Part shown: positions 1 to 64,000 of the stretch, in pieces
Layout: each line of letters opens with the position of its first letter
Numbering within the stretch: the first letter of the stretch is position 1
DNA from: Nitrospirota bacterium
GTDB lineage: Bacteria > Nitrospirota > Thermodesulfovibrionia > Thermodesulfovibrionales > UBA6898
Length of the DNA stretch: 64,000 nucleotides
Assembly: GCA_016214855.1 (NCBI GenBank)
Contig: JACRMT010000008.1
Span: forward strand, 1-64,000
Direction of reading: 5' to 3'
Notes under the pieces: model-generated
Databases searched by the model: none
What the model saw: only the letters and a program-made list of their open reading frames with translations
What the model was told of the DNA's origin: nothing
Program-made: the position numbers and the translations under genes

Positions 1-98
1 GCACCTCCGGAACTCTCAGTTCCAAAAGGATTGCCCATTCGTCGATTTGTATTCAAGTCGACACCACCAAAATAGTTGTAAAAAGCATTATCTGTCAT
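1..98 (-). CDS. possible 5' end of an unidentified gene, cut by the left edge
   Basis: An ATG at 98 on the minus strand opens a frame with no stop to the window edge, about 32 codons, rich in Gly, Asn and Phe. No Shine-Dalgarno sequence is visible before the ATG and the upstream DNA is AT-rich. It may be the start of a real gene or a chance opening. No family can be recognised from so short a stretch. Confidence 0.2.
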   Translation of the reverse strand, partial: MTDNAFYNYFGGVDLNTNRRMGNPFGTESSGG

Positions 99-145
99 AT
101 AGTTTTAAGTATTCAGCTGTCTCTTAACCGGACAGCAGTGATACC

Positions 146-1012
146 TCAGGAAAGAACATTAATCTGTCCGACCTGGCTGTTGTCCGCAAGCCTTATGCCG
201 TCGCTCCCGATCTCGATAAGTCTTTTTTTGTACAGGCCGCCGATAGCTTTTTTGTAGGTTTTCTTGCTTACGCTGAACGTGCGGTAGATGAGCTCGGCCG
301 GGCTCTTGTCCGTTATCGAAATAAATCCGCCCGCTGCTTTCAGCGCATCGATTATCCTGTCCGACAGATCAGCTACCTTCTCGTGCCCCGGCTTCTGAAG
401 GCAGAGGTCTATCTTCCCGTCGTCCCGCACTTTTTTGATGAACCCGGGCAACTTCTGACCTTTTCTCAAGGGCTGAAAGATCTCGTTCTTGTACAAAACA
501 CCCCAGCAACAGTTGTTGATGATGGCCTTATACCCGAGCTCTGTCTGGCTGCAGATCAGAAGTTCCACCTCCTGGCCCGCCGTCAGGCTGACCGGCTCTT
601 TATCAAGGAACCTGTTGATTTTGGAGGAAGCAGCGATACGGTTCGTTTTCTCGTCGCGGTACACATGCACGATATACGATCTGCCCTCTGCCATTTTTTC
701 CTTCTGTTCGCCGAACGGCACGAGCAGATCTTTTTTCAGACCCCAGTCCAGAAAAGCGCCTACGGGTGTGATCGAAACGACCTTCAGTAAAGCAAACTCG
801 CCGACCATGGCAAAGGGCCTTTTTGTGGTTGCAAGAAGCTGACCCTCGGAATCGTAAAAAATAAAAACATCGACCATGTCACCGGTATTACAGTCAGCGG
901 ACGAATAGCTGCGCGGCATGAACAGTTCTCCGAGCTCTTCTCCGTCAAGCAGGATGCCGTCATCGAATGTGTTGATAACCTTCAGTCTGTTGAATGTCCC
1001 TGTCTTTGTCAT
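146..1012 (-). CDS. CvfB/YitL-like S1-domain RNA-binding protein
   Basis: The 288-residue protein has the layout of the CvfB (YitL) family: three S1-like beta-barrel segments (about residues 5-60, 70-130 and 145-210) and a C-terminal winged helix (about 215-280). The second barrel contains VGAFLDWGLKKDLLVPFGEQ, the usual S1 hallmark in this family. CvfB proteins bind RNA and influence virulence or stress gene expression in Firmicutes; the exact role here is inferred. Length is normal for the family (280-300). No strong ribosome-binding site precedes the ATG at 1012. It lies downstream of the 153-residue unknown gene on the same strand with a gap of about 96 bases, so the two could share a transcript. 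Confidence 0.85.
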   Translation of the reverse strand: MTKTGTFNRLKVINTFDDGILLDGEELGELFMPRSYSSADCNTGDMVDVFIFYDSEGQLLATTKRPFAMVGEFALLKVVSITPVGAFLDWGLKKDLLVPFGEQKEKMAEGRSYIVHVYRDEKTNRIAASSKINRFLDKEPVSLTAGQEVELLICSQTELGYKAIINNCCWGVLYKNEIFQPLRKGQKLPGFIKKVRDDGKIDLCLQKPGHEKVADLSDRIIDALKAAGGFISITDKSPAELIYRTFSVSKKTYKKAIGGLYKKRLIEIGSDGIRLADNSQVGQINVLS

Positions 1013-1108
1013 CTTAGTTATGGGTACCGGGCCGCATGGCGTCTGAGAGCGGGAAATGCGCGGCTGCGGGCAGAAAGTGAAAGCAGATGCCCGTGGCAGC
1101 CGCTTCTG

Positions 1109-1570
1109 TTATGACGGTCTGCAGAGAATTTCGAGTTGCTTCTGCAGCTCAGCCGGTGGAATATTATCAGGCAGTTTATTGTCTGACAGCGAAGCGGCAT
1201 TGATCTTTTTTACGATGCCTTTTACCGCAAAACCGACTATTTCTTCAGGGGTCAGGCTGCCGGCGTTCTCAATGAGCAGCGGCTCTGTGTACCAATTCTC
1301 CCTGGTGGGGGCATTCCCTGCGCAGGCGATGTTGCAGTAATGTTCATTCGGCAGAGCGCCTTTGGCGTGTGCCAGGGTGCAGAGGTCGTATTTGACCAGC
1401 TGAAGCCCGCTTATGACAGGGTTTGAGCCGAGACCCAGCCGGCCCTGCAGCATCGGCATGAAGCGTGTGACATTGATGCCCGAGCAGTAGATCAGGACAT
1501 CTTTATCATCTTTCCCGTCCGGGCGCACGATAAAATAGAAATAGTCATTCTTGTATTCATATCTTTTCAT
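1109..1570 (-). CDS. conserved-looking hypothetical protein, 153 aa
   Basis: I do not recognise this family. The protein is soluble, has no signal peptide or membrane segment, and begins with a Tyr/Phe-rich strand region (NDYFYFIVRPDGKDDKDVLI). Four cysteines occur in the N-terminal two thirds (C29, C64, C79, C83), with a fifth near the C-terminus (C150). It reads leftward toward the CvfB-like gene. The opposite-strand HNH gene starts about 65 bases beyond its start, so a divergent promoter region lies near 1570-1635. Base composition resembles that of its neighbours, so it is probably a resident gene. It is called coding because the frame is long, fills the gap and shows normal amino acid use. 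Confidence 0.6.
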   Translation of the reverse strand: MKRYEYKNDYFYFIVRPDGKDDKDVLIYCSGINVTRFMPMLQGRLGLGSNPVISGLQLVKYDLCTLAHAKGALPNEHYCNIACAGNAPTRENWYTEPLLIENAGSLTPEEIVGFAVKGIVKKINAASLSDNKLPDNIPPAELQKQLEILCRPS

Positions 1571-1634
1571 AGTGAAATATAATAAACTTTAGACAGATAA
1601 ATCTCAACTCAGCAGTGTATCAGTGAGGGCATTC

Positions 1635-1985
1635 ATGAGACATAACCGCATCGGCAAACAGGTTAAACCGGATAAGAGCGGCAGCGCCCGGTCTGTGGAA
1701 GAGATCGTAAGAGAGCTGAGACAGTCCGTCCGTCCATCAGGCGATTACCGTGAGCAGTCCCTTAAAATACACGGATTGATCTGCGCGAAATGCGGAAGAG
1801 AGTTTGAGGACAGGGACAGGCAGCTCCTGACGGTCCATCATCGGGATGGAAACCATAAGAACAATCCTCCTGACGGCTCCAACTGGGAAAATCTCTGCAT
1901 ATATTGTCATGAGGATGAGCACAGCAGGGGCCGGCTTGCAGATTATCTGAGGGCTGACGATGCCCGGCGGAAAGGGTCGTCATAA
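1635..1985 (+). CDS. YajD-like HNH endonuclease family protein
   Basis: The 116-residue protein carries a zinc-binding HNH nuclease fold like that of E. coli YajD. The visible core is CAKCGREF (first Cys pair), then TVHHRDGNHKNNPPDGSNWE containing the His-His and the N of the HNH core, then CIYCHEDEH with the second Cys pair and final His. HNH proteins cut or nick DNA, but the role of YajD-type proteins in cells is not established. The ATG at 1635 is preferred over the GTG at 1623 because GAGGG lies about seven bases before it. The N-terminus (GKQVKPDKSGSARSVEEIVR) resembles YajD relatives. The small gene at 2031 follows on the same strand. Confidence 0.82.
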   Translation: MRHNRIGKQVKPDKSGSARSVEEIVRELRQSVRPSGDYREQSLKIHGLICAKCGREFEDRDRQLLTVHHRDGNHKNNPPDGSNWENLCIYCHEDEHSRGRLADYLRADDARRKGSS

Positions 1986-2030
1986 ACATTCTGATTCGCA
2001 TTGTCCCATATTACGGGAAAGGAGAAAGCT

Positions 2031-2216
2031 ATGAGTATTCTGCCGGAAGGTGAACAGTTGCGAAAGGCTGTGAAATGGATATCCGACCAGAGGACCGAGC
2101 ACCCAGGGATTGCCCTGTTCAGTCTGATAGAAATGGCCTCCCTGAAGTTCGACCTGACGCCGAAGGACGGCGAGTTTCTGATGCGTCATATTACTGAGCA
2201 GGACGCAGGATCGTAG
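2031..2216 (+). CDS. small hypothetical protein, 61 aa
   Basis: A GGAAAGGAG ribosome-binding site sits a few bases before the ATG at 2031, which decides this start over the in-frame TTG at 2001. The protein is short, soluble and predicted helical (LRKAVKWISDQRTEHPGIAL), ending in a loop with QDAGS. Similar small proteins of about 60 residues occur as unnamed genes in anaerobic bacteria, but I cannot assign a function. It lies between the HNH gene and the MtfA-like peptidase on the same strand, with 46 and 82 base gaps. Confidence 0.6.
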   Translation: MSILPEGEQLRKAVKWISDQRTEHPGIALFSLIEMASLKFDLTPKDGEFLMRHITEQDAGS

Positions 2217-2297
2217 GTCCCTGGCTGTGAGTTTCTTCATTGGCCGGCAGCGGTCCTCCGGGATTGTTTCTGTCATGAGGAGCAGAAGGGGGATTCG

Positions 2298-3134
2298 GTG
2301 AGTCTTGCACTTATCATTATTCTCTCAGGGCTTTCGGTGCCTCTCTTCTTTGTCCTGAAACGCGCGCTTCGCAGCCGCAGGATCAGACGGCTGACAGAAG
2401 TCCCTTTTCCTGCTGAATGGGAAGGGATACTGCTGAGGAACATTGCCCTGTACCGTCATCTTCCTGCGGTATTACAGAAACAGCTCCGCAATGATATCAA
2501 GATCTTCCTGGGAGAAAAACGGTTCGAGGGGCTGGGCGGCCTCGAAATGACTGATGAGATTAGAATCACTATTGCCGGAGAGGCCTGTCTGCTTCTGCTG
2601 AACAGAGAGAACCAGGACTACTCCGGGCTCACCTCCATACTCGTTTATCCGACCGCCTATGTGGCTGAAGAGACCAGGTATATCGGCGGAGGAGTGTACG
2701 CAGAGGGGCCTTCAATAAGATTGGGAGAGTCGTGGAAGCACGGGTCGGTCGTGCTCGCCTGGGACAATGTGAAGCAAGGCGGACTGAATGCCGAAGACGG
2801 CCATAATGTTGTAATGCACGAGTTTGCCCATCAGTTGGACCAGGAAGACGGTTTTGCTGACGGAGCTCCGATATTGGGAAAGAGGTCGAGCTATGCGGTC
2901 TGGGCCTCTATCATGAGCGAAGAATATGAACGATTGCGATCGAGCAGGGAGCATCACAAAAAAAGTGTGCTTGACGAATACGGCGCAACGAACCCTGCCG
3001 AGTTTTTTGCCGTAGCAACTGAGGCTTTTTTCGAAAAACCCCGGCAGCTTCAAAAAAAGTCACCTGAGCTGTATGCTGAACTCAGCGAATTTTACCAGGT
3101 GGATCCCTGCCAGTGGTTTAAGCCGAGTGCCTGA
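2298..3134 (+). CDS. mtfA: M90-family zinc metallopeptidase, MtfA-like
   Basis: The 278-residue protein contains the zinc motif HEFAH at residues 174-178, followed by QLDQEDG, the signature of peptidase family M90 (MtfA, formerly YeeI). In E. coli MtfA binds the Mlc repressor and has aminopeptidase activity; no Mlc homologue is visible here, so the partner is unknown. The first 20 residues form a hydrophobic segment (LALIIILSGLSVPLFFVL), suggesting an N-terminal membrane anchor. GTG start at 2298 is preceded by AGAAGGGGG. A second conserved block, NPAEFFAVATEAFFEKP near residue 235, matches the family and supplies the third zinc ligand region. Length is normal. Confidence 0.88.
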   Translation: MSLALIIILSGLSVPLFFVLKRALRSRRIRRLTEVPFPAEWEGILLRNIALYRHLPAVLQKQLRNDIKIFLGEKRFEGLGGLEMTDEIRITIAGEACLLLLNRENQDYSGLTSILVYPTAYVAEETRYIGGGVYAEGPSIRLGESWKHGSVVLAWDNVKQGGLNAEDGHNVVMHEFAHQLDQEDGFADGAPILGKRSSYAVWASIMSEEYERLRSSREHHKKSVLDEYGATNPAEFFAVATEAFFEKPRQLQKKSPELYAELSEFYQVDPCQWFKPSA

Positions 3135-3261
3135 CCTGACTTTGGGGCGCTGATAAACATGTGAGAGAATGACTTCCCGGGACGCGGATTCTTGAACAAC
3201 CCGGCGTGATTGTGATATCTTTTCAATAGCAAAAATCCATATTCTCATTTCTAAGGTGGTT

Positions 3262-4608
3262 ATGTCATACAAAGCATGGTTCCAATGCATCAATCCGAAC
3301 TGTAACGAGAAATATCCTCTCAATACGGTCATTTACCGCTGCAAGGGCTGCAACTCACTGCTCGAGGTCCGGCATGACATGCAGGCCCTCAGCCACAGGA
3401 GCGGCACAGCATGGATGAAGCTCTTCGAGGACCGTTATAAGTCAACGCAATGGCCTTACGGCTCGGGTATCTGGGGCAAGAAGGAATGGGTACTTCCGGA
3501 GATCGATGACGAGAATATCGTCTCTCTTTATGAGGGCGGTTCGAATCTGTTCTGGGCAGAGCGCTTCGGCAAGATGGTCGGGATCGACAACCTCTGGTTA
3601 AAGCTTTGCGGTAACTCCCACAGCGGCTCCTTCAAGGACCTTGGCATGACCGTGCTCGTTTCGATGGTCAAGCAGATGATCAGCGAAGGAGCGCCGATTC
3701 AGGCGGTCGCCTGTGCATCTACGGGCGATACCTCTGCTGCGCTGGCCGTATACTGCGCTGCAGCGGGAATTCAGTCCGTGGTGCTGCTTCCCAAGGGAAA
3801 GATCTCCATTGCCCAGCTCGTTCAGCCCATTGCCAACGGGGCTCTGGTGCTCCAGCTCAACACGGATTTCGACGGCTGTATGGAGGTTGTCAGGGAGATA
3901 ACCAAAGACGAGACCATATATCTTGCCAATTCAATGAACTCGCTCCGCATCGAGGGGCAGAAGACCGTAGGTATTGAGATCGTCCAGCAGTTCGACTGGG
4001 AAGTGCCTGACGTGATCGTTATTCCGGGCGGCAACCTCGGCAATGTCTCGGCCCTCGGCTCCGGTCTGCTGATGATGCGGGACCTAGGCCTCATCACCAA
4101 GCTGCCGCGCATCGTAGTTGCTCAGGCAGAACGTGCAAATCCGCTCTATCGCTCGTACCTCAAGAACTTCGAGTCCTTTGAACCCATGCAGGCGCAGAAG
4201 ACCCTCGCGAGCGCCATTCAGATCGGCAATCCGGTCAGCATCGAAAAGGCGATCCGCACGCTCAGGCAGTTCGACGGCATTGTGGTCGATGCCACGGAGC
4301 AGGAGCTTGCCGATGCCTGTGCGCTCGGCGATATGACCGGCATGTTCAACTGCCCTCATACGGGTGTTGCGCTTGCAGGCATGATCAAGCTGCTCAGGGA
4401 AGGGAAGATCGACCGGTCAGAGCATGTGGTGGTCATTTCGACCGCACATGGCCTGAAGTTCACGGATTTCAAGGTCGCCTATCATGAAGGGACGCTGGAC
4501 TTCCCCTGCCGTTTTTCGAACAAACCGATCGAACTGCCGCCGTCTGTGGATGCCGTAAAGGAAGCGTTGCAGCATGCACTCAAGAAGAGGAGAGATATAC
4601 ATGCCTGA
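3262..4608 (+). CDS. thrC: threonine synthase
   Basis: Catalyses O-phospho-L-homoserine to threonine with pyridoxal phosphate. The 448-residue protein begins with a four-cysteine zinc ribbon (C9, C14, C27, C30), a feature of one threonine synthase subgroup. The PLP lysine is K125 in [12 protein letters not shown], and the phosphate-binding loop region is [19 protein letters not shown] 3262 is chosen because AAGGTGG lies directly upstream; the GTG at 3256 is inside that site. The stop overlaps the next gene by eight bases, so thrC and the following Cys/Met-metabolism gene are probably translationally coupled. That pairing joins two branches that start from homoserine derivatives. Confidence 0.92.
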
Positions 4609-5809
4609 CGAGTCGTCAAACGCAAAGAACTGGAGGCCTGCCACCCTTGCCATTCACGGAAAGGGCAGACTTCCCAAGGCCCATCACGCAGTATCCACGC
4701 CGATCATGCATACGTCGAACTACTATTTCGATACTGCTGATGAGGTTGAAGAGTTCATGCGGGAGAAGGGGCAGGGCAGGGTCATCCGGGAGCATGAATA
4801 CGCCCGGTACGGCAACCCCACCCAGCAGGAGTGCGAACGCAAACTCGCTGCAATAGAAGGGGCTGAAAGGGCCGTACTCTATTCATCCGGCATGGCTTCG
4901 GTGCTGCTCGTGATCATGACCTTCATGAAGCCCAAAGGACATATTATTTTTACCAGCGACTGCTACCGCCAGACCCGAGACTTTGCGATCAACTTTCTCG
5001 GCAAGTTCGGCATTGAATACTCGATTGTCGATCCTGCGGCCGAGGCCATCGAAAAGGCGGTAAGGCCGGAAACGAACATCATATTTACCGAGTCGCCGAC
5101 GAATCCTTATCTGCGCGTGCTCGATATCCCGGCGATCGTAAAGATTGCAAAGGAACGCAGGATACTGACGATCATCGATGCCACGCTTGCCACGCCGTAT
5201 AACATCAGGCCCATCGAGCTCGGCGTGGACGTAGTCATCCACTCTGCCACAAAGTATATGGGCGGCCACAATGATCTGATGGCAGGTGTTGCCCTCGGGT
5301 CTGCGGCATTGATGACCGATCTTTACAAGATGCAGCGCATGATCGGGGCCACCCCGGGTCCGCTCACCTGTTTTCTGCTCGAGCGCGGCCTGAAGACCTT
5401 TGGCATGCGCATGGAACATCACAACAGGGCCGGCCTTGCGGTCGCGCAGATGCTCGAAGCCCATCCGAAGATCGAAAAAGTCTGGTACCCGGCCCTTGCA
5501 TCGCATCCGGACCACAAGATCGGTATGGAGCAGATGAAGGGCTTTGGCAGTGTTATCAGCTTTCTGGTGAAGGGCGGCAATACGGAAACCAGAAAGTTCA
5601 TTGATGCCCTGGAACTCTTTCTGATAACGCCGAGTCTCGGGGGCAGCGAGAGCCTGGTCACGCAGATGTGGGCCATGTCCTTCTTCGACTATTCTGAAAA
5701 ATACCGTCAGGATATCGGTATGGTGGACAACCTGGTCCGTCTGGCCCTGGGTCTTGAGGATGTGGACGACCTGATCGCTGATCTCCAGCAGGCACTGGAC
5801 AGGATTTAA
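4601..5809 (+). CDS. Cys/Met-metabolism PLP enzyme (cystathionine gamma-synthase or O-acyl-homoserine sulfhydrylase type)
   Basis: A fold-type I PLP enzyme of 402 residues. The PLP lysine is K218 in [11 protein letters not shown], and the cofactor Asp is in the [10 protein letters not shown] block. The active-site Tyr-Gly-Asn region ARYGNPTQQ and the C-terminal [10 protein letters not shown] are typical of this family. Members make cystathionine or homocysteine from activated homoserine, or cleave cystathionine; sequence alone does not separate these. The context with thrC, with which it overlaps by eight bases, suggests a role in methionine or homocysteine synthesis. ATG 4601 follows AGAAGAGGAGAGATATAC, a clear ribosome-binding site. 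It is a little longer than E. coli MetB (386). Confidence 0.87.
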
Positions 5810-5907
5810 CGTCCTCAGCAGCACCCTGTTTTCCCTTCATAACCAAGGAATCTGTCAGACCAGACCGACTGAATGGTGATGTATGCAAACCTGTGCCGGT
5901 CGCAGTG

Positions 5908-6321
5908 TTACTTTGGCACTGTCGGAAATCCGGCTTTCTCCCATGCGAGCCATCCGCCGCGAAGCACATATACATTGGTATATCCGAAATCTCTCAGCCT
6001 GAGCGCCACACCGACGCTTGTCTCCTGGTTCTTTCAGGCGCAGTACAGAACGATCTTCTGGTCAGGGGCGTAGAATCCATCGAGCTGCTCGACCTCTTGC
6101 GCATCGAGCCTGATGGCTCCTCTGATCTTTTGATCACTTCGACGCCAGTCCTTGCTGTACCGCGCATCGAAAAGAACCAATCCCTTTTCATCAAGAATGG
6201 AAAGCAGTTCCTCCTGGCTCATCCACCTTATCCTGCTGTCAGATTCCGGCGCAGTCTGGGCTGTGCAGGAGATGAGGATAAGGACCGCTACGATCACTGA
6301 CCAAAGAGCAGGTATCTTCAT
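5908..6321 (-). CDS. rhodanese-like lipoprotein, probable selenoprotein (in-frame UGA at 6034-6036)
   Basis: Read straight through, the frame stops at a TGA at 6034-6036. The same frame continues for 42 more codons to a TAA at 5908 and completes a rhodanese domain. Reading UGA as selenocysteine gives a 137-residue protein with YCA-U-KNQETS at the active-site loop (Cys94, Sec96). The downstream part has the usual GVALRLRDFGYTNVYVLRGG and final W-x-x-AGFP. In many rhodaneses of the YCACPNE type, Cys occupies the Sec96 position. A 6-bp stem with a five-base GGUGU loop starts 16 bases after the UGA, as expected for a bacterial SECIS. The N-terminus is a lipoprotein signal (LILISC, Cys19). ATG 6321 has AAAGGAGAA before it. 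Alternatives are a recent nonsense mutation or a sequencing error. Confidence 0.75.
6002..6018 (-). promoter_or_regulatory. SECIS-like stem-loop downstream of the in-frame UGA
   Basis: On the mRNA, AGCGUC pairs with GGCGCU (five Watson-Crick-like positions plus a U-G pair) around the loop GGUGU. The loop begins 22 bases after the UGA, within the 16-37 base window known for bacterial SECIS elements, and has G in the first two loop positions. This is what SelB would need to insert selenocysteine. The match is by eye and no folding energy was computed. Confidence 0.55.
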
Positions 6322-6414
6322 CGCTGTTCTCCTTTTCATGTCTCCATCATAGCGCACGATTGCTGTAAGGTAAAGTGGTTACCTGACCATGCTGAACTGA
6401 CAGGACCGGATCTG

Positions 6415-7596
6415 TTATTGACCCATATCCGGGAAAAGAACAGATACTGTTGTCCCTGATCCCTCATTACTCTGGACCCTGATGATGCCTCTCTCTCCTT
6501 CCACAATGCTCTTTGCGATGGGGAGGCCGAGGCCAGTCCCTTTCCGCGATATACTGCCGGAGAAAAAAGGTTCAAAGATCTTCTCGATATTATCGGCTGA
6601 AATGCCTCTGCCCGTGTCCTGGATCCTGACCCTGGCATAGGGCGCTCCCTTGACCATCTCCCTGTCCAGAAGCAGAGAGAGCGTGCCTCCCTTCGGCATG
6701 GCATCGAGGGCATTCTCTATAATTCTCTCCAGTGCCTCCCGGATCTGGTCCTTATCGACCCGTATGACCGTGCCGTCTCCGTAGGCTTTCTGAACCGTGA
6801 TCGCCTGCTGACGAATGCTCTCCTCCCATGTCTTCAGCGCTTCGTCGAGAATGCTGCGGATATCATGATCTTCCATGAGAGGACTTCTGGTGCGAGAAAA
6901 AGCCAGCACATCGCGAAGAATACTTTCAAGTCTGCTCACTTCTTCTATGATAAATTCAGCATACTTTTGTTCTTTTTCGCTGTCAGCGATCTTCCTGAGC
7001 CTCCTGGCGAACCCGCCAACAGCGGTGAGGGGGTTTCTGATCTCATCAGCCACATTTGCGGCGATCCTGCCCAGGGCCGAAAGCTTTTCAACCTCAGCCA
7101 GTTGTTTTTTGAGCCTCTCTTTTTCCTCTTCCGCCTTTTTCCGTTCTGTTATGTCCCTGATCGCTCCGACTGCAACGATACCTCCTTCAGTCTCGAGCGG
7201 ACTCAGACTGATATCCGCCGGGAACTCCGTGCCGTCTTTTCTCAGTCCGTAAATGGTCAGATTTGTGCCCATGGGCCTGACCCGCGGCTGTTCGAAATAA
7301 AGGGACACATTAGCGCGATGTCTGTTTCGATACCGCTCAGGAATGAGAAAATCGAGGTGCCTTCCTATCAGTTCGTCTTCTGTATAGCCGAAGAGCTGAC
7401 TGAGCTGGGCGTTCAGGAGTACGATCTTTGAATCTTTGCTCACAAAGACCATGGCGTCAGGGGCGGACTGGAGAAGTTGTTCATAACGCTTCTGGACATT
7501 GAGAAACTCGGCGTGGCACTGCTCCAGATCAAAGGACCTCTGCCGCATTTCGGACAGGTCTTTCTCTAACTCCTCGCGACGCTTATATCTTTCCAT
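6415..7596 (-). CDS. PAS sensor histidine kinase with Asp in place of the phospho-acceptor His
   Basis: The 393-residue cytoplasmic protein has an N-terminal coiled coil, a PAS domain (about residues 40-155, with FGYTEDELIG), a HisKA dimerisation segment and a complete GHKL ATPase: N box ERIIENALDAMP, G1 DTGRGIS, F box FEPFF, G2 GTGLGLPIAKS. The H box reads NVADEIRNPL where kinases of this group have A-H-E-I-R-N-P-L. The codon at 7045-7047 is GAT rather than CAT, so residue 184 is Asp. Autophosphorylation should fail unless another residue serves. ATG 7596 is chosen because GAAGGAG precedes it; the upstream GTG at 7620 has none. No membrane segment and no response regulator are adjacent. Confidence 0.88.
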   Translation of the reverse strand: MERYKRREELEKDLSEMRQRSFDLEQCHAEFLNVQKRYEQLLQSAPDAMVFVSKDSKIVLLNAQLSQLFGYTEDELIGRHLDFLIPERYRNRHRANVSLYFEQPRVRPMGTNLTIYGLRKDGTEFPADISLSPLETEGGIVAVGAIRDITERKKAEEEKERLKKQLAEVEKLSALGRIAANVADEIRNPLTAVGGFARRLRKIADSEKEQKYAEFIIEEVSRLESILRDVLAFSRTRSPLMEDHDIRSILDEALKTWEESIRQQAITVQKAYGDGTVIRVDKDQIREALERIIENALDAMPKGGTLSLLLDREMVKGAPYARVRIQDTGRGISADNIEKIFEPFFSGSISRKGTGLGLPIAKSIVEGERGIIRVQSNEGSGTTVSVLFPDMGQ

Positions 7597-7680
7597 AGCT
7601 AACGCTCCTTCATAGCTCACCCGCCTTAAATGCAGGGACTAATTCTTATTGCGCGAGAGCATGACCGGCCAAGCCAAACC

Positions 7681-7902
7681 TTATCGCCCTTCGGTTATTC
7701 TGTACCCGAGTTTTTCGATATTTTCCCGGGTGATCCTGATAAGATCTTCCTCTGAGATCTCGGTTTCGTCAAAGGTGAGCACGATTCTTTCCTCTTCGGC
7801 AATCACTGATTCAACACCCCTCATCCTGCCGATGAAATGCATGAGAGCCAGGGAACACTCAGCGCAGAACTCTTTCTGGACATTGATATATGACGTTTTC
7901 AT
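7681..7902 (-). CDS. small heavy-metal-associated (HMA) domain protein
   Basis: A 73-residue protein of the ferredoxin-like HMA fold, as in CopZ-type chaperones. The usual metal-binding Cys pair is present as CAEC (C13, C16), with the second beta strand RIVLTFDETEISEEDL and the C-terminal LGYRITEG. CopZ-like proteins bind Cu(I) or similar soft metals through such a pair. The loop before the pair lacks the usual G-M-T/H-C context, so the metal is uncertain. A TATACT sequence lies only a few bases before the ATG, so the transcript may have almost no leader; no Shine-Dalgarno site is visible. Confidence 0.75.
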   Translation of the reverse strand: MKTSYINVQKEFCAECSLALMHFIGRMRGVESVIAEEERIVLTFDETEISEEDLIRITRENIEKLGYRITEGR

Positions 7903-7966
7903 TTTTTCAGTATATCACAGAGGGCAGAAGAAGACGATTTCGGTATAACAAACAGAATAGGGAGCA

Positions 7967-7995
7967 TTGACAGTATGCATGATTGCTGATAGTAT
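7967..7995 (+). promoter_or_regulatory. sigma70-type promoter for the Lys-rich protein gene
   Basis: TTGACA at 7967-7972 and TAGTAT at 7990-7995 are separated by 17 bases, a near-consensus housekeeping promoter. Transcription would begin near 8002, about 48 bases before the ATG of the next gene. Confidence 0.6.
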
Positions 7996-8049
7996 CGTTC
8001 ATAATCCGACGCATTTGAGGAAAAATCCCGGAAAGAAAAAGGAGAAGAA

Positions 8050-8223
8050 ATGGTTACCAGGAAAGCGGTGAAAAAAGCGGTCAAGAAAGTTGCAAAAAAG
8101 GTCGTGAAAGCAGAAAAGAAGATCGTTAAGTCGACAGTAAAGAAAGCAAAAGCGGTCGAAAAGAAGATCGAAAAGAAAGTTGCATCAGCAGTGAAGGCTG
8201 TTAAGAAGAAGATCAGCAAATAG
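8050..8223 (+). CDS. histone H1-like Lys/Ala-rich small protein, 57 aa
   Basis: ATG 8050 follows AAAAAGGAGAAGAA, a strong ribosome-binding site, and a near-consensus promoter lies just upstream. The 57 residues are almost only Lys, Ala, Val, Glu and Ile, in repeated K-K-A-V-K-K-type units (for example KKAVKKVAKKVVKAEKK). The net charge is strongly positive with no aromatic residues. The composition matches bacterial histone H1-like or AlgP-like tails that bind DNA or RNA without sequence preference. It is followed by the secreted 100-residue protein on the same strand. It could also be a nucleic-acid chaperone or polyphosphate-binding protein. No family is certain for such low-complexity sequence. 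Confidence 0.7.
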   Translation: MVTRKAVKKAVKKVAKKVVKAEKKIVKSTVKKAKAVEKKIEKKVASAVKAVKKKISK

Positions 8224-8261
8224 GGAGCAGGCAGAAGTACATATTCAGCGGAGGTAATAGG

Positions 8262-8564
8262 ATGAATCTTAACAAACTGATCATTGTAGCTCTTGCCATT
8301 GGTATCCTTTTCAGTGCTGTGCAGATCGCGGCTGCAGCCGAGGAGACAACTGATTTCAATGCTGCTGCCAGCATCAAGGAGAACCTGCTTTCGAATATCG
8401 GCAAGAGAGTTGCCGTCAGGATCTCTGCCGGCGATGCCATAGAGGGGATCATTGTGAAGGTAGGCGACCGTGCGGTCCAGCTTTCCAAGCTCTCAGGCAA
8501 GGATTACTACGACGCCATTGTCCAGATCGACAGGATCGAGGCGATCGTCTTTAAAGCGCGGTAA
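8262..8564 (+). CDS. secreted small beta-barrel protein, 100 aa
   Basis: The protein starts with a clear signal peptide (KLIIVALAIGILFSAVQIAAAAEE, cleavage near residue 25). The mature part (about 75 residues) has alternating strands: GKRVAVRISAGDAIEGIIVK, then VQLSKL, then AIVQIDRIEAIVFKAR. That pattern resembles an Sm/LSm-like five-stranded barrel, although the location is periplasmic. Similar proteins occur as unnamed genes in Nitrospirota and Desulfobacterota genomes from memory. ATG 8262 is preceded by CGGAGGTAATAGG. The gap to the upstream Lys-rich gene is 38 bases, so they may be co-transcribed. Function unknown. Confidence 0.75.
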   Translation: MNLNKLIIVALAIGILFSAVQIAAAAEETTDFNAAASIKENLLSNIGKRVAVRISAGDAIEGIIVKVGDRAVQLSKLSGKDYYDAIVQIDRIEAIVFKAR

Positions 8565-8630
8565 TACCACGGCTATCAGGGACAGGCTGGAGGGCTTCAC
8601 CTCAGAACGCCGGTTCTGGTAGTATCTCTC

Positions 8631-9539
8631 ATGTCGCATTCCAACGGTTCAATAAAGGCCATCATGTATGCCCTGGGCGCCAACGGCGGTATCGCCCTCG
8701 CAAAGGGCGCTGCTGCCTGGCATACGGGCTCGGGCGCAATGCTTGCGGAGGCTATCCATTCCTTTGCCGACTGCGCTAATCAGGTACTGCTCCTTGTCGG
8801 CCTCAAGCGGGCAAAGCGGCCCTGTAGTGAAGAACATCCACTCGGGTACGGCAAGGCCATCTACTTCTGGTCCTTTATTGTTGCCCTCATGCTCTTCAGC
8901 ATGGGAGGCATCTTCTCGATTTATGAAGGCGTTCACAAGACGCTCCATCCCGAAATGCCGGAATCGCCCTGGATCGCTGTTGTGGTCCTGCTGCTCTCGA
9001 TCGGACTTGAACTGGTATCGTTGAAGGGTGCGCTTGCAGAGGTGCGCAAAGTTCAGGGCAACCGGTCTTTTCTCAAATGGTTCAGGACCAGCCGCCAGAG
9101 CGAACTGATCGTGGTGACCGGGGAAGATATTGCGGCGCTCTTCGGCCTTCTCTTTGCGCTTGCTGCTGTCCTTGCCACGATGATCACCGCCAACCCTGTC
9201 TTTGACGCCATCGGCACCATAGCGATCGGCGTTGTTCTTATTCTCGTTGCTGCAGCGGTGGGCATTGAGGTCAAGAGCCTTCTCATTGGCGAGAGCGCTG
9301 ACCCCGAGACGGTCGCTGCGCTGCGGGATTTTCTGTCAGGGCGGCCGGAGGTCAGCGAGGTCTACCGTCTTATAACGCTCCAGCTCGGCATGGACCTTAT
9401 GGTCTCGGCAAAAGTGCAGATGAAGGAAATGGGCACTGCCCTGCAGATGATCGAGGATATCAACAGGGTAGAGGCTGCGCTCAGGGACGGCTTTCCCCAG
9501 GTGCGGTGGATATTTTTCGAGCCTGATGTGAAGGACTAG
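8631..9539 (+). CDS. cation diffusion facilitator (CDF) metal transporter
   Basis: A 302-residue inner-membrane protein with about five to six membrane segments and a C-terminal cytoplasmic domain. The metal site motif HSFADCANQ (His43 and Asp47 in TM2) and the HPLGYGK block after TM2 are typical of CDF exporters. A second H-D pair expected in TM5 appears as E-D in VTGEDIAALFG, as in the CDF subgroup without His there. CDF proteins exchange Zn, Mn, Fe or other divalent cations for protons; the metal cannot be decided here. The C-terminal region (about 210-300) looks like the usual dimerisation domain. Confidence 0.88.
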   Translation: MSHSNGSIKAIMYALGANGGIALAKGAAAWHTGSGAMLAEAIHSFADCANQVLLLVGLKRAKRPCSEEHPLGYGKAIYFWSFIVALMLFSMGGIFSIYEGVHKTLHPEMPESPWIAVVVLLLSIGLELVSLKGALAEVRKVQGNRSFLKWFRTSRQSELIVVTGEDIAALFGLLFALAAVLATMITANPVFDAIGTIAIGVVLILVAAAVGIEVKSLLIGESADPETVAALRDFLSGRPEVSEVYRLITLQLGMDLMVSAKVQMKEMGTALQMIEDINRVEAALRDGFPQVRWIFFEPDVKD

Positions 9540-9610
9540 AAGCGCATCCTTTGCAGTCCGGCAGGGAGACCTGACCTATGCGGCCGCTGATCCATGCGTT
9601 GCCGGGACGA

Positions 9611-10798
9611 TCAGAGATAAACAATATCGTCAGGCAGATCAGTAAGCCTCTCGCAGCTTTTCCCGGTTACGGCAAAAGTATTTTCTATACCCACAGCTCC
9701 TTTGCCCGGGAAAAGAAACTTCGGTTCCACGGCAACGGTATTACCCGATAAGAGGGGTGCCCGGAATTTCGGGGCAAGCACAGGCAGTTCATCCAGTTCG
9801 AGGCCCACCCCATGTCCGACAAATTTTGCCAGTTCTCCGGGGTGTCCCATGAAGTGCTCAGCCAGACCTGCATCTTCAGCCATTTTTGCGGCCCCATAGA
9901 ACAGATCTTCGCAGACCGCGCCGGGCTTAAGGTTATCTTTCACCCATGACTGTATGGCAAGGGATACTCTGAACGCATGTTCGAGATCATGATCGAGCTT
10001 GCCGATGCAGAACAGGCGGGTCATGTCAACAATATAGCCATTGTAAAATCCGCCGTAATCCACTATGATCGGAACCCCTTCTTTAATAGTATCCGCAGAG
10101 GGTCCGTACGGCGCTGCTGTCCAGTATCCTCTTCCGGTCACCGGCCCGTCAAAGCAGCCGCTGACCGCTGCATTTTCACCGCTGACCGCAATGCCGGTGA
10201 TCTCCTGATTAAAGCCGCGGATGCGGAGATACCCGCCGATGCCCAGTTTCCGCAGGCAATATTCGAACTCAGCGGCAAGGTCGATCTCCCGCATGCCCGG
10301 CCTGAGAAATTCAGGGATGCTCCTGAAGGCCTTTGCAAGCATCTGGCCGCTCATCCGCATCTGTTGCAGCTCCCAATCGGATTTCACTGAACGCAGATCG
10401 CGATTGATGGAGGAGATGTCCTGAAACTCGCAATGGGGGAGCAGGTTTTTATAAAAATTGAAATGCTGCATCGGCAGGACATCAAAGGTCAGGCCAATGG
10501 CCTTTACGTTGCTGCCAAAGACGTCCGGCAGAGCACGGCTGGCAGGAAAAGGGCGAACCTCTTTTACGGCACTCTCCTGAACAGCCCGGCTGAAGCTCTT
10601 TCTGACAAGCAGGACAGGCTCGCCTTTGACCGGGACCCAGAGCACGCTGTTCTGGCGCGTGCCGGTAAAGTACAGGACATCGACAGCATAATTCAGGAGG
10701 GCTCCATCCAACCCTGCAGCGGCAGCCATTGCGCGCAGCTTTATGAGCCGCTGGGCGATCTCATCGTGAGGCATCATACTACCCTGGAGATGGTTCAA
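9611..10798 (-). CDS. M24-family metallopeptidase (Xaa-Pro aminopeptidase-like)
   Basis: The 395-residue protein has a creatinase-type N-terminal domain and a pita-bread catalytic domain. The metal ligands can be traced: Asp in IVDYGGFYNGYIVDMTR (both Asp), His in GHGVGLELDE, Glu in DELPVL and Glu in GIENTFAVT. Such enzymes remove residues before proline or act on related amides; the substrate is unknown. The TTG at 10798 is chosen because AGGAGGAAGAT lies directly before it and the codon overlaps the pgk stop (TTGA), which suggests translational coupling. The ATG at 10777 has only a weak site. It forms an operon with pgk. Confidence 0.85.
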   Translation of the reverse strand: MNHLQGSMMPHDEIAQRLIKLRAMAAAAGLDGALLNYAVDVLYFTGTRQNSVLWVPVKGEPVLLVRKSFSRAVQESAVKEVRPFPASRALPDVFGSNVKAIGLTFDVLPMQHFNFYKNLLPHCEFQDISSINRDLRSVKSDWELQQMRMSGQMLAKAFRSIPEFLRPGMREIDLAAEFEYCLRKLGIGGYLRIRGFNQEITGIAVSGENAAVSGCFDGPVTGRGYWTAAPYGPSADTIKEGVPIIVDYGGFYNGYIVDMTRLFCIGKLDHDLEHAFRVSLAIQSWVKDNLKPGAVCEDLFYGAAKMAEDAGLAEHFMGHPGELAKFVGHGVGLELDELPVLAPKFRAPLLSGNTVAVEPKFLFPGKGAVGIENTFAVTGKSCERLTDLPDDIVYL

Positions 10799-12102
10799 AT
10801 CTTCCTCCTGCTGTCCATGAGGGCCTGGACCGGCTTGAGCCCGTAAGGGCTTCCCTGTTCAATAGCCGTAAGAACGGTTCCTCCGCCGGTGAAGAAATAG
10901 TAGTTGGCATTATCCATAACAGACAAATAGAGTCCTGGGCAGAGGTCCTTGAATTCCTGGAGCGTATCGCCGCCGCCGTACAGTTTCAGGGCAGAACTGT
11001 TCCTGTCTATGGTCTGATCAAGGGCCTGGGAACCGGCTGAGAAATGGGGCGTGAACCCCATGACAGCATTGACAAAGATCGTCTTTGCCGCAGCGATGAC
11101 AGAGGATACCGCAGGGTCTTCAAAGGATGCAGGATCGATATCCAGGACATATCCGTATGAGTTGCCCGGTCTGAAGTTCTTGACCGATATGCTCCGGTAC
11201 CTGCCCTCTGTACGTGATTCAAGGATATCGGACTCGACGAGATGAGGCAATTCCACGATCTTTTTCCTGACCTTATCTTTTTCGACCAGTTCCCTTGCAA
11301 GCTCAATGTCCTCATCAAGAACGCCTTTTATTTTCACCTGATATTTTGCGCAGAGATAGGTGTTATAAATAACGCCGCCCAGGATAAGATGGTCGACTTT
11401 TTCGTAGATGGCAGAGAGCGGCCTGATCTTGGTGTCGTATTTCGAGCCTGCGACAACAGCAAGGAAGGGTCTTTCCGGGTGGAGTACCTTGTCGAGATGC
11501 AGGATCTCCTGCTGCATCAAAAAACCGGCGTATGAGGGAAGATGGCGCGTGATGTTATATGTCGAGGCATGCGGCTGCCATGATCCGAAGGCGTCGTTTA
11601 CATAGATGTCGGCAAGGCCGGCAAGCTGGAGTGCGAAACTTTCTGCCGCATCTCCCTTTGCCTCTTCCCCCTGAAACCAGCGCGTGTTCGGCAGATAAAT
11701 ACCACCAAGTCTTCTTTCTCTCAGTTCCCTGATGGCAAGATTGATCGACGTGTCGATCCCGGGGATCCCCTTCTCCGGGTCAGCAGGGATTCCGGGAACA
11801 TGGATCTTCGTATGCAGCTTCTGTTCCAGATACTGCACGATGGGGCCCACGGATTCTTCGGGCCTGCAGACGATGCCCCCTGATCTCTTGTCCCGCGGTC
11901 TTCCGACATGGGTCATCATGATCGGCCTGCCTCCCCGCTCTACAATATGGTACAGGGTGCCGATAGTCCTGTCGATCCTGAAGGGGTCGCGTATCTCGTT
12001 GTTCTTTACCACATTATGATCGAAGCGGACCAGAACGATCTTTCCGTTGAGATCAGCCTCCTGGATAAGCGGAAGCCCCCGCTCTGTCTGCGTATTGATC
12101 AT
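10795..12102 (-). CDS. pgk: divergent phosphoglycerate kinase
   Basis: Catalyses the reversible transfer between 1,3-bisphosphoglycerate/ADP and 3-phosphoglycerate/ATP. Family landmarks are present but altered: VLVRFDHNV in place of R-x-D-x-N-V-P, THVGRPRDKRSGG in place of SHLGRPKG, VNDAFGSWQPHAST in place of VNDAFGTAHRAHAST, and FTGGGTVLTAIEQG in place of the usual glycine loop. At 435 residues it is longer than typical PGK (about 395), with an insert around residues 255-310. It may be a second, specialised PGK rather than the main glycolytic or gluconeogenic enzyme. The start at 12102 has GAGGTAA before it. Its stop overlaps the M24 peptidase start. Confidence 0.85.
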   Translation of the reverse strand: MINTQTERGLPLIQEADLNGKIVLVRFDHNVVKNNEIRDPFRIDRTIGTLYHIVERGGRPIMMTHVGRPRDKRSGGIVCRPEESVGPIVQYLEQKLHTKIHVPGIPADPEKGIPGIDTSINLAIRELRERRLGGIYLPNTRWFQGEEAKGDAAESFALQLAGLADIYVNDAFGSWQPHASTYNITRHLPSYAGFLMQQEILHLDKVLHPERPFLAVVAGSKYDTKIRPLSAIYEKVDHLILGGVIYNTYLCAKYQVKIKGVLDEDIELARELVEKDKVRKKIVELPHLVESDILESRTEGRYRSISVKNFRPGNSYGYVLDIDPASFEDPAVSSVIAAAKTIFVNAVMGFTPHFSAGSQALDQTIDRNSSALKLYGGGDTLQEFKDLCPGLYLSVMDNANYYFFTGGGTVLTAIEQGSPYGLKPVQALMDSRRKI

Positions 12103-12197
12103 GGATTACCTCGTATTCTGAAAATTGCAAATAAGTATAACGTTGCTGCTCAAAGTTTATTGCATCAAAGGTCCTGTGTCAAACAGATCGAGCGCCT

Positions 12198-12932
12198 TTA
12201 TCCGCCGCTTTTCCTCGTGAGGCTCTCTTCTGATTGAGAGATAATGCCGTGGAGCATCTGTGCCTCCTGTTCGGTGATACCGCTTCTGGCAATGAGGCGC
12301 TTGAGGTGTGTCATGACCTGTTCATCATTATCCCGGATGCCCTTGGCCTTATAGCCTGCCATTTTCATGAGCGTTCTGAGCCTCTCAAAAAGACTGCCGA
12401 ACTCTTCGCTGCTGATTATGGCTGGAGAGGGTGCAACTGAGTGATCGCCGAACGAGAGCTCATAAGCGATGAGGAGAACTGCCTGGGCAAGATTGAACGA
12501 AGGATGTTCAGGCGAAGCCGGGATCCTGAGCATGAAGGAACAGGCTGCGGTTTCGTCATTGGTAAGCCCCCGGTCTTCCCTGCCGAAGAGCAGGGCGATG
12601 CGGTTATGCTTTGACAGACCTCTGATCGTGTCAGCCGCTTCGCGGACAGGATAGACCAGACCGCGCTTTTTGCCGGGCCTTCGCGTAGTGCCGATGACGA
12701 CAGATTTGTTGTTCAAGGCATCTGTCAGTTCAGGATGGATTTTGGCGCAAGCGAGAATATCTTCTGCTCCGTGAGCAAACCATCCAGCCTCTTCAGAAGG
12801 GAATCTCCGCGGCCTGACAAGTTCGAGGCGTGAAAATCCGAGATTTTTCAAAGCCCGGGCAGAAGCGCCGATATTCCCGCTCTCCATCGTCTCAATAAGC
12901 ACAAAGGAGACATTGTCTTTCCATCGCTCCAC
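12198..12932 (-). CDS. TrmJ-like tRNA (Cm32/Um32) 2'-O-methyltransferase, SpoU family
   Basis: A 244-residue SPOUT-fold methyltransferase. The N-terminal block ETMESGNIGASARALKNLGF is motif 1 of TrmH/TrmJ enzymes, and the SAM knot motifs are seen as LLFGREDRGLTNDE and NLAQAVLLIAYEL. TrmJ methylates position 32 of several tRNAs using S-adenosylmethionine. The C-terminal extension with LFERLRTLMKMAGYK is also TrmJ-like. It starts with GTG and lies 17 bases downstream of the uup gene on the same strand, so both may belong to one RNA-related transcription unit. Confidence 0.85.
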   Translation of the reverse strand: MERWKDNVSFVLIETMESGNIGASARALKNLGFSRLELVRPRRFPSEEAGWFAHGAEDILACAKIHPELTDALNNKSVVIGTTRRPGKKRGLVYPVREAADTIRGLSKHNRIALLFGREDRGLTNDETAACSFMLRIPASPEHPSFNLAQAVLLIAYELSFGDHSVAPSPAIISSEEFGSLFERLRTLMKMAGYKAKGIRDNDEQVMTHLKRLIARSGITEQEAQMLHGIISQSEESLTRKSGG

Positions 12933-12949
12933 GACGTTACTTCACCATC

Positions 12950-14866
12950 TTATGACGATGCCTTCCGGATCGTCTCCAGAAGATCCCACTGCTCGTAAGC
13001 TGCTGCGATATCTTTCTCGAACTGTTCTATCTGTGCCTTGGCCTCCGGTATCCTGTTTCCATCCTGACGATAAAAAGCCGGGTCAGCAAGCGACTCATAC
13101 AGCCTGTCGCGTTCCGCTTCCAGTGATTCTATCCTGGCCGGCAGCTCCTCCAGTTCCTTCTTTTCCTTAAAGGTAAGGGTGCGCAGGCGCTCCATCCTGG
13201 TCCGCGGCTTTTCGGCTGCGCTCTTCTTTTCCTGCTTTGTGGTCTGGTCTGTCCCGGCCGGTAATGCCGGACTGCGCTGGCGCAGCCAGTCATCGTAACC
13301 ACCTACATATTCTGCGACATTCCCATTGCCTTCAAATACGATGGTGCTGGTCACCACATTATTCAGAAATTCCCGGTCATGACTGACGATCAGAACCGTG
13401 CCCTCGTATTCCACCAGCATCTCCTCAAGAAGATCGAGCGTATCAACGTCAAGATCATTGGTCGGTTCATCCATAACAAGGACATTTGACGGCTTGGTAA
13501 AGAGCTTGGCCAGGAGGGCGCGATTTCGCTCGCCGCCCGAGAGCACCTTGACCGGCGAGCGGGCACGTTCCGAGGGAAAGAGAAAATCTTCAAGATATCC
13601 TATGATATGACGCGATCTTCCATTGACCGTCACATGTTCGAACCCGTCTCCCACATTCTCGATGACCGACTTATTGTCATCGAGCTGTGCCCGATGCTGA
13701 TCGAAATAAGCAACCTGAAGATTGGTTCCAGTGCGCACAGAACCGCTTAGAGGAACTAACGTGCCCAACAGGATCTTGAGCAGCGTGGTCTTGCCTGACC
13801 CGTTTGGACCGATGATCCCGATCTTGTCCCCGCGTAGGATCGTCGTTGAAAAGTCGCGGATCAGGGTCCGGTCCTCATAGGTATGACCGATCTTCTTTGC
13901 CACAATGACCTGCCTGCCGGACCGTTCTGCCTCGTTCAGTTTCATGCTGGCGCTGCCGGTCAGTTCCCGCCGGGCAAGACGCTGCCTTCTCAGTTCCTTC
14001 AGTGCCCTTACGCGTCCTTCGTTGCGCGTGCGGCGCGCTTTGATACCCTGCCGTATCCAGGCCTCTTCCTGGCTGAGCTTTTTGTCGAAGAGAGCACTCT
14101 GCGTTGCTTCAGCATCCAGCTCTGCCTGTCTCCTTGCTACATAGGTGTTATAATCGCCGGGCCAGTCAGTCAGTCGTCCTCTGTCCAGTTCGACGATGCG
14201 TGTTGCCAGGGTCTGAAGAAATCTGCGGTCATGAGTAATGAAGAGTATGGCGCCGTTGAACCCCAGAAGGAACTCCTCGAGCCAGCTGATCGATTCGATG
14301 TCAAGATGGTTGGTCGGTTCATCGAGCAGCAGGAGATCAGGTTCATTCACCAGCGCCCGTGCAAGAAGGACCTTTCGTTTATATCCGCCGGAAAGATCGG
14401 CTACTGAAGCATCAGGGTCAAGACCGAGACGCGAAAGGACCGTATCCACCCGCTGCTGCATCTGCCAGCCGCCTGCTGCCTCGATCTGGTGCTGTATACG
14501 TTCGAGTTCAGCCATCAGGGCAGCTGAATCACCGGCGTGACTGAGGCGGCTGCTCACTGTATGGTATTCTGAAAAAAGACCGACCAGGCTGCCGAGACCT
14601 TCCGAGACAGCATCGAACACGGTGCCTGAAAGATACTGCGGAACTTCCTGGTCAAGCACTGTTATCCGCACGCCCTGCTCATAAATGACCTCACCGCTGT
14701 CAGGGATGATCTCCCTGCCGATGATCTTCAGCAGCGTGGATTTTCCGGCACCGTTCCTGCCGACCAGGCAGACACGTTCTCTGCGCTCGATCTGCAGGGT
14801 AACGCCGTCTATCAGCTCCGGCCCGCCGAAGGCGATCCTCACATCCTGTAAACTTACCAATGCCAC
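12950..14866 (-). CDS. uup: ABC-F ATPase, Uup type
   Basis: The 638-residue protein has two ABC ATPase domains without membrane segments, an inter-domain linker and a C-terminal coiled-coil domain, the Uup layout. Domain 1 has Walker A GRNGAGKST, signature LSGGYKRKVLLARAL and Walker B LLLLDEPTNHLD. Domain 2 has GPNGSGKTT, LSGGERNRALLAKL and VLVMDEPTNDLD. The C-terminal coiled coil begins near residue 545 (MERLRTLTFKEKKELEELPA). ABC-F proteins act on ribosomes; Uup is also linked to recombination intermediates. The start is GTG 14866 with GAGGTGAAAT just upstream. Confidence 0.92.
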   Translation of the reverse strand: MALVSLQDVRIAFGGPELIDGVTLQIERRERVCLVGRNGAGKSTLLKIIGREIIPDSGEVIYEQGVRITVLDQEVPQYLSGTVFDAVSEGLGSLVGLFSEYHTVSSRLSHAGDSAALMAELERIQHQIEAAGGWQMQQRVDTVLSRLGLDPDASVADLSGGYKRKVLLARALVNEPDLLLLDEPTNHLDIESISWLEEFLLGFNGAILFITHDRRFLQTLATRIVELDRGRLTDWPGDYNTYVARRQAELDAEATQSALFDKKLSQEEAWIRQGIKARRTRNEGRVRALKELRRQRLARRELTGSASMKLNEAERSGRQVIVAKKIGHTYEDRTLIRDFSTTILRGDKIGIIGPNGSGKTTLLKILLGTLVPLSGSVRTGTNLQVAYFDQHRAQLDDNKSVIENVGDGFEHVTVNGRSRHIIGYLEDFLFPSERARSPVKVLSGGERNRALLAKLFTKPSNVLVMDEPTNDLDVDTLDLLEEMLVEYEGTVLIVSHDREFLNNVVTSTIVFEGNGNVAEYVGGYDDWLRQRSPALPAGTDQTTKQEKKSAAEKPRTRMERLRTLTFKEKKELEELPARIESLEAERDRLYESLADPAFYRQDGNRIPEAKAQIEQFEKDIAAAYEQWDLLETIRKASS

Positions 14867-15011
14867 ATTTCACCTCAAAAAGATCTTTTGTGTGTATTAT
14901 AACGGAAGCAGAGAATCACCGGATGGATGTTTTCATTTTGTCCTTTACTTACTGCGCAGAATTGTGTTACTCTTATAACTAGAATTTCTGAAGTTTTTGC
15001 CGTTTATTAAA

Positions 15012-15046
15012 CCACAAAGACTTTTTGACTTTGTGGCTTTTTTTTT
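15012..15046 (+). terminator. intrinsic terminator in the leader upstream of the cold-shock remnant
   Basis: CCACAAAG and CTTTGTGG pair around a nine-base loop (15012-15036) and are followed by CTTTTTTTTT. The hairpin lies about 45 bases before the ribosome-binding site of the cold-shock ORF on the same strand. It could end a short leader RNA or act as an attenuator. No gene is visible upstream on this strand, since uup reads away. Confidence 0.6.
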
Positions 15047-15092
15047 GCTGCGACCTTCTGAGATTTGAGTTTAAAAAAAGGAGGTATAACAA

Positions 15093-15155
15093 ATGGCTAA
15101 TGGAACAGTAAAGTGGTTCAAAGGCCCCAAGGCAGTTAACGTGACAAAGCTGTAA
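15093..15155 (+). pseudogene. cold-shock protein gene with internal deletion (20 codons left)
   Basis: A strong AAGGAGGTATAAC ribosome-binding site precedes ATG 15093. The frame reads MANGTVKWFK, the start of CspA-type proteins, and continues at once into GPKAVNVTKL and a stop, the end of CspA-type proteins. The middle of about 45 codons, with both RNA-binding motifs (RNP1 and RNP2), is missing, and the junction is in frame. A terminator follows directly, so promoter-side and terminator-side DNA look intact. Either the gene truly lost its middle or an assembler collapsed two cold-shock paralogues. As it stands the product cannot form an OB fold. Confidence 0.7.
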
Positions 15156-15170
15156 TTGATTGACAAAATG

Positions 15171-15202
15171 CCCCCTTGCTTCGGCAGGGGGGATTTTTTT
15201 TT
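15171..15202 (+). terminator. intrinsic terminator after the cold-shock remnant
   Basis: CCCCCTTGC and GCAGGGGGG form a stem around TTCG, followed by ATTTTTTTTT. The UUCG loop is especially stable. The T-run runs into the region just before the next gene start at 15212. Confidence 0.75.
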
Positions 15203-15211
15203 GGAGGGAAT

Positions 15212-15604
15212 TTGAACCGACACGATTATGCAGCAAAGATGGAATTGAAAAAGCAGAACAACATTGCTGCGGGCCTGGTATCAGAACGATTTCCCTCAGT
15301 CACCGGCATGGTCATTCATATGACCTATTACCGGAAGGCTGCCATTCCTCTTCTCATGGTGCGCACGCTGAACATCTTTCCCGATTCGTTTGCCTACTTC
15401 AAGATGGACTGTATGATCAAGGGCTGCAGCGGAGGCGGTTTTGACCTGACCTCGGTTGTTGCCGGCATGGTCAAATCGAAGAAGAAGGAAGGGAAGGGGA
15501 CCATTACCTGTAATGGGAAGATAGACGTGCTTGAACCCGGTCATGCGAGCATCGAGTACCAGGCTGCGATACGGTATAAGAAATCCCCAAAAAGCAATTC
15601 TTAG
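15212..15604 (+). CDS. hypothetical protein, 130 aa
   Basis: The start is uncertain. TTG 15212 is preferred because GGAGGGAAT lies directly upstream; an ATG at 15239 is the alternative, and the frame opens earlier inside the terminator. The protein is soluble with a central beta-rich part (MVIHMTYYRKAAIPLLMVRT) and a Cys-Gly segment (MIKGCSGGGFDLTSVV) followed by a Lys-rich stretch, then ITCNGKIDVLEPGHASIEYQ. I do not recognise a named family. It looks like a resident gene by composition. Confidence 0.6.
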   Translation: MNRHDYAAKMELKKQNNIAAGLVSERFPSVTGMVIHMTYYRKAAIPLLMVRTLNIFPDSFAYFKMDCMIKGCSGGGFDLTSVVAGMVKSKKKEGKGTITCNGKIDVLEPGHASIEYQAAIRYKKSPKSNS

Positions 15605-15639
15605 CCATTACGTTTGCTCTTGTCTTGTTGCCGATCCTT

Positions 15640-16020
15640 TTACATTTTCATTCTCATCATCCCTGCGACAGCCCCTCCGAAGAAAGCGAGCAACCAGCAG
15701 CTGTAAATTGAAATACTGACGCGGTGGAACACCCGATTGGCGGCTTCCGCCCGGTTTGTGCTTGATGCAATCAGGGCCAGAAGGAAATGGAATGCCATTC
15801 CGGACAGGGAAGCGATCCCGGCTATGCTGTGCCAGACGGGCGGTTTGCCGTAAGCAATGGCGATCAGGTTCATCTGGTATGTTCCCAAAAAGTCACAGAT
15901 CAGGCCTGCGCCGAAAATGATCAGATGCTTGCGGTGAAGACCCTGGCGGCGTCCGCTGAAAACCGCCCACGTATAACATATCAGCGCCAGCATCATCCAT
16001 ATGACAGCCTGTATCAGCAT
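15640..16020 (-). CDS. HsmA-family (TIGR03987-like) membrane protein
   Basis: A 126-residue protein with four predicted membrane helices: residues 4-24, 33-52, 66-88 and 103-122. The sequence, including HLIIFGAGLICDFLGTYQM and WHSIAGIASLSGMAFHFLLA with conserved His residues in helices, fits the small HsmA-like family of unknown function. The His and Asp placement within helices could bind haem or metal, but that is not shown. It lies between unrelated genes and ends the resident region before the cassette-like segment begins. Confidence 0.7.
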   Translation of the reverse strand: MLIQAVIWMMLALICYTWAVFSGRRQGLHRKHLIIFGAGLICDFLGTYQMNLIAIAYGKPPVWHSIAGIASLSGMAFHFLLALIASSTNRAEAANRVFHRVSISIYSCWLLAFFGGAVAGMMRMKM

Positions 16021-16157
16021 GGGGTTATTATCCCTATTCTGCCTTACGATGCATTAAGCCGGCTGGCGGGTTGCATGAAACACTTTTTCCCTTCCATCAA
16101 GTTTTAGTTTGCTGCCCTTATTGCCTCTGTCGGTGGTCCTAATATACAGCTTCATCC

Positions 16158-16430
16158 CTAGCTGTTTCCGATTCTTTGAGCGGCGCGCATGCGAGTCCTG
16201 CCAGCTTCTTCCTCGCGGTTCCGCGCTGGTGCGTTCGTCTGAAGCGAGTTCAGAAGGTTTTTTGAAGCTGCTGCTATTTCGTTGACCGCTGCGAAAAATG
16301 CAGTTTCGTTGGTTTTCGACGGCTTGTTAAAGCCACTTACCTTTCTTACGAATTGTAGTGCGGCCGAGCGAATTTCCTCGTCTGTCACCGGTGGCTCGAA
16401 GTTGAACAGAATCTTGATGTTTCTACACAT
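16158..16430 (-). CDS. DUF2277 family protein
   Basis: The N-terminus MCRNIKILFNFEPPVTDEEI is the hallmark of DUF2277, followed by the conserved AALQFVRKVSGFNKPS. The family is small (about 85-90 residues), soluble and of unknown function. It is often seen as a stand-alone gene and in integron cassettes. Here it follows the right half of a split attC site on the same strand (16457-16465) with a 26-base gap, the position expected for a cassette ORF. No strong ribosome-binding site is visible beyond GAGGTAAGGCTT. Confidence 0.88.
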   Translation of the reverse strand: MCRNIKILFNFEPPVTDEEIRSAALQFVRKVSGFNKPSKTNETAFFAAVNEIAAASKNLLNSLQTNAPARNREEEAGRTRMRAAQRIGNS

Positions 16431-16484
16431 AAGCCTTACCTCGCTGTTTCAGAGTTATCTAACGCCCGGGAAAAGCCCGGACAA

Positions 16485-17491
16485 GGGGTCAGACTTGTTT
16501 ATTGACATTTGTCCTCTTTACCAGATGTTTCATGACCTTCTCCACTTCTTCCTTTAGGCCGCTTCTTTCCTTCAGGTATCTGGTAATCACTGCTGGGTCC
16601 TTTCGTATATGCCTGGCTATCTCCCTGCCCTTATACCCATACTCACTGGCCACAATACTGAAAACCCTCCTCCCTGTCAGTATCCCCCGGTCTTTGCTCT
16701 TTACTCTGAGTTGGCCTATGGTTATTCCATAGCCCTTCTCTATGCCCCCGGCTATCTCAGGCAGGCTGTATTGTCTCAGTCTTTTTTTGCTGGCGACTTC
16801 AATTTCGCTGCTCTGCATTATCCGGTCAAGAAAACTCTCATCCCCCAGCACCCGCTGATCAATGATGGTATAGATATCATCTTTTTCTACCGTAAGACCA
16901 TCATCCATAAAGGCACGGTAGAGTTTTCTTGCTTTTGTCTTGTTCTCCGAAAAGAGTCTCAATACCTGATCCTCATCAACAAGCTCATTTCCCACTATCT
17001 TGTGTGCATAGCAGGGGTGGCTGCTCCAGGGATACGCGTCCGGTGTTGTGGCTATTTTTGCCCTCACAGGGTTCAGATGTATGTATTTGACGAGTGACAG
17101 GAGATATTGATCCCGGTCGCAGAGTATGGACTTGTATCTTCCCTGAAAAAGATGGCCTGCGGTTTTATATGTTTTGTTGAAATATGCCGTATAACTCTGG
17201 TTGATTCCCTGCAGTATCTTGGACAAATGAACTGCCCCGGTCTCTATCAATAGATGGACATGGTTGCTCATCAGAACATAGGCATAGAGTCGAAACGGGT
17301 GAGACTTCTTGTATCGTGCAAGTATTTCGAGGTATTTAATGCGATCAAGGGTGTCTTTGAATATCTTCTGTCTTTGATTGCCCCGGGTTATGATGTGATA
17401 GAATGCGCCCTCAAATTCTATCCTCGGTTTCCGTGCCATAGCATAACCCTATCAAGTCATCTGCGGAATGTCAATAAGCAAGTCTGACCCC
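16485..17491 (-). mobile_element. REP-type / IS200-like element with 25-base terminal inverted repeats
   Basis: The transposase gene is bounded by 16485-16509 and 17467-17491, which match as inverted repeats at 24 of 25 positions (core GGGGTCAGACTTG followed by TTATTGACATT). The transposase stop codon lies inside the left repeat. A short hairpin (cccggg aaaa gcccgg) sits just outside the left end at 16466-16480. Y1/HUH elements with GGGGTCAGAC-type ends are common in environmental genomes. The element lies inside an attC site. Confidence 0.75.
16489..17439 (-). CDS. Y1 (HUH) transposase, REP-associated type
   Basis: The 316-residue protein begins with the Y1 transposase domain: ARKPRIEFEGAFYHIITRGN, the metal-binding HUH motif as NHVHLL near residue 59, and a catalytic Tyr candidate in the helix with QSYTAYFNKTYKTAGHLFQG. 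HUH enzymes cut single-stranded DNA via a 5'-phosphotyrosine. The C-terminal third (about 215-300: RRVFSIVASEYGYKGREIAR) resembles the DnaA domain IV helix-turn-helix, as seen in many REP-associated transposases. It is intact, and its stop lies in the left terminal repeat. It interrupts an attC site, so the insertion is younger than the cassette array. Confidence 0.9.
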   Translation of the reverse strand: MARKPRIEFEGAFYHIITRGNQRQKIFKDTLDRIKYLEILARYKKSHPFRLYAYVLMSNHVHLLIETGAVHLSKILQGINQSYTAYFNKTYKTAGHLFQGRYKSILCDRDQYLLSLVKYIHLNPVRAKIATTPDAYPWSSHPCYAHKIVGNELVDEDQVLRLFSENKTKARKLYRAFMDDGLTVEKDDIYTIIDQRVLGDESFLDRIMQSSEIEVASKKRLRQYSLPEIAGGIEKGYGITIGQLRVKSKDRGILTGRRVFSIVASEYGYKGREIARHIRKDPAVITRYLKERSGLKEEVEKVMKHLVKRTNVNKQV

Positions 17492-17575
17492 ATAGGCTTT
17501 CTCCATATCTCCCGCCCTTCGACGAGTTGAGCCCCGCGCTACGAAGCGCGGGACTCGAACGACTTGTTAGGTTTT

Positions 17576-18187
17576 TTATAAATCAGAACCTTTATGAATA
17601 ACGAGCTGTGTAGGGCCGTATTTCTTAATGAGAGCAGCAATATCGCCATGAACCGTGACGACTGCGGATAATTTCTTGCCTACTGGTAAGTCCTGAGGAA
17701 CATTGTAAGATATGAACATAAGACCGCTATTCTTCATACCCCAATATGGCCAACCTTTATGAGATGTTTGCGATAAAACAGTCCTGCCCTCGATTGAAGC
17801 AGCATATTGGATTTCTAAATTGGTGTGAGCGCTTTCCATCGATTCCAGCTTTCTGAATGACAAATTAACATCGTGATTTCCGACATATTTATGCTGAAAC
17901 TCAAAACGATATTCTCTTTTATTTGGGTCAAGATTTTGAATTCCCAAAGGCTCGTGTAAATCTTGAGGGGGTGCGATTAAGATTAGAATGGGGCCTAATC
18001 CGGACAGGAATTTTCCTTGTTGTATTGAAGATCTGAAGACGGCAACAAAAAGAATGAAGCATAGGGGCAATATTACCAAAACTACGGTTAAAGACAAAAC
18101 TATCTTCTTGAGCAAACCTTTTAGAAATATGGCTCCGCTTATTAGGCTCAGCGCAATGATGACATATATGGATAGCAGTAATATCAT
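17576..18187 (-). CDS. hypothetical membrane-anchored protein in a cassette-like position, 203 aa
   Basis: The first 55 residues form two membrane helices (LLSIYVIIALSLISGAIFL and IVLSLTVVLVILPLCFILFV). The rest is a soluble, probably periplasmic beta-rich domain (RFEFQHKYVGNHDVNLSFRK; GKKLSAVVTVHGDIAALIKK). The stop at 17576 lies five bases before the attC box at 17571, the usual spacing in integron cassettes, and an attC-like box lies just upstream of the start at 18200-18207. It has lower GC than the chromosomal genes nearby, again as for cassette genes. Function unknown. Confidence 0.65.
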   Translation of the reverse strand: MILLLSIYVIIALSLISGAIFLKGLLKKIVLSLTVVLVILPLCFILFVAVFRSSIQQGKFLSGLGPILILIAPPQDLHEPLGIQNLDPNKREYRFEFQHKYVGNHDVNLSFRKLESMESAHTNLEIQYAASIEGRTVLSQTSHKGWPYWGMKNSGLMFISYNVPQDLPVGKKLSAVVTVHGDIAALIKKYGPTQLVIHKGSDL

Positions 18188-18450
18188 TTTCTATTCAAAC
18201 CTAACACTTGGCGCTGAGCGACTGCGACGGAGGCGGGAAGCCCGGAGGGCTGGTAGCCTGTAGGAAGCAGTGCGCTCCAGTAGCTTGATGGGGGGCCTCT
18301 GTAAGAGGACACACAGCAAGATGCTGGGGAAGCAAGCTGAGCGCCATCCGATGGGGCGTGCACTCCCTATTGTCTTTCATTGTCACTGCCCATTGTATCA
18401 TCTTTTATTTGTGGGCAGGGACATATTAAAATCCTCGCCCCATCGACCAT
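18188..18450. other. cassette remnant with attC-like half site and inverted repeat
   Basis: CTAACACTTGGCGC at 18201-18214 looks like one end of an attC, but no matching GTTAG box is found within the next 230 bases. TGGCGCTGAGC near 18209 pairs with GCTGAGCGCCA near 18337-18347 with one mismatch, giving a large stem over about 130 bases with smaller hairpins inside. A 66-codon minus-strand frame (18201-18401) covers the same DNA and is probably not a gene, as it is Pro/Ser/Cys-rich and without a ribosome-binding site. Confidence 0.35.
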
Positions 18451-18516
18451 GCTAACCAGCGAGCGTACACGCCAAAGATGAAAACCAAACCGCGTTTATT
18501 GCGAGTCTGGTTGAGC
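18451..18516 (-). other. attC-like hairpin next to the group II intron
   Basis: The ends GCTAACCAG (18451-18459) and CTGGTTGAGC (18507-18516) are complementary with one bulged base, as for the outer boxes of an attC. The inner part contains GCGAGCG and GCGAGTC-type half repeats. On the minus strand it would follow the unknown ORF at 20508-21224 once the intron is removed. The intron begins six bases beyond it, matching the known habit of some group IIC introns to insert beside attC hairpins. The match is by eye only. Confidence 0.5.
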
Positions 18517-19091
18517 AAATTGTGTACGCCCGGCATGGGCGTGAACTTATGGGGTGCAAGTCCCCTGTACGAGAACCGAAGGTATTCATGATTAAGAATA
18601 CTATCAAAAGTACGAGCCGAAGGCAATGGCGGAAGGGCGACCGACCGTCAGAAGGAAGCCGGAGTGCGAACGTGCGAGACGACGAACAGAAACCGCATAC
18701 AAGGCTTAGTCTCCGGGCGAGTTGGCACAACACAACAAAGCCCACAGGTTCAGGGGATAGGGTAAATGCGGCGTTTGTGCACGGAAAGTTCACGTTCTTA
18801 TCCGGGGAGATCTGCGCGTCACGCGATAGGAGGTTCATGAGAAAGATCCGGAAGAGGTCTAACCGGTATACCAAAGGCCAGGCATATCCCGTTGCTGTTG
18901 ACGGATATGAGTCCCGAAGCAGGGAGACACGAAACAGACAGCAACTCATGAGCGATCTTATAGCGCCCTTCATGGAAACATGCAGGGTAAGCACGCACCA
19001 ACAGTAGGGGCCTTAAGCCGAAGTCAGCAGACGGCATAGTAGTTCCGTTAAGGGACGAAGGCCAGAACGCAGAAAAGAGGATGACACTGTC

Positions 19092-20432
19092 ATGTGCTCT
19101 GAAACAACGCTAAATCCGAACGGAGGAGTTGGAATCAGGCGCGTCATGGAAGACCGTTCCCTCAATCCTGTCACAATGGAGGATGTAGTTCAGAAAGACA
19201 ACATCCTCAGAGCATGGAAGCAAGTCAGGGCAAACAAAGGTGCTCCCGGTATTGATGGTATCAGCATCGAGGAGTTTCCAGAGTATGCTCATGACAACTG
19301 GAAAGGAATCAAGGCATCTCTGCTGGAAGGGTCTTATAAACCTGTTCCGGTAAAACGTGTCGAGATTCCCAAAGACAGCGGCGGCACCCGTCCCTTGGGT
19401 ATCCCCGTTGTTATGGATCGTGTTATTCAACAAGCGGTCTGTCAGGTTCTCAGTCCTGTCTTTGATCCCCATTTCTCCGAATCCAGCTTTGGTTTCAGAC
19501 CTAACCGCTCTGCGCATCAGGCGGTCAAAAAGGTGTTGAAGGATATTCAGAGAGGATACGCCTATGCCGTGGATATCGACCTTGAGAAGTTCTTTGATAC
19601 GGTTGACCACGACACTCTGATGAACCGGATCGCCCGGAAAGTCAGAGACAAAGGTATCCTTCGGCTTATCGGGAAATATCTTCGTGCCGGTGTTGTCGTA
19701 GACGGCAGGCTGAATCAAACATCCAAAGGAGTGCCGCAGGGTGGGCCGTTATCGCCGCTTCTGAGCAATATCCTTCTGGATGACCTCGATAAGGAGTTGG
19801 AGAAAAGGGGGCATCGGTTCGCACGGTATGCTGATGACCTTACCATCCTTGTGAAGTCGGAATGTGCCGCCTATCGAGTAATGGGGAGTATCAGCCGATA
19901 CCTTGAAAAGAAACTCAAGGTGAAGGTCAACAGGGACAAAAGCCGGGTGGTGAAGGCTGAGGAGAGTTCCTTTCTCGGCTTTACCTTTATCAAGAAAAGG
20001 CTTACTGTCTCGGATAAATCCCTTACTCGCTTCAAGGCAGAATTGCGGCGGCTTACGGGCCGCAGTTGGGGCGTTTCGATGGACTACCGGTATTGGAAAA
20101 TCCGCACCTATCTTCAGGGGTGGTTGAACTACTTCGGTATCGCTCTGAAGTATAACGATGCTGTCGAGATTGATCACTGGCTCAGAAGGCGTATTCGCAT
20201 GTGCTACATGAAACAGTGGCGCAGGGCGAGAAAACGCATTGGCGAACTGATAAAGCTCGGTGCTCCAAGGTATCACGCTATTCTTACGGGGTTGAGCAGG
20301 AAGGGCTATTGGCATCTTGCAAAGACTCTGTCTACGAACTGCGGATTATCTAACGCGCATCTTGGAAAACAGGGGCTTACTTCCATACGCACATTGTGGA
20401 TTGGGATTCACTATCCGGCCAAGGCCCGATAA
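19092..20432 (+). CDS. ltrA: group II intron reverse transcriptase/maturase
   Basis: The 446-residue protein has the RT fingers and palm with motifs GIDGISIEEF, RPLGIP, SSFGFRPNRSAHQAV, AVDIDLEKFFDTVDH, VPQGGPLSP and the catalytic RYADDL, followed by the thumb/maturase domain X (DYRYWKIRTYLQGWLNYFGI) . It splices its host intron and copies it into new DNA sites by target-primed reverse transcription. There is no C-terminal HNH endonuclease, as for group IIC enzymes. The frame is intact, so the intron may be active. ATG 19092 has AGAGGATG upstream at a rather long spacing; a downstream in-frame ATG (residue 19) is an alternative. Confidence 0.95.
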   Translation: MCSETTLNPNGGVGIRRVMEDRSLNPVTMEDVVQKDNILRAWKQVRANKGAPGIDGISIEEFPEYAHDNWKGIKASLLEGSYKPVPVKRVEIPKDSGGTRPLGIPVVMDRVIQQAVCQVLSPVFDPHFSESSFGFRPNRSAHQAVKKVLKDIQRGYAYAVDIDLEKFFDTVDHDTLMNRIARKVRDKGILRLIGKYLRAGVVVDGRLNQTSKGVPQGGPLSPLLSNILLDDLDKELEKRGHRFARYADDLTILVKSECAAYRVMGSISRYLEKKLKVKVNRDKSRVVKAEESSFLGFTFIKKRLTVSDKSLTRFKAELRRLTGRSWGVSMDYRYWKIRTYLQGWLNYFGIALKYNDAVEIDHWLRRRIRMCYMKQWRRARKRIGELIKLGAPRYHAILTGLSRKGYWHLAKTLSTNCGLSNAHLGKQGLTSIRTLWIGIHYPAKAR

Positions 20433-20438
20433 TTTTTG

Positions 20439-20523
20439 CGAACCGCCCACTGCGCCTGTCCTCTGGAGGAGACCCGCACGGTGGGTGGTGTGGGGAGGGA
20501 CGGCTAATTACCGTCCCTTACCC
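20439..20523 (+). ncRNA. group II intron domains V and VI
   Basis: AACCGCCCACTGCG pairs with CGCACGGTGGGTGG, leaving the two-base CG bulge typical of catalytic domain V. The loop between them is CCTGTCCTCTGGAGGAGACC, about 20 bases that can form their own short stem, instead of the usual GNRA tetraloop. Domain VI follows as GGGACGG..CCGTCCC with TAATTA in the loop. The stop codon of the minus-strand gene at 20508 lies inside domain VI. Confidence 0.7.
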
Positions 20524-21224
20524 AATTCTGCATTGAGTATTTCTATCCTATATAAGCCGTATACAAAGAATGGCGCATGTTCAGGAACGCGATTATTAGA
20601 AAACACTGTGAATTCAAATGCTGTCTTTAAATCTGAGAAAAGATGATTTTCATTTATTTTGTCTGACCAGTATTGACGTGAATATTCGGCAAAGTCAGTT
20701 TCTTTGTATCCGCAGTTGCTAAGTCCGCTGAGATGGAATTCGTCCGAGACATCATAGCCAAGGAGAGGCCACGATGGATCACGATCAGCAGGTTCTGTCA
20801 TATTAATATAGGGTGGCCAGTCCGGCCTTGAGTTTGCCTTTGTTTCATCATCGACAAACATTGACCCTGCTATTATCCATATTTCCTCTGTTGGATTAGC
20901 TAAAGCAACATGTTGCCGTAAGTCATTAAGATTCTCCCAAAAGGGAGCATTTTGCCCGATCCATTCCGGTGTAAAGGGACCGGGCTGGGGGAAGTCCATA
21001 GTGGGGTACATCTCTCTTAATTTTTCTAGTCCCATGTCCAGAAACTGCTGGGGAAGCATTTGCTCAAAGAGGGACGGCCAAACCATGTCGTCCGTCGAAA
21101 GGACCTGCTTCACATTTCTATCAATCAGGTATTCTTCCTTTCGCAAATAAATCCACCGTTCTTTCGGTCGGAGATTCATCCGACGAGCATCAAATCCGAT
21201 CAAGTATTCATTTAGATTATTCAT
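20508..21224 (-). CDS. hypothetical cassette protein, C-terminus altered by the intron
   Basis: A 238-residue soluble protein with many Trp and Pro residues (KERWIYLRKEEYLID; WPSLFEQMLPQQF; RPDWPPYINM). I do not recognise the family. It reads from a good promoter (21285-21312) leftward into the intron. The last residues (from about GKGR) are encoded by intron domain VI, because the intron lies on the opposite strand and cannot be spliced from this transcript. Joining the DNA on both sides of the intron restores a longer frame, continuing about 18 residues (ICSTRLAINAVWF...) into the attC. GC content is lower than in chromosomal genes, as expected for a captured cassette. Confidence 0.6.
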   Translation of the reverse strand: MNNLNEYLIGFDARRMNLRPKERWIYLRKEEYLIDRNVKQVLSTDDMVWPSLFEQMLPQQFLDMGLEKLREMYPTMDFPQPGPFTPEWIGQNAPFWENLNDLRQHVALANPTEEIWIIAGSMFVDDETKANSRPDWPPYINMTEPADRDPSWPLLGYDVSDEFHLSGLSNCGYKETDFAEYSRQYWSDKINENHLFSDLKTAFEFTVFSNNRVPEHAPFFVYGLYRIEILNAELGKGR

Positions 21225-21520
21225 TTTCTATTTTAGGCAGAACAATTACTATACGAACGTCCTGTTTATCTGAAACATGTTATCACTATATCACAGGGCG
21301 CTGATCTGGCAAAGAAAAAAGTCTTTAAAAACAATGCATGAGAATAATACCAGTTCGTATAATGTGGTAATAAGGACTAAAAGCGACGTTCGTATTTTAC
21401 GGGAAATTTGGCAGCAGTATCGGATATCAAAAGAAATGAGCACCATTTGGACATGTCTTCATATGCAAGACTTCAGGAATCAAGAGCAACTGATATATCG
21501 GAAAGGCTTAAAGCTGCGTA
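21225..21520. other. AT-rich intergenic DNA before the cassette-like region
   Basis: It holds the minus-strand promoter at 21285-21312 and no convincing gene. A plus-strand frame (21277-21657) runs through it into the HD-GYP gene and is judged a shadow. No attI site or integrase is visible here, although this is where one would lie in a complete integron. Confidence 0.4.
21285..21312 (-). promoter_or_regulatory. promoter for the first cassette ORF
   Basis: On the minus strand TTGCCA (21312-21307) and TATAGT (21290-21285) are 16 bases apart. Transcription would start near 21278, about 54 bases before the ATG at 21224. It could drive all the leftward ORFs down to the DUF2277 gene. Confidence 0.5.
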
Positions 21521-22441
21521 TCAGCCGCTGCAGTCCTGATCTTCCTCTGACACCTTGCCGTAAACATTCCGGGAAGGCGGCATGCCGCGCTTATCGAGGG
21601 AGACCGGCCGTTCAGCGTGGGAACTGTCTTTGCGGTTATGAGCTACAAGCGCCCTGACCACCTCCCATCTGACCTGATTTTTTTCAGCCATGCCTGTGAT
21701 CTCTTCGAGGGCAGTGCGGTTGTCAAAGGAGACCGGGCGGTATGGGCGTGGGGAAAGCAGCGCGTCATAGACATCGCAGACCGAAACGATCTCGACGATA
21801 AGTTCGTTAATGCAGGCGCCGCGCGGGTGGCCTGACCCGTCCCTTCGCTCGTGATGGTCTCGAGCTACTACAGCGGTGATGTCCAGAGGATCCTTGAGAT
21901 AAAAAGAAGAGAGGACATATCCGGCAGCGGTGTGATGCATGAGCATCTTGCGCTCGCAATGAGTAAGAGGCGTTACTTTTTTCAGGATATTCAGAGGAAC
22001 GCATGTCTTGCCGATATCGTGAAACGGGCCGGTCGCAATGCTCTGTATCTGTTGGTCATAATCCTGTATGAGGTCTTTTGCCAGGAGTGTGGATAAGGCA
22101 AAGACCACGATCAGGTGGCGGTAAGTGTAGGCATCGTTCTGTTTGAAATAATCCAGGGATTGAAGCAGGGGATCAGCCAGACTGACCTTTTCCATGACCG
22201 CAAAGATGCTGTTGATCTTTTCCCGGCCAACGAAGATAGCGTTATAAGGATGGTGATTGAGAAACTGGACCATGTCCTGCTTTACGGTCCCATGGCTCAG
22301 AATAGGATGCTGCTCATAGGCTGCAGACCTGTTAGAGAAGATCAGTTCATCGAGACTCTGCGGCGATAATTCGGTATCAGCAGACAGCAGCATCCGGCTG
22401 TCGATCGTATGGACAGGATATTGAAGAACGAGGTTTGACAA
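21521..22441 (-). CDS. HD-GYP-like cyclic-dinucleotide phosphodiesterase
   Basis: The 306-residue protein has an N-terminal region of about 120 residues without known domain and an HD-GYP domain. Metal ligands can be seen in YRHLIVV, the HD pair as FHDIGK, MHHTAAGY, and ARDHHERRDGSGHPRG. The last carries GHP where classic enzymes have GYP, a common variant. HD-GYP proteins hydrolyse cyclic di-GMP, or cGAMP in some deltaproteobacteria. The C-terminal 40 residues are polar and unlike the family. A tRNA-Ser gene lies upstream on the same strand. No sensory domain is recognised in the N-terminus. Confidence 0.83.
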   Translation of the reverse strand: MSNLVLQYPVHTIDSRMLLSADTELSPQSLDELIFSNRSAAYEQHPILSHGTVKQDMVQFLNHHPYNAIFVGREKINSIFAVMEKVSLADPLLQSLDYFKQNDAYTYRHLIVVFALSTLLAKDLIQDYDQQIQSIATGPFHDIGKTCVPLNILKKVTPLTHCERKMLMHHTAAGYVLSSFYLKDPLDITAVVARDHHERRDGSGHPRGACINELIVEIVSVCDVYDALLSPRPYRPVSFDNRTALEEITGMAEKNQVRWEVVRALVAHNRKDSSHAERPVSLDKRGMPPSRNVYGKVSEEDQDCSG

Positions 22442-22483
22442 TAGAGCACCTTCTCTCCGGGTTCGTCCCCTGTACTGAAAAAA

Positions 22484-22573
22484 TGGCGGAGAGGCAGGGA
22501 TTTGAACCCTGGGTGCGGTTTAACGCACACACGCTTTCCAGGCGTGCGCCTTCAGCCACTCGGCCACCTCTCC
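22484..22573 (-). tRNA. tRNA-Ser (anticodon GGA), CCA encoded
   Basis: The minus strand begins GGAGAGGTGGCCGAGTGG, carries the anticodon loop with GGA, a long variable arm, and the T arm GGTTCAAATCCC, and ends with CCTCTCCGCCA. The acceptor stem GGAGAGG/CCTCTCC is perfect. The long variable arm and GGA anticodon identify it as serine-specific, reading UCC and UCU codons. It is 90 bases including CCA. Confidence 0.97.
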
Positions 22574-22620
22574 GTTGTTGATAATGCAGGAAAAATCTTA
22601 ACTGATGCAGGCCCGTTAAA

Positions 22621-23964
22621 TCAACGCTTTGCGAGCGCGATATAGTTCTTCTTGCCCTTTAAAGATGTGATATATGAAGGCCTGATGATACGTCCCTGAA
22701 CAATCTCTTCGATCCGGTGCGCTGCCCAGCCCGCGACACGGGCCATGGCAAAGATCGGCGTAAAAAGTTCCCTGGATATGCCCATGCACTCATAGACAAA
22801 GCCGGAATAGAAATCTACATTGGTGCAGACGACCTTTCCCTTTTTGTTCTTCACAATGGAAGGCGCAAGCCGCGCAATCCTCTTATAAAGCTCGAATTCT
22901 TTTTCGCGGCCTGCGGCACAGGCCAGTTCACTGGCCCGTGTTTCGAGGAATACGGCGCGGGGATCTGAGACGGTATACACGGCATGGCCGAGGCCGTATA
23001 TCTTGCCTGTCTTGTCCCCGGTCTTTTTGTCGAGGATCAGTTCAAGATAGGCTGTCAGTTCATTGTCATCTTCCCAGTCCTTTACCTTGTTCTTGATATC
23101 TTTCATCATGCGAATGACCGCTTCATTCGCCCCGCCGTGCAGATGCCCTGAAAGCGATCCTATGCCTGCGCAGATGGCCATGTATGTATTGGCGCCCGAT
23201 GACGAGACGCACCGTGTCGAAAAGGTCGAATTATTTCCTCCTCCATGTTCTGCGTGGAAGATGAGCATGGTATCAAAAAGTTCTGCGGTTGCCTTGTCCG
23301 GCATCTTGCCCGAGAGAAGATAAAGGAAATTTTCTGCCGTGCTTACGCCCGGGGCAGGGTCTTTCAGTTTCGCTAAAGATTTCTTGTCAAGGCTTGCTGC
23401 GATATAGTTGTACGCGATAATGGTTGGAAATTTCGCAATGAGATCGATGCACTGCCGTGTGACGTCGTTCATATCCGTGGAATTCGGATGTTTATCGAAG
23501 ACATGCATGGATGACACGATGGTATGCAGAGCCCCCATCTGGTCATCGTGAAGAGGCCTGCTGAGGATCATCTGCTTCACCTCGGCCGGCAGTGACCGCT
23601 TTTTATCAAGAAGCAGAGAAAAGGCCTTCAGGTCTCGCTTGTCCGGGAGTTCTCCGGTCAAAAGCAGATAAATTGTTTCTTCAAAGCCGAACCTGCCTTC
23701 CTTCTCTTTCTCACAAACGAGATCGTCCACATCATAACCGCAATAATAGAGCTTGCCGGGAACAGGATTGACCTTTTCGATGCCGTCGCCCCGGTCCACT
23801 TTCTCATAACCGATGACCTGTCCCTTGCTGGTGATGCCGACGAAGACGCCGGTGCCGTCTTCGTTTCTGAGCCCCAGCTTTATGTTTTTTTCCTTGATCG
23901 TTTTTGGGTCAAGTTTGTCATGCAGCAGGGCAAGTTCCTGCACCTTTTTGAGTACCGCGTCCAT
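22621..23964 (-). CDS. gltA: citrate synthase family protein
   Basis: Condenses oxaloacetate and acetyl-CoA to citrate. The 447-residue protein carries the catalytic His in GHLHGGANE, the second His in GLGHAVYTVSDPRA and the Asp in NVDFYSGFVYECMGI. The N-terminal 60 residues form the small extra domain seen in hexameric bacterial enzymes. Type II-like length is normal. In a bacterium with the acs operon it supplies the oxidative branch to 2-oxoglutarate; a reversible role is possible but the sequence cannot show it. 2-Methylcitrate synthase is a less likely alternative. Confidence 0.88.
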   Translation of the reverse strand: MDAVLKKVQELALLHDKLDPKTIKEKNIKLGLRNEDGTGVFVGITSKGQVIGYEKVDRGDGIEKVNPVPGKLYYCGYDVDDLVCEKEKEGRFGFEETIYLLLTGELPDKRDLKAFSLLLDKKRSLPAEVKQMILSRPLHDDQMGALHTIVSSMHVFDKHPNSTDMNDVTRQCIDLIAKFPTIIAYNYIAASLDKKSLAKLKDPAPGVSTAENFLYLLSGKMPDKATAELFDTMLIFHAEHGGGNNSTFSTRCVSSSGANTYMAICAGIGSLSGHLHGGANEAVIRMMKDIKNKVKDWEDDNELTAYLELILDKKTGDKTGKIYGLGHAVYTVSDPRAVFLETRASELACAAGREKEFELYKRIARLAPSIVKNKKGKVVCTNVDFYSGFVYECMGISRELFTPIFAMARVAGWAAHRIEEIVQGRIIRPSYITSLKGKKNYIALAKR

Positions 23965-24077
23965 GTTCGTGGCTCCTTGAGAGTTGATATAAGCTGTATA
24001 TTAAATTACATATTGCGACAAGAATGCAACTTTATCCCTTGACTTGCCCGAGCATCAGACTGTACAACATCCAGTCT

Positions 24078-24347
24078 ATGTCAGAACAGGGAAAGACAAA
24101 ACTGCTCTTCGCTGCAATCGGCGTTATCTCCGGCTGGCTTATCAGCGGTCTGGTAAACATCCTCTGGTTCCTGTACAGTGTGCAGGTTCTGGGATACGGG
24201 GAGAATGCCCCTTCCTGGTATGTGAGCATACGGGATGTGATCAGACCTTTGATCATCGTTGTCTGCATGTCGGCAGGATATATGGTTGCTCAATGGAATT
24301 TCCGCAGGGCCCTGGCAAAGGGCCGGTTCCGGGAAAAGAGTTCTTAG
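24078..24347 (+). CDS. small membrane protein, 89 aa
   Basis: ATG 24078 is preferred; the frame opens at 24024 but that extension is polar and unlike a protein start. Two membrane helices are clear ([21 protein letters not shown] and [17 protein letters not shown]), with a short loop and a basic C-terminus. It converges on gatB, overlapping its stop by four bases. No family is recognised. The ribosome-binding site is weak. Confidence 0.5.
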
Positions 24348-25828
24348 GCCAGTTTTTTCTTGAGCAATTCGTTCAGCATCTGGGGATTGGCCTTGCCTTT
24401 TGACGCCTTCATGGCCTGGCCGACAAAGAAGCCGATAAGTTTTTCATCCCCTGCCTTGAACCGCTCAATTTCTTTCGGGCTCTTTGCGAGTATCTCGTCG
24501 ACGATCTTCTCGATCTCGGATGAATCACTGATCTGCACAAGATTTTTTTCCTTGATAATTTGCTCTACGCGAGACTCTAATCTAAATATTGCTTTTGGAA
24601 TTTCTAATGAAAAAGAACCATGTGTATCTTCCGGTTTTTTGTACATTTCTTCGAGAATAATTTTTGCTGCATTGGCATTTATTTTCGTATCTTTCATAAG
24701 ATTAAGCACATAAACTAAATGGGCGGGTCTCAGTGGACATTCATCCATGCTTTTTCCATTTGTGCTTAACAGCTTCGTTATCTCTCCCTTAATCCAATTG
24801 CAAACTATCTTAGGATCTCCTCCAAGATTTACGGCCTCTTCAAACCATTCAGCGGTTGCTCTTTCAGATGCAAGAAAATCAGCGTCATACTCAGGAAGAC
24901 CCAGGACTGAGACAAAGCGCTGACTCTTTGCATCAGGCAGTTCAGGAAGAGATGCCCTGATCTCGTCTATCCAGGCCTGTTCAACCGTGATCGGCACAAG
25001 GTCCGGGTCAGGGAAATAGCGGTAATCATGGGCCTCTTCTTTTGAGCGCATGGACTCGGTAATGCCCTTGTTCGCATCCCATAACCTGGTTTCCTGTATG
25101 ACCTTGCCGCCTTCCTCGATGAGCTTGATCTGGCGCTTGATCTCGTATTCTATCGCTTTTTCAACATATCTGAAAGAATTGATGTTCTTCACCTCAGCGC
25201 GGGTGCCGAACTCCTTCTGCCCAACAGGCCTGACAGACACATTGGCATCGCATCTGAGCGAGCCCTGCTCCAGATTGCCGTCACATGCACCGAGGTACCG
25301 CACAATGCTTCTTAGTTTCCTCATATATTCAGCGGCCTCTTTCGGGCTTCTGATATCAGGCTCCGAGACGATCTCCATAAGCGGCACGCCCGTGCGGTTC
25401 AGATCAACAAAGCTGTATCCGCCTGTTCCCTCATGGATGTTCTTGCCTGCATCCTCTTCCATATGGATGCGGGTGATGCCTATTCTCCTGACCTCTCCGT
25501 CAACAAGGATCTCGATATGGCCGTGCTCGCAGATCGGATGCTCATACTGGCTTATCTGGTATCCTTTCGGCAGATCAGGATAAAAATAGTTCTTTCTCGC
25601 AAAGCGGCTGTATCTGGATATGGTGCAGTTCGTTGCAAGACCGGTGCGGATCGCAAATTCGAGAGCCTTTTTATTCAGGACAGGCAGCACGCCCGGCATG
25701 CCGATGCAGATCTGGCAGGTCTGGGAGTTCGGCTCATTGCCGAATGTGGTTGAACAGCCGCAGAAGATCTTGGTATTTGTGAGCATCTGGGCATGGACCT
25801 CAAGGCCTATGACTGCTTCCCATGTCAT
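24344..25828 (-). CDS. gatB: Asp-tRNA(Asn)/Glu-tRNA(Gln) amidotransferase subunit B
   Basis: The 494-residue protein has the GatB catalytic cradle ([22 protein letters not shown] at [20 protein letters not shown], zinc-binding), and the YqeY-like C-terminal tail that binds tRNA. GatCAB converts mischarged Glu-tRNA(Gln) and Asp-tRNA(Asn) to the correct form using glutamine and ATP. The start overlaps the gatA stop by four bases, so both are translated together. gatC is not seen in the window. Its presence suggests that the organism lacks a direct glutaminyl- or asparaginyl-tRNA synthetase. Confidence 0.95.
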
Positions 25829-27279
25829 AGTGCCGGTCTCCTTTTATGCCACTCTGTCGATCGTTCATAGGCGTCTGCAGCCTGAAGGAGCAGCTCTTCT
25901 TTAAAATGTCTTCCGATCAGCTGCAGTCCTATGGGAAGATCGTTCGAAGTAAAACCGCAGGGTATCGATATGGCGGGAACTCCGGCCAGGTTCACGGAAA
26001 TAGTGAAGATGTCCGCAAGATACATCTGGAGCGGGTCGTCCGTCTTTTCACCCTTTTTAAACGCAGCAGTCGGCGTTGTCGGCGTAAGGATCAGGTCAAC
26101 AGTCCTGAACGCCTCTTCGAAATCCTGTTTGAGAAGGGTCCTGACCTGCTGGGCCTTCTTGTAATAGGCATCGTAATAGCCCGAGGAGAGCGTATAGGTG
26201 CCTAACATGATCCTTCGCTTCACCTCAGCGCCAAATCCCTTTGCGCGTGTCTGCATATACATATCAATAAGATCTTTCCCCTCGGCCCGGAATCCGTATT
26301 TCACGCCGTCATACCGGGCAAGGTTTGAGCTTGCCTCTGAAGTGGCAAGGACATAATAGGTTGCGATCGCATAGTCCGAGTGGGGAAGGGTCACAGCGAC
26401 CGGAACGGCGCCGAGCGCTTCATACTGCTTTATGGCAGCCTGTACTGCTGCATTGACCTCGGAATCTATGCCTTCGATGAAATATTCCTTCGGAATGCCT
26501 ATCTTCAGACCCTTGATATCTTTGCCGATCGATGCCGAAAAATCAGGGGTTGATACCGATGCCGAGGTAGAGTCCATGCGGTCATTTCCCGAGATGACAT
26601 TCATAAGCATTGCTGCATCTCTCACATTCTTGGTGATCGGGCCGATCTGGTCAAGGGAGGAGGCAAAGGCAACAAGGCCGTACCGCGATACTCTGCCATA
26701 CGTGGGTTTCAAACCCACAACACCGCAGAGCGCTGCAGGCTGTCTGATCGAGCCGCCCGTATCTGAGCCTAAGGCTGCAATGCATTCGTCCGCTGCGACT
26801 GCCGCTGCAGAGCCGCCGCTTGATCCTCCGGGGATCCTTTCCGTGTCCCAGGGGTTGCTGGTTGTTTGGAAGCCCGAGTTCTCGGTTGAAGAGCCCATGG
26901 CGAATTCGTCAAGGTTTGTCTTTCCGGTGAGCACATATCCCTGCTCAAGGAGTTTTGCGGTTACCGTGCTTTCATAGGGGGGGATGAAGTTCTGCAATAT
27001 CTTTGACGCGCAGGATGTGCGAATGCCCGTGGTGCACATATTGTCCTTGATCGCGATCGGGATGCCGGACAGTATTTTTCTGTTTCCTGATGCAATCTCC
27101 TGATCGGCTTTTGCAGCCATGCGCAGCGCCTCGTCCTTTGTCAGCGTCAGGTAGGCCCTGATCCTGTCCTCGACCTTGCCGATCCGGTCAAAGACAGATG
27201 AGGTGATCTCTTGTGCAGATATTTCGCGTTTTTCGAGCAGTTCTGAAAGTTCAGCAATGCCCATTCTGTATAGATCCAA
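25825..27279 (-). CDS. gatA: Asp-tRNA(Asn)/Glu-tRNA(Gln) amidotransferase subunit A
   Basis: A 484-residue amidase-signature enzyme. The Ser-cisSer-Lys triad is visible: Lys in IPIAIKDNM, cis-Ser in [12 protein letters not shown] and the nucleophilic Ser region [12 protein letters not shown]. It releases ammonia from glutamine for GatB. It is first in the gatA-gatB unit. The upstream DNA (27280 onward) is shared with the acs operon promoter region, so the two units diverge. Confidence 0.95.
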
Positions 27280-27654
27280 GAAAAAGCCTCCGCAACGTAT
27301 GAATTCTCAAAAGTCTAACACCCGCTGTCCGAAGTTTTCAAGCAGAACCTTTTTTCTGAACGCAGGTGGTTTTATTGATAAAACAGGCCTGGCCCCGGCA
27401 GCAGCAGCCGGAATTGAATAGCCTGAACATCCTTATATATCTATTAAATAAAACAATCGTCTCTGTCTTTTATTTTGCCCGGCGTATGTGGTATTTTTTT
27501 AGACATTAAAAATAATTATAAATCTTATTAATATTTTTAAGTTTTATACGCTTATTAGATTACGTTATAGTTACTGCATTAATTCCCGGAGCAGTTAGTA
27601 GCAATTCCCGGTTGTGCAGAAGAAAATTCTCTATTTTAAGAAAGGAGTACCCTA
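27280..27654. promoter_or_regulatory. divergent control region between gatA and acsE
   Basis: AT-rich DNA of 375 bases with no gene. TATAGT at 27566-27571 is a possible -10 box for the acs operon, without a clear -35. Downstream of it, AATTCCCGG occurs twice in direct orientation (27581-27589 and 27603-27611), 22 bases apart, about two helical turns. This could be a binding site for a regulator. AAGAAAGGAG before the acsE ATG is a strong ribosome-binding site. Confidence 0.4.
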
Positions 27655-28512
27655 ATGCTGATCATTGGAGAGAAGTTGAGCGTCATAGCCAAACGGGTTC
27701 GTGAGGCCATGATGAAGAAGGACAAAGGACCGATCCAGGAGATCGCGACGAGGCAGTGGAAGGAAGGGTCTGGCATCATCGATGCAAACATCGGCCCTGC
27801 AGAGGATGGAGGCGAGGATCTTATGCAGTGGATGGTGACTACCATACAGGAGGTTGTTCCTCTTCCTGTATGTCTTGATACGACGAACGGGAAGGCGATC
27901 GAAGCCGGCCTGAAAGTGCATAACAACCAGTGGGGCAAGGCGCTGATCAATTCGACATCGAATGATCCGGAGCGCTTCCCTATCCTCGAGCTCGGCGCGA
28001 AATACAATTGCGATGTCATCGGCCTGACGGTCGGCAAGGGCGGTCTTCCCGCTGATGCAGAGGAAAGAGCCGGTATAGCGGCTGAGATCATGGGGCGCGC
28101 AATGGAATACGGACTTCCTCTCGAGAATCTGTATCTTGACCCTCTGGTCCTCCAGATAGCCACAACGCAGGATCAGGCCCGTCACGTAATAGAAGCGGTC
28201 AAGCTGTTCCAGCATATTAACGAGCCGGCCATGAAGACGGTCGTCGGGCTGAGCAATATTTCAAACGGCTGCCCAAAGGCACTCAGGCCGATCCTGAACA
28301 AACATATGTTCGTCCTGCTTCAGGAAGCGGGTCTGACCGCCGCAATAGCCGATGCCAAGGAGATGGCAGAGGTGAATGAGGAACGGAGCATGATTCTGGA
28401 TGTGATGGCCGGCAAGGAAATAGCGGACAAGCAGAAGATGGCCGAGATCCGGAAAACGCTCGATGTTATCATGGGAAGGACGCTTTACGCTCATTCATAT
28501 CTCGAAATGTAA
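27655..28512 (+). CDS. acsE: methyl-tetrahydrofolate:corrinoid/iron-sulfur protein methyltransferase
   Basis: Moves the methyl group from methyl-tetrahydrofolate to the cobalt of the corrinoid iron-sulfur protein AcsCD, the link between the folate and carbonyl branches of the Wood-Ljungdahl pathway. The 285-residue protein is a pterin-binding TIM barrel: IGEKL at the start, DANIGPAEDG, LPVCLDTTN, LINSTSND and VIGLTVGKGG are barrel strands ending in pterin contacts, and GLSNISNGCP is the conserved late block. First gene of the acs cluster and strongly translated by its ribosome-binding site. Length is normal (about 262-285). Confidence 0.93.
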   Translation: MLIIGEKLSVIAKRVREAMMKKDKGPIQEIATRQWKEGSGIIDANIGPAEDGGEDLMQWMVTTIQEVVPLPVCLDTTNGKAIEAGLKVHNNQWGKALINSTSNDPERFPILELGAKYNCDVIGLTVGKGGLPADAEERAGIAAEIMGRAMEYGLPLENLYLDPLVLQIATTQDQARHVIEAVKLFQHINEPAMKTVVGLSNISNGCPKALRPILNKHMFVLLQEAGLTAAIADAKEMAEVNEERSMILDVMAGKEIADKQKMAEIRKTLDVIMGRTLYAHSYLEM

Positions 28513-28519
28513 TAAACCG

Positions 28520-28614
28520 TCATGAGTGATGGGTAATGCGTAATGGGTGAAGAAGCGGAAATTTTCAAGGTCTTTTACTCATCACGCATCACACATTACT
28601 GATTACGACAAACA
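28520..28614. repeat. imperfect inverted repeat of TGAT/TAATGCG-type words
   Basis: Between acsE and acsD the left arm (GTCATGAGTGATGGGTAATG...) and the right arm (...CATCACACATTACTGATTACGAC) are imperfect reverse complements around an A/T-rich loop. The same short words appear inside tsaD near 51018-51058. It could form a long hairpin in the operon mRNA. Confidence 0.6.
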
Positions 28615-28626
28615 GGAGGTTATACC

Positions 28627-29568
28627 ATGGCTTTTACAGCACCAAAAGAGACGTACTCCGGTAAAGTTTATCCGGTGACCATTGGCACGGGTGATAAGGC
28701 GGTGACCTTTGGCGGAGAAACTGTACTCCCGTTCCATTCTTTTGAAGGAGAAACACCGAACAGACCGGTCATTGCAATCGAGATACAGGATGTTCCTCCG
28801 ACAGACTGGCCGGAAAATGCAAAAAAACCCTATGAGGCGGTCAGCAGTGATCCTGTTGCCTGGGCGAAATTTTGTCAGGACGAGTTGAAGGCAAAGGTTA
28901 TCGCGTTACGGCTTGTAGGAACGCACCCTGACAGGGAGAACCGTTCTCCGGAAGATGCAGCAAAGACGGTGAAGGATGTGCTTGCTGCGGTCCAGGTTCC
29001 CCTGATCATTCTCGGAAGCAACCATGCGGAAAAGGATACTGCTGTTCTTGTTGCTGCTGCTGAAGCGGCCAAAGACAGGAACTGTATCATCGGCAAGGCG
29101 CAGGAGGCAAACTATAAGACGATTGCTGCTGCTGCCATGGCAAACAACCATAAGCTGATCGCCATGTCAGAGCTTGATATAAACCTTTCGAAGCAGCTGA
29201 ACATCCTGATCTCCCAGATGGGTTTTGACAAGGAGAAGGTGATCACAGACCCGATGTGCTCTGCACTGGGCTATGGCCTTGAATACACCTACTCGGTCAT
29301 GGAGAGGATCCGTCTTGCTGCACTGACCCAGAATGATATGACCATGCAGCAGCCGATCTTGGGCGATGTGGGCATGTACGTCTGGAAGGTTAAGGAAACA
29401 ATTGCATCCGAGGCAGATCTGCCGCAGTGGGGTGCAGCGGAAGAACGGGGTATTGCGTGGGAAGCTGAGACTGCCGGAGCCCTCCTGGTCGCGGGAGCGG
29501 AACTCCTCATCATGAGACATCCCAAGGCAATCAAGGCAGTTGAAACGTTAATTGACGAACTGGTCTAA
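28627..29568 (+). CDS. acsD: CODH/ACS delta subunit (corrinoid iron-sulfur protein, small subunit)
   Basis: The 313-residue protein is a TIM barrel homologous to CdhD/AcsD. It pairs with AcsC, and the two hold the corrinoid that carries the methyl group from AcsE to acetyl-CoA synthase. Recognisable blocks are YPVTIGTGDKAVTFGGE near the start, the repeated RPVIAIEIQDVPPTDWPENA, and MCSALGYGLEYTYSVMERIR. Ribosome-binding site CAGGAGGTTATACC. It is 58 codons shorter than archaeal CdhD, as bacterial forms are. The 15-base gap to acsC indicates co-translation. Confidence 0.93.
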   Translation: MAFTAPKETYSGKVYPVTIGTGDKAVTFGGETVLPFHSFEGETPNRPVIAIEIQDVPPTDWPENAKKPYEAVSSDPVAWAKFCQDELKAKVIALRLVGTHPDRENRSPEDAAKTVKDVLAAVQVPLIILGSNHAEKDTAVLVAAAEAAKDRNCIIGKAQEANYKTIAAAAMANNHKLIAMSELDINLSKQLNILISQMGFDKEKVITDPMCSALGYGLEYTYSVMERIRLAALTQNDMTMQQPILGDVGMYVWKVKETIASEADLPQWGAAEERGIAWEAETAGALLVAGAELLIMRHPKAIKAVETLIDELV

Positions 29569-29583
29569 GAAGGAGGAATAACT

Positions 29584-30921
29584 ATGGCTTTATCCGGCGT
29601 TGAAATATTTAAACTCTTACCGAAAACAAACTGCAAGAAATGCGGATCTCCTACCTGCCTTGCCTTTGCCATGAAACTTGCGCAGAGACAGGCGAGCATT
29701 GACTCCTGCCCTGATGTATCCGAAGAGGCAAAGCAGAAACTGGGTGAAGCCTCAGCCCCGCCTATCCGACCGATTACCCTCGGTGCCGGCGATAAGGCTG
29801 TCAAGATGGGTGAGGAGACCGTCCTTTTCCGTCATGATAAGAAATTCGTCAATCCCTGCGCCTTTGCCGTTGAGGTCAAAGACACTTTTTCTGAAGACGA
29901 AATAACCAAGATTTGCCAGCAGGTCCTTGATTCCGAGATCGACAGGGTGGGCCAGAAGCTCAGGGTCGACGCTATCATGATATCCAATGCGTCCGGCGAT
30001 GCAGGCAAGCTTGAGGCGGCTGCAAAGATCGTTGCAGCAAAGGCGGCAGTTGTGCCGGTGATCATCAATACCACGAATCCCCAGGCAGCGGAAGCGGCAG
30101 TGAAGCTCTTCAGCGACAAAAAGCCGGTCATATATGGTGCGAATGCATCGAATGCCGAGGCAATGGCAGCTGTTGCCAAGGCGAACAAGGCAACGCTGGG
30201 CATTGCAGCGAACGGACTTGATGAGCTTTCCGGACTCACGGAAAAGATCAAGGGGCTCGGGGTTGAGGATATGATCCTGGATTCCGGTGCCCGGAAGGCC
30301 AAAGATATCATCGAGCATAATACGCTTATCAGAAGGGCTGCCATCAAGAAAGGCGTAAAATCGGTCGGCTATCCTGTTATCAATTTCATGCAGCATGGGG
30401 ACAGTCTTGTCGAGGGACTGCTGGCGAGTGTCGGCGTAGCAAAGTATGCGTCGATCATTGTCCTGAGCAGCATCGAGAAATGGAAAAATCTTGCGCTCTT
30501 CACCCTCAGGCAGAATATTTACACTGACCCGCAGGTGCCGATGCAGGTCGAGCAGAAGATCTATAACATTGGCGAGCCTACGACGGCATCGCCGCTTTTC
30601 ATCACCACGAACTTCTCGCTTACGTACTTTATAGTGTCCGGCGAGATCGAGAACAGCAAGGTCGCCAGCAGGCTCGCGGTCATGGACTGCGAGGGTCTTT
30701 CGGTTCTTACTGCATGGGCTGCAGGCAAGTTTACCGCCTCGAAGATCGCACAGTTTATCCAGGATAGCGGTGTGGAGAAAGATGTCCCGGGCAAGGAGCT
30801 TATTCTCCCCGGTTATGTGGCGATCCTGAGCGGTGCGGTCGAGGAGAAACTCCCGGGATGGAAGATAACAGTCGGCCCGCGCGAGGCGAATGCAATACCG
30901 GCATTTTTGAAGGCGAGATAG
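29584..30921 (+). CDS. acsC: CODH/ACS gamma subunit (corrinoid iron-sulfur protein, large subunit)
   Basis: The N-terminal [4Fe-4S] motif CKKCGSPTCLAFAMKLAQRQ, with a further Cys in DSCPD, is that of AcsC/CdhE and passes electrons for reductive activation of the corrinoid. The central TIM barrel follows, and the C-terminal domain (about residues 325-445, with LSVLTAWAAGKFTASKIAQF) binds the cobamide. At 445 residues it matches bacterial AcsC. It is followed by a palindrome and a terminator-like hairpin before acsB. Confidence 0.94.
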   Translation: MALSGVEIFKLLPKTNCKKCGSPTCLAFAMKLAQRQASIDSCPDVSEEAKQKLGEASAPPIRPITLGAGDKAVKMGEETVLFRHDKKFVNPCAFAVEVKDTFSEDEITKICQQVLDSEIDRVGQKLRVDAIMISNASGDAGKLEAAAKIVAAKAAVVPVIINTTNPQAAEAAVKLFSDKKPVIYGANASNAEAMAAVAKANKATLGIAANGLDELSGLTEKIKGLGVEDMILDSGARKAKDIIEHNTLIRRAAIKKGVKSVGYPVINFMQHGDSLVEGLLASVGVAKYASIIVLSSIEKWKNLALFTLRQNIYTDPQVPMQVEQKIYNIGEPTTASPLFITTNFSLTYFIVSGEIENSKVASRLAVMDCEGLSVLTAWAAGKFTASKIAQFIQDSGVEKDVPGKELILPGYVAILSGAVEEKLPGWKITVGPREANAIPAFLKAR

Positions 30922-30948
30922 AATAATACAGAAAAACAGTTGATTATT

Positions 30949-30971
30949 TTATATTAGACAATCTAATATAA
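30949..30971. repeat. perfect 10-bp palindrome downstream of acsC
   Basis: TTATATTAGA and TCTAATATAA flank CAA. AT-rich, so weak as RNA; it could be an operator for the acsB promoter. Confidence 0.45.
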
Positions 30972-30990
30972 CTATTAATAAAACGAATAA

Positions 30991-31019
30991 GGGGACGGTA
31001 TGCTACACCGTCCCCTTTT
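30991..31019 (+). terminator. terminator-like hairpin inside the acs operon
   Basis: GGGGACGGT and ACCGTCCCC form a nine-bp stem with a seven-base loop and are followed by TTTT. It lies 22 bases before the acsB ATG, between acsC and acsB. It could reduce expression of acsB-acsA relative to acsEDC, act as an mRNA 3' end stabiliser, or be a REP-like palindrome, since GGGACGG..CCGTCCC also occurs in the intron. Confidence 0.55.
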
Positions 31020-31040
31020 ACGAACCAAGAGGAGGCCACG

Positions 31041-33239
31041 ATGTCCAAACTTATCGCTTCTGCAGCCATACGGGGTGCTCAAACGCTCGTTAAACAGGCG
31101 GATGAGATGCTCCAGAAGGCGATCGCAGAAAAAGGAAAGGATTTTGTCTTCGAGTTCCCTGATACTGCTTTTTATCTGCCCATGATCTACGCGATGACAG
31201 GGTTCCCGGTCAAAACGCTGGGCGACATGAATGTTGCCCTGGGATTTGCGAAGGAACTGCTTCACGACGAGCCCGAGGAGCATGTCTGGAAACCGTATCT
31301 CGGCGAGGCGCTTGACTCGGGCATGGCCACGCTCTTTGCCGAAGAGATCCTGCTTGCTGTCAGATATATATACGGCCTTGAGCCTTGCACAGACCCTGAA
31401 ACAGGGTACGTGTATAACGGATATATCTCCGACACGATCCAGAGAAATCTTGGCGTGCAGCTGGTCGACGGTTCCATGCCGGGTTTTGCTGCGATCATCG
31501 GTGCTGCGCCGACCGAAGACATTGCGGTAAGCATGGTCCGTGAACTCCAGGAGAAGAATATCCTCACCTTCCTGTCCGGAGAATCCAACGGTAACAGCGT
31601 CACCAAGCAGCTGCTGAAAAAAGGCGTGGAACTGGGGTGGGATGCCAGAATAGTCCCCCTCGGTCCCGGCACAGAACATACACTCTATGCCCTTGATTGG
31701 GCGATCCGTGCATCTCTGATATTCGGCGGCAAGAAGCCCGGCGATTTCAAGGGGCATCTGAAATATCAGAAGGACAGGGTCTTTGCCTTTGCGATCGCGC
31801 TCGGGCCGTTGGATGACATCAAGTGGAGCACGGGCGCCGGAGCCATCAATATGGGCTTCCCGGCAATAGCGGATACCGATGTCCCGGTTATCCATCCTAC
31901 CGGCGTCTGCACCTATGAAGAAGTTGACAAGGAATTCGATCATGCCAAGATCGTCCGCCGGGCCATCGAGCTTCGCGGTCTGAAGATCACGGTCGAGAAA
32001 CCTCCGATCCCGGTCGCATTCGGTCCTGCATTTGAAGGTGAGCGTATCAGGAAGGAAGATACGTTTATCGAGTTCGGCGGACAGAGGACCCCGGCCTTTG
32101 AGTGGGTCAGGATGCGCGAACTTGACGAGATCGAAGACAACAAGATTATCGTTGTCGGCGATAACTGGCAGGAGCGGTTCGAGAAGGGCGGTCAGCTGCC
32201 TCTGGGACTCCTTATAGAAGTTGCAGGCCGCAAGATGCAGAAGGATTTTGAATCTGTTCTTGAAAGAAAGATACATGCCAATATTAATGAGGCCCAGGGT
32301 GTATGGCATATGGGTCAGAGAGATATCAACTGGATTAGAATAAGCAACAATGCGAAGAAGGCAGGTTTTACCCTGGAGCATCTCGGTGTGGTAAATGCTG
32401 CCATGACCCATCATCGGTTCAAGTCGATTGTCGATAAGGTCCAGATCACGCTCTTTATCGATGAAGGTGATGTGAAGCAGAAACTCGAGGAGGCGAGGGC
32501 AGCTTATAAGGAGCGTGACCACAGACTCGGCAACCTTACCGACGAGGCGGTCGACGTCTTCTATTCCTGTCTGCTCTGCCAGTCCTTTGCGCCGGCACAT
32601 GTATGCGTTATTACCCCTGAACGCCTTGGTCTCTGCGGCGCGTACAACTGGCTTGATGGAAAGGCAGCGTATGAGATCGATCCTACAGGCGGCAACCAGC
32701 CTATTGCGAAGGGTGAATGCCTCGATGCCCGGTATGGGCGGTATAGCGGATCTGACGAGTATCTCAAAAAGGCGACAGGCGGCGCTGTCGAGACGATGAA
32801 TCTGTATACCCTGATGGAAAACCCGATGACCTCATGCGGATGCTTCGAGTGCATAATTGCTATCGTCCCTGAAGCAAATGGCGTTATGATCGTAAACCGC
32901 GGGCATACCGGCATGACACCGGTAGGGATGAAATTTTCGACTCTTGCCGGAACGGTAGGCGGCGGAGCCCAGACCCCCGGATTTATGGGTGTTGGAGTTA
33001 ACTTTACTACCAGCAAGAAGTTTCTGTTCGGCGACGGCGGGATCAAGCGGCTCGTATGGATGCCGAAGAGCCTGAAGGAGCGGATAGGCGAAGAATTCAA
33101 GAAAAGGGCTGAGGAGGCAGGCGTGCCTGACCTTCTTGACAAGATCGCAGATGAAACGATCTGCGAGGACTCTGAAAAATTATTGGAACATCTTACTGCC
33201 GTGGGACACCCTGCGCTTGAGATGGATTCGATAATATAG
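31041..33239 (+). CDS. acsB: acetyl-CoA synthase (CODH/ACS beta subunit), bacterial type
   Basis: Joins CO, the methyl group from AcsCD and CoA to make acetyl-CoA at the nickel A-cluster. The 732-residue length includes the N-terminal CODH-docking domain absent from archaeal CdhC. The A-cluster region contains YSCLLCQSFAPAHVCVITPE and LGLCGAYNW, and a second Cys-rich block NPMTSCGCFECIIAIVPEAN in the C-terminal domain supplies further ligands. GHTGMTPVGMKFSTLAG is the conserved late block. GAGGCCACG lies before ATG 31041. It is followed after 19 bases by the CODH subunit gene. Confidence 0.95.
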   Translation: MSKLIASAAIRGAQTLVKQADEMLQKAIAEKGKDFVFEFPDTAFYLPMIYAMTGFPVKTLGDMNVALGFAKELLHDEPEEHVWKPYLGEALDSGMATLFAEEILLAVRYIYGLEPCTDPETGYVYNGYISDTIQRNLGVQLVDGSMPGFAAIIGAAPTEDIAVSMVRELQEKNILTFLSGESNGNSVTKQLLKKGVELGWDARIVPLGPGTEHTLYALDWAIRASLIFGGKKPGDFKGHLKYQKDRVFAFAIALGPLDDIKWSTGAGAINMGFPAIADTDVPVIHPTGVCTYEEVDKEFDHAKIVRRAIELRGLKITVEKPPIPVAFGPAFEGERIRKEDTFIEFGGQRTPAFEWVRMRELDEIEDNKIIVVGDNWQERFEKGGQLPLGLLIEVAGRKMQKDFESVLERKIHANINEAQGVWHMGQRDINWIRISNNAKKAGFTLEHLGVVNAAMTHHRFKSIVDKVQITLFIDEGDVKQKLEEARAAYKERDHRLGNLTDEAVDVFYSCLLCQSFAPAHVCVITPERLGLCGAYNWLDGKAAYEIDPTGGNQPIAKGECLDARYGRYSGSDEYLKKATGGAVETMNLYTLMENPMTSCGCFECIIAIVPEANGVMIVNRGHTGMTPVGMKFSTLAGTVGGGAQTPGFMGVGVNFTTSKKFLFGDGGIKRLVWMPKSLKERIGEEFKKRAEEAGVPDLLDKIADETICEDSEKLLEHLTAVGHPALEMDSII

Positions 33240-33258
33240 CAATAAACGGAGGAAATCG

Positions 33259-35232
33259 ATGAGCAAGACAGATAAGAAGATAAGAACGGCGCAGCCTGCG
33301 GCTGCAGAGATCATAGAAAATATGATCGGTATTGAAACCTGTTTTGACAGGGCCGATAAAATGAAGCCCTGTCCCATAGGGCACGAGGGTGCCTGCTGCA
33401 AGAACTGCTATATGGGTCCCTGCCGGCTTGTCGGCAAGAATGCCGAGGAAGAGGCCCGCGGCGTCTGCGGAGCAACACTCCCGGTCGTGGCAGCCCGGTA
33501 CATGGCCCGCATGATCGCAGGCGGTACTGCTGCTCATGGCGACCATGGACGCGACATGGTCTTTACGCTCCTTGCTGTTGCCGAAGGGCATGCAAAGGAC
33601 TTCAAGGTCAAGGATGTGAAAAAACTTTACCGGACTGCCGATATCCTCGGGATAGAATTTGAGGGCAGGGAGGTCCATGATGTGGCGAAGGACGTTGCCA
33701 ATAAGCTCATCGAGGACTTCAGCAGGCAGAAGGGTGAGATGAATTTTGTAAAGCGTGCTCCAAAGAAGACCCAGGAACGCTGGAAAAAATACGGTGTTAT
33801 GCCCCGCGGTCTTGACCGGGACACGGTCGAGGTCATGGACCGGACCACGATGGGGATGGATGCAGACCCTGATTCTATCCTGACCGCGGCCATACGCTGC
33901 GCCCTTGCTAATGGATGGGGTGGGAGCATGATCTCAACAGACGTGACTGATATCCTCTTCGGGACCCCGATGCCGATCAAGGCGGAGGCGAGTCTCGGCA
34001 TATTCAAGGAAGATGAAGTGAATATCGTTGTCCATGGTCATGAACCTTCTCTTGCCGAGATGATCGTTGAGGCGGTAAGTGAACCTGAACTCATTGCCTA
34101 TGCCCAGACAAAGGGTGCAAAGGGTATCAACCTCGGCGGCATGTGCTGTACGGCAAATGAAGTGCTGATGAGGCATGGCATTGCGACAGCCGGCGGCTTT
34201 ACGAACCAGGAGCCTGCTATCATGACCGGACTGATCGATGCCTTCACGGTCGATGTCCAGTGCATCATTCCGGCCATTGTTGATGTGGCAAAGAAGTTCC
34301 ATACCATCGTCATCACGTCATCTGACAAGGTGAAGATTCCGGGCGCCACCCACATCCCCTTTGACGAGCATATTGCGAAGGATCAGGCCCGCCAGATCGT
34401 CAGGATGGCAATCGATAATTACCCCAACAGGACGAAGAAGGGCAGCCATGTTACTGAGAAGTTCCCTCTGATCGGAGGCTTCTCTCACGAGTATATCGAG
34501 TATATGCAGGGCGGCAAATGGAGAGGATCCTTCAGACCGCTCAATGATGCTATCATGGCTGGCCGCGTGCGCGGTGTTGTAGGACTTGCCGGTTGTGACA
34601 ACCCCAGATGGCCTTCGACAAGTGTTCACAAATATCTGGCAACTGAACTGATCAAAAATGATGTCTTGATCGTATCGACCGGCTGCAGCTCTGCTGCCTG
34701 CGGCGGTTCGGGGTACCTGACTCCTGAAATGGCTCTTGAGAATGCCGGTCCCGGACTCAGAGAGGTCTGCGAGGCGATCGGCATACCGCCGATCCTTCAC
34801 CTTGGAGCATGCGTTGATAACTCGCGCATACTTACGATCGCAAGTGCAATGGCTGCTGAAGGTGGTCTGTCCGACGAGATCGGCGGCATGCCTGCGGTGG
34901 GCATTGCCCCTGAGTTTATCACCGAGAAGGCTATATCTATCGGTGTTTATTTTGCAGCCTCCGGAGTTCCCTGTATCTTCGGCGGTGAATCTCCTGTCAA
35001 GGCGTCAAAGGAAGTTACCCGGATCATGACCGAGGTCTGGATGGAGCGGTTTAAAGGTGCGCTGGTCTTTGAGCCTGATCCTGAGAAGATGCTCGCTCTT
35101 GCCCTGGATTACATCGATAAGGCTCGTGAGAATCTGAAACTGAAGAAATATGAGCCGGGCAAGTTCGGCACTGAGAAGGTCCTTATGGATATGGCTGCAA
35201 GGCGTGAGATCAGGGGGCATGCAGGTCTGTAA
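33259..35232 (+). CDS. acsA: anaerobic Ni-Fe CO dehydrogenase catalytic subunit
   Basis: Reduces CO2 to CO for acetyl-CoA synthase, or oxidises CO, at the [NiFe4S4] C-cluster. The 657-residue protein is of the CooS/AcsA family. The N-terminal CPIGHEGACCKNCYMGPCRL binds the B and D clusters. The C-cluster ligands are in the later blocks, including GCDNPRWPST, STGCSSAACGGSGYL and LHLGACVDNSRI, and the His/Lys proton path region follows. Gap to acsB is 19 bases with GGAGGAAATCG as the ribosome-binding site. Being next to acsB, it is most likely the ACS partner rather than a free CooS. Confidence 0.95.
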   Translation: MSKTDKKIRTAQPAAAEIIENMIGIETCFDRADKMKPCPIGHEGACCKNCYMGPCRLVGKNAEEEARGVCGATLPVVAARYMARMIAGGTAAHGDHGRDMVFTLLAVAEGHAKDFKVKDVKKLYRTADILGIEFEGREVHDVAKDVANKLIEDFSRQKGEMNFVKRAPKKTQERWKKYGVMPRGLDRDTVEVMDRTTMGMDADPDSILTAAIRCALANGWGGSMISTDVTDILFGTPMPIKAEASLGIFKEDEVNIVVHGHEPSLAEMIVEAVSEPELIAYAQTKGAKGINLGGMCCTANEVLMRHGIATAGGFTNQEPAIMTGLIDAFTVDVQCIIPAIVDVAKKFHTIVITSSDKVKIPGATHIPFDEHIAKDQARQIVRMAIDNYPNRTKKGSHVTEKFPLIGGFSHEYIEYMQGGKWRGSFRPLNDAIMAGRVRGVVGLAGCDNPRWPSTSVHKYLATELIKNDVLIVSTGCSSAACGGSGYLTPEMALENAGPGLREVCEAIGIPPILHLGACVDNSRILTIASAMAAEGGLSDEIGGMPAVGIAPEFITEKAISIGVYFAASGVPCIFGGESPVKASKEVTRIMTEVWMERFKGALVFEPDPEKMLALALDYIDKARENLKLKKYEPGKFGTEKVLMDMAARREIRGHAGL

Positions 35233-35257
35233 AGCGAACACCCCTTAATGTTGTAAC

Positions 35258-35294
35258 AAAAAGGCCCCTGTTCATCTGAACAGGGGCCTTTTTT
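35258..35294. terminator. bidirectional terminator between the CODH gene and nfnB
   Basis: AAAAAGGCCCCTGTTC and GAACAGGGGCCTTTTTT form a perfect 16-bp stem around ATCT. The A-run and T-run make it usable on both strands, ending acsA rightward and the NfnAB genes leftward. Confidence 0.9.
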
Positions 35295-35318
35295 GTGAAA
35301 TCACAACGTAAAGCTGAC

Positions 35319-36770
35319 TTATTCCCAGGCTGCCTCGCCCTTCAGAAATTTGTTGATATCGGCAGCAGCACGTTTGCCTGCGCCCATGGCGCTGATGACG
35401 GTCGCTGCACCGGTTACGACATCGCCGCCTGCCCAGACACGCTTCTTCTTTGTCCTTCCTGTTTCATTGTCAGCGACTGCGGTCCCGTATTTGGTTCTTT
35501 CAAGACCTTCAGCATCAACAAAAACGATTGGGTTCGGGTTTGTGCCAAGTGCCATGATCACCGTGTCGATCTCCATGTCGAATTCCGATCCCTTGATCTC
35601 TACCGGCTTTCTCCTGCCCGAAGCATCCGGTTCGCCCAGTTCCATGCGCACGCAGCGGAGCGCACGTACTTTTCTCTTGTCATCACCGAGGATCTCGATT
35701 GGATTGGTAAGGAAGTCAAATATCACACCTTCCTCCGCTGCATGGTGCACTTCTTCTGCTCTCGCCGGAACCTCATCCTTGGAGCGGCGGTATACGATAT
35801 GCGCCTCGCCGGGAGACCCTCCGGTCTTTTTTGCCTCTAAAGACATGAGTCTCTGACTGCATCTAACCGCGTCCATCGCAACATTGCCTGCGCCGATCAC
35901 TGCGACCTTTTTTCCTAATTTTACCGGTGTGTCATAGTCGGGAAACTGGTATGCCTTCATCAGGTTCACCCGCGTGAGAAACTCGTTAGCCGACATGACG
36001 CCGTTCAGATTGATTCCCGGAATGCGCATGAACGACGGGAGTCCTGCGCCGGTGCCGAGGAATACCGCATCGAAATCACTCAGCAGCTCATCGAGGGTGA
36101 AGGAGCGGCCTATCACATGGTCTGTCTTGATATCTATACAGAGGCACTCGGCTGCGTAACTGATCTCGCCGTGGACGACGCTCTTGGGGAGCCTGAATTC
36201 AGGGATGCCGTAGATCAGAACCCCGCCCGGCCCGTGCAGGGATTCAAAAAGCGTTACATCATGACCTTCCCGTGCAACGTCAACGGCACAGGTGAGGCCT
36301 GCAGGGCCTGAGCCGACAACCGCAACCTTCTTGCCCGTTTTGGGGGCCTTTACCATTGGGCATGTGCGTTGGCTGAGTTCGTAATCCCCGACAAAACGCT
36401 CAAGCCTTCCTATGGCGACCGCCTCGCCTTTCTTGGAGAGTATGCAATTTCCCTCGCACTGGACTTCCTGCGGACATACACGTCCGCAGACCGCCGGAAG
36501 GTTGTTCTTGACCTTCATCCATTTAACGGCCGTAACCATGTCGCCTTCGCGCAAGGCCTTGATAAATTGCGGTATCAGGACGCCGACCGGGCAGCCCTGC
36601 ACGCATTTGGGGTCCTTGCACTGCAGGCAGCGCTCTGCCTCTTCTTTTGCCGTCTCCAGTGTATAGCCGAGAGCAACCTCTTCGTAGTTGCTGCTCCTCA
36701 CTACAGGGTCCTGGTTCGGCATCTCGTGCCGTTTTATCTTCATGCGTTCTGCAGGTTTCAGTTCAGCCAT
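35319..36770 (-). CDS. nfnB: NfnB-like / glutamate synthase small-chain-type NADPH oxidoreductase
   Basis: The 483-residue flavoprotein begins with a Cys-rich [4Fe-4S] domain (ERCLQCKDPKCVQGCPVGV, CGRVCPQEVQCEGNC) and two Rossmann FAD/NADPH folds (VAVVGSGPAGLTCAVD and VAVIGAGNVAMDAVRC). This is the layout of GltD and of NfnB, the large subunit of NADH-dependent ferredoxin:NADP+ oxidoreductase. The NfnA-type gene directly upstream, overlapping by one base (TAATG), strongly favours the Nfn role. Nfn bifurcates electrons between NADPH, NAD+ and ferredoxin. ATG 36770 is chosen by that overlap; upstream in-frame codons are inside nfnA. Confidence 0.85.
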   Translation of the reverse strand: MAELKPAERMKIKRHEMPNQDPVVRSSNYEEVALGYTLETAKEEAERCLQCKDPKCVQGCPVGVLIPQFIKALREGDMVTAVKWMKVKNNLPAVCGRVCPQEVQCEGNCILSKKGEAVAIGRLERFVGDYELSQRTCPMVKAPKTGKKVAVVGSGPAGLTCAVDVAREGHDVTLFESLHGPGGVLIYGIPEFRLPKSVVHGEISYAAECLCIDIKTDHVIGRSFTLDELLSDFDAVFLGTGAGLPSFMRIPGINLNGVMSANEFLTRVNLMKAYQFPDYDTPVKLGKKVAVIGAGNVAMDAVRCSQRLMSLEAKKTGGSPGEAHIVYRRSKDEVPARAEEVHHAAEEGVIFDFLTNPIEILGDDKRKVRALRCVRMELGEPDASGRRKPVEIKGSEFDMEIDTVIMALGTNPNPIVFVDAEGLERTKYGTAVADNETGRTKKKRVWAGGDVVTGAATVISAMGAGKRAAADINKFLKGEAAWE

Positions 36771-37633
36771 TATTCCCTCCCCTTTACGGTAGCGCCGTCG
36801 ATCCTGCACTTGTGCTCATAGTGCTCAACAGCCAGCTTCTCTTCATCTTTATAGAACGAAAGCCTGGAGAGGAGGTTATCCCAGTCGACCTTATGGCCGT
36901 CAAACTCGGGGCCGTCGACGCAGACAAATTGCGCGCCTTCCTCCAGGAGCACTCTGCAGCCCCCGCACATGCCGGTGCCGTCGATCATGATCGTGTTCAG
37001 GCTCACAATGGTCGGGACATTGTAGGGTTTGGTGGTTAGCGTCACAAACTTCATCATAATGGCGGGACCGATGGCCCAGACCTTGGCGATAGTATTAGCC
37101 TTGTTGTCGAGAATTTCTTTCAGAGGTTCTGTCACCAGCGATTTTCTGCCGTGCGAGCCGTCATCCGTGCAGATGATCAGTTCATCAGAAACAGCCCGCA
37201 TCTTTTCTTCCCAGAAGAGCAGTTCCTTTGTGCGGGCGCCGATAATGGATATAACCTTATTGCCTGCCTCTCTCAGCGCACGTGCGATCGGATAGATCGG
37301 CGCGATGCCGACGCCTCCTCCCATACAGACCACGGTGCCGAAGTTCTCGATCTCAGTGGGATGGCCGAGCGGGCCGGCAAAGGATGCCAAAGAATCACCG
37401 GGGTTAAGCTTGCCAAGCTGGATGGTCGATTTGCCGAGTTCCTGAAAGATTATGGTTATCGAACCTTTTTCGCGGTTGTAATCGGCAATGGTCAGGGGGA
37501 TGCGTTCGCCGAACTCGTCGATGCGAACGATCACGAACTGGCCGGCCGCTGCCTTTCGGGCAACATGCGGCGCTTCAATATCCATAAGTTTTACCACATT
37601 GCTCAATACCTCTTTACTGAGTATCTTGTACAC
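36770..37633 (-). CDS. nfnA: NfnA-like ferredoxin-NADP+ reductase subunit
   Basis: The 287-residue protein has a FAD-binding barrel and an NAD-binding fold (CMGGGVGIAPIYPIARALRE) of the dihydroorotate dehydrogenase electron-transfer subunit family, with a [2Fe-2S] motif in the C-terminal half (GTGMCGGCRVLLEEGAQFVC, Asp-Cys-type ligands). NfnA uses NADH and its FAD, NfnB uses NADPH and ferredoxin. The start is GTG 37633, preceded by GAGGAGGAACCA. Without the neighbour it would be annotated SudB or HydG-like. The gene pair converges on the acs operon. Confidence 0.85.
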   Translation of the reverse strand: MYKILSKEVLSNVVKLMDIEAPHVARKAAAGQFVIVRIDEFGERIPLTIADYNREKGSITIIFQELGKSTIQLGKLNPGDSLASFAGPLGHPTEIENFGTVVCMGGGVGIAPIYPIARALREAGNKVISIIGARTKELLFWEEKMRAVSDELIICTDDGSHGRKSLVTEPLKEILDNKANTIAKVWAIGPAIMMKFVTLTTKPYNVPTIVSLNTIMIDGTGMCGGCRVLLEEGAQFVCVDGPEFDGHKVDWDNLLSRLSFYKDEEKLAVEHYEHKCRIDGATVKGRE

Positions 37634-37968
37634 TGGTTCCTCCTCGCTATTAACACCGGACAGGCCGCGTCTGATTTATAAGATATATTAATATATTCAT
37701 AAGAAAAAGTGAAACGAAAAAGCATGATTTTTCTGACGCAAGAGAGAAAACCCTTTGTTTTAAAAAAAATATTTTGTTCAGAATCTGCGGCTGGAGACAA
37801 TATCCCTGGAGCTATATTTGCTGCTTATCGGATTTATAATTTTATTAAATAATTCAATAACAAATCGGCTAAATTATGTGTTAAAGTCAAAATCCGTAAT
37901 TAGACGGATGGGTGCAGATAGCACCGGCAGCAAGAGGCAGTTATAGAATGCTCAGTTGAGGTGAAACC
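37634..37968. promoter_or_regulatory. divergent AT-rich control region between nfnA and the NuoE-like gene
   Basis: About 335 bases with long A/T runs (37680-37760 and 37830-37900) and no gene. No consensus promoter pair could be assigned with confidence. It should hold the promoters for both divergent units. Confidence 0.35.
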
Positions 37969-38460
37969 ATGAACGTAGAAGAAGTTAATGTCGATGTCGA
38001 TGAGGTGATCGGTAAGGTAGGCGCGATCCTCTGCGAGCATGACCGGAAAAAGGGAGTCCTTATCCATACCTTCCAGAAGATCCAGGAGGAGCATGGATAT
38101 CTGCCTGAAGATATTCTCAATCAGCTTGCAAAGAAACTTTCGCTGCCTCTTGCAGAAGTGTACAGCGTTGCAAGTTTCTATAAGCAGTTCCATTTTTCTC
38201 CCCGCGGCAGAAAGGTTGTCAGGGTCTGCATGGGAACAGCCTGTCATGTTAGGGGAGCAAAGAAGGTCCTAGACGCCATTGAGGGGGAGTTCGGCATCAG
38301 GGATGGGGAGACTACGCCCGACCTTGCCATGACGCTCGAAACAGTCGGCTGCGTCGGTTGCTGCGGACTGGCTCCTGTTGCAACGATAAATGAGGATGTT
38401 GTCGGAGACATCGGCAAGAAGAAACTGAACGATATGATCAAGTCAATTAAAGAGGACTAA
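37969..38460 (+). CDS. NuoE-like [2Fe-2S] subunit
   Basis: A 163-residue thioredoxin-like ferredoxin of the NuoE/HndA/HydC family. The [2Fe-2S] ligands are C87 and C92 (CMGTACHVRG) and C128 and C132 (VGCVGCCGLAP). It passes electrons to the NuoF-type flavoprotein encoded three bases downstream. Ribosome-binding site TTGAGGTGAAACC. As no membrane Nuo subunits follow, this is a soluble module as in formate dehydrogenases, NAD-reducing hydrogenases and bifurcating enzymes. Confidence 0.92.
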   Translation: MNVEEVNVDVDEVIGKVGAILCEHDRKKGVLIHTFQKIQEEHGYLPEDILNQLAKKLSLPLAEVYSVASFYKQFHFSPRGRKVVRVCMGTACHVRGAKKVLDAIEGEFGIRDGETTPDLAMTLETVGCVGCCGLAPVATINEDVVGDIGKKKLNDMIKSIKED

Positions 38461-38463
38461 CCG

Positions 38464-40800
38464 ATGAGCAGACTGAACAGCATAGATGATCTGACAAAGC
38501 TGAGAAGACAACTGAAGGGAGAGACCTTTATCCCGGACAAGAACAGGGTGAGAATATGCTGCGGCACTGCCTGCGTTGCTTCCGGATCAAAAAAACTGGT
38601 GAAGGAACTCGAGGCAGAGTCAGCAGGAAAAGGCATAGAGCTTGAGGTTGTCAAGACCGGATGCCAGGGCCTCTGCCAGAAAGGTCCGGTAATGAGCGTT
38701 GAGCCGCATGGCTTTTTCTATCAGAAGGTGAAGCCGGATGATGCGAAAAATCTTATCGCACATACGTTTTCTGCCGGGACATCGCTCCGGTCTCTTTTAT
38801 ACAGGGATTCGATCATGACCAGTCCTGTTGAAGAGGTCCAGAATGTTCCGTTCTATAAGAAGCAGCTCAGAATAGCTCTGAGGAATAATGGCAGGATAGA
38901 CCCGAACAATATTCACCATTACCTTGCAGTCGGCGGGTACACCGCCGCTGAAAAGATGTTCGGCTCCATGACCTCTGATAGCGTTCTGCATGAGATCGAC
39001 AGGGCGAACCTCAGAGGAAGGGGCGGCGCGGGATTCCCTGCCGGCAAAAAGTGGGCACATACGAATAAATCCCCGGAAAAGACACGGTTTGTCATCGCAA
39101 ACGGTGATGAGGGCGACCCCGGAGCATTTATGGACCGGGCGATCATGGAGGGCGATCCGCACAGTCTTCTGGAAGGCATGCTCGTCTGCGCTTATGCGCT
39201 CAAGGCACATTACGGGTTCATCTATGTCAGGCACGAATACCCCCTGGCGGTTAAGAACCTGAAATTGGCGATCAAACAGGCTGAGGAACTTGGTCTGCTT
39301 GGCGAGAATATCCTCGGAACAGGGTTTGATTTTATTGTGGATATCAGAGAGGGTGCAGGCGCGTTTGTCTGCGGCGAGTCGACCGCACTGGTCGCATCGA
39401 TCGAAGGCGAGCGGGGATTCCCGCGGCCGCGGCCGCCGAGGCTCTCAGAGGTTGGAGGCGGGCTATGGGGATATCCGAGCAATCTGAACAATATCGAGAC
39501 CTATGCCTGTATGCCCCCGATCATCGAGAAGGGCGCTGACTGGTTCCTGGGTATCGGCACCACGACATCGCCGGGGACCAAGGTCTTTGCGGTGACCGGC
39601 AAGGTGAAGAACACCGGACTTGTCGAAGTGCCTATGGGCACTACATTGAGAGAGATCATTTATGATATCGGCGGCGGCATCCTTGACGACAAGGAATTCA
39701 AGGCTATTCAGACAGGAGGGCCCTCCGGAGGGTGTCTGCCTGCGGCCCAGCTTGATCTGCCGGTAGATTTTGATTCGTTGTACCGGGTCGGCTCCATGAT
39801 GGGGTCAGGAGGTATGGTTGTCCTTGATGAAGAGACCTGTATGGTTGATGTTGCCAAATACTTCCTCTCCTTTACCCAGTCGGAATCATGCGGCAAGTGT
39901 CCTCCCTGCAGGGTCGGCACCTATCAGATGCTGCAGATACTGGAACGCATAACGACCGGCCATGGTGAGCACGGCGATATTCAGCGCCTGATCGACCTCG
40001 GCAAGCTTATTCAGAAGGGTTCCCTCTGCGGTCTTGGCCAGAGTGCTCCCAATCCTGTCCTGAGCACGATCAAATATTTCAGGCACGAGTATGAAGAGCA
40101 TATCTATGACAATTACTGCAGGTCAAATGTCTGCAGCAATACAGGGGTCTTCCTGATTCATCAGCCTGACTGCATCCGCTGCGGTCTCTGCAAAAAGGCC
40201 TGCGCCTTTGACGCAGTGAAGGAGACGAAAGACATTTACACGATCGACCGTCAGTACTGTACCAAGTGCAAGGCATGTTATGCTGTCTGCCCTGTCGGCG
40301 CGGTCAAGATCAAGAAACAGAGCGTGGTAAAACTGGAAGAACAGTTCAGGATTCCTACGGATAAATTAGAGGTCCTTGAAAGGAGGGCGAAGATGACACT
40401 GAAGGATGTATTAAGTTCCAAGCCGATGAAGGTCTTTACCTGCAAGAAGGACTGCAAGCTTGCAGATGCGGTGACGCTCATGGACGGCAACAACATCGGT
40501 TCGCTGCTGGTTGTCGACGATAAGGAGAACCTCCTCGGCATATTCACCGAGAGGGATATCATGCACTGCTTTGCCAAGAAGGTCGCGATGAACGATGAGC
40601 TCATGGGCAATGTCATGACCGCAAATCCTATAACACTTGATTCATCGGTCGATATTGCGGTCGCTGTGCAGCTCATGTCAGACAAGAAGATCAGGCACCT
40701 CCCCGTGACCGAGGATGAGAAGATCGCCGGCATGATCAACTACCGGGACCTTGTTTCCTATCTGCTCCCTGAAGTTATTTACATGGCAGAGGATATGTAG
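38464..40800 (+). CDS. NuoF-like NAD(P)H:acceptor flavoprotein with N-terminal and C-terminal ferredoxins and CBS pair
   Basis: The 778-residue protein joins four parts. Residues 25-110 are a thioredoxin-like [2Fe-2S] domain (CCGTAC, TGCQGLC). Residues 130-540 are NuoF: FMN/NADH loop GRGGAGFPAGKKW, NGDEGDPGAFMDR, GAGAFVCGESTAL and the [4Fe-4S] site CGKCPPCRVGT...CGLG. Residues 555-610 hold two [4Fe-4S] clusters (CIRCGLCKKACAF, CTKCKACYAVCP). Residues 644-778 are a CBS pair (TLKDVLSSKPMKVF; VMTANPITLDS). CBS pairs usually bind adenine nucleotides. It resembles HydB/HndC of electron-bifurcating enzymes, where CBS is not usual. The upstream gene is NuoE-like. A strong internal ribosome-binding site precedes Met644. 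Confidence 0.9.
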   Translation: MSRLNSIDDLTKLRRQLKGETFIPDKNRVRICCGTACVASGSKKLVKELEAESAGKGIELEVVKTGCQGLCQKGPVMSVEPHGFFYQKVKPDDAKNLIAHTFSAGTSLRSLLYRDSIMTSPVEEVQNVPFYKKQLRIALRNNGRIDPNNIHHYLAVGGYTAAEKMFGSMTSDSVLHEIDRANLRGRGGAGFPAGKKWAHTNKSPEKTRFVIANGDEGDPGAFMDRAIMEGDPHSLLEGMLVCAYALKAHYGFIYVRHEYPLAVKNLKLAIKQAEELGLLGENILGTGFDFIVDIREGAGAFVCGESTALVASIEGERGFPRPRPPRLSEVGGGLWGYPSNLNNIETYACMPPIIEKGADWFLGIGTTTSPGTKVFAVTGKVKNTGLVEVPMGTTLREIIYDIGGGILDDKEFKAIQTGGPSGGCLPAAQLDLPVDFDSLYRVGSMMGSGGMVVLDEETCMVDVAKYFLSFTQSESCGKCPPCRVGTYQMLQILERITTGHGEHGDIQRLIDLGKLIQKGSLCGLGQSAPNPVLSTIKYFRHEYEEHIYDNYCRSNVCSNTGVFLIHQPDCIRCGLCKKACAFDAVKETKDIYTIDRQYCTKCKACYAVCPVGAVKIKKQSVVKLEEQFRIPTDKLEVLERRAKMTLKDVLSSKPMKVFTCKKDCKLADAVTLMDGNNIGSLLVVDDKENLLGIFTERDIMHCFAKKVAMNDELMGNVMTANPITLDSSVDIAVAVQLMSDKKIRHLPVTEDEKIAGMINYRDLVSYLLPEVIYMAEDM
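40382..40395 (+). promoter_or_regulatory. strong in-frame internal ribosome-binding site before the CBS domain
   Basis: GAAAGGAGGGCGAAG precedes an in-frame ATG at 40393, which is residue 644 of the NuoF-like protein and the first residue of its CBS pair. The spacing from AGGAGG to ATG is six bases. If used, it would give a free 135-residue CBS protein (40393-40800) besides the full-length fusion. Confidence 0.45.
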
Positions 40801-40813
40801 CGGGGTAACCACA

Positions 40814-41404
40814 ATGACAGAACCGATAAAAGAACCAAAAGTAGAAGATATAAAGACTGCGGCAGAGGAAAAAGCCTGTCCTGTCCAGAAGGCGCTCTAT
40901 TTTGTGACCGAATTTCTGGCAGGACCGATGTGCGGCAGATGTTTTCCCTGTGCCATGGGCAGTTATGAAGCGAGGATAAGGCTCCAGAACCTGGTAGACG
41001 GAAAAGGCGTCGAGGCTGATCTCCTTGCCTTGAAAAGAATTGCAACGGACATGATAGAGGCCTCGTTCTGCAAAAAGGGGAAGGATACCGGCAAATTCAT
41101 CCTTGACTGGATGGCGACGGATGTATACCAGGAGCATGCTGAAGGCAGGTGTCCTGATATGCAGTGCGCGAGCCTGATCGAATACCGCATCCTTCCGGAG
41201 AAGTGCACCATATGCGGTGACTGCAAGGATGTCTGCAAGAACCTGGCAATATTCGGCGAGAAGAAAAAGCCGTACAAGTCAGGCTATTTCCCGTTCGAGA
41301 TACGGCAGAAGCGCTGCACCCGGTGCGGTGAATGCATCAAGGTCTGTCCGGTAGAAGCGATCGTTCTCGTTGCTGCAAATGCAAAAGAGCCTGTTGGCGT
41401 TTAG
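40814..41404 (+). CDS. stand-alone NuoF C-terminal-type iron-sulfur protein with two ferredoxin clusters
   Basis: ATG 40814 is preferred over the upstream frame start because that part lies inside the preceding gene. The 196-residue protein has a NuoF-type [4Fe-4S] domain (MCGRCFPCAMGSYEARIRLQ, with a fourth Cys in EASFCKKG) followed by two [4Fe-4S] clusters, KCTICGDCKDVCK and RCTRCGECIKVCP. It has no FMN or NAD part. It is probably an electron-transfer subunit next to the NuoF-like protein, perhaps to ferredoxin. Similar short proteins appear as part of formate dehydrogenase or hydrogenase clusters, but the role here is inferred from context. Confidence 0.82.
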   Translation: MTEPIKEPKVEDIKTAAEEKACPVQKALYFVTEFLAGPMCGRCFPCAMGSYEARIRLQNLVDGKGVEADLLALKRIATDMIEASFCKKGKDTGKFILDWMATDVYQEHAEGRCPDMQCASLIEYRILPEKCTICGDCKDVCKNLAIFGEKKKPYKSGYFPFEIRQKRCTRCGECIKVCPVEAIVLVAANAKEPVGV

Positions 41405-41437
41405 AAACTATGAGTATATTTTTTTACGGAGGTCTCA

Positions 41438-43456
41438 ATGGCTAAGACAATTAATCTGACGATAGATAACCGGGCGGTCCAGGTCGCCGAAGGAACGAAC
41501 CTCATCGATGCCGCAGCAGCGGCCGGTGTGCATATCCCGAATCTCTGCTACATGAAGGGCATGAAGGGCATCGGCGCATGCAGGCTCTGCCAGGTCGAGG
41601 TTGAGGGCATGAAGGCCCCGCTGATCGCCTGCACCTCCAGGGCGCGGGAAGGCATGGTCGTCAGGACCGACACCGACGCAGTGCAGGAGACCAGAAAGTT
41701 TGTTATCGACCTTATTCTTTCGATGCATCCCCTTGACTGCATGACCTGCACGAAGGCAGGTGTCTGCAATCTGCAGAAATACGCGTACGATTTTGAATTA
41801 AAGGAGTCTACGTTTACCCGCAAGAAGTTCGGGTACCCTGTTGATTCCGCCAACCCGTTCATCAAACGCGACCCTGACTACTGCGTGCTCTGCGGCAGGT
41901 GCGTGCGCATCTGCAAGCATCAGGGCACAGAGGTCCTTGATTTTAACGGCAGGGGAGTCGGCTCACGGGTAGTTACAGCCCAGGATAAGCCGCTTCAGGA
42001 GTCTTCCTGCACATTCTGCGGCAGCTGTGTGGATGTCTGTCCGGTCAATGCCCTCCTTGAGGCTGACCGCTGGAGAAAGGGCCGGGAATGGGAGTACGAA
42101 AAGACGGATTCGGTCTGCCTTTCCTGCGGAAGCGGCTGCAGCATAACGGTCAGCAAAAAAGACGGCGGCGTGATAAAGATTAACAGCGGTTCTCCTGACG
42201 GCAGCATTGAGCGCACCATATGTGCGATCGGAAGGTTCGGCTTTGATAGTCTGTACAGCGAGATGCGCGTTACCAGGCCGATGAAAAGGGTTGGCGGCGA
42301 ACTGCAGGAGACGACATGGGAAGATGCAACAAAGATCGTGGCTGATCAGTTAAAGGCGGCCGGTGAAGATGCAGCCTTTGTTTCAACCGGAGCGATCCTG
42401 AACGAAGACGCAGCCCTGCTGAAGAAACTCGCCGAGGGTGTGAAGACAAAGAATATTGATTCGACCGTCAGCCTGTATTCCTCCCATGATGCGATGAAGA
42501 GCGGCGGCACCGATCTTGAAGAGGCTGATCTAATCGTGCTTGCAGGCATTGCGCCTGACCAGTGGAAACGAGTATTGCCTGCTCTTGACGCTGCAGTGAG
42601 GAAGAGGGTCAACAATGGGGCGAAACTTATCGTCATTAACTCGGCCGAGCCGAAGATCGGATCAAAGGCCTCGGTCTTCCTGAACGGCGACGAAGTCAAG
42701 ATGCTGATGGAACTCGGACAGGCTGTCATATCAAAAGGCACAAAGGCACCCAAGGAGATGGTAGAGGCCCTGGCCCCGGTCAATCCTTCGGACAATGCCA
42801 TGAATGCAGCAGACCTGTTCCTGGCTGCAAAGATGCCGGTGATCCTGGCTGCTCCATCCTTATACAAGGCTGCGGCAAATCTTTCGCTGATCAAGGGTGA
42901 GGCTGTTGCGGTTCCCCTTGAAGCGAATGCAAAAGGCGTGGTGGCAATGGGCATGACCTCCAGCGGCAAGAAGTTCAGTGATATTGTGGCGTCATCGACC
43001 AAAGCTCTGTATGTGGTCGGAGAGATCCCGATCAGCAAGAGGCCTGATACGGGTTTCCTTGTAGTACAGGCTTCTCATATGACCGAACTCGCCATGCAGG
43101 CTGATGTTGTCTTTCCGGCAACTCCTGCACTGGAATCTGAAGGAACGATCATTGACTGGCTCGGCAGGATCAGGCAGGTGAATATGGCATCGGCTCCTTC
43201 AGGTCAGGCAAGGCAGAACGGCGCGATCTTCGCGGCCGTTGCCGAGGCAATGGGCTCAGCCCTTAAGCCGGTGAAGGATGCAGACGTCAAGAAGGCTGTG
43301 AAGGCAAAAACAAAGGTCTCATTCAGTGCCTTTAAGAAGGACGCTGGCCATGACATTGACGCCGGGAAGCTCATGGAGGAGACGAATAAGATGACTGTTA
43401 ACGGTTCAAGGCTTCTCTGGCTTAAGGAGTTGGACGCCTGCTCAGTAACAGCGTAA
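41438..43456 (+). CDS. NuoG/FdhA-like iron-sulfur protein with metal-free molybdopterin-like domain
   Basis: The 672-residue protein has a plant-type [2Fe-2S] domain (CYMKGMKGIGACRLC), the His/Cys [4Fe-4S] site HPLDCMTCTKAGVC, two ferredoxin clusters (CVLCGRCVRIC, CTFCGSCVDVCP), one [4Fe-4S] in CLSCGSGCS and a MopB domain. The segment that in formate dehydrogenases carries the Cys or Sec metal ligand and TNEEN motif is replaced by VSTGAILNEDAALL without such residues, so it is probably not a formate dehydrogenase itself. As in NuoG, it likely serves as an electron-wire scaffold. Last gene of the module, followed by a terminator. Confidence 0.87.
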   Translation: MAKTINLTIDNRAVQVAEGTNLIDAAAAAGVHIPNLCYMKGMKGIGACRLCQVEVEGMKAPLIACTSRAREGMVVRTDTDAVQETRKFVIDLILSMHPLDCMTCTKAGVCNLQKYAYDFELKESTFTRKKFGYPVDSANPFIKRDPDYCVLCGRCVRICKHQGTEVLDFNGRGVGSRVVTAQDKPLQESSCTFCGSCVDVCPVNALLEADRWRKGREWEYEKTDSVCLSCGSGCSITVSKKDGGVIKINSGSPDGSIERTICAIGRFGFDSLYSEMRVTRPMKRVGGELQETTWEDATKIVADQLKAAGEDAAFVSTGAILNEDAALLKKLAEGVKTKNIDSTVSLYSSHDAMKSGGTDLEEADLIVLAGIAPDQWKRVLPALDAAVRKRVNNGAKLIVINSAEPKIGSKASVFLNGDEVKMLMELGQAVISKGTKAPKEMVEALAPVNPSDNAMNAADLFLAAKMPVILAAPSLYKAAANLSLIKGEAVAVPLEANAKGVVAMGMTSSGKKFSDIVASSTKALYVVGEIPISKRPDTGFLVVQASHMTELAMQADVVFPATPALESEGTIIDWLGRIRQVNMASAPSGQARQNGAIFAAVAEAMGSALKPVKDADVKKAVKAKTKVSFSAFKKDAGHDIDAGKLMEETNKMTVNGSRLLWLKELDACSVTA

Positions 43457-43471
43457 TCTCAAATTGCAGTG

Positions 43472-43501
43472 AAGGCGCGTCCTTTTGGACGCGCCTTTTT
43501 T
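43472..43501 (+). terminator. intrinsic terminator after the NuoG-like gene
   Basis: AAGGCGCGTCC and GGACGCGCCTT pair around TTTT, followed by a T-run to 43501. It ends the NuoEFG-like unit. Confidence 0.9.
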
Positions 43502-43627
43502 ATTTGGCTGTATTGATTTGTCAGATACCATGAAAAGCGACCTTTCAGCCTGACAGCCTGTGACTTCTCCGTTCTGTTTCGGGTAAAATAATACCCTTTT
43601 TAAGCAATCCGTCGTAAGGAGCGAATC

Positions 43628-44692
43628 ATGAAGAAATACGTCATCGCGGCCTGCAGCATCCTGCTGCTCACAGCGGGATCAGCGGCTTATGCCTATGATG
43701 AGACCTACGAAAAGGCAATGAAGCATTTTAAAGGCAGGGAGTATAAACGCGCTATCCCCTACCTTGAGGGCTATGCTGTTCAGAAGCCTGACCCTGCGGT
43801 CTATTACATGCTTGGCTATGCCTATTACGAGCTCAGGAATTTTGAGCGTTCAAATGAGTATTTTGAACAGGCTTTTCTGATCGATCCTGAATTTTCATCA
43901 AATAAAGTGCCTGCTCACTTAGGACTCTCATCTGAGGAACAGGGCCTTATTCACGAAGCACTTGCGCTGTCCGGTGCAAAGAAGCAGATGGAGAACTATG
44001 CCGAGATCCTGGGCAGCGCTATCCCGCAGTTCCGATCAGGTATGAGTGACGGAAAACAGAATGATGATATCCTCGTGTTTCTCAGGGACTCGTACAAGAT
44101 CAACAGGATTTATCCCCCTGTGGTAGACATATTCAATGCACGGTTCAATAAAAAATATCTGTCTTCCGTTATTGAGTGGCTCAAGACGCCGTTGGGGAAA
44201 AAAAGCGCTGGTCTCGAAGTTGCTGCCAACATGCCTCAGATGATCAATAGATCAGCTGCTTTTCGTGAGGAATATGACCGCATGAAGGAAGCTCGCAAGC
44301 AGAGCATCAGACATATGGAAAAAGCAGTGCGCTCGACTGAACTGAACGTTGATATCGTCGCTGCTTCTCTTTTTGAGATGCTGAAGGGCATGCAGGTCAG
44401 GATGCGGGGCAGCAGCAAGATGAATTCGGAAGAGATCGACGCTCTTGTCGGCAAGGTCAGAGGCGTCCCCAGGGTGCAGCTTACGCGGGATCTGCTTGTC
44501 TCTCTCGCGTTTACCTACCGCAGCCTTACTGATGAGGAGCTCGATGAGGTTGTGCGGTTTTACCGGTCACCGGAAGGCAGATGGTTCAATGATACCAGCA
44601 TGGAAGCGATCAGTTCTGCTATTGGCAAGGCATCGCGGGAAGTGGGTGAAAAAATGGGCGATGCCCTTCTGGTGAAAAGAGTGATGTTGTAA
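43628..44692 (+). CDS. secreted TPR plus DUF2059 protein
   Basis: The 354-residue protein begins with a signal peptide (YVIAACSILLLTAGSAAYAYD), followed by TPR-like helices (about residues 30-90, with YYMLGYAYYELRNFERSNEY) and a C-terminal DUF2059-like region (about 170-345, with VEFYRSPEGRWF-like EVVRFYRSPEGRWFND). TPRs bind partners; DUF2059 has no known activity. The location is probably periplasmic. AAGGAGCGAATC is a good ribosome-binding site. No operon partner is evident. Confidence 0.75.
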   Translation: MKKYVIAACSILLLTAGSAAYAYDETYEKAMKHFKGREYKRAIPYLEGYAVQKPDPAVYYMLGYAYYELRNFERSNEYFEQAFLIDPEFSSNKVPAHLGLSSEEQGLIHEALALSGAKKQMENYAEILGSAIPQFRSGMSDGKQNDDILVFLRDSYKINRIYPPVVDIFNARFNKKYLSSVIEWLKTPLGKKSAGLEVAANMPQMINRSAAFREEYDRMKEARKQSIRHMEKAVRSTELNVDIVAASLFEMLKGMQVRMRGSSKMNSEEIDALVGKVRGVPRVQLTRDLLVSLAFTYRSLTDEELDEVVRFYRSPEGRWFNDTSMEAISSAIGKASREVGEKMGDALLVKRVML

Positions 44693-44809
44693 GTAACGGC
44701 TCGGGTTGTAGGGTCTGAGGCCTGTTAGTCGCAACACCGGAATGCATGCCAGAGTGTCCTTCAGAGGATAAATAACCCTGAGACGATCCACCGGAGCAGC
44801 AATTATTTC

Positions 44810-45589
44810 CTAACGGGTAATCCTTCTTCTTGCGGGTGTTCTTGCCGGTACGGTTTCGATATCCTGCGCTGAGGCTGAGTCATATGCCTCAAGTTTCTGC
44901 TGTATCTGCCTGACCATGTCTCTGCCGATCTTTTCTGTTTCAGTCCTGACAAAACGTTCAATGATTTTTTCTGCATTTTCCGCTTCTTTATCGCTGAGAG
45001 CGAGATAGGCTATCTCGCTGAACTGCCGGACAATATCATCGTTTGTATCGTCCTTGATGATCTTTATCCTGCCATGTGCACGTTCAAGGAGCGTTGTAAT
45101 ATAGTTTTTCCAGAGCTCCTTTTCCATAGGGTTAAGAGCGGAATCATCAGTAAGGGCAGGAAGAGTAATAGTAAGATTATATGCCAGTGCCAATCCGGAG
45201 ATCGTGAAATCGCAATGGACCTTCTCATTTTCCTCATCCGGTTCGAGACTGAAGGAAAAGTCGTAGGTCCACCCAAGGTTCCAGTCGTATGTTGAAGGCT
45301 GCCTTCGTCTTGTTTTTGCATTGAGCGGGCTGTTTTCTTCAGTTGATTTTACTATTTCGGCAAAGGTCTTGCCAAAAACGGGGTAAAACTCATAATGGAC
45401 GTCAGGACGAAGTTCTATGCCCTCGGGCACGGAATATTTCTTCATCTTTTGTGACTGGGGGGGAGACAGTCTTCTTTCCGCGGGGAGAAGCCTGCCTGTC
45501 CGGTCAAAATGCTGAGATATTTCTGACTCCGACAGAGAGGCCGAAGCCAGCACCATGATACAGGCTGAAACGAATCTGCTCAGTTTCAT
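44810..45589 (-). CDS. DUF922-like secreted protein, possible inactive metalloprotease
   Basis: The 259-residue protein has a short N-terminal signal ([18 protein letters not shown]) and a DUF922-like core (about residues 60-175: [44 protein letters not shown]). Such proteins usually carry an HExxH-type zinc motif; here the corresponding segment reads [12 protein letters not shown], keeping Glu and the second His but lacking the first His. It may therefore be inactive or use another ligand. The C-terminus is basic ([11 protein letters not shown]). It faces the ScpA-IleS gene with a shared upstream region. Confidence 0.5.
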
Positions 45590-45699
45590 ATTTTAAGGAT
45601 ACTATGCTTTCTGCGCGAAAGCAAATGGAGGCTAATTTTAGGCCTAATTTGTTACAATATCACTCTCGAAATTACCAGTATCAAGGTGACCTGCTTACG

Positions 45700-48600
45700 A
45701 TGGAAGACCTGTATAGCGTAAAACTGCCTGTATTTGAAGGGCCTCTTGACCTTCTCCTGCATCTTATCCGGGAGAACAAGGTGGATATCTATGATATTCC
45801 CATATCCCTGATCACGGGCCAGTATCTCCACTACATCGAGATGATGAAGGAACTGGATCTCGAGATCGCCGGTGAATTCATTGTTATGGCAGCTACCCTT
45901 ATCCATATAAAGTCCAGGATGCTTCTCCCTGCTGACGAGGAGGCTCCTCTCGAGGAGGTGGAAGACCCGAGACTTGAACTTGTACAGAGACTGCTTGAAT
46001 ATCAGGCATATAAGGATGCTGCGTCGATCCTGAAGGAAAAGGAAGATGACGCGCTTAAACTCTTCGCGAGAGAAAAGACCGAATTCGACGAAGAAAAATC
46101 CGAAGAGCAACAGGAACTTTATCTCTTTGATATAAATCTTTTTGATCTGCTTGGTGCCTTTAAAAAGATCCTGGACAATGCTCCGCCTGAGGTCAGGACC
46201 ATCACCAAGGAGACGCTTACGGTCAAGGACCGCATCATGCATATTGCCGAAATACTGGAGAGCGTCGACACGATCAGGTTCGAGGACCTCTTCGCCGGCA
46301 CCACGAGCAGGGTTCAGCTCATCGTAACGTTCCTTGCGCTCCTTGAACTGCTCAGGCTTGGCATGGCAAGGGTCTATCAGGAAAAAGACTTCGGCAGTAT
46401 CTGGGTCATTAATCCGCAGAAACAGATGCCTATGTCTCTGGAGCAGACAGCAGCCAGGATCTCTGAACCTGCAGAACAGCCTGTCGGGCAGTCTTCTGTT
46501 GAGCAGGGTTCTCAGGGTCAGTCAGATCCTCAAAAAAATAACGATAAGGTGGTATTGAAACCGGTCATGACAAGAGATTTCAAGGATACGCTTAATCTTC
46601 CGCAGACGGATTTTCCCATGAAGGCGAATCTTGCACAGAGGGAACCCGAGATGCTCAGGGCATGGGACGAAAAAAATATCTATACGAGGATACAGGAGCA
46701 GAGCAGGGGCCGCAAGTCCTATATCCTTCATGACGGACCGCCGTATGCGAACGGTAATATCCATATGGGCCATGCCCTGAACAAGATCCTGAAGGACATC
46801 ATTGTCAAATATAAGAGCATGAAGGGCTTTTCAGCACCCTATGTTCCGGGATGGGACTGCCATGGTCTGCCGATCGAACTGCAGGTGGACAAGAACCTCG
46901 GAGACAGAAAAGACAGCGTTAATCTTATTGAGAAGAGACAGCTCTGCAGGGAATATGCAGAGAAGTTCGTCGGTCTGCAGAGGGATGAGTTCAAGCGCTT
47001 GGGTGTGTTCGGCGACTGGGAACAGCCCTATCTTACGCTGACCTATGGATATGAGGCTTCGATCGTCAGGGAGTTCTGCCGGTTTGTGAAAAACGGGTAT
47101 GTGCATAAAAGGAAGAAGCCCGTGCATTGGTGCCCCTCCTGCGTTACTGCGCTGGCAGAGGCTGAGGTTGAATATGCAGACAAGGAATCTCCTTCGGTCT
47201 TTGTGAAGTTCATGCTGAATGATGATAATGCGGCGGTATTTGCGCCGGAGTTGAGAGGGAAGAAGGTCTTTGTGCTTATCTGGACCACAACGCCCTGGAC
47301 CCTTCCGGCAAATCTTGCGGTGGCATTCCATCCTGAGCTGCAATATGCAGCAGTCGAGCAGAATGATGAAGTCTATATTGTTGCCGAAGGCAGGCTTGAG
47401 GCCTTGAAAGAGAGGATAGGACTCATCGGCAATGTTCTTGCAAAGAGGCTCGGCAAAGACCTTGAGGGCATAGAGGCTCAGCATCCCTTTATTGATAGAA
47501 TATCAAAGGGTGTGTTGGGGGATTTTGTCTCTTTGGAAGAAGGCACCGGTGTTGTCCATATTGCACCAGGTCATGGCGAGGATGACTATCTGGTCGGCCT
47601 GAAATACGGCCTTGATATCTATGCGCCTGTGGATGACGGCGGCAAATTTACAAAGCCGGCCGGCGATCTTCAGGGGCAGTTCGTGTTCAAGGCAAACAGC
47701 GTGATTATAGAGACTCTGAAGTCCCGTAATGCGCTTATAAAAGAAGAGAAGATCACCCATTCCTATCCGCATTGCTGGCGGTGCAAGAAGCCGGTCATCT
47801 TCCGTGCAACAGAGCAGTGGTTCATATCTGTTGAGCACGAGGGCCTGCGTAAAAAGTGTCTTGAAGAGATCGATAGGGTGAACTGGGTGCCTGCATGGGG
47901 CAGAGACAGGATCTATAACATGGTCGCCGGCCGGCCCGATTGGTGCATATCCCGCCAGCGCAGCTGGGGCGTCCCGATCACGATCATACAATGCAGTGAC
48001 TGCGGCGAGTTCGTGAAGGATGAGGCTGTACTCGATAATATTGTGAGCCAGGTCGAAAAAGACGGAGCAGACGTCTGGTTCATAAAAGAGGCAAAGGAGT
48101 TCCTTCCTGAGGGATATGTCTGCACAAAATGCAGTTCTTCCGAGTTCCGCAAGGAGACGGACATCCTTGATGTCTGGTTCGATTCCGGTGTGAGTCACGC
48201 TGCGGTCATGGAGAATGACCCCAGGTTGAGCTGGCCTGCTGATCTGTATCTCGAAGGCAGTGACCAGCACCGCGGCTGGTTCCAGAGCTCTCTCCTGGCG
48301 TCGGTCGGAACACGGGGCACTGCCCCGTACCGGTCTGTGCTGACCCACGGGTTCGTTGTTGACGGAGCAGGCAAGAAGATGTCGAAGTCGCAGGGCAATG
48401 TGATCGCTCCCCAGGAGATCATCAAAAACTTCGGCGCCGAGATCCTGCGTATCTGGGTATCTGCTGAGGATTATCGCGATGATATCAGAATTTCGAAGGA
48501 GATCCTGAACCGTCTGACCGAGGCATACAGGAAGATCAGGAACACCAGCAAGTTCCTGCTGAGCAATCTCTTTGATTTTGATCGTCAGGATCATTCAGGC

Positions 48601-49365
48601 CAGCTGCAGGAGATCGACCGCTGGGCCCTCTGCAGGCTCCAGGGTCTGATCGCCAGGGTCACAAAGGCATACGAGAACTTTGAATTTCATGAGGTCTTTC
48701 ATGCTATCCATAATTTTTGTGTTGTTGATATGAGCTCGATCTATCTCGATATTCTCAAGGACCGGCTCTACACTGCAAAGGCAGATGCTGTTGAGAGGCG
48801 TGCAAGCCAGTGGGTTTTGGCAGAGGTCCTTTCCGTACTGACGCGTCTTATGGCGCCGGTGCTGACCTTTACCGCAGAAGAGGTCTGGGGATATATAACA
48901 AAACAGAATACAGCAGTCAGCAGTCAGCAATCAGCAGGTTCTGTATTTATAGCGTCATTTCCTGAAGTCGATGAAAGATTTGTTGATGCAGAGCTGGATG
49001 AACGCTGGAAAAGATTGCTCACGCTGCGCGATGAGGTGAACAAGGCGCTTGAGATCAAGAGGGCTGAGAAGTTTATCGGCAACTCCCTTGAAGCAAAGGT
49101 GAGGCTCTATCTTCCTTCTGAATACCGGCAGCTTGCTGAACAATACGCAGCGTTCCTGCCGATGTTCTTCCTTGTTTCTGCGGTAACCCTGAGCGGTGAT
49201 GTCCTGTCTGAAGCTCATGAGGGAACCGTGATCAAGGGACTTTATGTGCTGGTAGAGCGGTCAGCAGGAAGCAAATGCCAGAGGTGCTGGAACTGGTCTG
49301 AGAGTGTCGGCACCTTCAGCGATATCCCTGAGGTCTGCGACAGATGCTACGACGCGGTTAAATGA
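45700..49365 (+). CDS. ScpA - isoleucyl-tRNA synthetase fusion ORF
   Basis: One open frame joins segregation and condensation protein ScpA (residues 1-250; [28 protein letters not shown] and the C-terminal winged helix with [15 protein letters not shown]) to complete isoleucyl-tRNA synthetase (about 290-1221). A Ser/Gln/Pro-rich linker of about 40 residues lies between. The IleS part has GNIHMGH (HIGH box), KMSKSQGN, an editing CP1 domain and the C-terminal zinc site CQRCWNW..CDRCY. IleS would start at an in-frame ATG at 46567, but AAGGTGG lies 14 bases before it, too far to be a good site. ATG 45700 (AAGGTGA upstream) is preferred to 45604. Known ScpA and IleS are separate, so a sequencing error removing a stop is possible. 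Cleavage or internal initiation may separate them. Confidence 0.85.
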
Positions 49366-49395
49366 AGGCTAATAATTGATAGGCAATATACTCAT

Positions 49396-49468
49396 AAATC
49401 TCCCCTCGCCCCTCTTTGCTAAAGAGGGGTATGTCCTCCCTTTGTCAAAGGGAGGGGGGGAGGGATTT
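49396..49468 (+). repeat. two-hairpin dispersed repeat, copy 1
   Basis: Two adjacent hairpins: CCCCTCTTTG/CTAAAGAGGGG and CCTCCCTTTG/CAAAGGGAGG, bounded by AAATCTCCCC and GAGGGATTT. The other copies lie on the minus strand at 51747-51821 and 52513-52587, and all three agree over most of their length. It sits between ileS and lspA. Confidence 0.85.
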
Positions 49469-49508
49469 TTTCCATATTCTGAAATTCCTAACGTAGACCT
49501 ATGAATAC

Positions 49509-49958
49509 ATGAAAAAAAGAATCACGCTTTCTCTGATCATTGCATTAGCCGTTGTTGTCCTTGACCAGATTACAAAATATCTTGCCAGGACTCATATTGG
49601 CGCTTACGAGAGCATAGAGCTACTGCCTTTGCTGAATCTGGTCAATGTGCAGAACAGGGGCGCTGCCTTTGGCATGTTCAGGAGTTTCGGGAACCTCTTC
49701 TTCATCTCTATTTCCGTTGCTGCACTCGTCTTCATGTCATGGGTCATCGTAAAGGACAAGGAAGACCACCGCATCTTTGCCCTGCTTGCAGGGGGCGCTG
49801 CAGGCAATCTTATTGACAGGCTGACTCTCGGATACGTTGTCGACTTTGTTGACATAGCCGTGGCCGGGCATCACTGGCCTGCATTCAATGTTGCAGATTC
49901 CGCTCTTTCGATCGGCATGGTATTCATGGCCATCAGCATCCTGAGGAAAAAGAGTTAA
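49509..49958 (+). CDS. lspA: signal peptidase II (lipoprotein)
   Basis: An inner-membrane aspartyl protease that cuts prolipoproteins before the lipid-modified cysteine. The 149-residue protein has four membrane helices. The two catalytic Asp are in VVDFVD and FNVADSAL. The conserved VQNRGAAFG and GNLIDRL blocks are present. Its stop overlaps the lgt start (TAATG), so lspA and lgt, both in lipoprotein maturation, are translated together. The selenoprotein-like rhodanese in this window is a predicted substrate. Confidence 0.95.
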   Translation: MKKRITLSLIIALAVVVLDQITKYLARTHIGAYESIELLPLLNLVNVQNRGAAFGMFRSFGNLFFISISVAALVFMSWVIVKDKEDHRIFALLAGGAAGNLIDRLTLGYVVDFVDIAVAGHHWPAFNVADSALSIGMVFMAISILRKKS

Positions 49959-50719
49959 TGTTTCCGGTTCTTATCAGAATAGGCCCGCTCACGATCCATA
50001 CCTATGGATTCATGATCGCTTCTGCGTTTCTGCTCGGCTTGTGGCTTGCCCTCAGACAGGCAGCGCGGGAAGGATTGTCGAAGGAAAAGATCTCGGATCT
50101 CGGCTTCTATGCGCTCTTCTCCGGTATCATAGGCGCGCGGATCCTCTTCATCGCAACCAACTGGCCGCATTTCTCCGAACATCCAGTTGACATGATCAAG
50201 ATATGGGAGGGCGGGCTTGTCTTTTACGGCGGCGTCATCTTCGCATTGCCCACTGTCCTATGGTATGCAAAGAAACAGGGGCTCAAGCTCTGGCAGACCA
50301 TTGATGTTTGGGCTCCGTCCATTGCGGTCGGTCATGCCATAGGAAGGCTCGGCTGCTTCTGCGCCGGCTGCTGCTACGGCAAACCGACTGACCTTCCGTG
50401 GGCAGTCACCTTCAGCAACCCTGAATCCCTTGCGATCCTTGGTGTGCCTCTTCATCCGACCCAGCTCTATGAGTCCGCTGCCGAACTGCTGAACTTCGCC
50501 CTTCTCCTTCTTATCAGAAAAAAGAAGACATTTCATGGCCAGGTCTTCTGGATGTATGTCCTAAACTATTCGATCATCAGGGCCCTGATCGAGCTTTTCA
50601 GGGGGGATATCGAGAGGGGTTTTGTGATGCCAGGCATTTCGACCTCACAGGGTATTAGTATCGTGATGTTCCTTACTGCCGTTGCGTTTCTCTTGAAACT
50701 CAAACGAACTAAGATCTGA
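49958..50719 (+). CDS. lgt: prolipoprotein diacylglyceryl transferase
   Basis: Transfers diacylglycerol to the lipobox cysteine of prolipoproteins, the first step before LspA. The 253-residue protein has seven membrane helices. The signature GRLGCFCAGCCYGKP and the conserved Arg in GARILFI match Lgt, and HPTQLYES is the late conserved block. It follows lspA with a one-base overlap. It converges with tsaD without any gap. Confidence 0.95.
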   Translation: MFPVLIRIGPLTIHTYGFMIASAFLLGLWLALRQAAREGLSKEKISDLGFYALFSGIIGARILFIATNWPHFSEHPVDMIKIWEGGLVFYGGVIFALPTVLWYAKKQGLKLWQTIDVWAPSIAVGHAIGRLGCFCAGCCYGKPTDLPWAVTFSNPESLAILGVPLHPTQLYESAAELLNFALLLLIRKKKTFHGQVFWMYVLNYSIIRALIELFRGDIERGFVMPGISTSQGISIVMFLTAVAFLLKLKRTKI

Positions 50720-51745
50720 TTAAAGCGCCAGATATGCCTTTGGATTGAGGTCAAGGCCGGCTGACTCGTTTTTTAGAAAGCGGTGATAGCCAGCTGCAGC
50801 GATCATGGCAGCATTGTCTGTGCAGAGCGCAACAGACGGTATGAATACCTCAACATGGTTTTTCTCTCCCATTTCTTTCATCTTCTGCCTCAGGCCGCTG
50901 TTTGCAGATACGCCGCCTGAAAGCGTAACCCTTCGGATACCGGTCTTATCCACAGCCCATTCAGCCTTCCTGACGAGTACTTCCACAACTGCTGCCTGAA
51001 ACGATGCTGCAATATTTGCCAGTGATGAGTGATCAGTTATGCGTGATAGGTCAGAAGACAGCCTTCTTACATGCTGGAGAACGGCTGTCTTTAAGCCGCT
51101 GAAACTGAAATCAAGGGTGTCCGGGAGATAGGCCCTCGGGAAAGCAACTGCCTTCGGATATCCTTCTTTTGCAAGATTGTCGATGATCGGGCCGCCAGGG
51201 TAGCTCAGTCCGAGGAGCTTTGAGACCTTGTCATACGCTTCTCCTGCCGCGTCATCGCGCGTCCTGCCCAGCACCGTGTATCTGCCATAATCTTCTGCAA
51301 GGTAAAGGCTGGTGTGCCCGCCGGAAACGATGAGGGAGATGAACGGAAACTCAGGCGCCTGCTCTTCAAGGAAAGGTGAGAGCAGATGGCCTTCGAGATG
51401 GTTGACGCCGACGAGCGGGATATTCTTTCCATAGCATATTGCCTTGGCAAATGAGCAGCCTACCAGGAGAGAACCGATGAGGCCGGGGCCGTGGCAGACA
51501 GCAACGGCAGAAAGATCCGGAAGGGCGATTCCGGCCTGCTTCAGCGCCTCTTCGACGACCGGCATGATCATTTCGATATGTCGCCTTGAAGCGAGCTCAG
51601 GAACAATGCCGCCGTATTTGGTATGAATATCAGACTGGCTCGAAACAATGTTTGAAATGATCTTTCTGCCGTCCTGAACTACTGCAGCAGAAGTGTCATC
51701 GCACGATGTGTCTATGCCGAGGATAAGCATGGGGGCATTCTTCAT
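50720..51745 (-). CDS. tsaD: tRNA N6-threonylcarbamoyladenosine (t6A) synthase subunit
   Basis: Transfers threonylcarbamoyl to A37 of ANN-reading tRNAs. The 341-residue ASKHA-fold protein has the metal-binding NHLEGH motif, the nucleotide loops LGIDTSCDDTSAAV and VSGGHTSL, and LSGGVSANSGLR. An unusual segment near residues 227-245 (RRLSSDLSRITDHSSLANIA) is about eight residues longer than E. coli TsaD and is encoded by TGATGAGTGATCAGT-like words, which look repeat-derived. The repeat copy at 51747 forms its 5' leader. Confidence 0.94.
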   Translation of the reverse strand: MKNAPMLILGIDTSCDDTSAAVVQDGRKIISNIVSSQSDIHTKYGGIVPELASRRHIEMIMPVVEEALKQAGIALPDLSAVAVCHGPGLIGSLLVGCSFAKAICYGKNIPLVGVNHLEGHLLSPFLEEQAPEFPFISLIVSGGHTSLYLAEDYGRYTVLGRTRDDAAGEAYDKVSKLLGLSYPGGPIIDNLAKEGYPKAVAFPRAYLPDTLDFSFSGLKTAVLQHVRRLSSDLSRITDHSSLANIAASFQAAVVEVLVRKAEWAVDKTGIRRVTLSGGVSANSGLRQKMKEMGEKNHVEVFIPSVALCTDNAAMIAAAGYHRFLKNESAGLDLNPKAYLAL

Positions 51746-51746
51746 A

Positions 51747-51821
51747 AAATCCCTCCTAACCTCCCTCTGCTAAAGGGAGGCAATATGCCCCTTTTTGGAA
51801 AAGAGGGGAGTGGGGAGATTT
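51747..51821 (-). repeat. two-hairpin dispersed repeat, copy 2
   Basis: Same element as at 49396-49468, minus orientation. It starts two bases upstream of the tsaD ATG and so forms its 5' leader. Confidence 0.85.
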
Positions 51822-51854
51822 ATTGTGGCTAACATATAACCAATGCACTTATTA

Positions 51855-52646
51855 TTAAGATGGCTGCTCATAGACATTTACCCCTTTGGGCAGGTTCAGG
51901 TCAAAGAGCGAATCCCTGATGTTGGTATTGATCTTGATCTCTTTCAGTTCGATCTCAACTATATTGGCGCGGCCATCCTGAATGGTGAAGCCTCTGATCG
52001 GAAAATCTGTATCAGACAGGTACAGGATGATCGATACGATGCCTGCCATGGATTTCTTTGGCTTCAGGGTGAGGACCTTTTCTGTGCCGGTGATCGTGAA
52101 CTCCTCTTTGATATTACCCATGCCGGTCAAAAGAACAACCGGCGACTGGCCATAGGTCTCCTTGCTGAACTTTGAACGGTATGCCTGATTATCGCCCTTC
52201 TTGTATATCATCACGATATCATTGCTGATAAGCAGGTCCTGACTGGCTTTGCCTTTGTATACCCATTTCATTTTGAGCGGTCTCTTGACGAAAAAATCGC
52301 CGTTGTAGGTATCGGTCTTGTTCAGGTCCTTGATCACATTCTTCTGAACGAACGTGCCTTTCATATCCTTTATGCCCTCGTACGCTCTCTGGATGCGGGC
52401 AACAGCATCGTCAGTGGCTGAGGCAAAAGATAGGGCAGAGGTTAAGGTCACTGCAAGGATTGTCAGGAGAAGGATTATTGCCGGTCTTCTGATTATGATG
52501 AGATTTAGTGAAAAATCCCTCCTAACCTCCCTTTGCCAAAGGGAGGGATAAAACCCCTCTTTGGCAAAGAGGGGGGAGGGGAGATTTGTTAATAGATGTC
52601 TAATTGTTTTTGAGATTCTCAATTTCTTCTGCATGTATCTGTTCAC
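51855..52646 (-). CDS. lolA: LolA-like outer-membrane lipoprotein carrier, N-terminus extended by a repeat
   Basis: The 263-residue protein has a LolA/DUF4412-like beta domain after a signal peptide: IQRAYEGIKDMKGTFVQKNV, the KWVYKG strand region and a C-terminal INTNIRDSLFDLNLPKG. LolA carries lipoproteins from inner to outer membrane. The GTG start at 52646 overlaps the ftsK stop (GTGA) and has AGGAG before it, so it is coupled to ftsK. Residues 20-46 are encoded by the dispersed repeat, which lies in frame between start codon and signal peptide (PSPLFAKEGFYPSLWQREV). The signal helix follows at about 50-76. Confidence 0.75.
   Translation of the reverse strand: MNRYMQKKLRISKTIRHLLTNLPSPLFAKEGFYPSLWQREVRRDFSLNLIIIRRPAIILLLTILAVTLTSALSFASATDDAVARIQRAYEGIKDMKGTFVQKNVIKDLNKTDTYNGDFFVKRPLKMKWVYKGKASQDLLISNDIVMIYKKGDNQAYRSKFSKETYGQSPVVLLTGMGNIKEEFTITGTEKVLTLKPKKSMAGIVSIILYLSDTDFPIRGFTIQDGRANIVEIELKEIKINTNIRDSLFDLNLPKGVNVYEQPS
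52513..52587 (-). repeat. two-hairpin dispersed repeat, copy 3 (inside lolA)
   Basis: Same element, minus orientation. It lies inside the reading frame of the lolA-like gene, adding about 25 codons without a stop. The copies thus tolerate translation. Confidence 0.85.
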
Positions 52647-54736
52647 AATGGTCTCCTGAGAAAATCTCTTGGCTTCCCTGCACCTTTTGGAGGGCCGACC
52701 AGCCCGTCGTCGCCCATCAGCTCCATGATCCGCGCTGCCTTGTTATATCCGATCTTGAACTTTCTCTGGATCGAGGAGATCGATACCTGTCCGACAGACT
52801 CTGCAAAGTCGCATGCCTTGTAATACATGTCATCCCGCTCGTCAGAATCCCCCTCGGAAGAAGAGGGAGACTCAACCGGTATCTGCTCATAGATCGAATA
52901 GTCAGGTGAACCCTGCGGTTTTATGAAGGCAGTGACCTGATGGATCTCGTCCTCAGTGACCAGTGCGCCGTGTACACGCTTGATGCCCTGACCGGAAAGC
53001 ATGAGGAGCATGTCGCCCTTGTCCAAAAGCTGTTCAGCGCCCATGGTGTCAAGGATCGTCCTTGAGTCGATCTTTGTGGTCACCTTGAAAGAGATCCTCG
53101 ACGGCAGGTTTGCCTTTATGATGCCGGTGATGACATCGACGGACGGCCTTTGGGTGCCGATAATCAGATGAATGCCTGCAGCCCTTGCCATCTGAGCGAG
53201 ACGTGTTATCGAATCTTCCACTTCGCGTGAAGATGCGAACATGAGGTCTGCAAGCTCATCAATAAAAATGACGATAAAGGGCATCTGCTCGTCCTCGGTT
53301 GCGACATTATTGTATCCATCGATATTCCGCGCGCCCTTTTCCGCAAGGAGACGATATCTTCGCTCCATCTCGAAGACCATCTTTCTCAATGCTTCCGCAG
53401 CCTGCTTGGGGCTGGTGATGACCGGTGATATGAGGTGAGGAATGTCGTCATACATCGAAAGCTCGATAAGCTTGGGATCGATCATCAGCATCTTCACCTC
53501 GCGCGGCGATGCCTTGAAAAGGATGCTCATGATCATGGAGTTGACTGAAACGCTCTTGCCTGCTCCGGTCTGGCCTGCAACGAGAAGATGCGGCATTTTG
53601 GTGAGGTCAGCTATCACCGTCTCACCGGCAATGTCCCTGCCCAGGGCAAGGGTGAGCCTGGATGAACTCTTCTGAAAGCGGTCAGATCCGATAATGCTCC
53701 TCAATGAAACGATCTCGCGTTTCTTGTTCGGCACTTCGATGCCGATCGTGTTTTCCCCTGCCAGGGGAGAGATCCTGATACTCTGGGCCTTGAGTGCCAA
53801 AGCCAGGTCATCGGCAAGAGAGACTACCTTGTTGATCTTGACACCCGGTGCAGGTTCGAACTTGTAGAGTGTGATCACCGGGCCCGGCTGCACATGGGTG
53901 ATATCTCCTTCGACATCGAAGTTTGCGAGCTTGGCCTTTATCAGTTCCCTGTTCGTCTTCAGCTCATCATTGGATGGCCGTGCAGAAGACGCATCATATT
54001 CCGAGAGCAGTTCAAAGGTAGGCAGGACATATCCGTCCCTTGTTCTCGCGGGTTTGGGAGCGGTCCGTGTTTTAGGCTTAGGCTCCGGTTCCTCTTCCGG
54101 CTCTATGGAATGCAGCTGATCGATGATCTCAGGCTGCATATCATCTTCCGCTTCTGTTATCAGGATCTCCTCTTCCTGAAGGATCCCTTTCTCTGGTTTT
54201 TTCTGATGCTCTTCCCTGCTCTTTTGTGCAAAAAGGGATGGACTGAGGGCCACGGGAAGCAGAAGGATGATCGATGAGAAGAAGCAGGAGAGGGAGAAGA
54301 GATAGGCGCCAAGCATAGAAAGATAACGCTCAAGGGTACCGGCGATTACCGATCCCACCATCCCGCCGGGGTTGTTCTCTGTTGTAATATGAAAGGTCCT
54401 GAGCAGAAGCGATGAGAGGAGTGAAACAGAGAAGATGAGCAGGAGCGTTCCGAGTAAATAGACCTTTCTCCTGTCCCTGCTCATCAGTCTTCTGATGCCA
54501 TAGACCACGAGAGCAACAGGCACCAGGTAAGCGGCAAAGCCGATAAAGGACATGAGAAGGTCAGCGGCATATGCTCCGATGAGGCCGCCATAATTTTTCG
54601 TCGGCGTCTTCGTGTACGTAAAAAGCGATGCATCCCATTTTGTGAAACTGAAGAGGCTCAGGCCCAGATAGATGGCAAGCAGGATCGATATGATCCCGAG
54701 GATTTCTTCCTTTATCCTGCTCAGTTTTTTAGCCAT
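52643..54736 (-). CDS. ftsK: DNA translocase FtsK/SpoIIIE
   Basis: The 697-residue protein has four N-terminal membrane helices (residues 10-170), a short Pro/Glu-rich linker, and a motor domain with Walker A AGQTGAGKSVSVN, Walker B FIVIFIDELADLM and the arginine finger block. The C-terminal gamma domain (about 625-690, DLAESVGQVSISSIQRKFKI-like) reads the KOPS orienting sequences. FtsK pumps DNA at division and helps XerCD resolve dimers. The linker is short (about 90 residues), as in the SpoIIIE type. Start 54736 overlaps the uppP stop region by 16 bases. Confidence 0.95.
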   Translation of the reverse strand: MAKKLSRIKEEILGIISILLAIYLGLSLFSFTKWDASLFTYTKTPTKNYGGLIGAYAADLLMSFIGFAAYLVPVALVVYGIRRLMSRDRRKVYLLGTLLLIFSVSLLSSLLLRTFHITTENNPGGMVGSVIAGTLERYLSMLGAYLFSLSCFFSSIILLLPVALSPSLFAQKSREEHQKKPEKGILQEEEILITEAEDDMQPEIIDQLHSIEPEEEPEPKPKTRTAPKPARTRDGYVLPTFELLSEYDASSARPSNDELKTNRELIKAKLANFDVEGDITHVQPGPVITLYKFEPAPGVKINKVVSLADDLALALKAQSIRISPLAGENTIGIEVPNKKREIVSLRSIIGSDRFQKSSSRLTLALGRDIAGETVIADLTKMPHLLVAGQTGAGKSVSVNSMIMSILFKASPREVKMLMIDPKLIELSMYDDIPHLISPVITSPKQAAEALRKMVFEMERRYRLLAEKGARNIDGYNNVATEDEQMPFIVIFIDELADLMFASSREVEDSITRLAQMARAAGIHLIIGTQRPSVDVITGIIKANLPSRISFKVTTKIDSRTILDTMGAEQLLDKGDMLLMLSGQGIKRVHGALVTEDEIHQVTAFIKPQGSPDYSIYEQIPVESPSSSEGDSDERDDMYYKACDFAESVGQVSISSIQRKFKIGYNKAARIMELMGDDGLVGPPKGAGKPRDFLRRPL

Positions 54737-55488
54737 ATCCCTGCAATGATGACCAGAGCAAGCCCGAACCGGTAATAGGCAAAGAGATTCAGCGGGTGTT
54801 TCTTTAAGAAGCTCAGGAGAAATTTAATTGCTGCAAATCCGGAGATCGCCGCGGCAATAAAACCGATCAGGAAGAGCGACATATCGTGGTCAGCGCCGGT
54901 CTTGAGAAGCTTCCGGGCATGGAGCAGTGTTGCCCCTGCGATGATCGGCGTCGAAAGCAGAAACGAAAAGCGCGCCGAGGCCTCACGCTCAAGTCCTCTG
55001 AACAGTCCTGCTGATATGGTTATGCCTGAGCGGGAGACGCCGGGGATCAGGGCAACAGCCTGTGCAAGGCCGATCATAACTGCGTCTTTGACGTTAAGAC
55101 TGTCAACGGTCCGCGTCTTGTTCATCTTTTCCGCCAGTAACATGACCGCGCCGAATACCACAAGTGAGACTGCAATAACAAGGGGGTTTCTGAGCGCGTG
55201 CTCTATGAGATCACCCAGCAGAACGCCTGCAATGCCTGCCGGGACCGATGCCAGCACGATCAGCATGAAAAGCTTCTGTTTCCTGAGGATGAGCTCGATC
55301 CAGTCCTTCCAGAAGCAGATGACAAGGGAAAGCAGTGTCCCTGCATGGAGTGCCACGTCAAAGGTGAGGGAATCCAGTTCTCCTGTCCAGTTAAAGAACC
55401 AGGGGAAGAGGATGAGATGGGCGGTGCTGCTGACCGGCAGGAACTCGGTCAAACCCTGCACAATCCCTAAAATCAAGGCTTCTATCAT
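54721..55488 (-). CDS. uppP: undecaprenyl-diphosphatase
   Basis: The 255-residue BacA-family membrane enzyme recycles undecaprenyl pyrophosphate to the monophosphate for cell wall synthesis. The conserved motifs are GLTEFLPVSSTAHL near residue 14 and PGVSRSGITISAG near residue 155. Eight membrane helices are expected. It overlaps the start of ftsK by 16 bases and is the first gene of that unit. Confidence 0.94.
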   Translation of the reverse strand: MIEALILGIVQGLTEFLPVSSTAHLILFPWFFNWTGELDSLTFDVALHAGTLLSLVICFWKDWIELILRKQKLFMLIVLASVPAGIAGVLLGDLIEHALRNPLVIAVSLVVFGAVMLLAEKMNKTRTVDSLNVKDAVMIGLAQAVALIPGVSRSGITISAGLFRGLEREASARFSFLLSTPIIAGATLLHARKLLKTGADHDMSLFLIGFIAAAISGFAAIKFLLSFLKKHPLNLFAYYRFGLALVIIAGIWLKN

Positions 55489-55837
55489 GGTCTTAATTAT
55501 ACCAGATTTGGAGGGTAACTATCGCGGATAGAGAAGGTAAGCCTGACTGCGTCAGGGTCCTGAAATAGAAAAGGCCGGCCTGAATACATCTTGGCCGGCC
55601 TTTTCTACGTGATTGTGGATTAGTGCTTATAACCTCACGAAACTTCAAACAGATTTGTATAGGTGTTTATGACCTGCGCTGCCTTGTCGCCTGCATATCT
55701 CAACAAGGGACAGACGCAATCTTTCCGCCAATCTGCATTATACATTTTCTATGGGCGATGGATGAACGTGACTGGCTGTGGGGTGATAATGAGGCAGGAA
55801 GCAAAATCTTCCTGCCTCAGCTTACTCAACTTATCAG
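55489..55837. other. intergenic region between uppP and the HtrA gene
   Basis: About 350 bases holding a bidirectional-looking terminator at 55567-55606 and a second hairpin (GAGGCAGGAAG/CTTCCTGCCTC, 55791-55818) just downstream of the HtrA stop. No gene is evident. A small plus-strand frame (55623-55862) lacks a ribosome-binding site. Confidence 0.5.
55567..55606 (-). terminator. terminator hairpin between htrA-like and uppP genes
   Basis: AGAAAAGGCCGGCC and GGCCGGCCTTTTCT form a perfect 14-bp stem around a 12-base loop. T-rich ends suit both directions. It probably ends the leftward HtrA transcript. Confidence 0.8.
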
Positions 55838-57304
55838 CTATCGCGCCGAGAGCGATAAATAAGTTGTTGATCCGTTTCTGAAGACAAGCAGCAGGATATC
55901 CTGCCCGGACTTTATTTTTGAAACGACTGCTTCATAGTCCTTCATGCTGTTTATCCTTTTTCTGTTGACCTCGATGATGACATCGTTCTGTATCAGAAGG
56001 CCTCCTGCAGGGCTGCCTTCTTCTATATCTGTGACGACAACGCCGCTAATTCTTTTGGGAACATCGAGATTTCTTTTCAGCTCAGGAGTGAGGCCCTGGA
56101 CCATGACCCCTTTTAAAAGGTTATCGTATTCTCCGCGCATCTTCTGCATGTCTGCCGGCAGCTCGGCAATGGCGACATCCATCTTCTGCATTTTGCCGTC
56201 ACGCATGATCTTCAACGTTACTTTCTTGCCCGGAGGTGTGCCTGCGACACTGTTTCTCAGGCTCGCAGGGTCAGGTACCTCTTTGCCGTCGAACTCTATG
56301 ATAACATCTCCGCGCTGCATCCCTGCTTTTTCAGCAGGACTCTCTTCCACAACGTCTCCCACAAGGGCGCCTTTATCATCTTTGATGTCGAACTGCTTCG
56401 CAAGGTCAGACGTGACTGGTTGAATTGAAACGCCGAGCCAGCCCCTGACGACTTTCCCTTTCTTAATGAGGTTGTCCATCACAACCTTTGCCATGCTGCT
56501 TGGTATTGCAAACCCGATTCCCTGATACCCGCCAGATGTGCTGAATATAGCTGTATTGATGCCCACGAGCTCACCCCTCACATTCACAAGCGCTCCGCCC
56601 GAGTTGCCGGGATTGATAGGGGCATCGGTCTGGATGAAATCCTCATAATCAGCAATGCCGACATTCGCCCTGCCAGTTGCGCTCACAATGCCGGACGTAA
56701 CGGTCTGGTTCAATCCGAAAGGGTTGCCGATTGCTATCACTGTTTCTCCAACCTTCAACTTATCCGAGTCGCCCAGCTTTAAAACAGGGAGGTGGTTCGA
56801 ATCTATCTTGATCACCGCAAGGTCTGTTTTCGGGTCAGTGCCGATGACCTTTCCCTTGAATTCCCTCTTGTCGGACAATTTCACCTTGATCTCATCGGCA
56901 TCCCTGATCACATGATTATTGGTAAGGATATAACCGTCTTTATCTACGATGACCCCTGATCCGAGACCTGACTGCTTATGTTCTCTCGGTCTCTCGAACT
57001 GGCCAAATTGGTCTCCAAAAAATCTCCTGAAAAAGGGATCATCGAAAAAAGGTGATTGCATACCTGATATTTTTATCGTCTTTGTCGAAGATATATTGAC
57101 CACTGCCGGTTTCACTGCAGCAGCGACTTCTGCCATGGCCTGTCCTGTCTTTGAAAGAATATCTATGGCCTCTTTGGATATGTTCGTATCCTGGGTATAG
57201 GCATTTGAGAGCAAGTTAAGATTCGAAGATATGCCGAGTCCTATAATCAGTCCAACCAGTATAAGCGTTGCTCCATAGAGTAAATTACGTTTTGTCCGTG
57301 TCAT
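55838..57304 (-). CDS. HtrA/Deg-family periplasmic serine protease
   Basis: The 488-residue protein has an N-terminal membrane anchor/signal ([17 protein letters not shown]), a trypsin-like domain and two PDZ domains. The catalytic triad lies in LTNNHVI (His), TDLAVIKID (Asp) and PGNSGGALV (Ser). PDZ1 spans about residues 290-375 and PDZ2 about 395-485. HtrA proteins degrade or refold damaged proteins of the envelope. The annotation as DegP, DegQ or MucD cannot be decided. The upstream small PsiE-like fragment reads in the same direction. Confidence 0.93.
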
Positions 57305-57324
57305 CTCTGTCCTCCTTATTTGTT

Positions 57325-57513
57325 TTATAATTCGAAAAACGGTTTGTATATTTTTTCCTCATCACCGGTTTCTGTTCGTATGCCGCCAAATTTCAACAAA
57401 AGACCGAGTACTGCGATGAGGAGGGATATGCCCGCTATCTTGATCGTCTCCAGCTCAGTAGCTCCCTTGAGCATAATCTCTCTGAGTATAGCCACAATCG
57501 CGAGTTCGACCAC
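57325..57513 (-). pseudogene. PsiE-family C-terminal fragment
   Basis: A GTG start at 57513 gives 62 residues: VELAIVAILREIMLKGATEL, then a membrane helix (IAGISLLIAVLGLLLKFGG). The in-frame DNA upstream continues for about 20 codons without a start (LQELHRGVVVE) before a stop, so the N-terminal membrane helices of a full PsiE (about 130-140 residues) are missing. It is most likely a decayed phosphate-starvation-inducible PsiE gene; a short functional membrane protein is possible. Confidence 0.45.
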
Positions 57514-57603
57514 GACACCTCTGTGTAATTCCTGAAGACTGAGTGGACCCAGAAGTAAAAAGCAGACTGTTTTCTGCGAGTTGTCTCTATCATTTTACCT
57601 ATA

Positions 57604-57978
57604 CTATTCTCCTCGTTTATTTTCTAGCAGTTTTGATACGCAACTTAGGAAGTCCTTAGGACCAAATGGCTTCATTATGAAATCATCAATATTTACATTA
57701 GCAGGAATCTCATGCCCAAACAGACTGCCCGTTGCTAAGATAATCCTTGTCTGGGGGGCATTATCCCTTAACCATGCGGCTAATTTAAGTCCATCCATCT
57801 TGGGCATCATATAATCAGTTATAACTAAGTCAACATCGTTGGAGAAGGCTTGTGCTGCTTCTTCTCCATTTGCTGCCTCAATAATCTTTACCTGAGGGTC
57901 ACGGAATTTGATCTTTAGCAGTTCAATCATTAACTTTCTGATACTATCATCATCATCTACTACCATAATCTTATGCAT
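57604..57978 (-). CDS. single-domain response regulator (CheY-like)
   Basis: A 124-residue receiver domain without output domain. The acidic pocket is DDDD (residues 8-11), the phosphorylated Asp is in LVITDYMMPKMDG, the Thr/Ser switch is ATGS and the Lys is in IMKPFG. The sequence TDYMMPKMDGLKLAAWLRDN is close to the CheY family. No kinase is adjacent; the Asp-for-His kinase in the window is 50 kb away. AAGGAG precedes the ATG. Confidence 0.93.
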   Translation of the reverse strand: MHKIMVVDDDDSIRKLMIELLKIKFRDPQVKIIEAANGEEAAQAFSNDVDLVITDYMMPKMDGLKLAAWLRDNAPQTRIILATGSLFGHEIPANVNIDDFIMKPFGPKDFLSCVSKLLENKRGE

Positions 57979-58213
57979 TTACTTTTACTCCTTACCGTTC
58001 AGGATAACGACCGGCAGTTTGATTGCAAATAGTAATTCAACCGTCAGCCGCTATTTTCACCATCTTGATACCTCCGAACTGAGAGGCTCAAGCCGGTTAG
58101 AAAGGGGGGAACCTTTCAAAATACAAAGCCGGCCCGAGCCCATCCCATGGACACCACTTGCCGGCACAGAGAAGCAAGTCAGATCTTCTTCATGCCGGCA
58201 GCAGCCATCATAC
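57979..58213. other. intergenic region with a long hairpin downstream of the Hsp20 operon
   Basis: A hairpin at about 58157-58197 pairs GCCGGCATGAAGAAG with CTTCTCTGTGCCGGC but has no T-run. A small frame with a good SD (ATG near 58058, eight codons) is too short to judge. The region probably holds the end of the Hsp20 transcript and the promoter of the response regulator. Confidence 0.35.
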
Positions 58214-58705
58214 TTATTCAGCTTTTACCGCGATCTTCTTTGTTTCTGCAACTGCCTTTGCCGTCTTGGGAAGTGTTATGCTGAGCACTCCTTTTTTGAA
58301 CTTGGCCTCGACCTTGTCGGTCTCCACCTCAACAGGCAGCGGTATGGTCCTGCTGAAAGAGCCGTAGGAGCGTTCCATCCTGTAATAGTCCTTGCCCTTG
58401 TCCTCTTTTTCTTCCTTCTTCTCGCCCTTGATCGTAAGCATGTCTTTCTGGAGCGATACATCTATGTCCTTTTCTTCCAGGCCCGGAAGCTCTGCTGATA
58501 TCTTTATCTCCTTGTCGTTTTCGGTCACATCGACCTTTGGATTGAATGCTCCCATGCGGCTTTCAAAAGGCTCAAGATCAAAACCGCGAAAGAAGTTGTC
58601 GAAAAGCGAATCCATCTCCCTCCTCAGAAGAGAAAATGGGTGCTCATCTTCCCGCTTTACCGGAACATCTTTCTTTCCGAATGGAACAAGGTTTCTGATT
58701 GCCAT
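58214..58705 (-). CDS. Hsp20 small heat-shock protein (third of three)
   Basis: A 163-residue alpha-crystallin-domain protein: NPKVDVTENDKEIKISAELP near the start of the domain, the conserved MLTIKGEKKEEKE strand and the C-terminal GVLSITLPK (I-x-I/V-like). Small heat-shock proteins form large oligomers that hold unfolded proteins. The N-terminus FDNFFRGFDLEPF is typical of the bacterial class A. AGGAGGTATTTGCC precedes ATG 58705. It follows two related genes on the same strand and is probably transcribed from the CIRCE-controlled promoter at 59753-59781. Confidence 0.93.
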   Translation of the reverse strand: MAIRNLVPFGKKDVPVKREDEHPFSLLRREMDSLFDNFFRGFDLEPFESRMGAFNPKVDVTENDKEIKISAELPGLEEKDIDVSLQKDMLTIKGEKKEEKEDKGKDYYRMERSYGSFSRTIPLPVEVETDKVEAKFKKGVLSITLPKTAKAVAETKKIAVKAE

Positions 58706-58720
58706 GGCAAATACCTCCTT

Positions 58721-59164
58721 TTATGCGTTGCTTAGTTTGAGATTCATCATCCCGCCTATGCCTTCAGCCTTGATCGGTATTTTCCTTGTTTTGGCCGACT
58801 GTGCCTTCGGCATGACGAGCTTTATAACACCGTTCTTTACTGATGCCTGAATCTTGTCCCTGTCAATCTCATCAGACAGGGTAAAGACCCGCTGGTAATC
58901 TCCTATGCCGTATTCCGACAGGACAGGCCTGTGATCTTTGGGCGCTTCAAAGTCCACTTTTCCGTAGATGGTAAGGACATTCTTCTCAAGCGTTATGTCA
59001 ACCGACTTCTCATCAACCCCCGGCATGTCGGCAATGACCACAATCTCCTCCTGCCGCTCGATAATATCCACCTGCGGTGAATATATCCGGCATGCCCTTG
59101 TGCGCTCTCCTGTCTCCGGAGTCTCAGCCTCTTTCTTCTGCATCTCTCCTGCTGTTTCAGCCAT
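58721..59164 (-). CDS. Hsp20 small heat-shock protein (second of three)
   Basis: The alpha-crystallin domain has VDIIERQEEIVVIADMPGVD at the start, LTIYGKVDF, and GVIKLVMPK near the end. Start ATG 59164 is chosen by AAGGAGGTGAATTGATT. The domain is more divergent than those of its neighbours (an extended CRIYSP N-terminus). Three paralogues in a row probably form a mixed chaperone complex. Confidence 0.92.
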   Translation of the reverse strand: MAETAGEMQKKEAETPETGERTRACRIYSPQVDIIERQEEIVVIADMPGVDEKSVDITLEKNVLTIYGKVDFEAPKDHRPVLSEYGIGDYQRVFTLSDEIDRDKIQASVKNGVIKLVMPKAQSAKTRKIPIKAEGIGGMMNLKLSNA

Positions 59165-59188
59165 AATCAATTCACCTCCTTTCAGAAA

Positions 59189-59605
59189 CTATTCAGACTT
59201 GACTGAAATTTTCCTCGGTTTTTCCGCTTCTGCCCTCGGAAGGACGATTGCCAAGACCCCTTTTGAAAACCGCGCTTCGACCTTGCCGGAATCAACAGCA
59301 AAAGGCAAACGGAGGGTCTTGGTGAATTGTCCGTTCCACCGTTCCCGCCGGTGGTACGTCTCACCTTCCTTCATTTCTTCTGCCTGGCGTGAGCCGCGCA
59401 GTGTCAGGGAATCCTTAACAACAGAAATTTCAAGGGCATCAGGATCAATTCCCGGTATCTCTGTTGTTACCACTGCCTCGTCATCAGACACCCAGACATT
59501 TGTTGCAGGAAATTCGACAGTTGACGGCAGATCAAACCGCCTAAGTGCTCGCCCCATGCCTTCAAGCTCACGCATTGCGTCAAAAACCCGGTCAGACCAT
59601 AACAT
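59189..59605 (-). CDS. Hsp20 small heat-shock protein (first of three)
   Basis: The 138-residue protein has EFPATNVWVSDDEAVVTTEI, DSLTLRGSR and GVLAIVLPR, the alpha-crystallin core. ATG 59605 is chosen over the GTG at 59614 because AAGGAGG overlaps the latter. First gene after the CIRCE operator, so probably controlled by HrcA and induced by heat or protein stress. Confidence 0.93.
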   Translation of the reverse strand: MLWSDRVFDAMRELEGMGRALRRFDLPSTVEFPATNVWVSDDEAVVTTEIPGIDPDALEISVVKDSLTLRGSRQAEEMKEGETYHRRERWNGQFTKTLRLPFAVDSGKVEARFSKGVLAIVLPRAEAEKPRKISVKSE

Positions 59606-59717
59606 AGCAGTCACCTCCTTTCTTTCTGTTTTTCAGAAACTTTGCGCATGGCGAATTGCCTAACGCACACTATCACCGTAACACCATTCATGGTCCATGT
59701 CTATTTGACAATACCCA

Positions 59718-59744
59718 TTAGCACTCACCGACATAGAGTGCTAA
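59718..59744 (-). promoter_or_regulatory. CIRCE operator (HrcA binding site)
   Basis: TTAGCACTC - nine bases - GAGTGCTAA is an exact match to the CIRCE consensus. HrcA binds it and represses heat-shock genes. It lies just downstream of the promoter and before the first Hsp20 gene, with about 110 bases of leader. Confidence 0.95.
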
Positions 59745-59752
59745 TAAAAAAT

Positions 59753-59781
59753 ATTTATCATATTTTTTAAAGGGGTGTCAA
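59753..59781 (-). promoter_or_regulatory. promoter of the Hsp20 operon
   Basis: On the minus strand, TTGACA (59781-59776) and ATAAAT (59758-59753) are 17 bases apart. The start would fall near 59745, next to the CIRCE element, so HrcA bound there would block transcription. Confidence 0.75.
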
Positions 59782-59907
59782 GTGTTTTTATAAGGATTTT
59801 TTATGCTTTATAATCAGGGTGTTAGAGGCTATTAACAGCAGATTTCAGACATTGGCTTCGGAAGAAGATTCCTGCGGGTTCGATTGGTGGATTTACCGGC
59901 TGAAAAA

Positions 59908-60028
59908 CTTCAAAGATCAGCGCATGATCATGGGCTTGCGGTCCATGGTGTTGCGCAGATACTTATTAAGCACGCTTCTGATTTTTGCCTCGACAAGAGA
60001 TTTATCAGCAAGCATCTCAGGGGTCATT
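59908..60028 (-). pseudogene. remnant of an RNase J gene 3' end
   Basis: About 120 bases match the last 40 codons of the intact RNase J gene (61429-61550), with roughly three quarters identity by eye. The frame gives MTPEMLADKSLVEAKIRSVL, close to MTPESITDKALVEAKVRSVL. One base is lost near the end, so it is out of frame before the final LIFEV. It starts exactly at the stop of the ATPase gene. It looks like a duplicated or left-behind gene end. Confidence 0.7.
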
Positions 60029-61214
60029 CCAGCCAGGCCTCTGGCGGTGTCAGAAGAAAATCCTCAATTATGATGCCGCCCGTCCCTACCAGCAGTTTCT
60101 TTGTTACAGGGAACTCTTTTGAAAAAGCTTCAATACCTGGGAGGGCCTGTTTTTTTCGTCCACTTTTCACCTCAATTGCAACCAGTTTCTTTCCCCGTCG
60201 CAATACAAAATCTACTTCTCTGTTTTTCCCTGCCCAGTAGAAGAGCTCAGCCCTCCTGAGGAGGCTGTTGGCAAGGGTAGCCCCTATAGCCGATTCCACC
60301 AACCTTCCCCAATGTTCAGTGTCCTGCTGAGCTTGTTTAAGTGTATAGTGCGACTGAGCAGTCATGAGCGCTGTATTTAGCACCTGCAGTTTCGGGCTGG
60401 AGCCTCTCTGGCGAACACGCTCCCCGGCGTATTTCTGAAGCCCTGTTACCATCCCTGCTCCGTTGAGCAGGTCAAGATAGTGTGCGAGTGTAGTTGTATT
60501 TCCGGCATCCTGAAGCTGGCCTAACATTTTCTGGTATGAAAGCGCTTGGCCTGAATACGAACAGGCAAGCTCGAAGAGCCGTCTCAGGAGTGCAGGCTTG
60601 TCTACCCGTATCATCTGAAGGATGTCTCTTGATACGGTTGTTTCTATGAGCGAATCCATGACATACGAGCGCCAGCGGTCAGGTTCCGTTATCAGCATTG
60701 CGGCTCCAGGATATCCTCCATAATAGATATACTGATCGATATTCCAGCCAAAGGCTTCTTTTATCTCTCCAAAGGACCAGTGAGGGACAGGTAATACCTC
60801 AAACCGTCCGGCAAGGCTTTCGGTCAATCCCCGCTGTAAGAGGAGCTGTGAGGAGCCGAGGATTATCACCTGAAGCGGCAGCCGACTATGCGAATCTTCG
60901 TCCCATAGCTTCTTTACTGTCTCTGACCAGCCGCTTATCTTTTGAATCTCGTCGAGCACGAGAAGGGCCGGTTGTTTCCATTTGTCCTTTCTTGTCCCTG
61001 CACGGCCTGTCTCCCACTGCTGCTCGATCCAGGAAGGGCCTTTTACAACCGGTGCGTCTGCTGTGGAATAATGGGATGGGATGCCGAGACCATCTATAAC
61101 CTGCCTTGCCAGCGTTGTCTTTCCTGTCTGGCGCGGGCCTGCAAGCACCTGCATAAACTGCCTTTTTTGGGAAAGCCTTTTCAATAGGATTTCGTAGAGT
61201 GGTCTCTTGTACAT
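60024..61214 (-). CDS. AAA ATPase with DUF4143 (archaeal-type ATPase fold)
   Basis: The 396-residue protein has a P-loop (LAGPRQTGKTTLARQVI), Walker B (ALLVLDEIQKI) and a sensor block (VIILGSSQLLLQRGL), and a C-terminal DUF4143 nuclease-like domain (EVDFVLRRGKKLVAIEVKSG, similar to a PD-(D/E)XK core with E-V-D...E-V-K). Such genes are scattered by horizontal transfer and are suspected toxin-like or defence genes, but the function is not established. The gene is flanked by two copies of the RNase J 3' end, so it probably arrived as an insert. The protein ends EAWLE at the junction with the remnant. Confidence 0.88.
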   Translation of the reverse strand: MYKRPLYEILLKRLSQKRQFMQVLAGPRQTGKTTLARQVIDGLGIPSHYSTADAPVVKGPSWIEQQWETGRAGTRKDKWKQPALLVLDEIQKISGWSETVKKLWDEDSHSRLPLQVIILGSSQLLLQRGLTESLAGRFEVLPVPHWSFGEIKEAFGWNIDQYIYYGGYPGAAMLITEPDRWRSYVMDSLIETTVSRDILQMIRVDKPALLRRLFELACSYSGQALSYQKMLGQLQDAGNTTTLAHYLDLLNGAGMVTGLQKYAGERVRQRGSSPKLQVLNTALMTAQSHYTLKQAQQDTEHWGRLVESAIGATLANSLLRRAELFYWAGKNREVDFVLRRGKKLVAIEVKSGRKKQALPGIEAFSKEFPVTKKLLVGTGGIIIEDFLLTPPEAWLE

Positions 61215-61227
61215 AAAGGATCCCCTT

Positions 61228-61277
61228 ATTACTCAAAGTATTGAGTAATTTTACTCATGATTATGAGTAAATATCAA
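61228..61277 (-). promoter_or_regulatory. promoter of the ATPase gene covered by two palindromes
   Basis: On the minus strand, TTGATA (61277-61272) and TAAAAT (61253-61248) are 18 bases apart. ATTACTCAA/TTGAGTAAT (61228-61249) and TTACTCAT/ATGAGTAA (61251-61270) are perfect palindromes sharing the TTACTCA half site, and one overlaps the -10 box. This looks like a repressor operator. Confidence 0.55.
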
Positions 61278-61290
61278 GTGCCGATTACAC

Positions 61291-61380
61291 TTGGCAGATT
61301 GCCCCTTCTTTGGGGAAGCCTACGAGCATAAAACTACTTTGTCGGAAGTTGGCCGGGTCTTGAAGAACTGGGCAAAATAA
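61291..61380 (+). pseudogene. possible C-terminal gene fragment
   Basis: A plus-strand frame from about 61291 reads LADCPFFGEAYEHKTT then LSEVGRVLKNWAK and a stop, without a start codon or ribosome-binding site. It may be the end of a lost gene at the edge of the ATPase insert, or chance. The family is not recognised. Confidence 0.25.
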
Positions 61381-61423
61381 ATTATAACGAGGGCTAACAG
61401 GAAGCTGCTATCGGGGAAGCGCT

Positions 61424-63076
61424 CTACACTTCAAATATCAAAGGCATGATCATGGGCTTACGGTCCATGGTATTCCTGAGGTATTTCTTCAGCACGCTTC
61501 TTACCTTTGCCTCGACAAGGGCCTTGTCCGTAATGCTCTCAGGGGTCATTTCGGAGAGGGTGAGATACACCAGTTCCTTCACATCATTGAGCACGTCCTG
61601 TGAAGCATCTTCAAAGATAAATCCCCGTGAAATGATATCAGGCCCCGAGACGATGCTGCCGGTCAGCTTTTCAATGGTGATGATGACGATCACGATGCCG
61701 TCATGAGCAAGCCTTCGCCTGTCTCTGAGCACCATATCCTCCACATCGCCCACACCCTTGCCGTCAACAAAGATGCGGCCTGTGGCTACCTTGCCTGCCT
61801 TCCGCGTTTCGTTTTCCGATACCTCAAGCACATCGCCGTTTTCGAGATTGAAGATATTTTCTTTGGGAATGCCGATCTTCTCTGCCAGCCGGGCATGGTA
61901 GAACTTGTGCCGATACTCTCCGTGCACTGGCATGAAATACTTTGGCCTGACCAGATTCAGCATCAGCTTCAGCTCCTCTTTTGATGCGTGGCCTGATACG
62001 TGGATCTCTGAGACCTTTTCATAGATGACATTTGCGCCGCGCCTGAAAAGGTAGTTGATGATCCTGCCGATCGCACGTTCATTGCCCGGAATCACCTTTG
62101 CCGAAAGTATCACAATATCGTTTTCCTTGATCTTTATCTGTTTATGCTCATCCAGGGCGATCCGCGACAGAACGCTCATCGGCTCACCCTGGCTCCCGGT
62201 GGTAACGATCACGACCTCGTTGTCATTGAGGTTCTTCAGGTCTTCCAGCTTCAGCCATGTTTCAGCAGGGATCCTAAGATACCCGAGATCAAGGGCTATC
62301 TGGGCATTTGCCACCATACTTCTGCCCGAAAGGATGACCTTCCTGTTGAACATGACCGCGACATCGATCACCTGCTGGATCCTGTGTATATTGGATGCGA
62401 AGGTCGAAATGATGATCCTGCCCTTTGCATCCGAAAAGATCTCCTCAAAGGCCCTGCGCACCTCTTTTTCAGAAAAGGTGAATCCGCCGCGTTCTGCATT
62501 GGTACTGTCAGACAGGAGGAGAAGGGTGCCGTTTTCGCCATACTCCGAAAATTTGTGGAAATCCATGAGTCTGCCGTCAACAGGGGTCGGGTCAAGCTTG
62601 AAGTCGCCGGTATGCACCACAAGACCTGCCGGAGTTCTTATGCCGTATGCCACACCGTCAACAATACTGTGGGTCACCCGTATCGGTTCGAGCGTGAATA
62701 CCCCGGCCTGAATGATGTCCCGGGGGTTGACGGTCTGGAGATCGACATCGAGCTTGTGTTCTTCCAGTTTTTTTCTGACGAGTCCAATCGTAAGAGGTGT
62801 TCCATACACAGGCACCTTGATCTCCTTGAGCAGAAAGGGAAGGGCGCCGACATGGTCTTCGTGGCCGTGGGTAAGAAATATTGCCCTCACCTTGTCCCTG
62901 TTTTCGAGCACATAGGTGAAATCCGGGATGACGAAATCAACGCCCAGCATGTCCTCTGTCGGGAACATGAGACCCGCATCGATGATGATCATATCTCCGC
63001 CGTATTCCATGACCGTCATGTTGATGCCGATCTCTTCGAGACCGCCAAGGGCTATGACTGAGAGGGTGTTATCCAT
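61424..63076 (-). CDS. rnj: ribonuclease J family
   Basis: The 550-residue enzyme has a metallo-beta-lactamase fold: HGHEDHVGALP (HxHxDH), the His in RVTHSIVDGV, HTGDFKLDPTP, and the beta-CASP domain with LLLSDSTNAERGGFT and VSGHASKEEL. RNase J is a combined 5' exonuclease and endonuclease in mRNA decay and rRNA processing. The last 40 codons are duplicated beyond the ATPase gene. The protein is complete and of normal length. Confidence 0.94.
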   Translation of the reverse strand: MDNTLSVIALGGLEEIGINMTVMEYGGDMIIIDAGLMFPTEDMLGVDFVIPDFTYVLENRDKVRAIFLTHGHEDHVGALPFLLKEIKVPVYGTPLTIGLVRKKLEEHKLDVDLQTVNPRDIIQAGVFTLEPIRVTHSIVDGVAYGIRTPAGLVVHTGDFKLDPTPVDGRLMDFHKFSEYGENGTLLLLSDSTNAERGGFTFSEKEVRRAFEEIFSDAKGRIIISTFASNIHRIQQVIDVAVMFNRKVILSGRSMVANAQIALDLGYLRIPAETWLKLEDLKNLNDNEVVIVTTGSQGEPMSVLSRIALDEHKQIKIKENDIVILSAKVIPGNERAIGRIINYLFRRGANVIYEKVSEIHVSGHASKEELKLMLNLVRPKYFMPVHGEYRHKFYHARLAEKIGIPKENIFNLENGDVLEVSENETRKAGKVATGRIFVDGKGVGDVEDMVLRDRRRLAHDGIVIVIITIEKLTGSIVSGPDIISRGFIFEDASQDVLNDVKELVYLTLSEMTPESITDKALVEAKVRSVLKKYLRNTMDRKPMIMPLIFEV

Positions 63077-63149
63077 TGTCAGGGATTATACCAGAATGCA
63101 TAAGCCGAACACGAGGGGCATTGCAGTCAGATAAACATATTTCAACAAA

Positions 63150-64000
63150 TCATTGCTGCCTTTCAGTGCGGAAGATCAAGCTGGAGCATAGCCATGAAAC
63201 AATGGGTGCAATGAATGTTGACATAACGATGCACCAGATGATCACGGACTGAATGTCGGGTCCTGTGCTGATCGACAGCCGCCAGTCAAGCGCAATGAGC
63301 AGCATGTGCTGGAGATCGAGAATAATAGTTGCTGCGGCCAACCGTTTTAAGAGTAGCTTCACCTGTGATCGGACAAAGGTGATCGAGGCAATCGGCAGGA
63401 GCAAGGCTGCATTCAGGACATAAAGCATTGTCGTACTATAGATCACTTCGTCTCCGACCACATAGCCGATAAGCCTGCCCTCTGCGACAACGTGCTGAGG
63501 CACATCAGCAAAAAGTGAGATCATCCGGAACATGACGTTCGAAAAGACTGCAAGCAGAGAGATATAGGTCTCAAGAAACGTCACCATCAGCCAGAAAGAC
63601 AATGAGGCTGATGCAGATATAAGCAAAAAATGAAAGAAAGGACGGCCGGAAAAAACCCTCTTCCCATTAACCCAGATAATCCAGAGCAGTAATACGAACA
63701 GGGCGAAGAACCCCTGCCAGAGATAATCATGGACAAAGGTAAAGAGGCTGCTGAAATAGCGGCCGATAAATCCGATAACCCCGATCCTGAGAATATTCAT
63801 TAATGATATGGCCAGTGTGCCGATGATAATGCCGGAAGCACGATAAAACAAACTGTGGCTGCGGAATGCCAGCACGCCGGCCACAAAAATGATCATATAG
63901 TGCAATGCCGTGCATTCGAGGACGATCTCCATGGGGAAGCCGGCAAAGGTCAGCTGCGTCCCTGAGCGGACGATCGGGACCGATAAAAAGCCCCAGAGAG
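63150..64000 (-). CDS. exosortase/archaeosortase family protein, N-terminus cut by the window edge
   Basis: The in-frame DNA continues upstream of the ATG at 63932 to the window end (GTQLTFAGFP before MEIVLECTAL), so the gene starts beyond 64000. The transpeptidase-like triad is present: Cys in VLECTALHY, Arg in SLMNILRIG and His in FVHDYLWQG, the exosortase signature. Multiple membrane helices continue to the C-terminus. Exosortases process PEP-CTERM-type proteins at the cell surface. A C-terminal extension of about 150 residues beyond the triad (with further helices) is not seen in the shortest exosortases. No PEP-CTERM protein lies in the window. Confidence 0.8.
   Translation of the reverse strand, partial: LWGFLSVPIVRSGTQLTFAGFPMEIVLECTALHYMIIFVAGVLAFRSHSLFYRASGIIIGTLAISLMNILRIGVIGFIGRYFSSLFTFVHDYLWQGFFALFVLLLWIIWVNGKRVFSGRPFFHFLLISASASLSFWLMVTFLETYISLLAVFSNVMFRMISLFADVPQHVVAEGRLIGYVVGDEVIYSTTMLYVLNAALLLPIASITFVRSQVKLLLKRLAAATIILDLQHMLLIALDWRLSISTGPDIQSVIIWCIVMSTFIAPIVSWLCSSLIFRTERQQ

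Follow-up and report, generated by a model that had tools for sequence, protein, structure and literature searches.

Does the single in-frame TGA of a rhodanese gene in a Nitrospirota bacterium interrupt the gene, or does it encode selenocysteine (Sec)? We closely examined this question for a locus in the first 64,000 nucleotides of contig JACRMT010000008.1 (assembly GCA_016214855.1), here called the window. A preliminary description had given the correct coordinates of the locus without stating a strand. The plus-strand reading of positions 5908 to 6321 was rejected, as it encodes no rhodanese; the gene therefore lies on the minus strand, where an open reading frame runs from an ATG at 6321-6319 to a TAA at 5910-5908 and yields 137 amino acids with read-through (Table 1). 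Translation and the extent of the Pfam domain bear out that the TGA at 6036-6034 (codon 96) is the only stop in an otherwise complete rhodanese frame and that it follows two residues after the catalytic-loop Cys, Cys94, both as originally proposed. The loop accordingly reads LYCA-U-KNQETS. The flanking genes, named from their sequences, are a cystathionine-type PLP enzyme (window positions 4574-5809, plus strand, convergent) and a PAS histidine kinase (6415-7620, minus strand), and the flanking gene order is kept around the nearest homologue (L025).

Table 1. Features of the rhodanese locus (window coordinates)
Feature	Position	Strand	Basis
Predicted Sec-containing rhodanese CDS, 137 aa, TGA codon 96 as Sec	5908..6321	-	Translation; NF041203; PF00581
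Shine-Dalgarno-like AAGGAG (within AAAGGAG), ~7 nt 5' of the ATG	6329..6334	-	Sequence
Hydrophobic N terminus and lipobox LIS-C19, predicted lipoprotein signal peptide	6265..6321	-	Sequence reading
Rhodanese domain, residues 35-129, spanning the TGA on either side	5935..6219	-	Pfam; predicted structure; Foldseek
Cys94, canonical rhodanese catalytic-loop position	6040..6042	-	Cys or Sec, invariant in 39 aligned members
TGA codon 96, predicted to be read as Sec	6034..6036	-	TGA in every aligned member; 80/80 scanned loci
Putative apical hairpin of a bacterial SECIS element, 6-bp stem, loop GGUGU	6002..6018	-	Covariation; bSECIS criteria

The translated protein matches the Pfam rhodanese domain (PF00581, residues 35 to 129, E = 1.3e-15) on both sides of the TGA, and its predicted structure has a pLDDT of ~97 across this domain. 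Using Foldseek, the predicted fold was matched to solved rhodaneses, including E. coli GlpE (1gmx, E = 8e-6) and YgaP (5hbo, E = 1.6e-5). These two proteins have the rhodanese fold in common with the one studied here, at ~20 to 24% identity, but lack a CxU/CxC pair in the loop; that of GlpE is CYHGNS. Furthermore, the protein scored 131.8 bits against the NCBIfam model NF041203 (rhodanese_LYCAU; cutoff, 115 bits) over residues 14 to 137, and the Cys-x-Sec motif of this family is present in the catalytic loop as LYCAU at positions 92 to 96. Since the model's cutoff is passed and CxU rhodaneses are listed in selenoproteome reviews, the gene belongs to a known kind: the CxU rhodanese appears among predicted selenoproteins as "form 3" (PMC13188914) and as "COG0607 form 2" (PMC9312934), and is credited to Zhang and Gladyshev 2005 (PMC13188914).

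We then analyzed how far the TGA is conserved. Among 60 relatives, each above-threshold match contains a TGA in frame; one of them (L048) is a rhodanese of a different type. The TGA was present in all 27 above-cutoff NF041203 matches from Nitrospirota and in 69 of the 76 from the phylum of Desulfopila. A genome-wide scan covering one genome per species (84,980 species), with a closer set of members as the query, returned 80 loci, all with TGA at the Sec96 codon. In an alignment of 39 members, codon 96 is TGA throughout, and position 94 is invariably Cys or Sec. The nearest homologue, which is congeneric and has the same TGA, shows 77% protein identity overall. Compared with this homologue, the 41 codons 3' of the TGA have a dN of 0.10 and a dS of 0.90 (dN/dS, ~0.11), similar to the codons on its 5' side (dN, 0.12; dS, 1.43). 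Judged by these substitution rates, purifying selection acts on the part of the gene that follows the TGA.

These data bear on two explanations that do without Sec. A nonsense mutation or an assembly error could have turned an ordinary rhodanese gene into a pseudogene, real or apparent, as a single base change converts a Cys codon (TGY) into TGA. However, the TGA occupies the same codon in dozens of species from two phyla, and because it is so conserved and the dN/dS indicates purifying selection, a pseudogene or base-call error is excluded for practical purposes and an indel is very unlikely; covarying silent sites in the hairpin described below count against this explanation as well, and we consider its probability negligible. 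Alternatively, translation could truly stop at the UGA and yield a product of 95 residues ending in ...LYCA, and translation Table 11 does provide such an open reading frame (GTG start, 107 amino acids). This product would be devoid of the second half of the fold, yet that half shows both conservation and purifying selection, which makes a true stop very improbable.

The machinery for Sec insertion was sought in the same genome, and selA, selB, selC and selD were all found. SelA (E = 3e-185) adjoins SelB (E = 4e-112), SelD (E = 1e-102) has an in-frame TGA of its own, and tRNA-Sec was detected with 70.9 bits by a covariance model and was also called as tRNA-SeC by ARAGORN. By its gene content, the organism is thus predicted to be able to read UGA as selenocysteine.

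A SECIS element was sought 3' of the TGA. The hairpin AGCGUC-GGUGU-GGCGCU was found at 6018-6002; its loop begins 21 nt past the UGA, so that the SECIS-type stem-loop of the preliminary description is present at a slightly different spacing from the 22 bases given there. Published bSECIS criteria are a loop of 3 to 9 nt, a stem of 4 to 16 bp, a G in the first two loop positions, a spacing of 16 to 37 nt and an energy of at most -7.5 kcal/mol (PMC13188914). With a 5-nt loop, a 6-bp stem, a G in the first two loop positions, 21-nt spacing and a minimum free energy of -10.0, the hairpin lies within all of these limits. Its free energy was not unusual when compared with shuffled sequence in two windows (z = +0.2 and -0.4), and no Rfam family matched at the rhodanese locus. 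As the energy is no better than that of shuffles, the evidence for the hairpin is covariation, not stability. Across 39 sequences, none of 500 shuffles matched the observed covariation score or the percentage of paired cells, a count that is not a probability because the hairpin sequences are related by descent. The third bases of codons 102 and 106 pair with each other, and among 104 distinct members this pair is U-A in 60, C-G in 34, U-G in 4 and unpaired in 6. Codon 102 is Ser (AGT or AGC) in 103 of the 104 members and codon 106 is mostly Ala; wobble changes at these two codons mostly leave the protein unaltered and thus suggest that selection acts on the RNA. The hairpin beside UGA96 can, as predicted from these features, be used by SelB and tRNA-Sec of the same genome.

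Taken together, the locus very probably encodes a true selenoprotein, a CxU rhodanese of family NF041203, with UGA96 translated as Sec. The gene product shares with this family the CxU motif, the Sec position, an export signal, the single-domain layout and a score above the curated cutoff. It differs in that the genus-level clade examined here has Lys-Asn-(Gln/His)-Glu after the Sec (Thr-Asn-His-Glu in one member), whereas most family members have x-x-Glu, and in being a lipoprotein by motif, which is true of only about a tenth of the family. None of these differences is essential. TsoB (NF045694, a rhodanese/DsbD fusion-like selenoprotein) and forms 1, 2, 4 and 5 of PMC13188914 likewise combine the rhodanese fold with Sec in or beside the loop, but the Sec is placed elsewhere (UxxS, UxxG, UxxxxU) and the domain contexts are different. 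In viral contigs scanned with the family, no relative was found, and thus there is no sign of phage carriage; plasmid records gave distant Cys forms only.

The N terminus had been described as that of a lipoprotein, and a motif-based reading agrees, with a LIS-C19 lipobox behind a hydrophobic stretch: LISC at residues 16 to 19 matches the lipobox pattern [LVI][ASTVI][GAS]C. A similar motif occurs in the four closest homologues and in 10 of 107 family members overall, while the majority have a different signal peptide or lack one. The product is therefore predicted to be exported and lipid-anchored at Cys19, so that its rhodanese domain would face outward from a membrane, in the periplasm or at the cell surface. 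That membrane-attached Cys-x-Sec rhodaneses are hardly described, as the preliminary description put it, applies to the anchor, since the word "lipoprotein" is absent from PMC13188914, and not to the CxU kind, which is already catalogued. In the literature searched, we found no functional or biochemical study, and no substrate, of the CxU rhodanese family.

Relatives with Cys at position 96, which had been anticipated with the loop YCACPNE, do exist. YCACPNE or YCACPHE is found in VTT/DedA-rhodanese fusions from Nitrospirota (L080, L082, L083) and from Burkholderia and Cupriavidus records, and two single-domain orthologues (L203 and L204) have YCSCD, which continues as YCSCDSE in L203. Among close relatives, Cys at 96 is the exception and Sec the rule. 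Position 96 is Ser in three paralogues from the phylum of Desulfopila (L206 to L208) and Ala in one relative (L209), and because a few members have these residues, selenium chemistry appears dispensable in some paralogues. In 10 of 107 members counted, position 94 is also Sec (UxU). Loci with such a double TGA are L032, L045, L071, L077, L079, L081, L089, L104, L116, L134 and L138; here, the extra TGA lies 6 bases ahead of the conserved one and replaces the catalytic-loop Cys codon.

How could the two residues work together? We tentatively propose, with somewhat less than even confidence, that the protein acts as a persulfide/polysulfide or thiol oxidoreductase and not as a plain thiosulfate:cyanide sulfurtransferase. 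Cys94 in the rhodanese loop would accept sulfane sulfur or a substrate thiol. Sec96 would then attack the Cys94 adduct and free sulfide or the reduced substrate, leaving a Cys94-Sec96 selenenylsulfide, which may be reduced by a thioredoxin-like or Dsb-type protein of the envelope. The homologues with Cys at 96 and the UxU members with Sec at 94 suit such a redox pair.

The main rival is a Sec-containing protein in which Cys94 would carry out catalysis as the corresponding Cys does in ordinary sulfurtransferases, with thiosulfate or a persulfide as the donor, and Sec96 would only protect Cys94 from oxidation or tune it. The rhodanese fold itself, with GlpE and YgaP of E. coli among the matches, and the constant Cys or Sec at position 94 are consistent with this role. 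On the other hand, Sec96 is retained in nearly all members at high cost, and Cys94 is replaced by Sec in the UxU forms, which suits a redox pair without requiring one; we regard a merely protective Sec as somewhat unlikely. The rhodanese superfamily also includes arsenate reductases, and the protein might accordingly be a seleno-reductase for an oxidized envelope substrate (peroxide, sulfoxide or oxyanion) instead of sulfane sulfur. Redox roles are expected for most predicted bacterial selenoproteins (PMC9312934), but no substrate clue was found, and the neighboring histidine kinase and cystathionine-type enzyme point to none, so that we judge this reading distinctly unlikely.

The same rhodanese subfamily, with the loop YC-x-C/U-PNE, also occurs in VTT/DedA-rhodanese fusions (annotated as "DedA family protein/thiosulfate sulfurtransferase GlpE"). 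Unlike in the gene studied here, the rhodanese of these proteins lies behind a polytopic VTT membrane domain. The fusions carry Cys in some records from Nitrospirota, Burkholderia and Cupriavidus and Sec in others (L219 to L221), and a Sec form (L219, YCTUPNE) and a Cys form (L082, YCACPNE) share 49% identity over 308 aligned positions. For L219 and L220, NCBIfam yielded no model matching the VTT/DedA-CxU fusion itself.

In 17 of the 80 scanned loci, a permease gene of ~420 codons lies upstream on the same strand, and its product weakly matches profiles of the APC superfamily. This divergent APC-superfamily-like permease is found in Desulfobacterota, at L118 (2667-3929, plus strand; AdiC profile, E = 2e-6) and 16 other loci. 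Downstream of the rhodanese and on the same strand, a gene for a VTT-domain membrane protein was observed at L118 (4618-5313), L120 (1288-2001), L130 (5464-6156) and L136 (3902-4591), followed at L118 by a mercuric-reductase-like flavoprotein.

In the source genome, a TGA is present in 4 of 10 rhodanese-domain matches, and the loop is arranged in at least three different ways. Three further rhodanese loci of this genome, each with a foldable hairpin after the TGA, are L226 (G000:C4:105683-105973, plus strand), with an in-frame TGA in FYCRGVGUGLS; L228 (G000:C18:106964-107242, plus strand), with IAYUGSGVRS in a rhodanese that is joined to a long C-terminal domain; and L229 (G000:C23:784-1047, plus strand), with FYCGGVTURLS in a multi-rhodanese protein. 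L048 (G006:C37), the different rhodanese type mentioned above and identified by similarity, has an in-frame TGA that places the Sec elsewhere, in FYCRGAGUGLS.

The terms UxU and DedA are absent from the main text of PMC13188914, and the UxU forms, the Sec-containing VTT/DedA fusions, the APC-type partner and the four TGA rhodaneses of one genome are apparently missing from PMC9312934 and PMC13188914, although we do not claim that they are new. What is seen as the CxU family might belong to a larger selenium-sulfur redox module of the envelope. This module would handle sulfane sulfur at the membrane through the Cys/Sec pair and comprise lipoprotein, secreted, VTT-fused and UxU forms, to which many Desulfobacterota would add an APC-type permease as a dedicated partner. 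We put this forward as a rather doubtful extension of the proposed redox role.

Standard annotation would truncate the gene at the UGA, while sequence data could hardly support the reading of codon 96 as Sec more firmly. Since Sec is kept at one position in two phyla with few replacements by Cys, selenium must pay for itself in this protein. The UxU forms, the VTT fusions, the neighboring permease and the rare Cys orthologues offer handles on the role of the Cys-x-Sec pair in the rhodanese fold.
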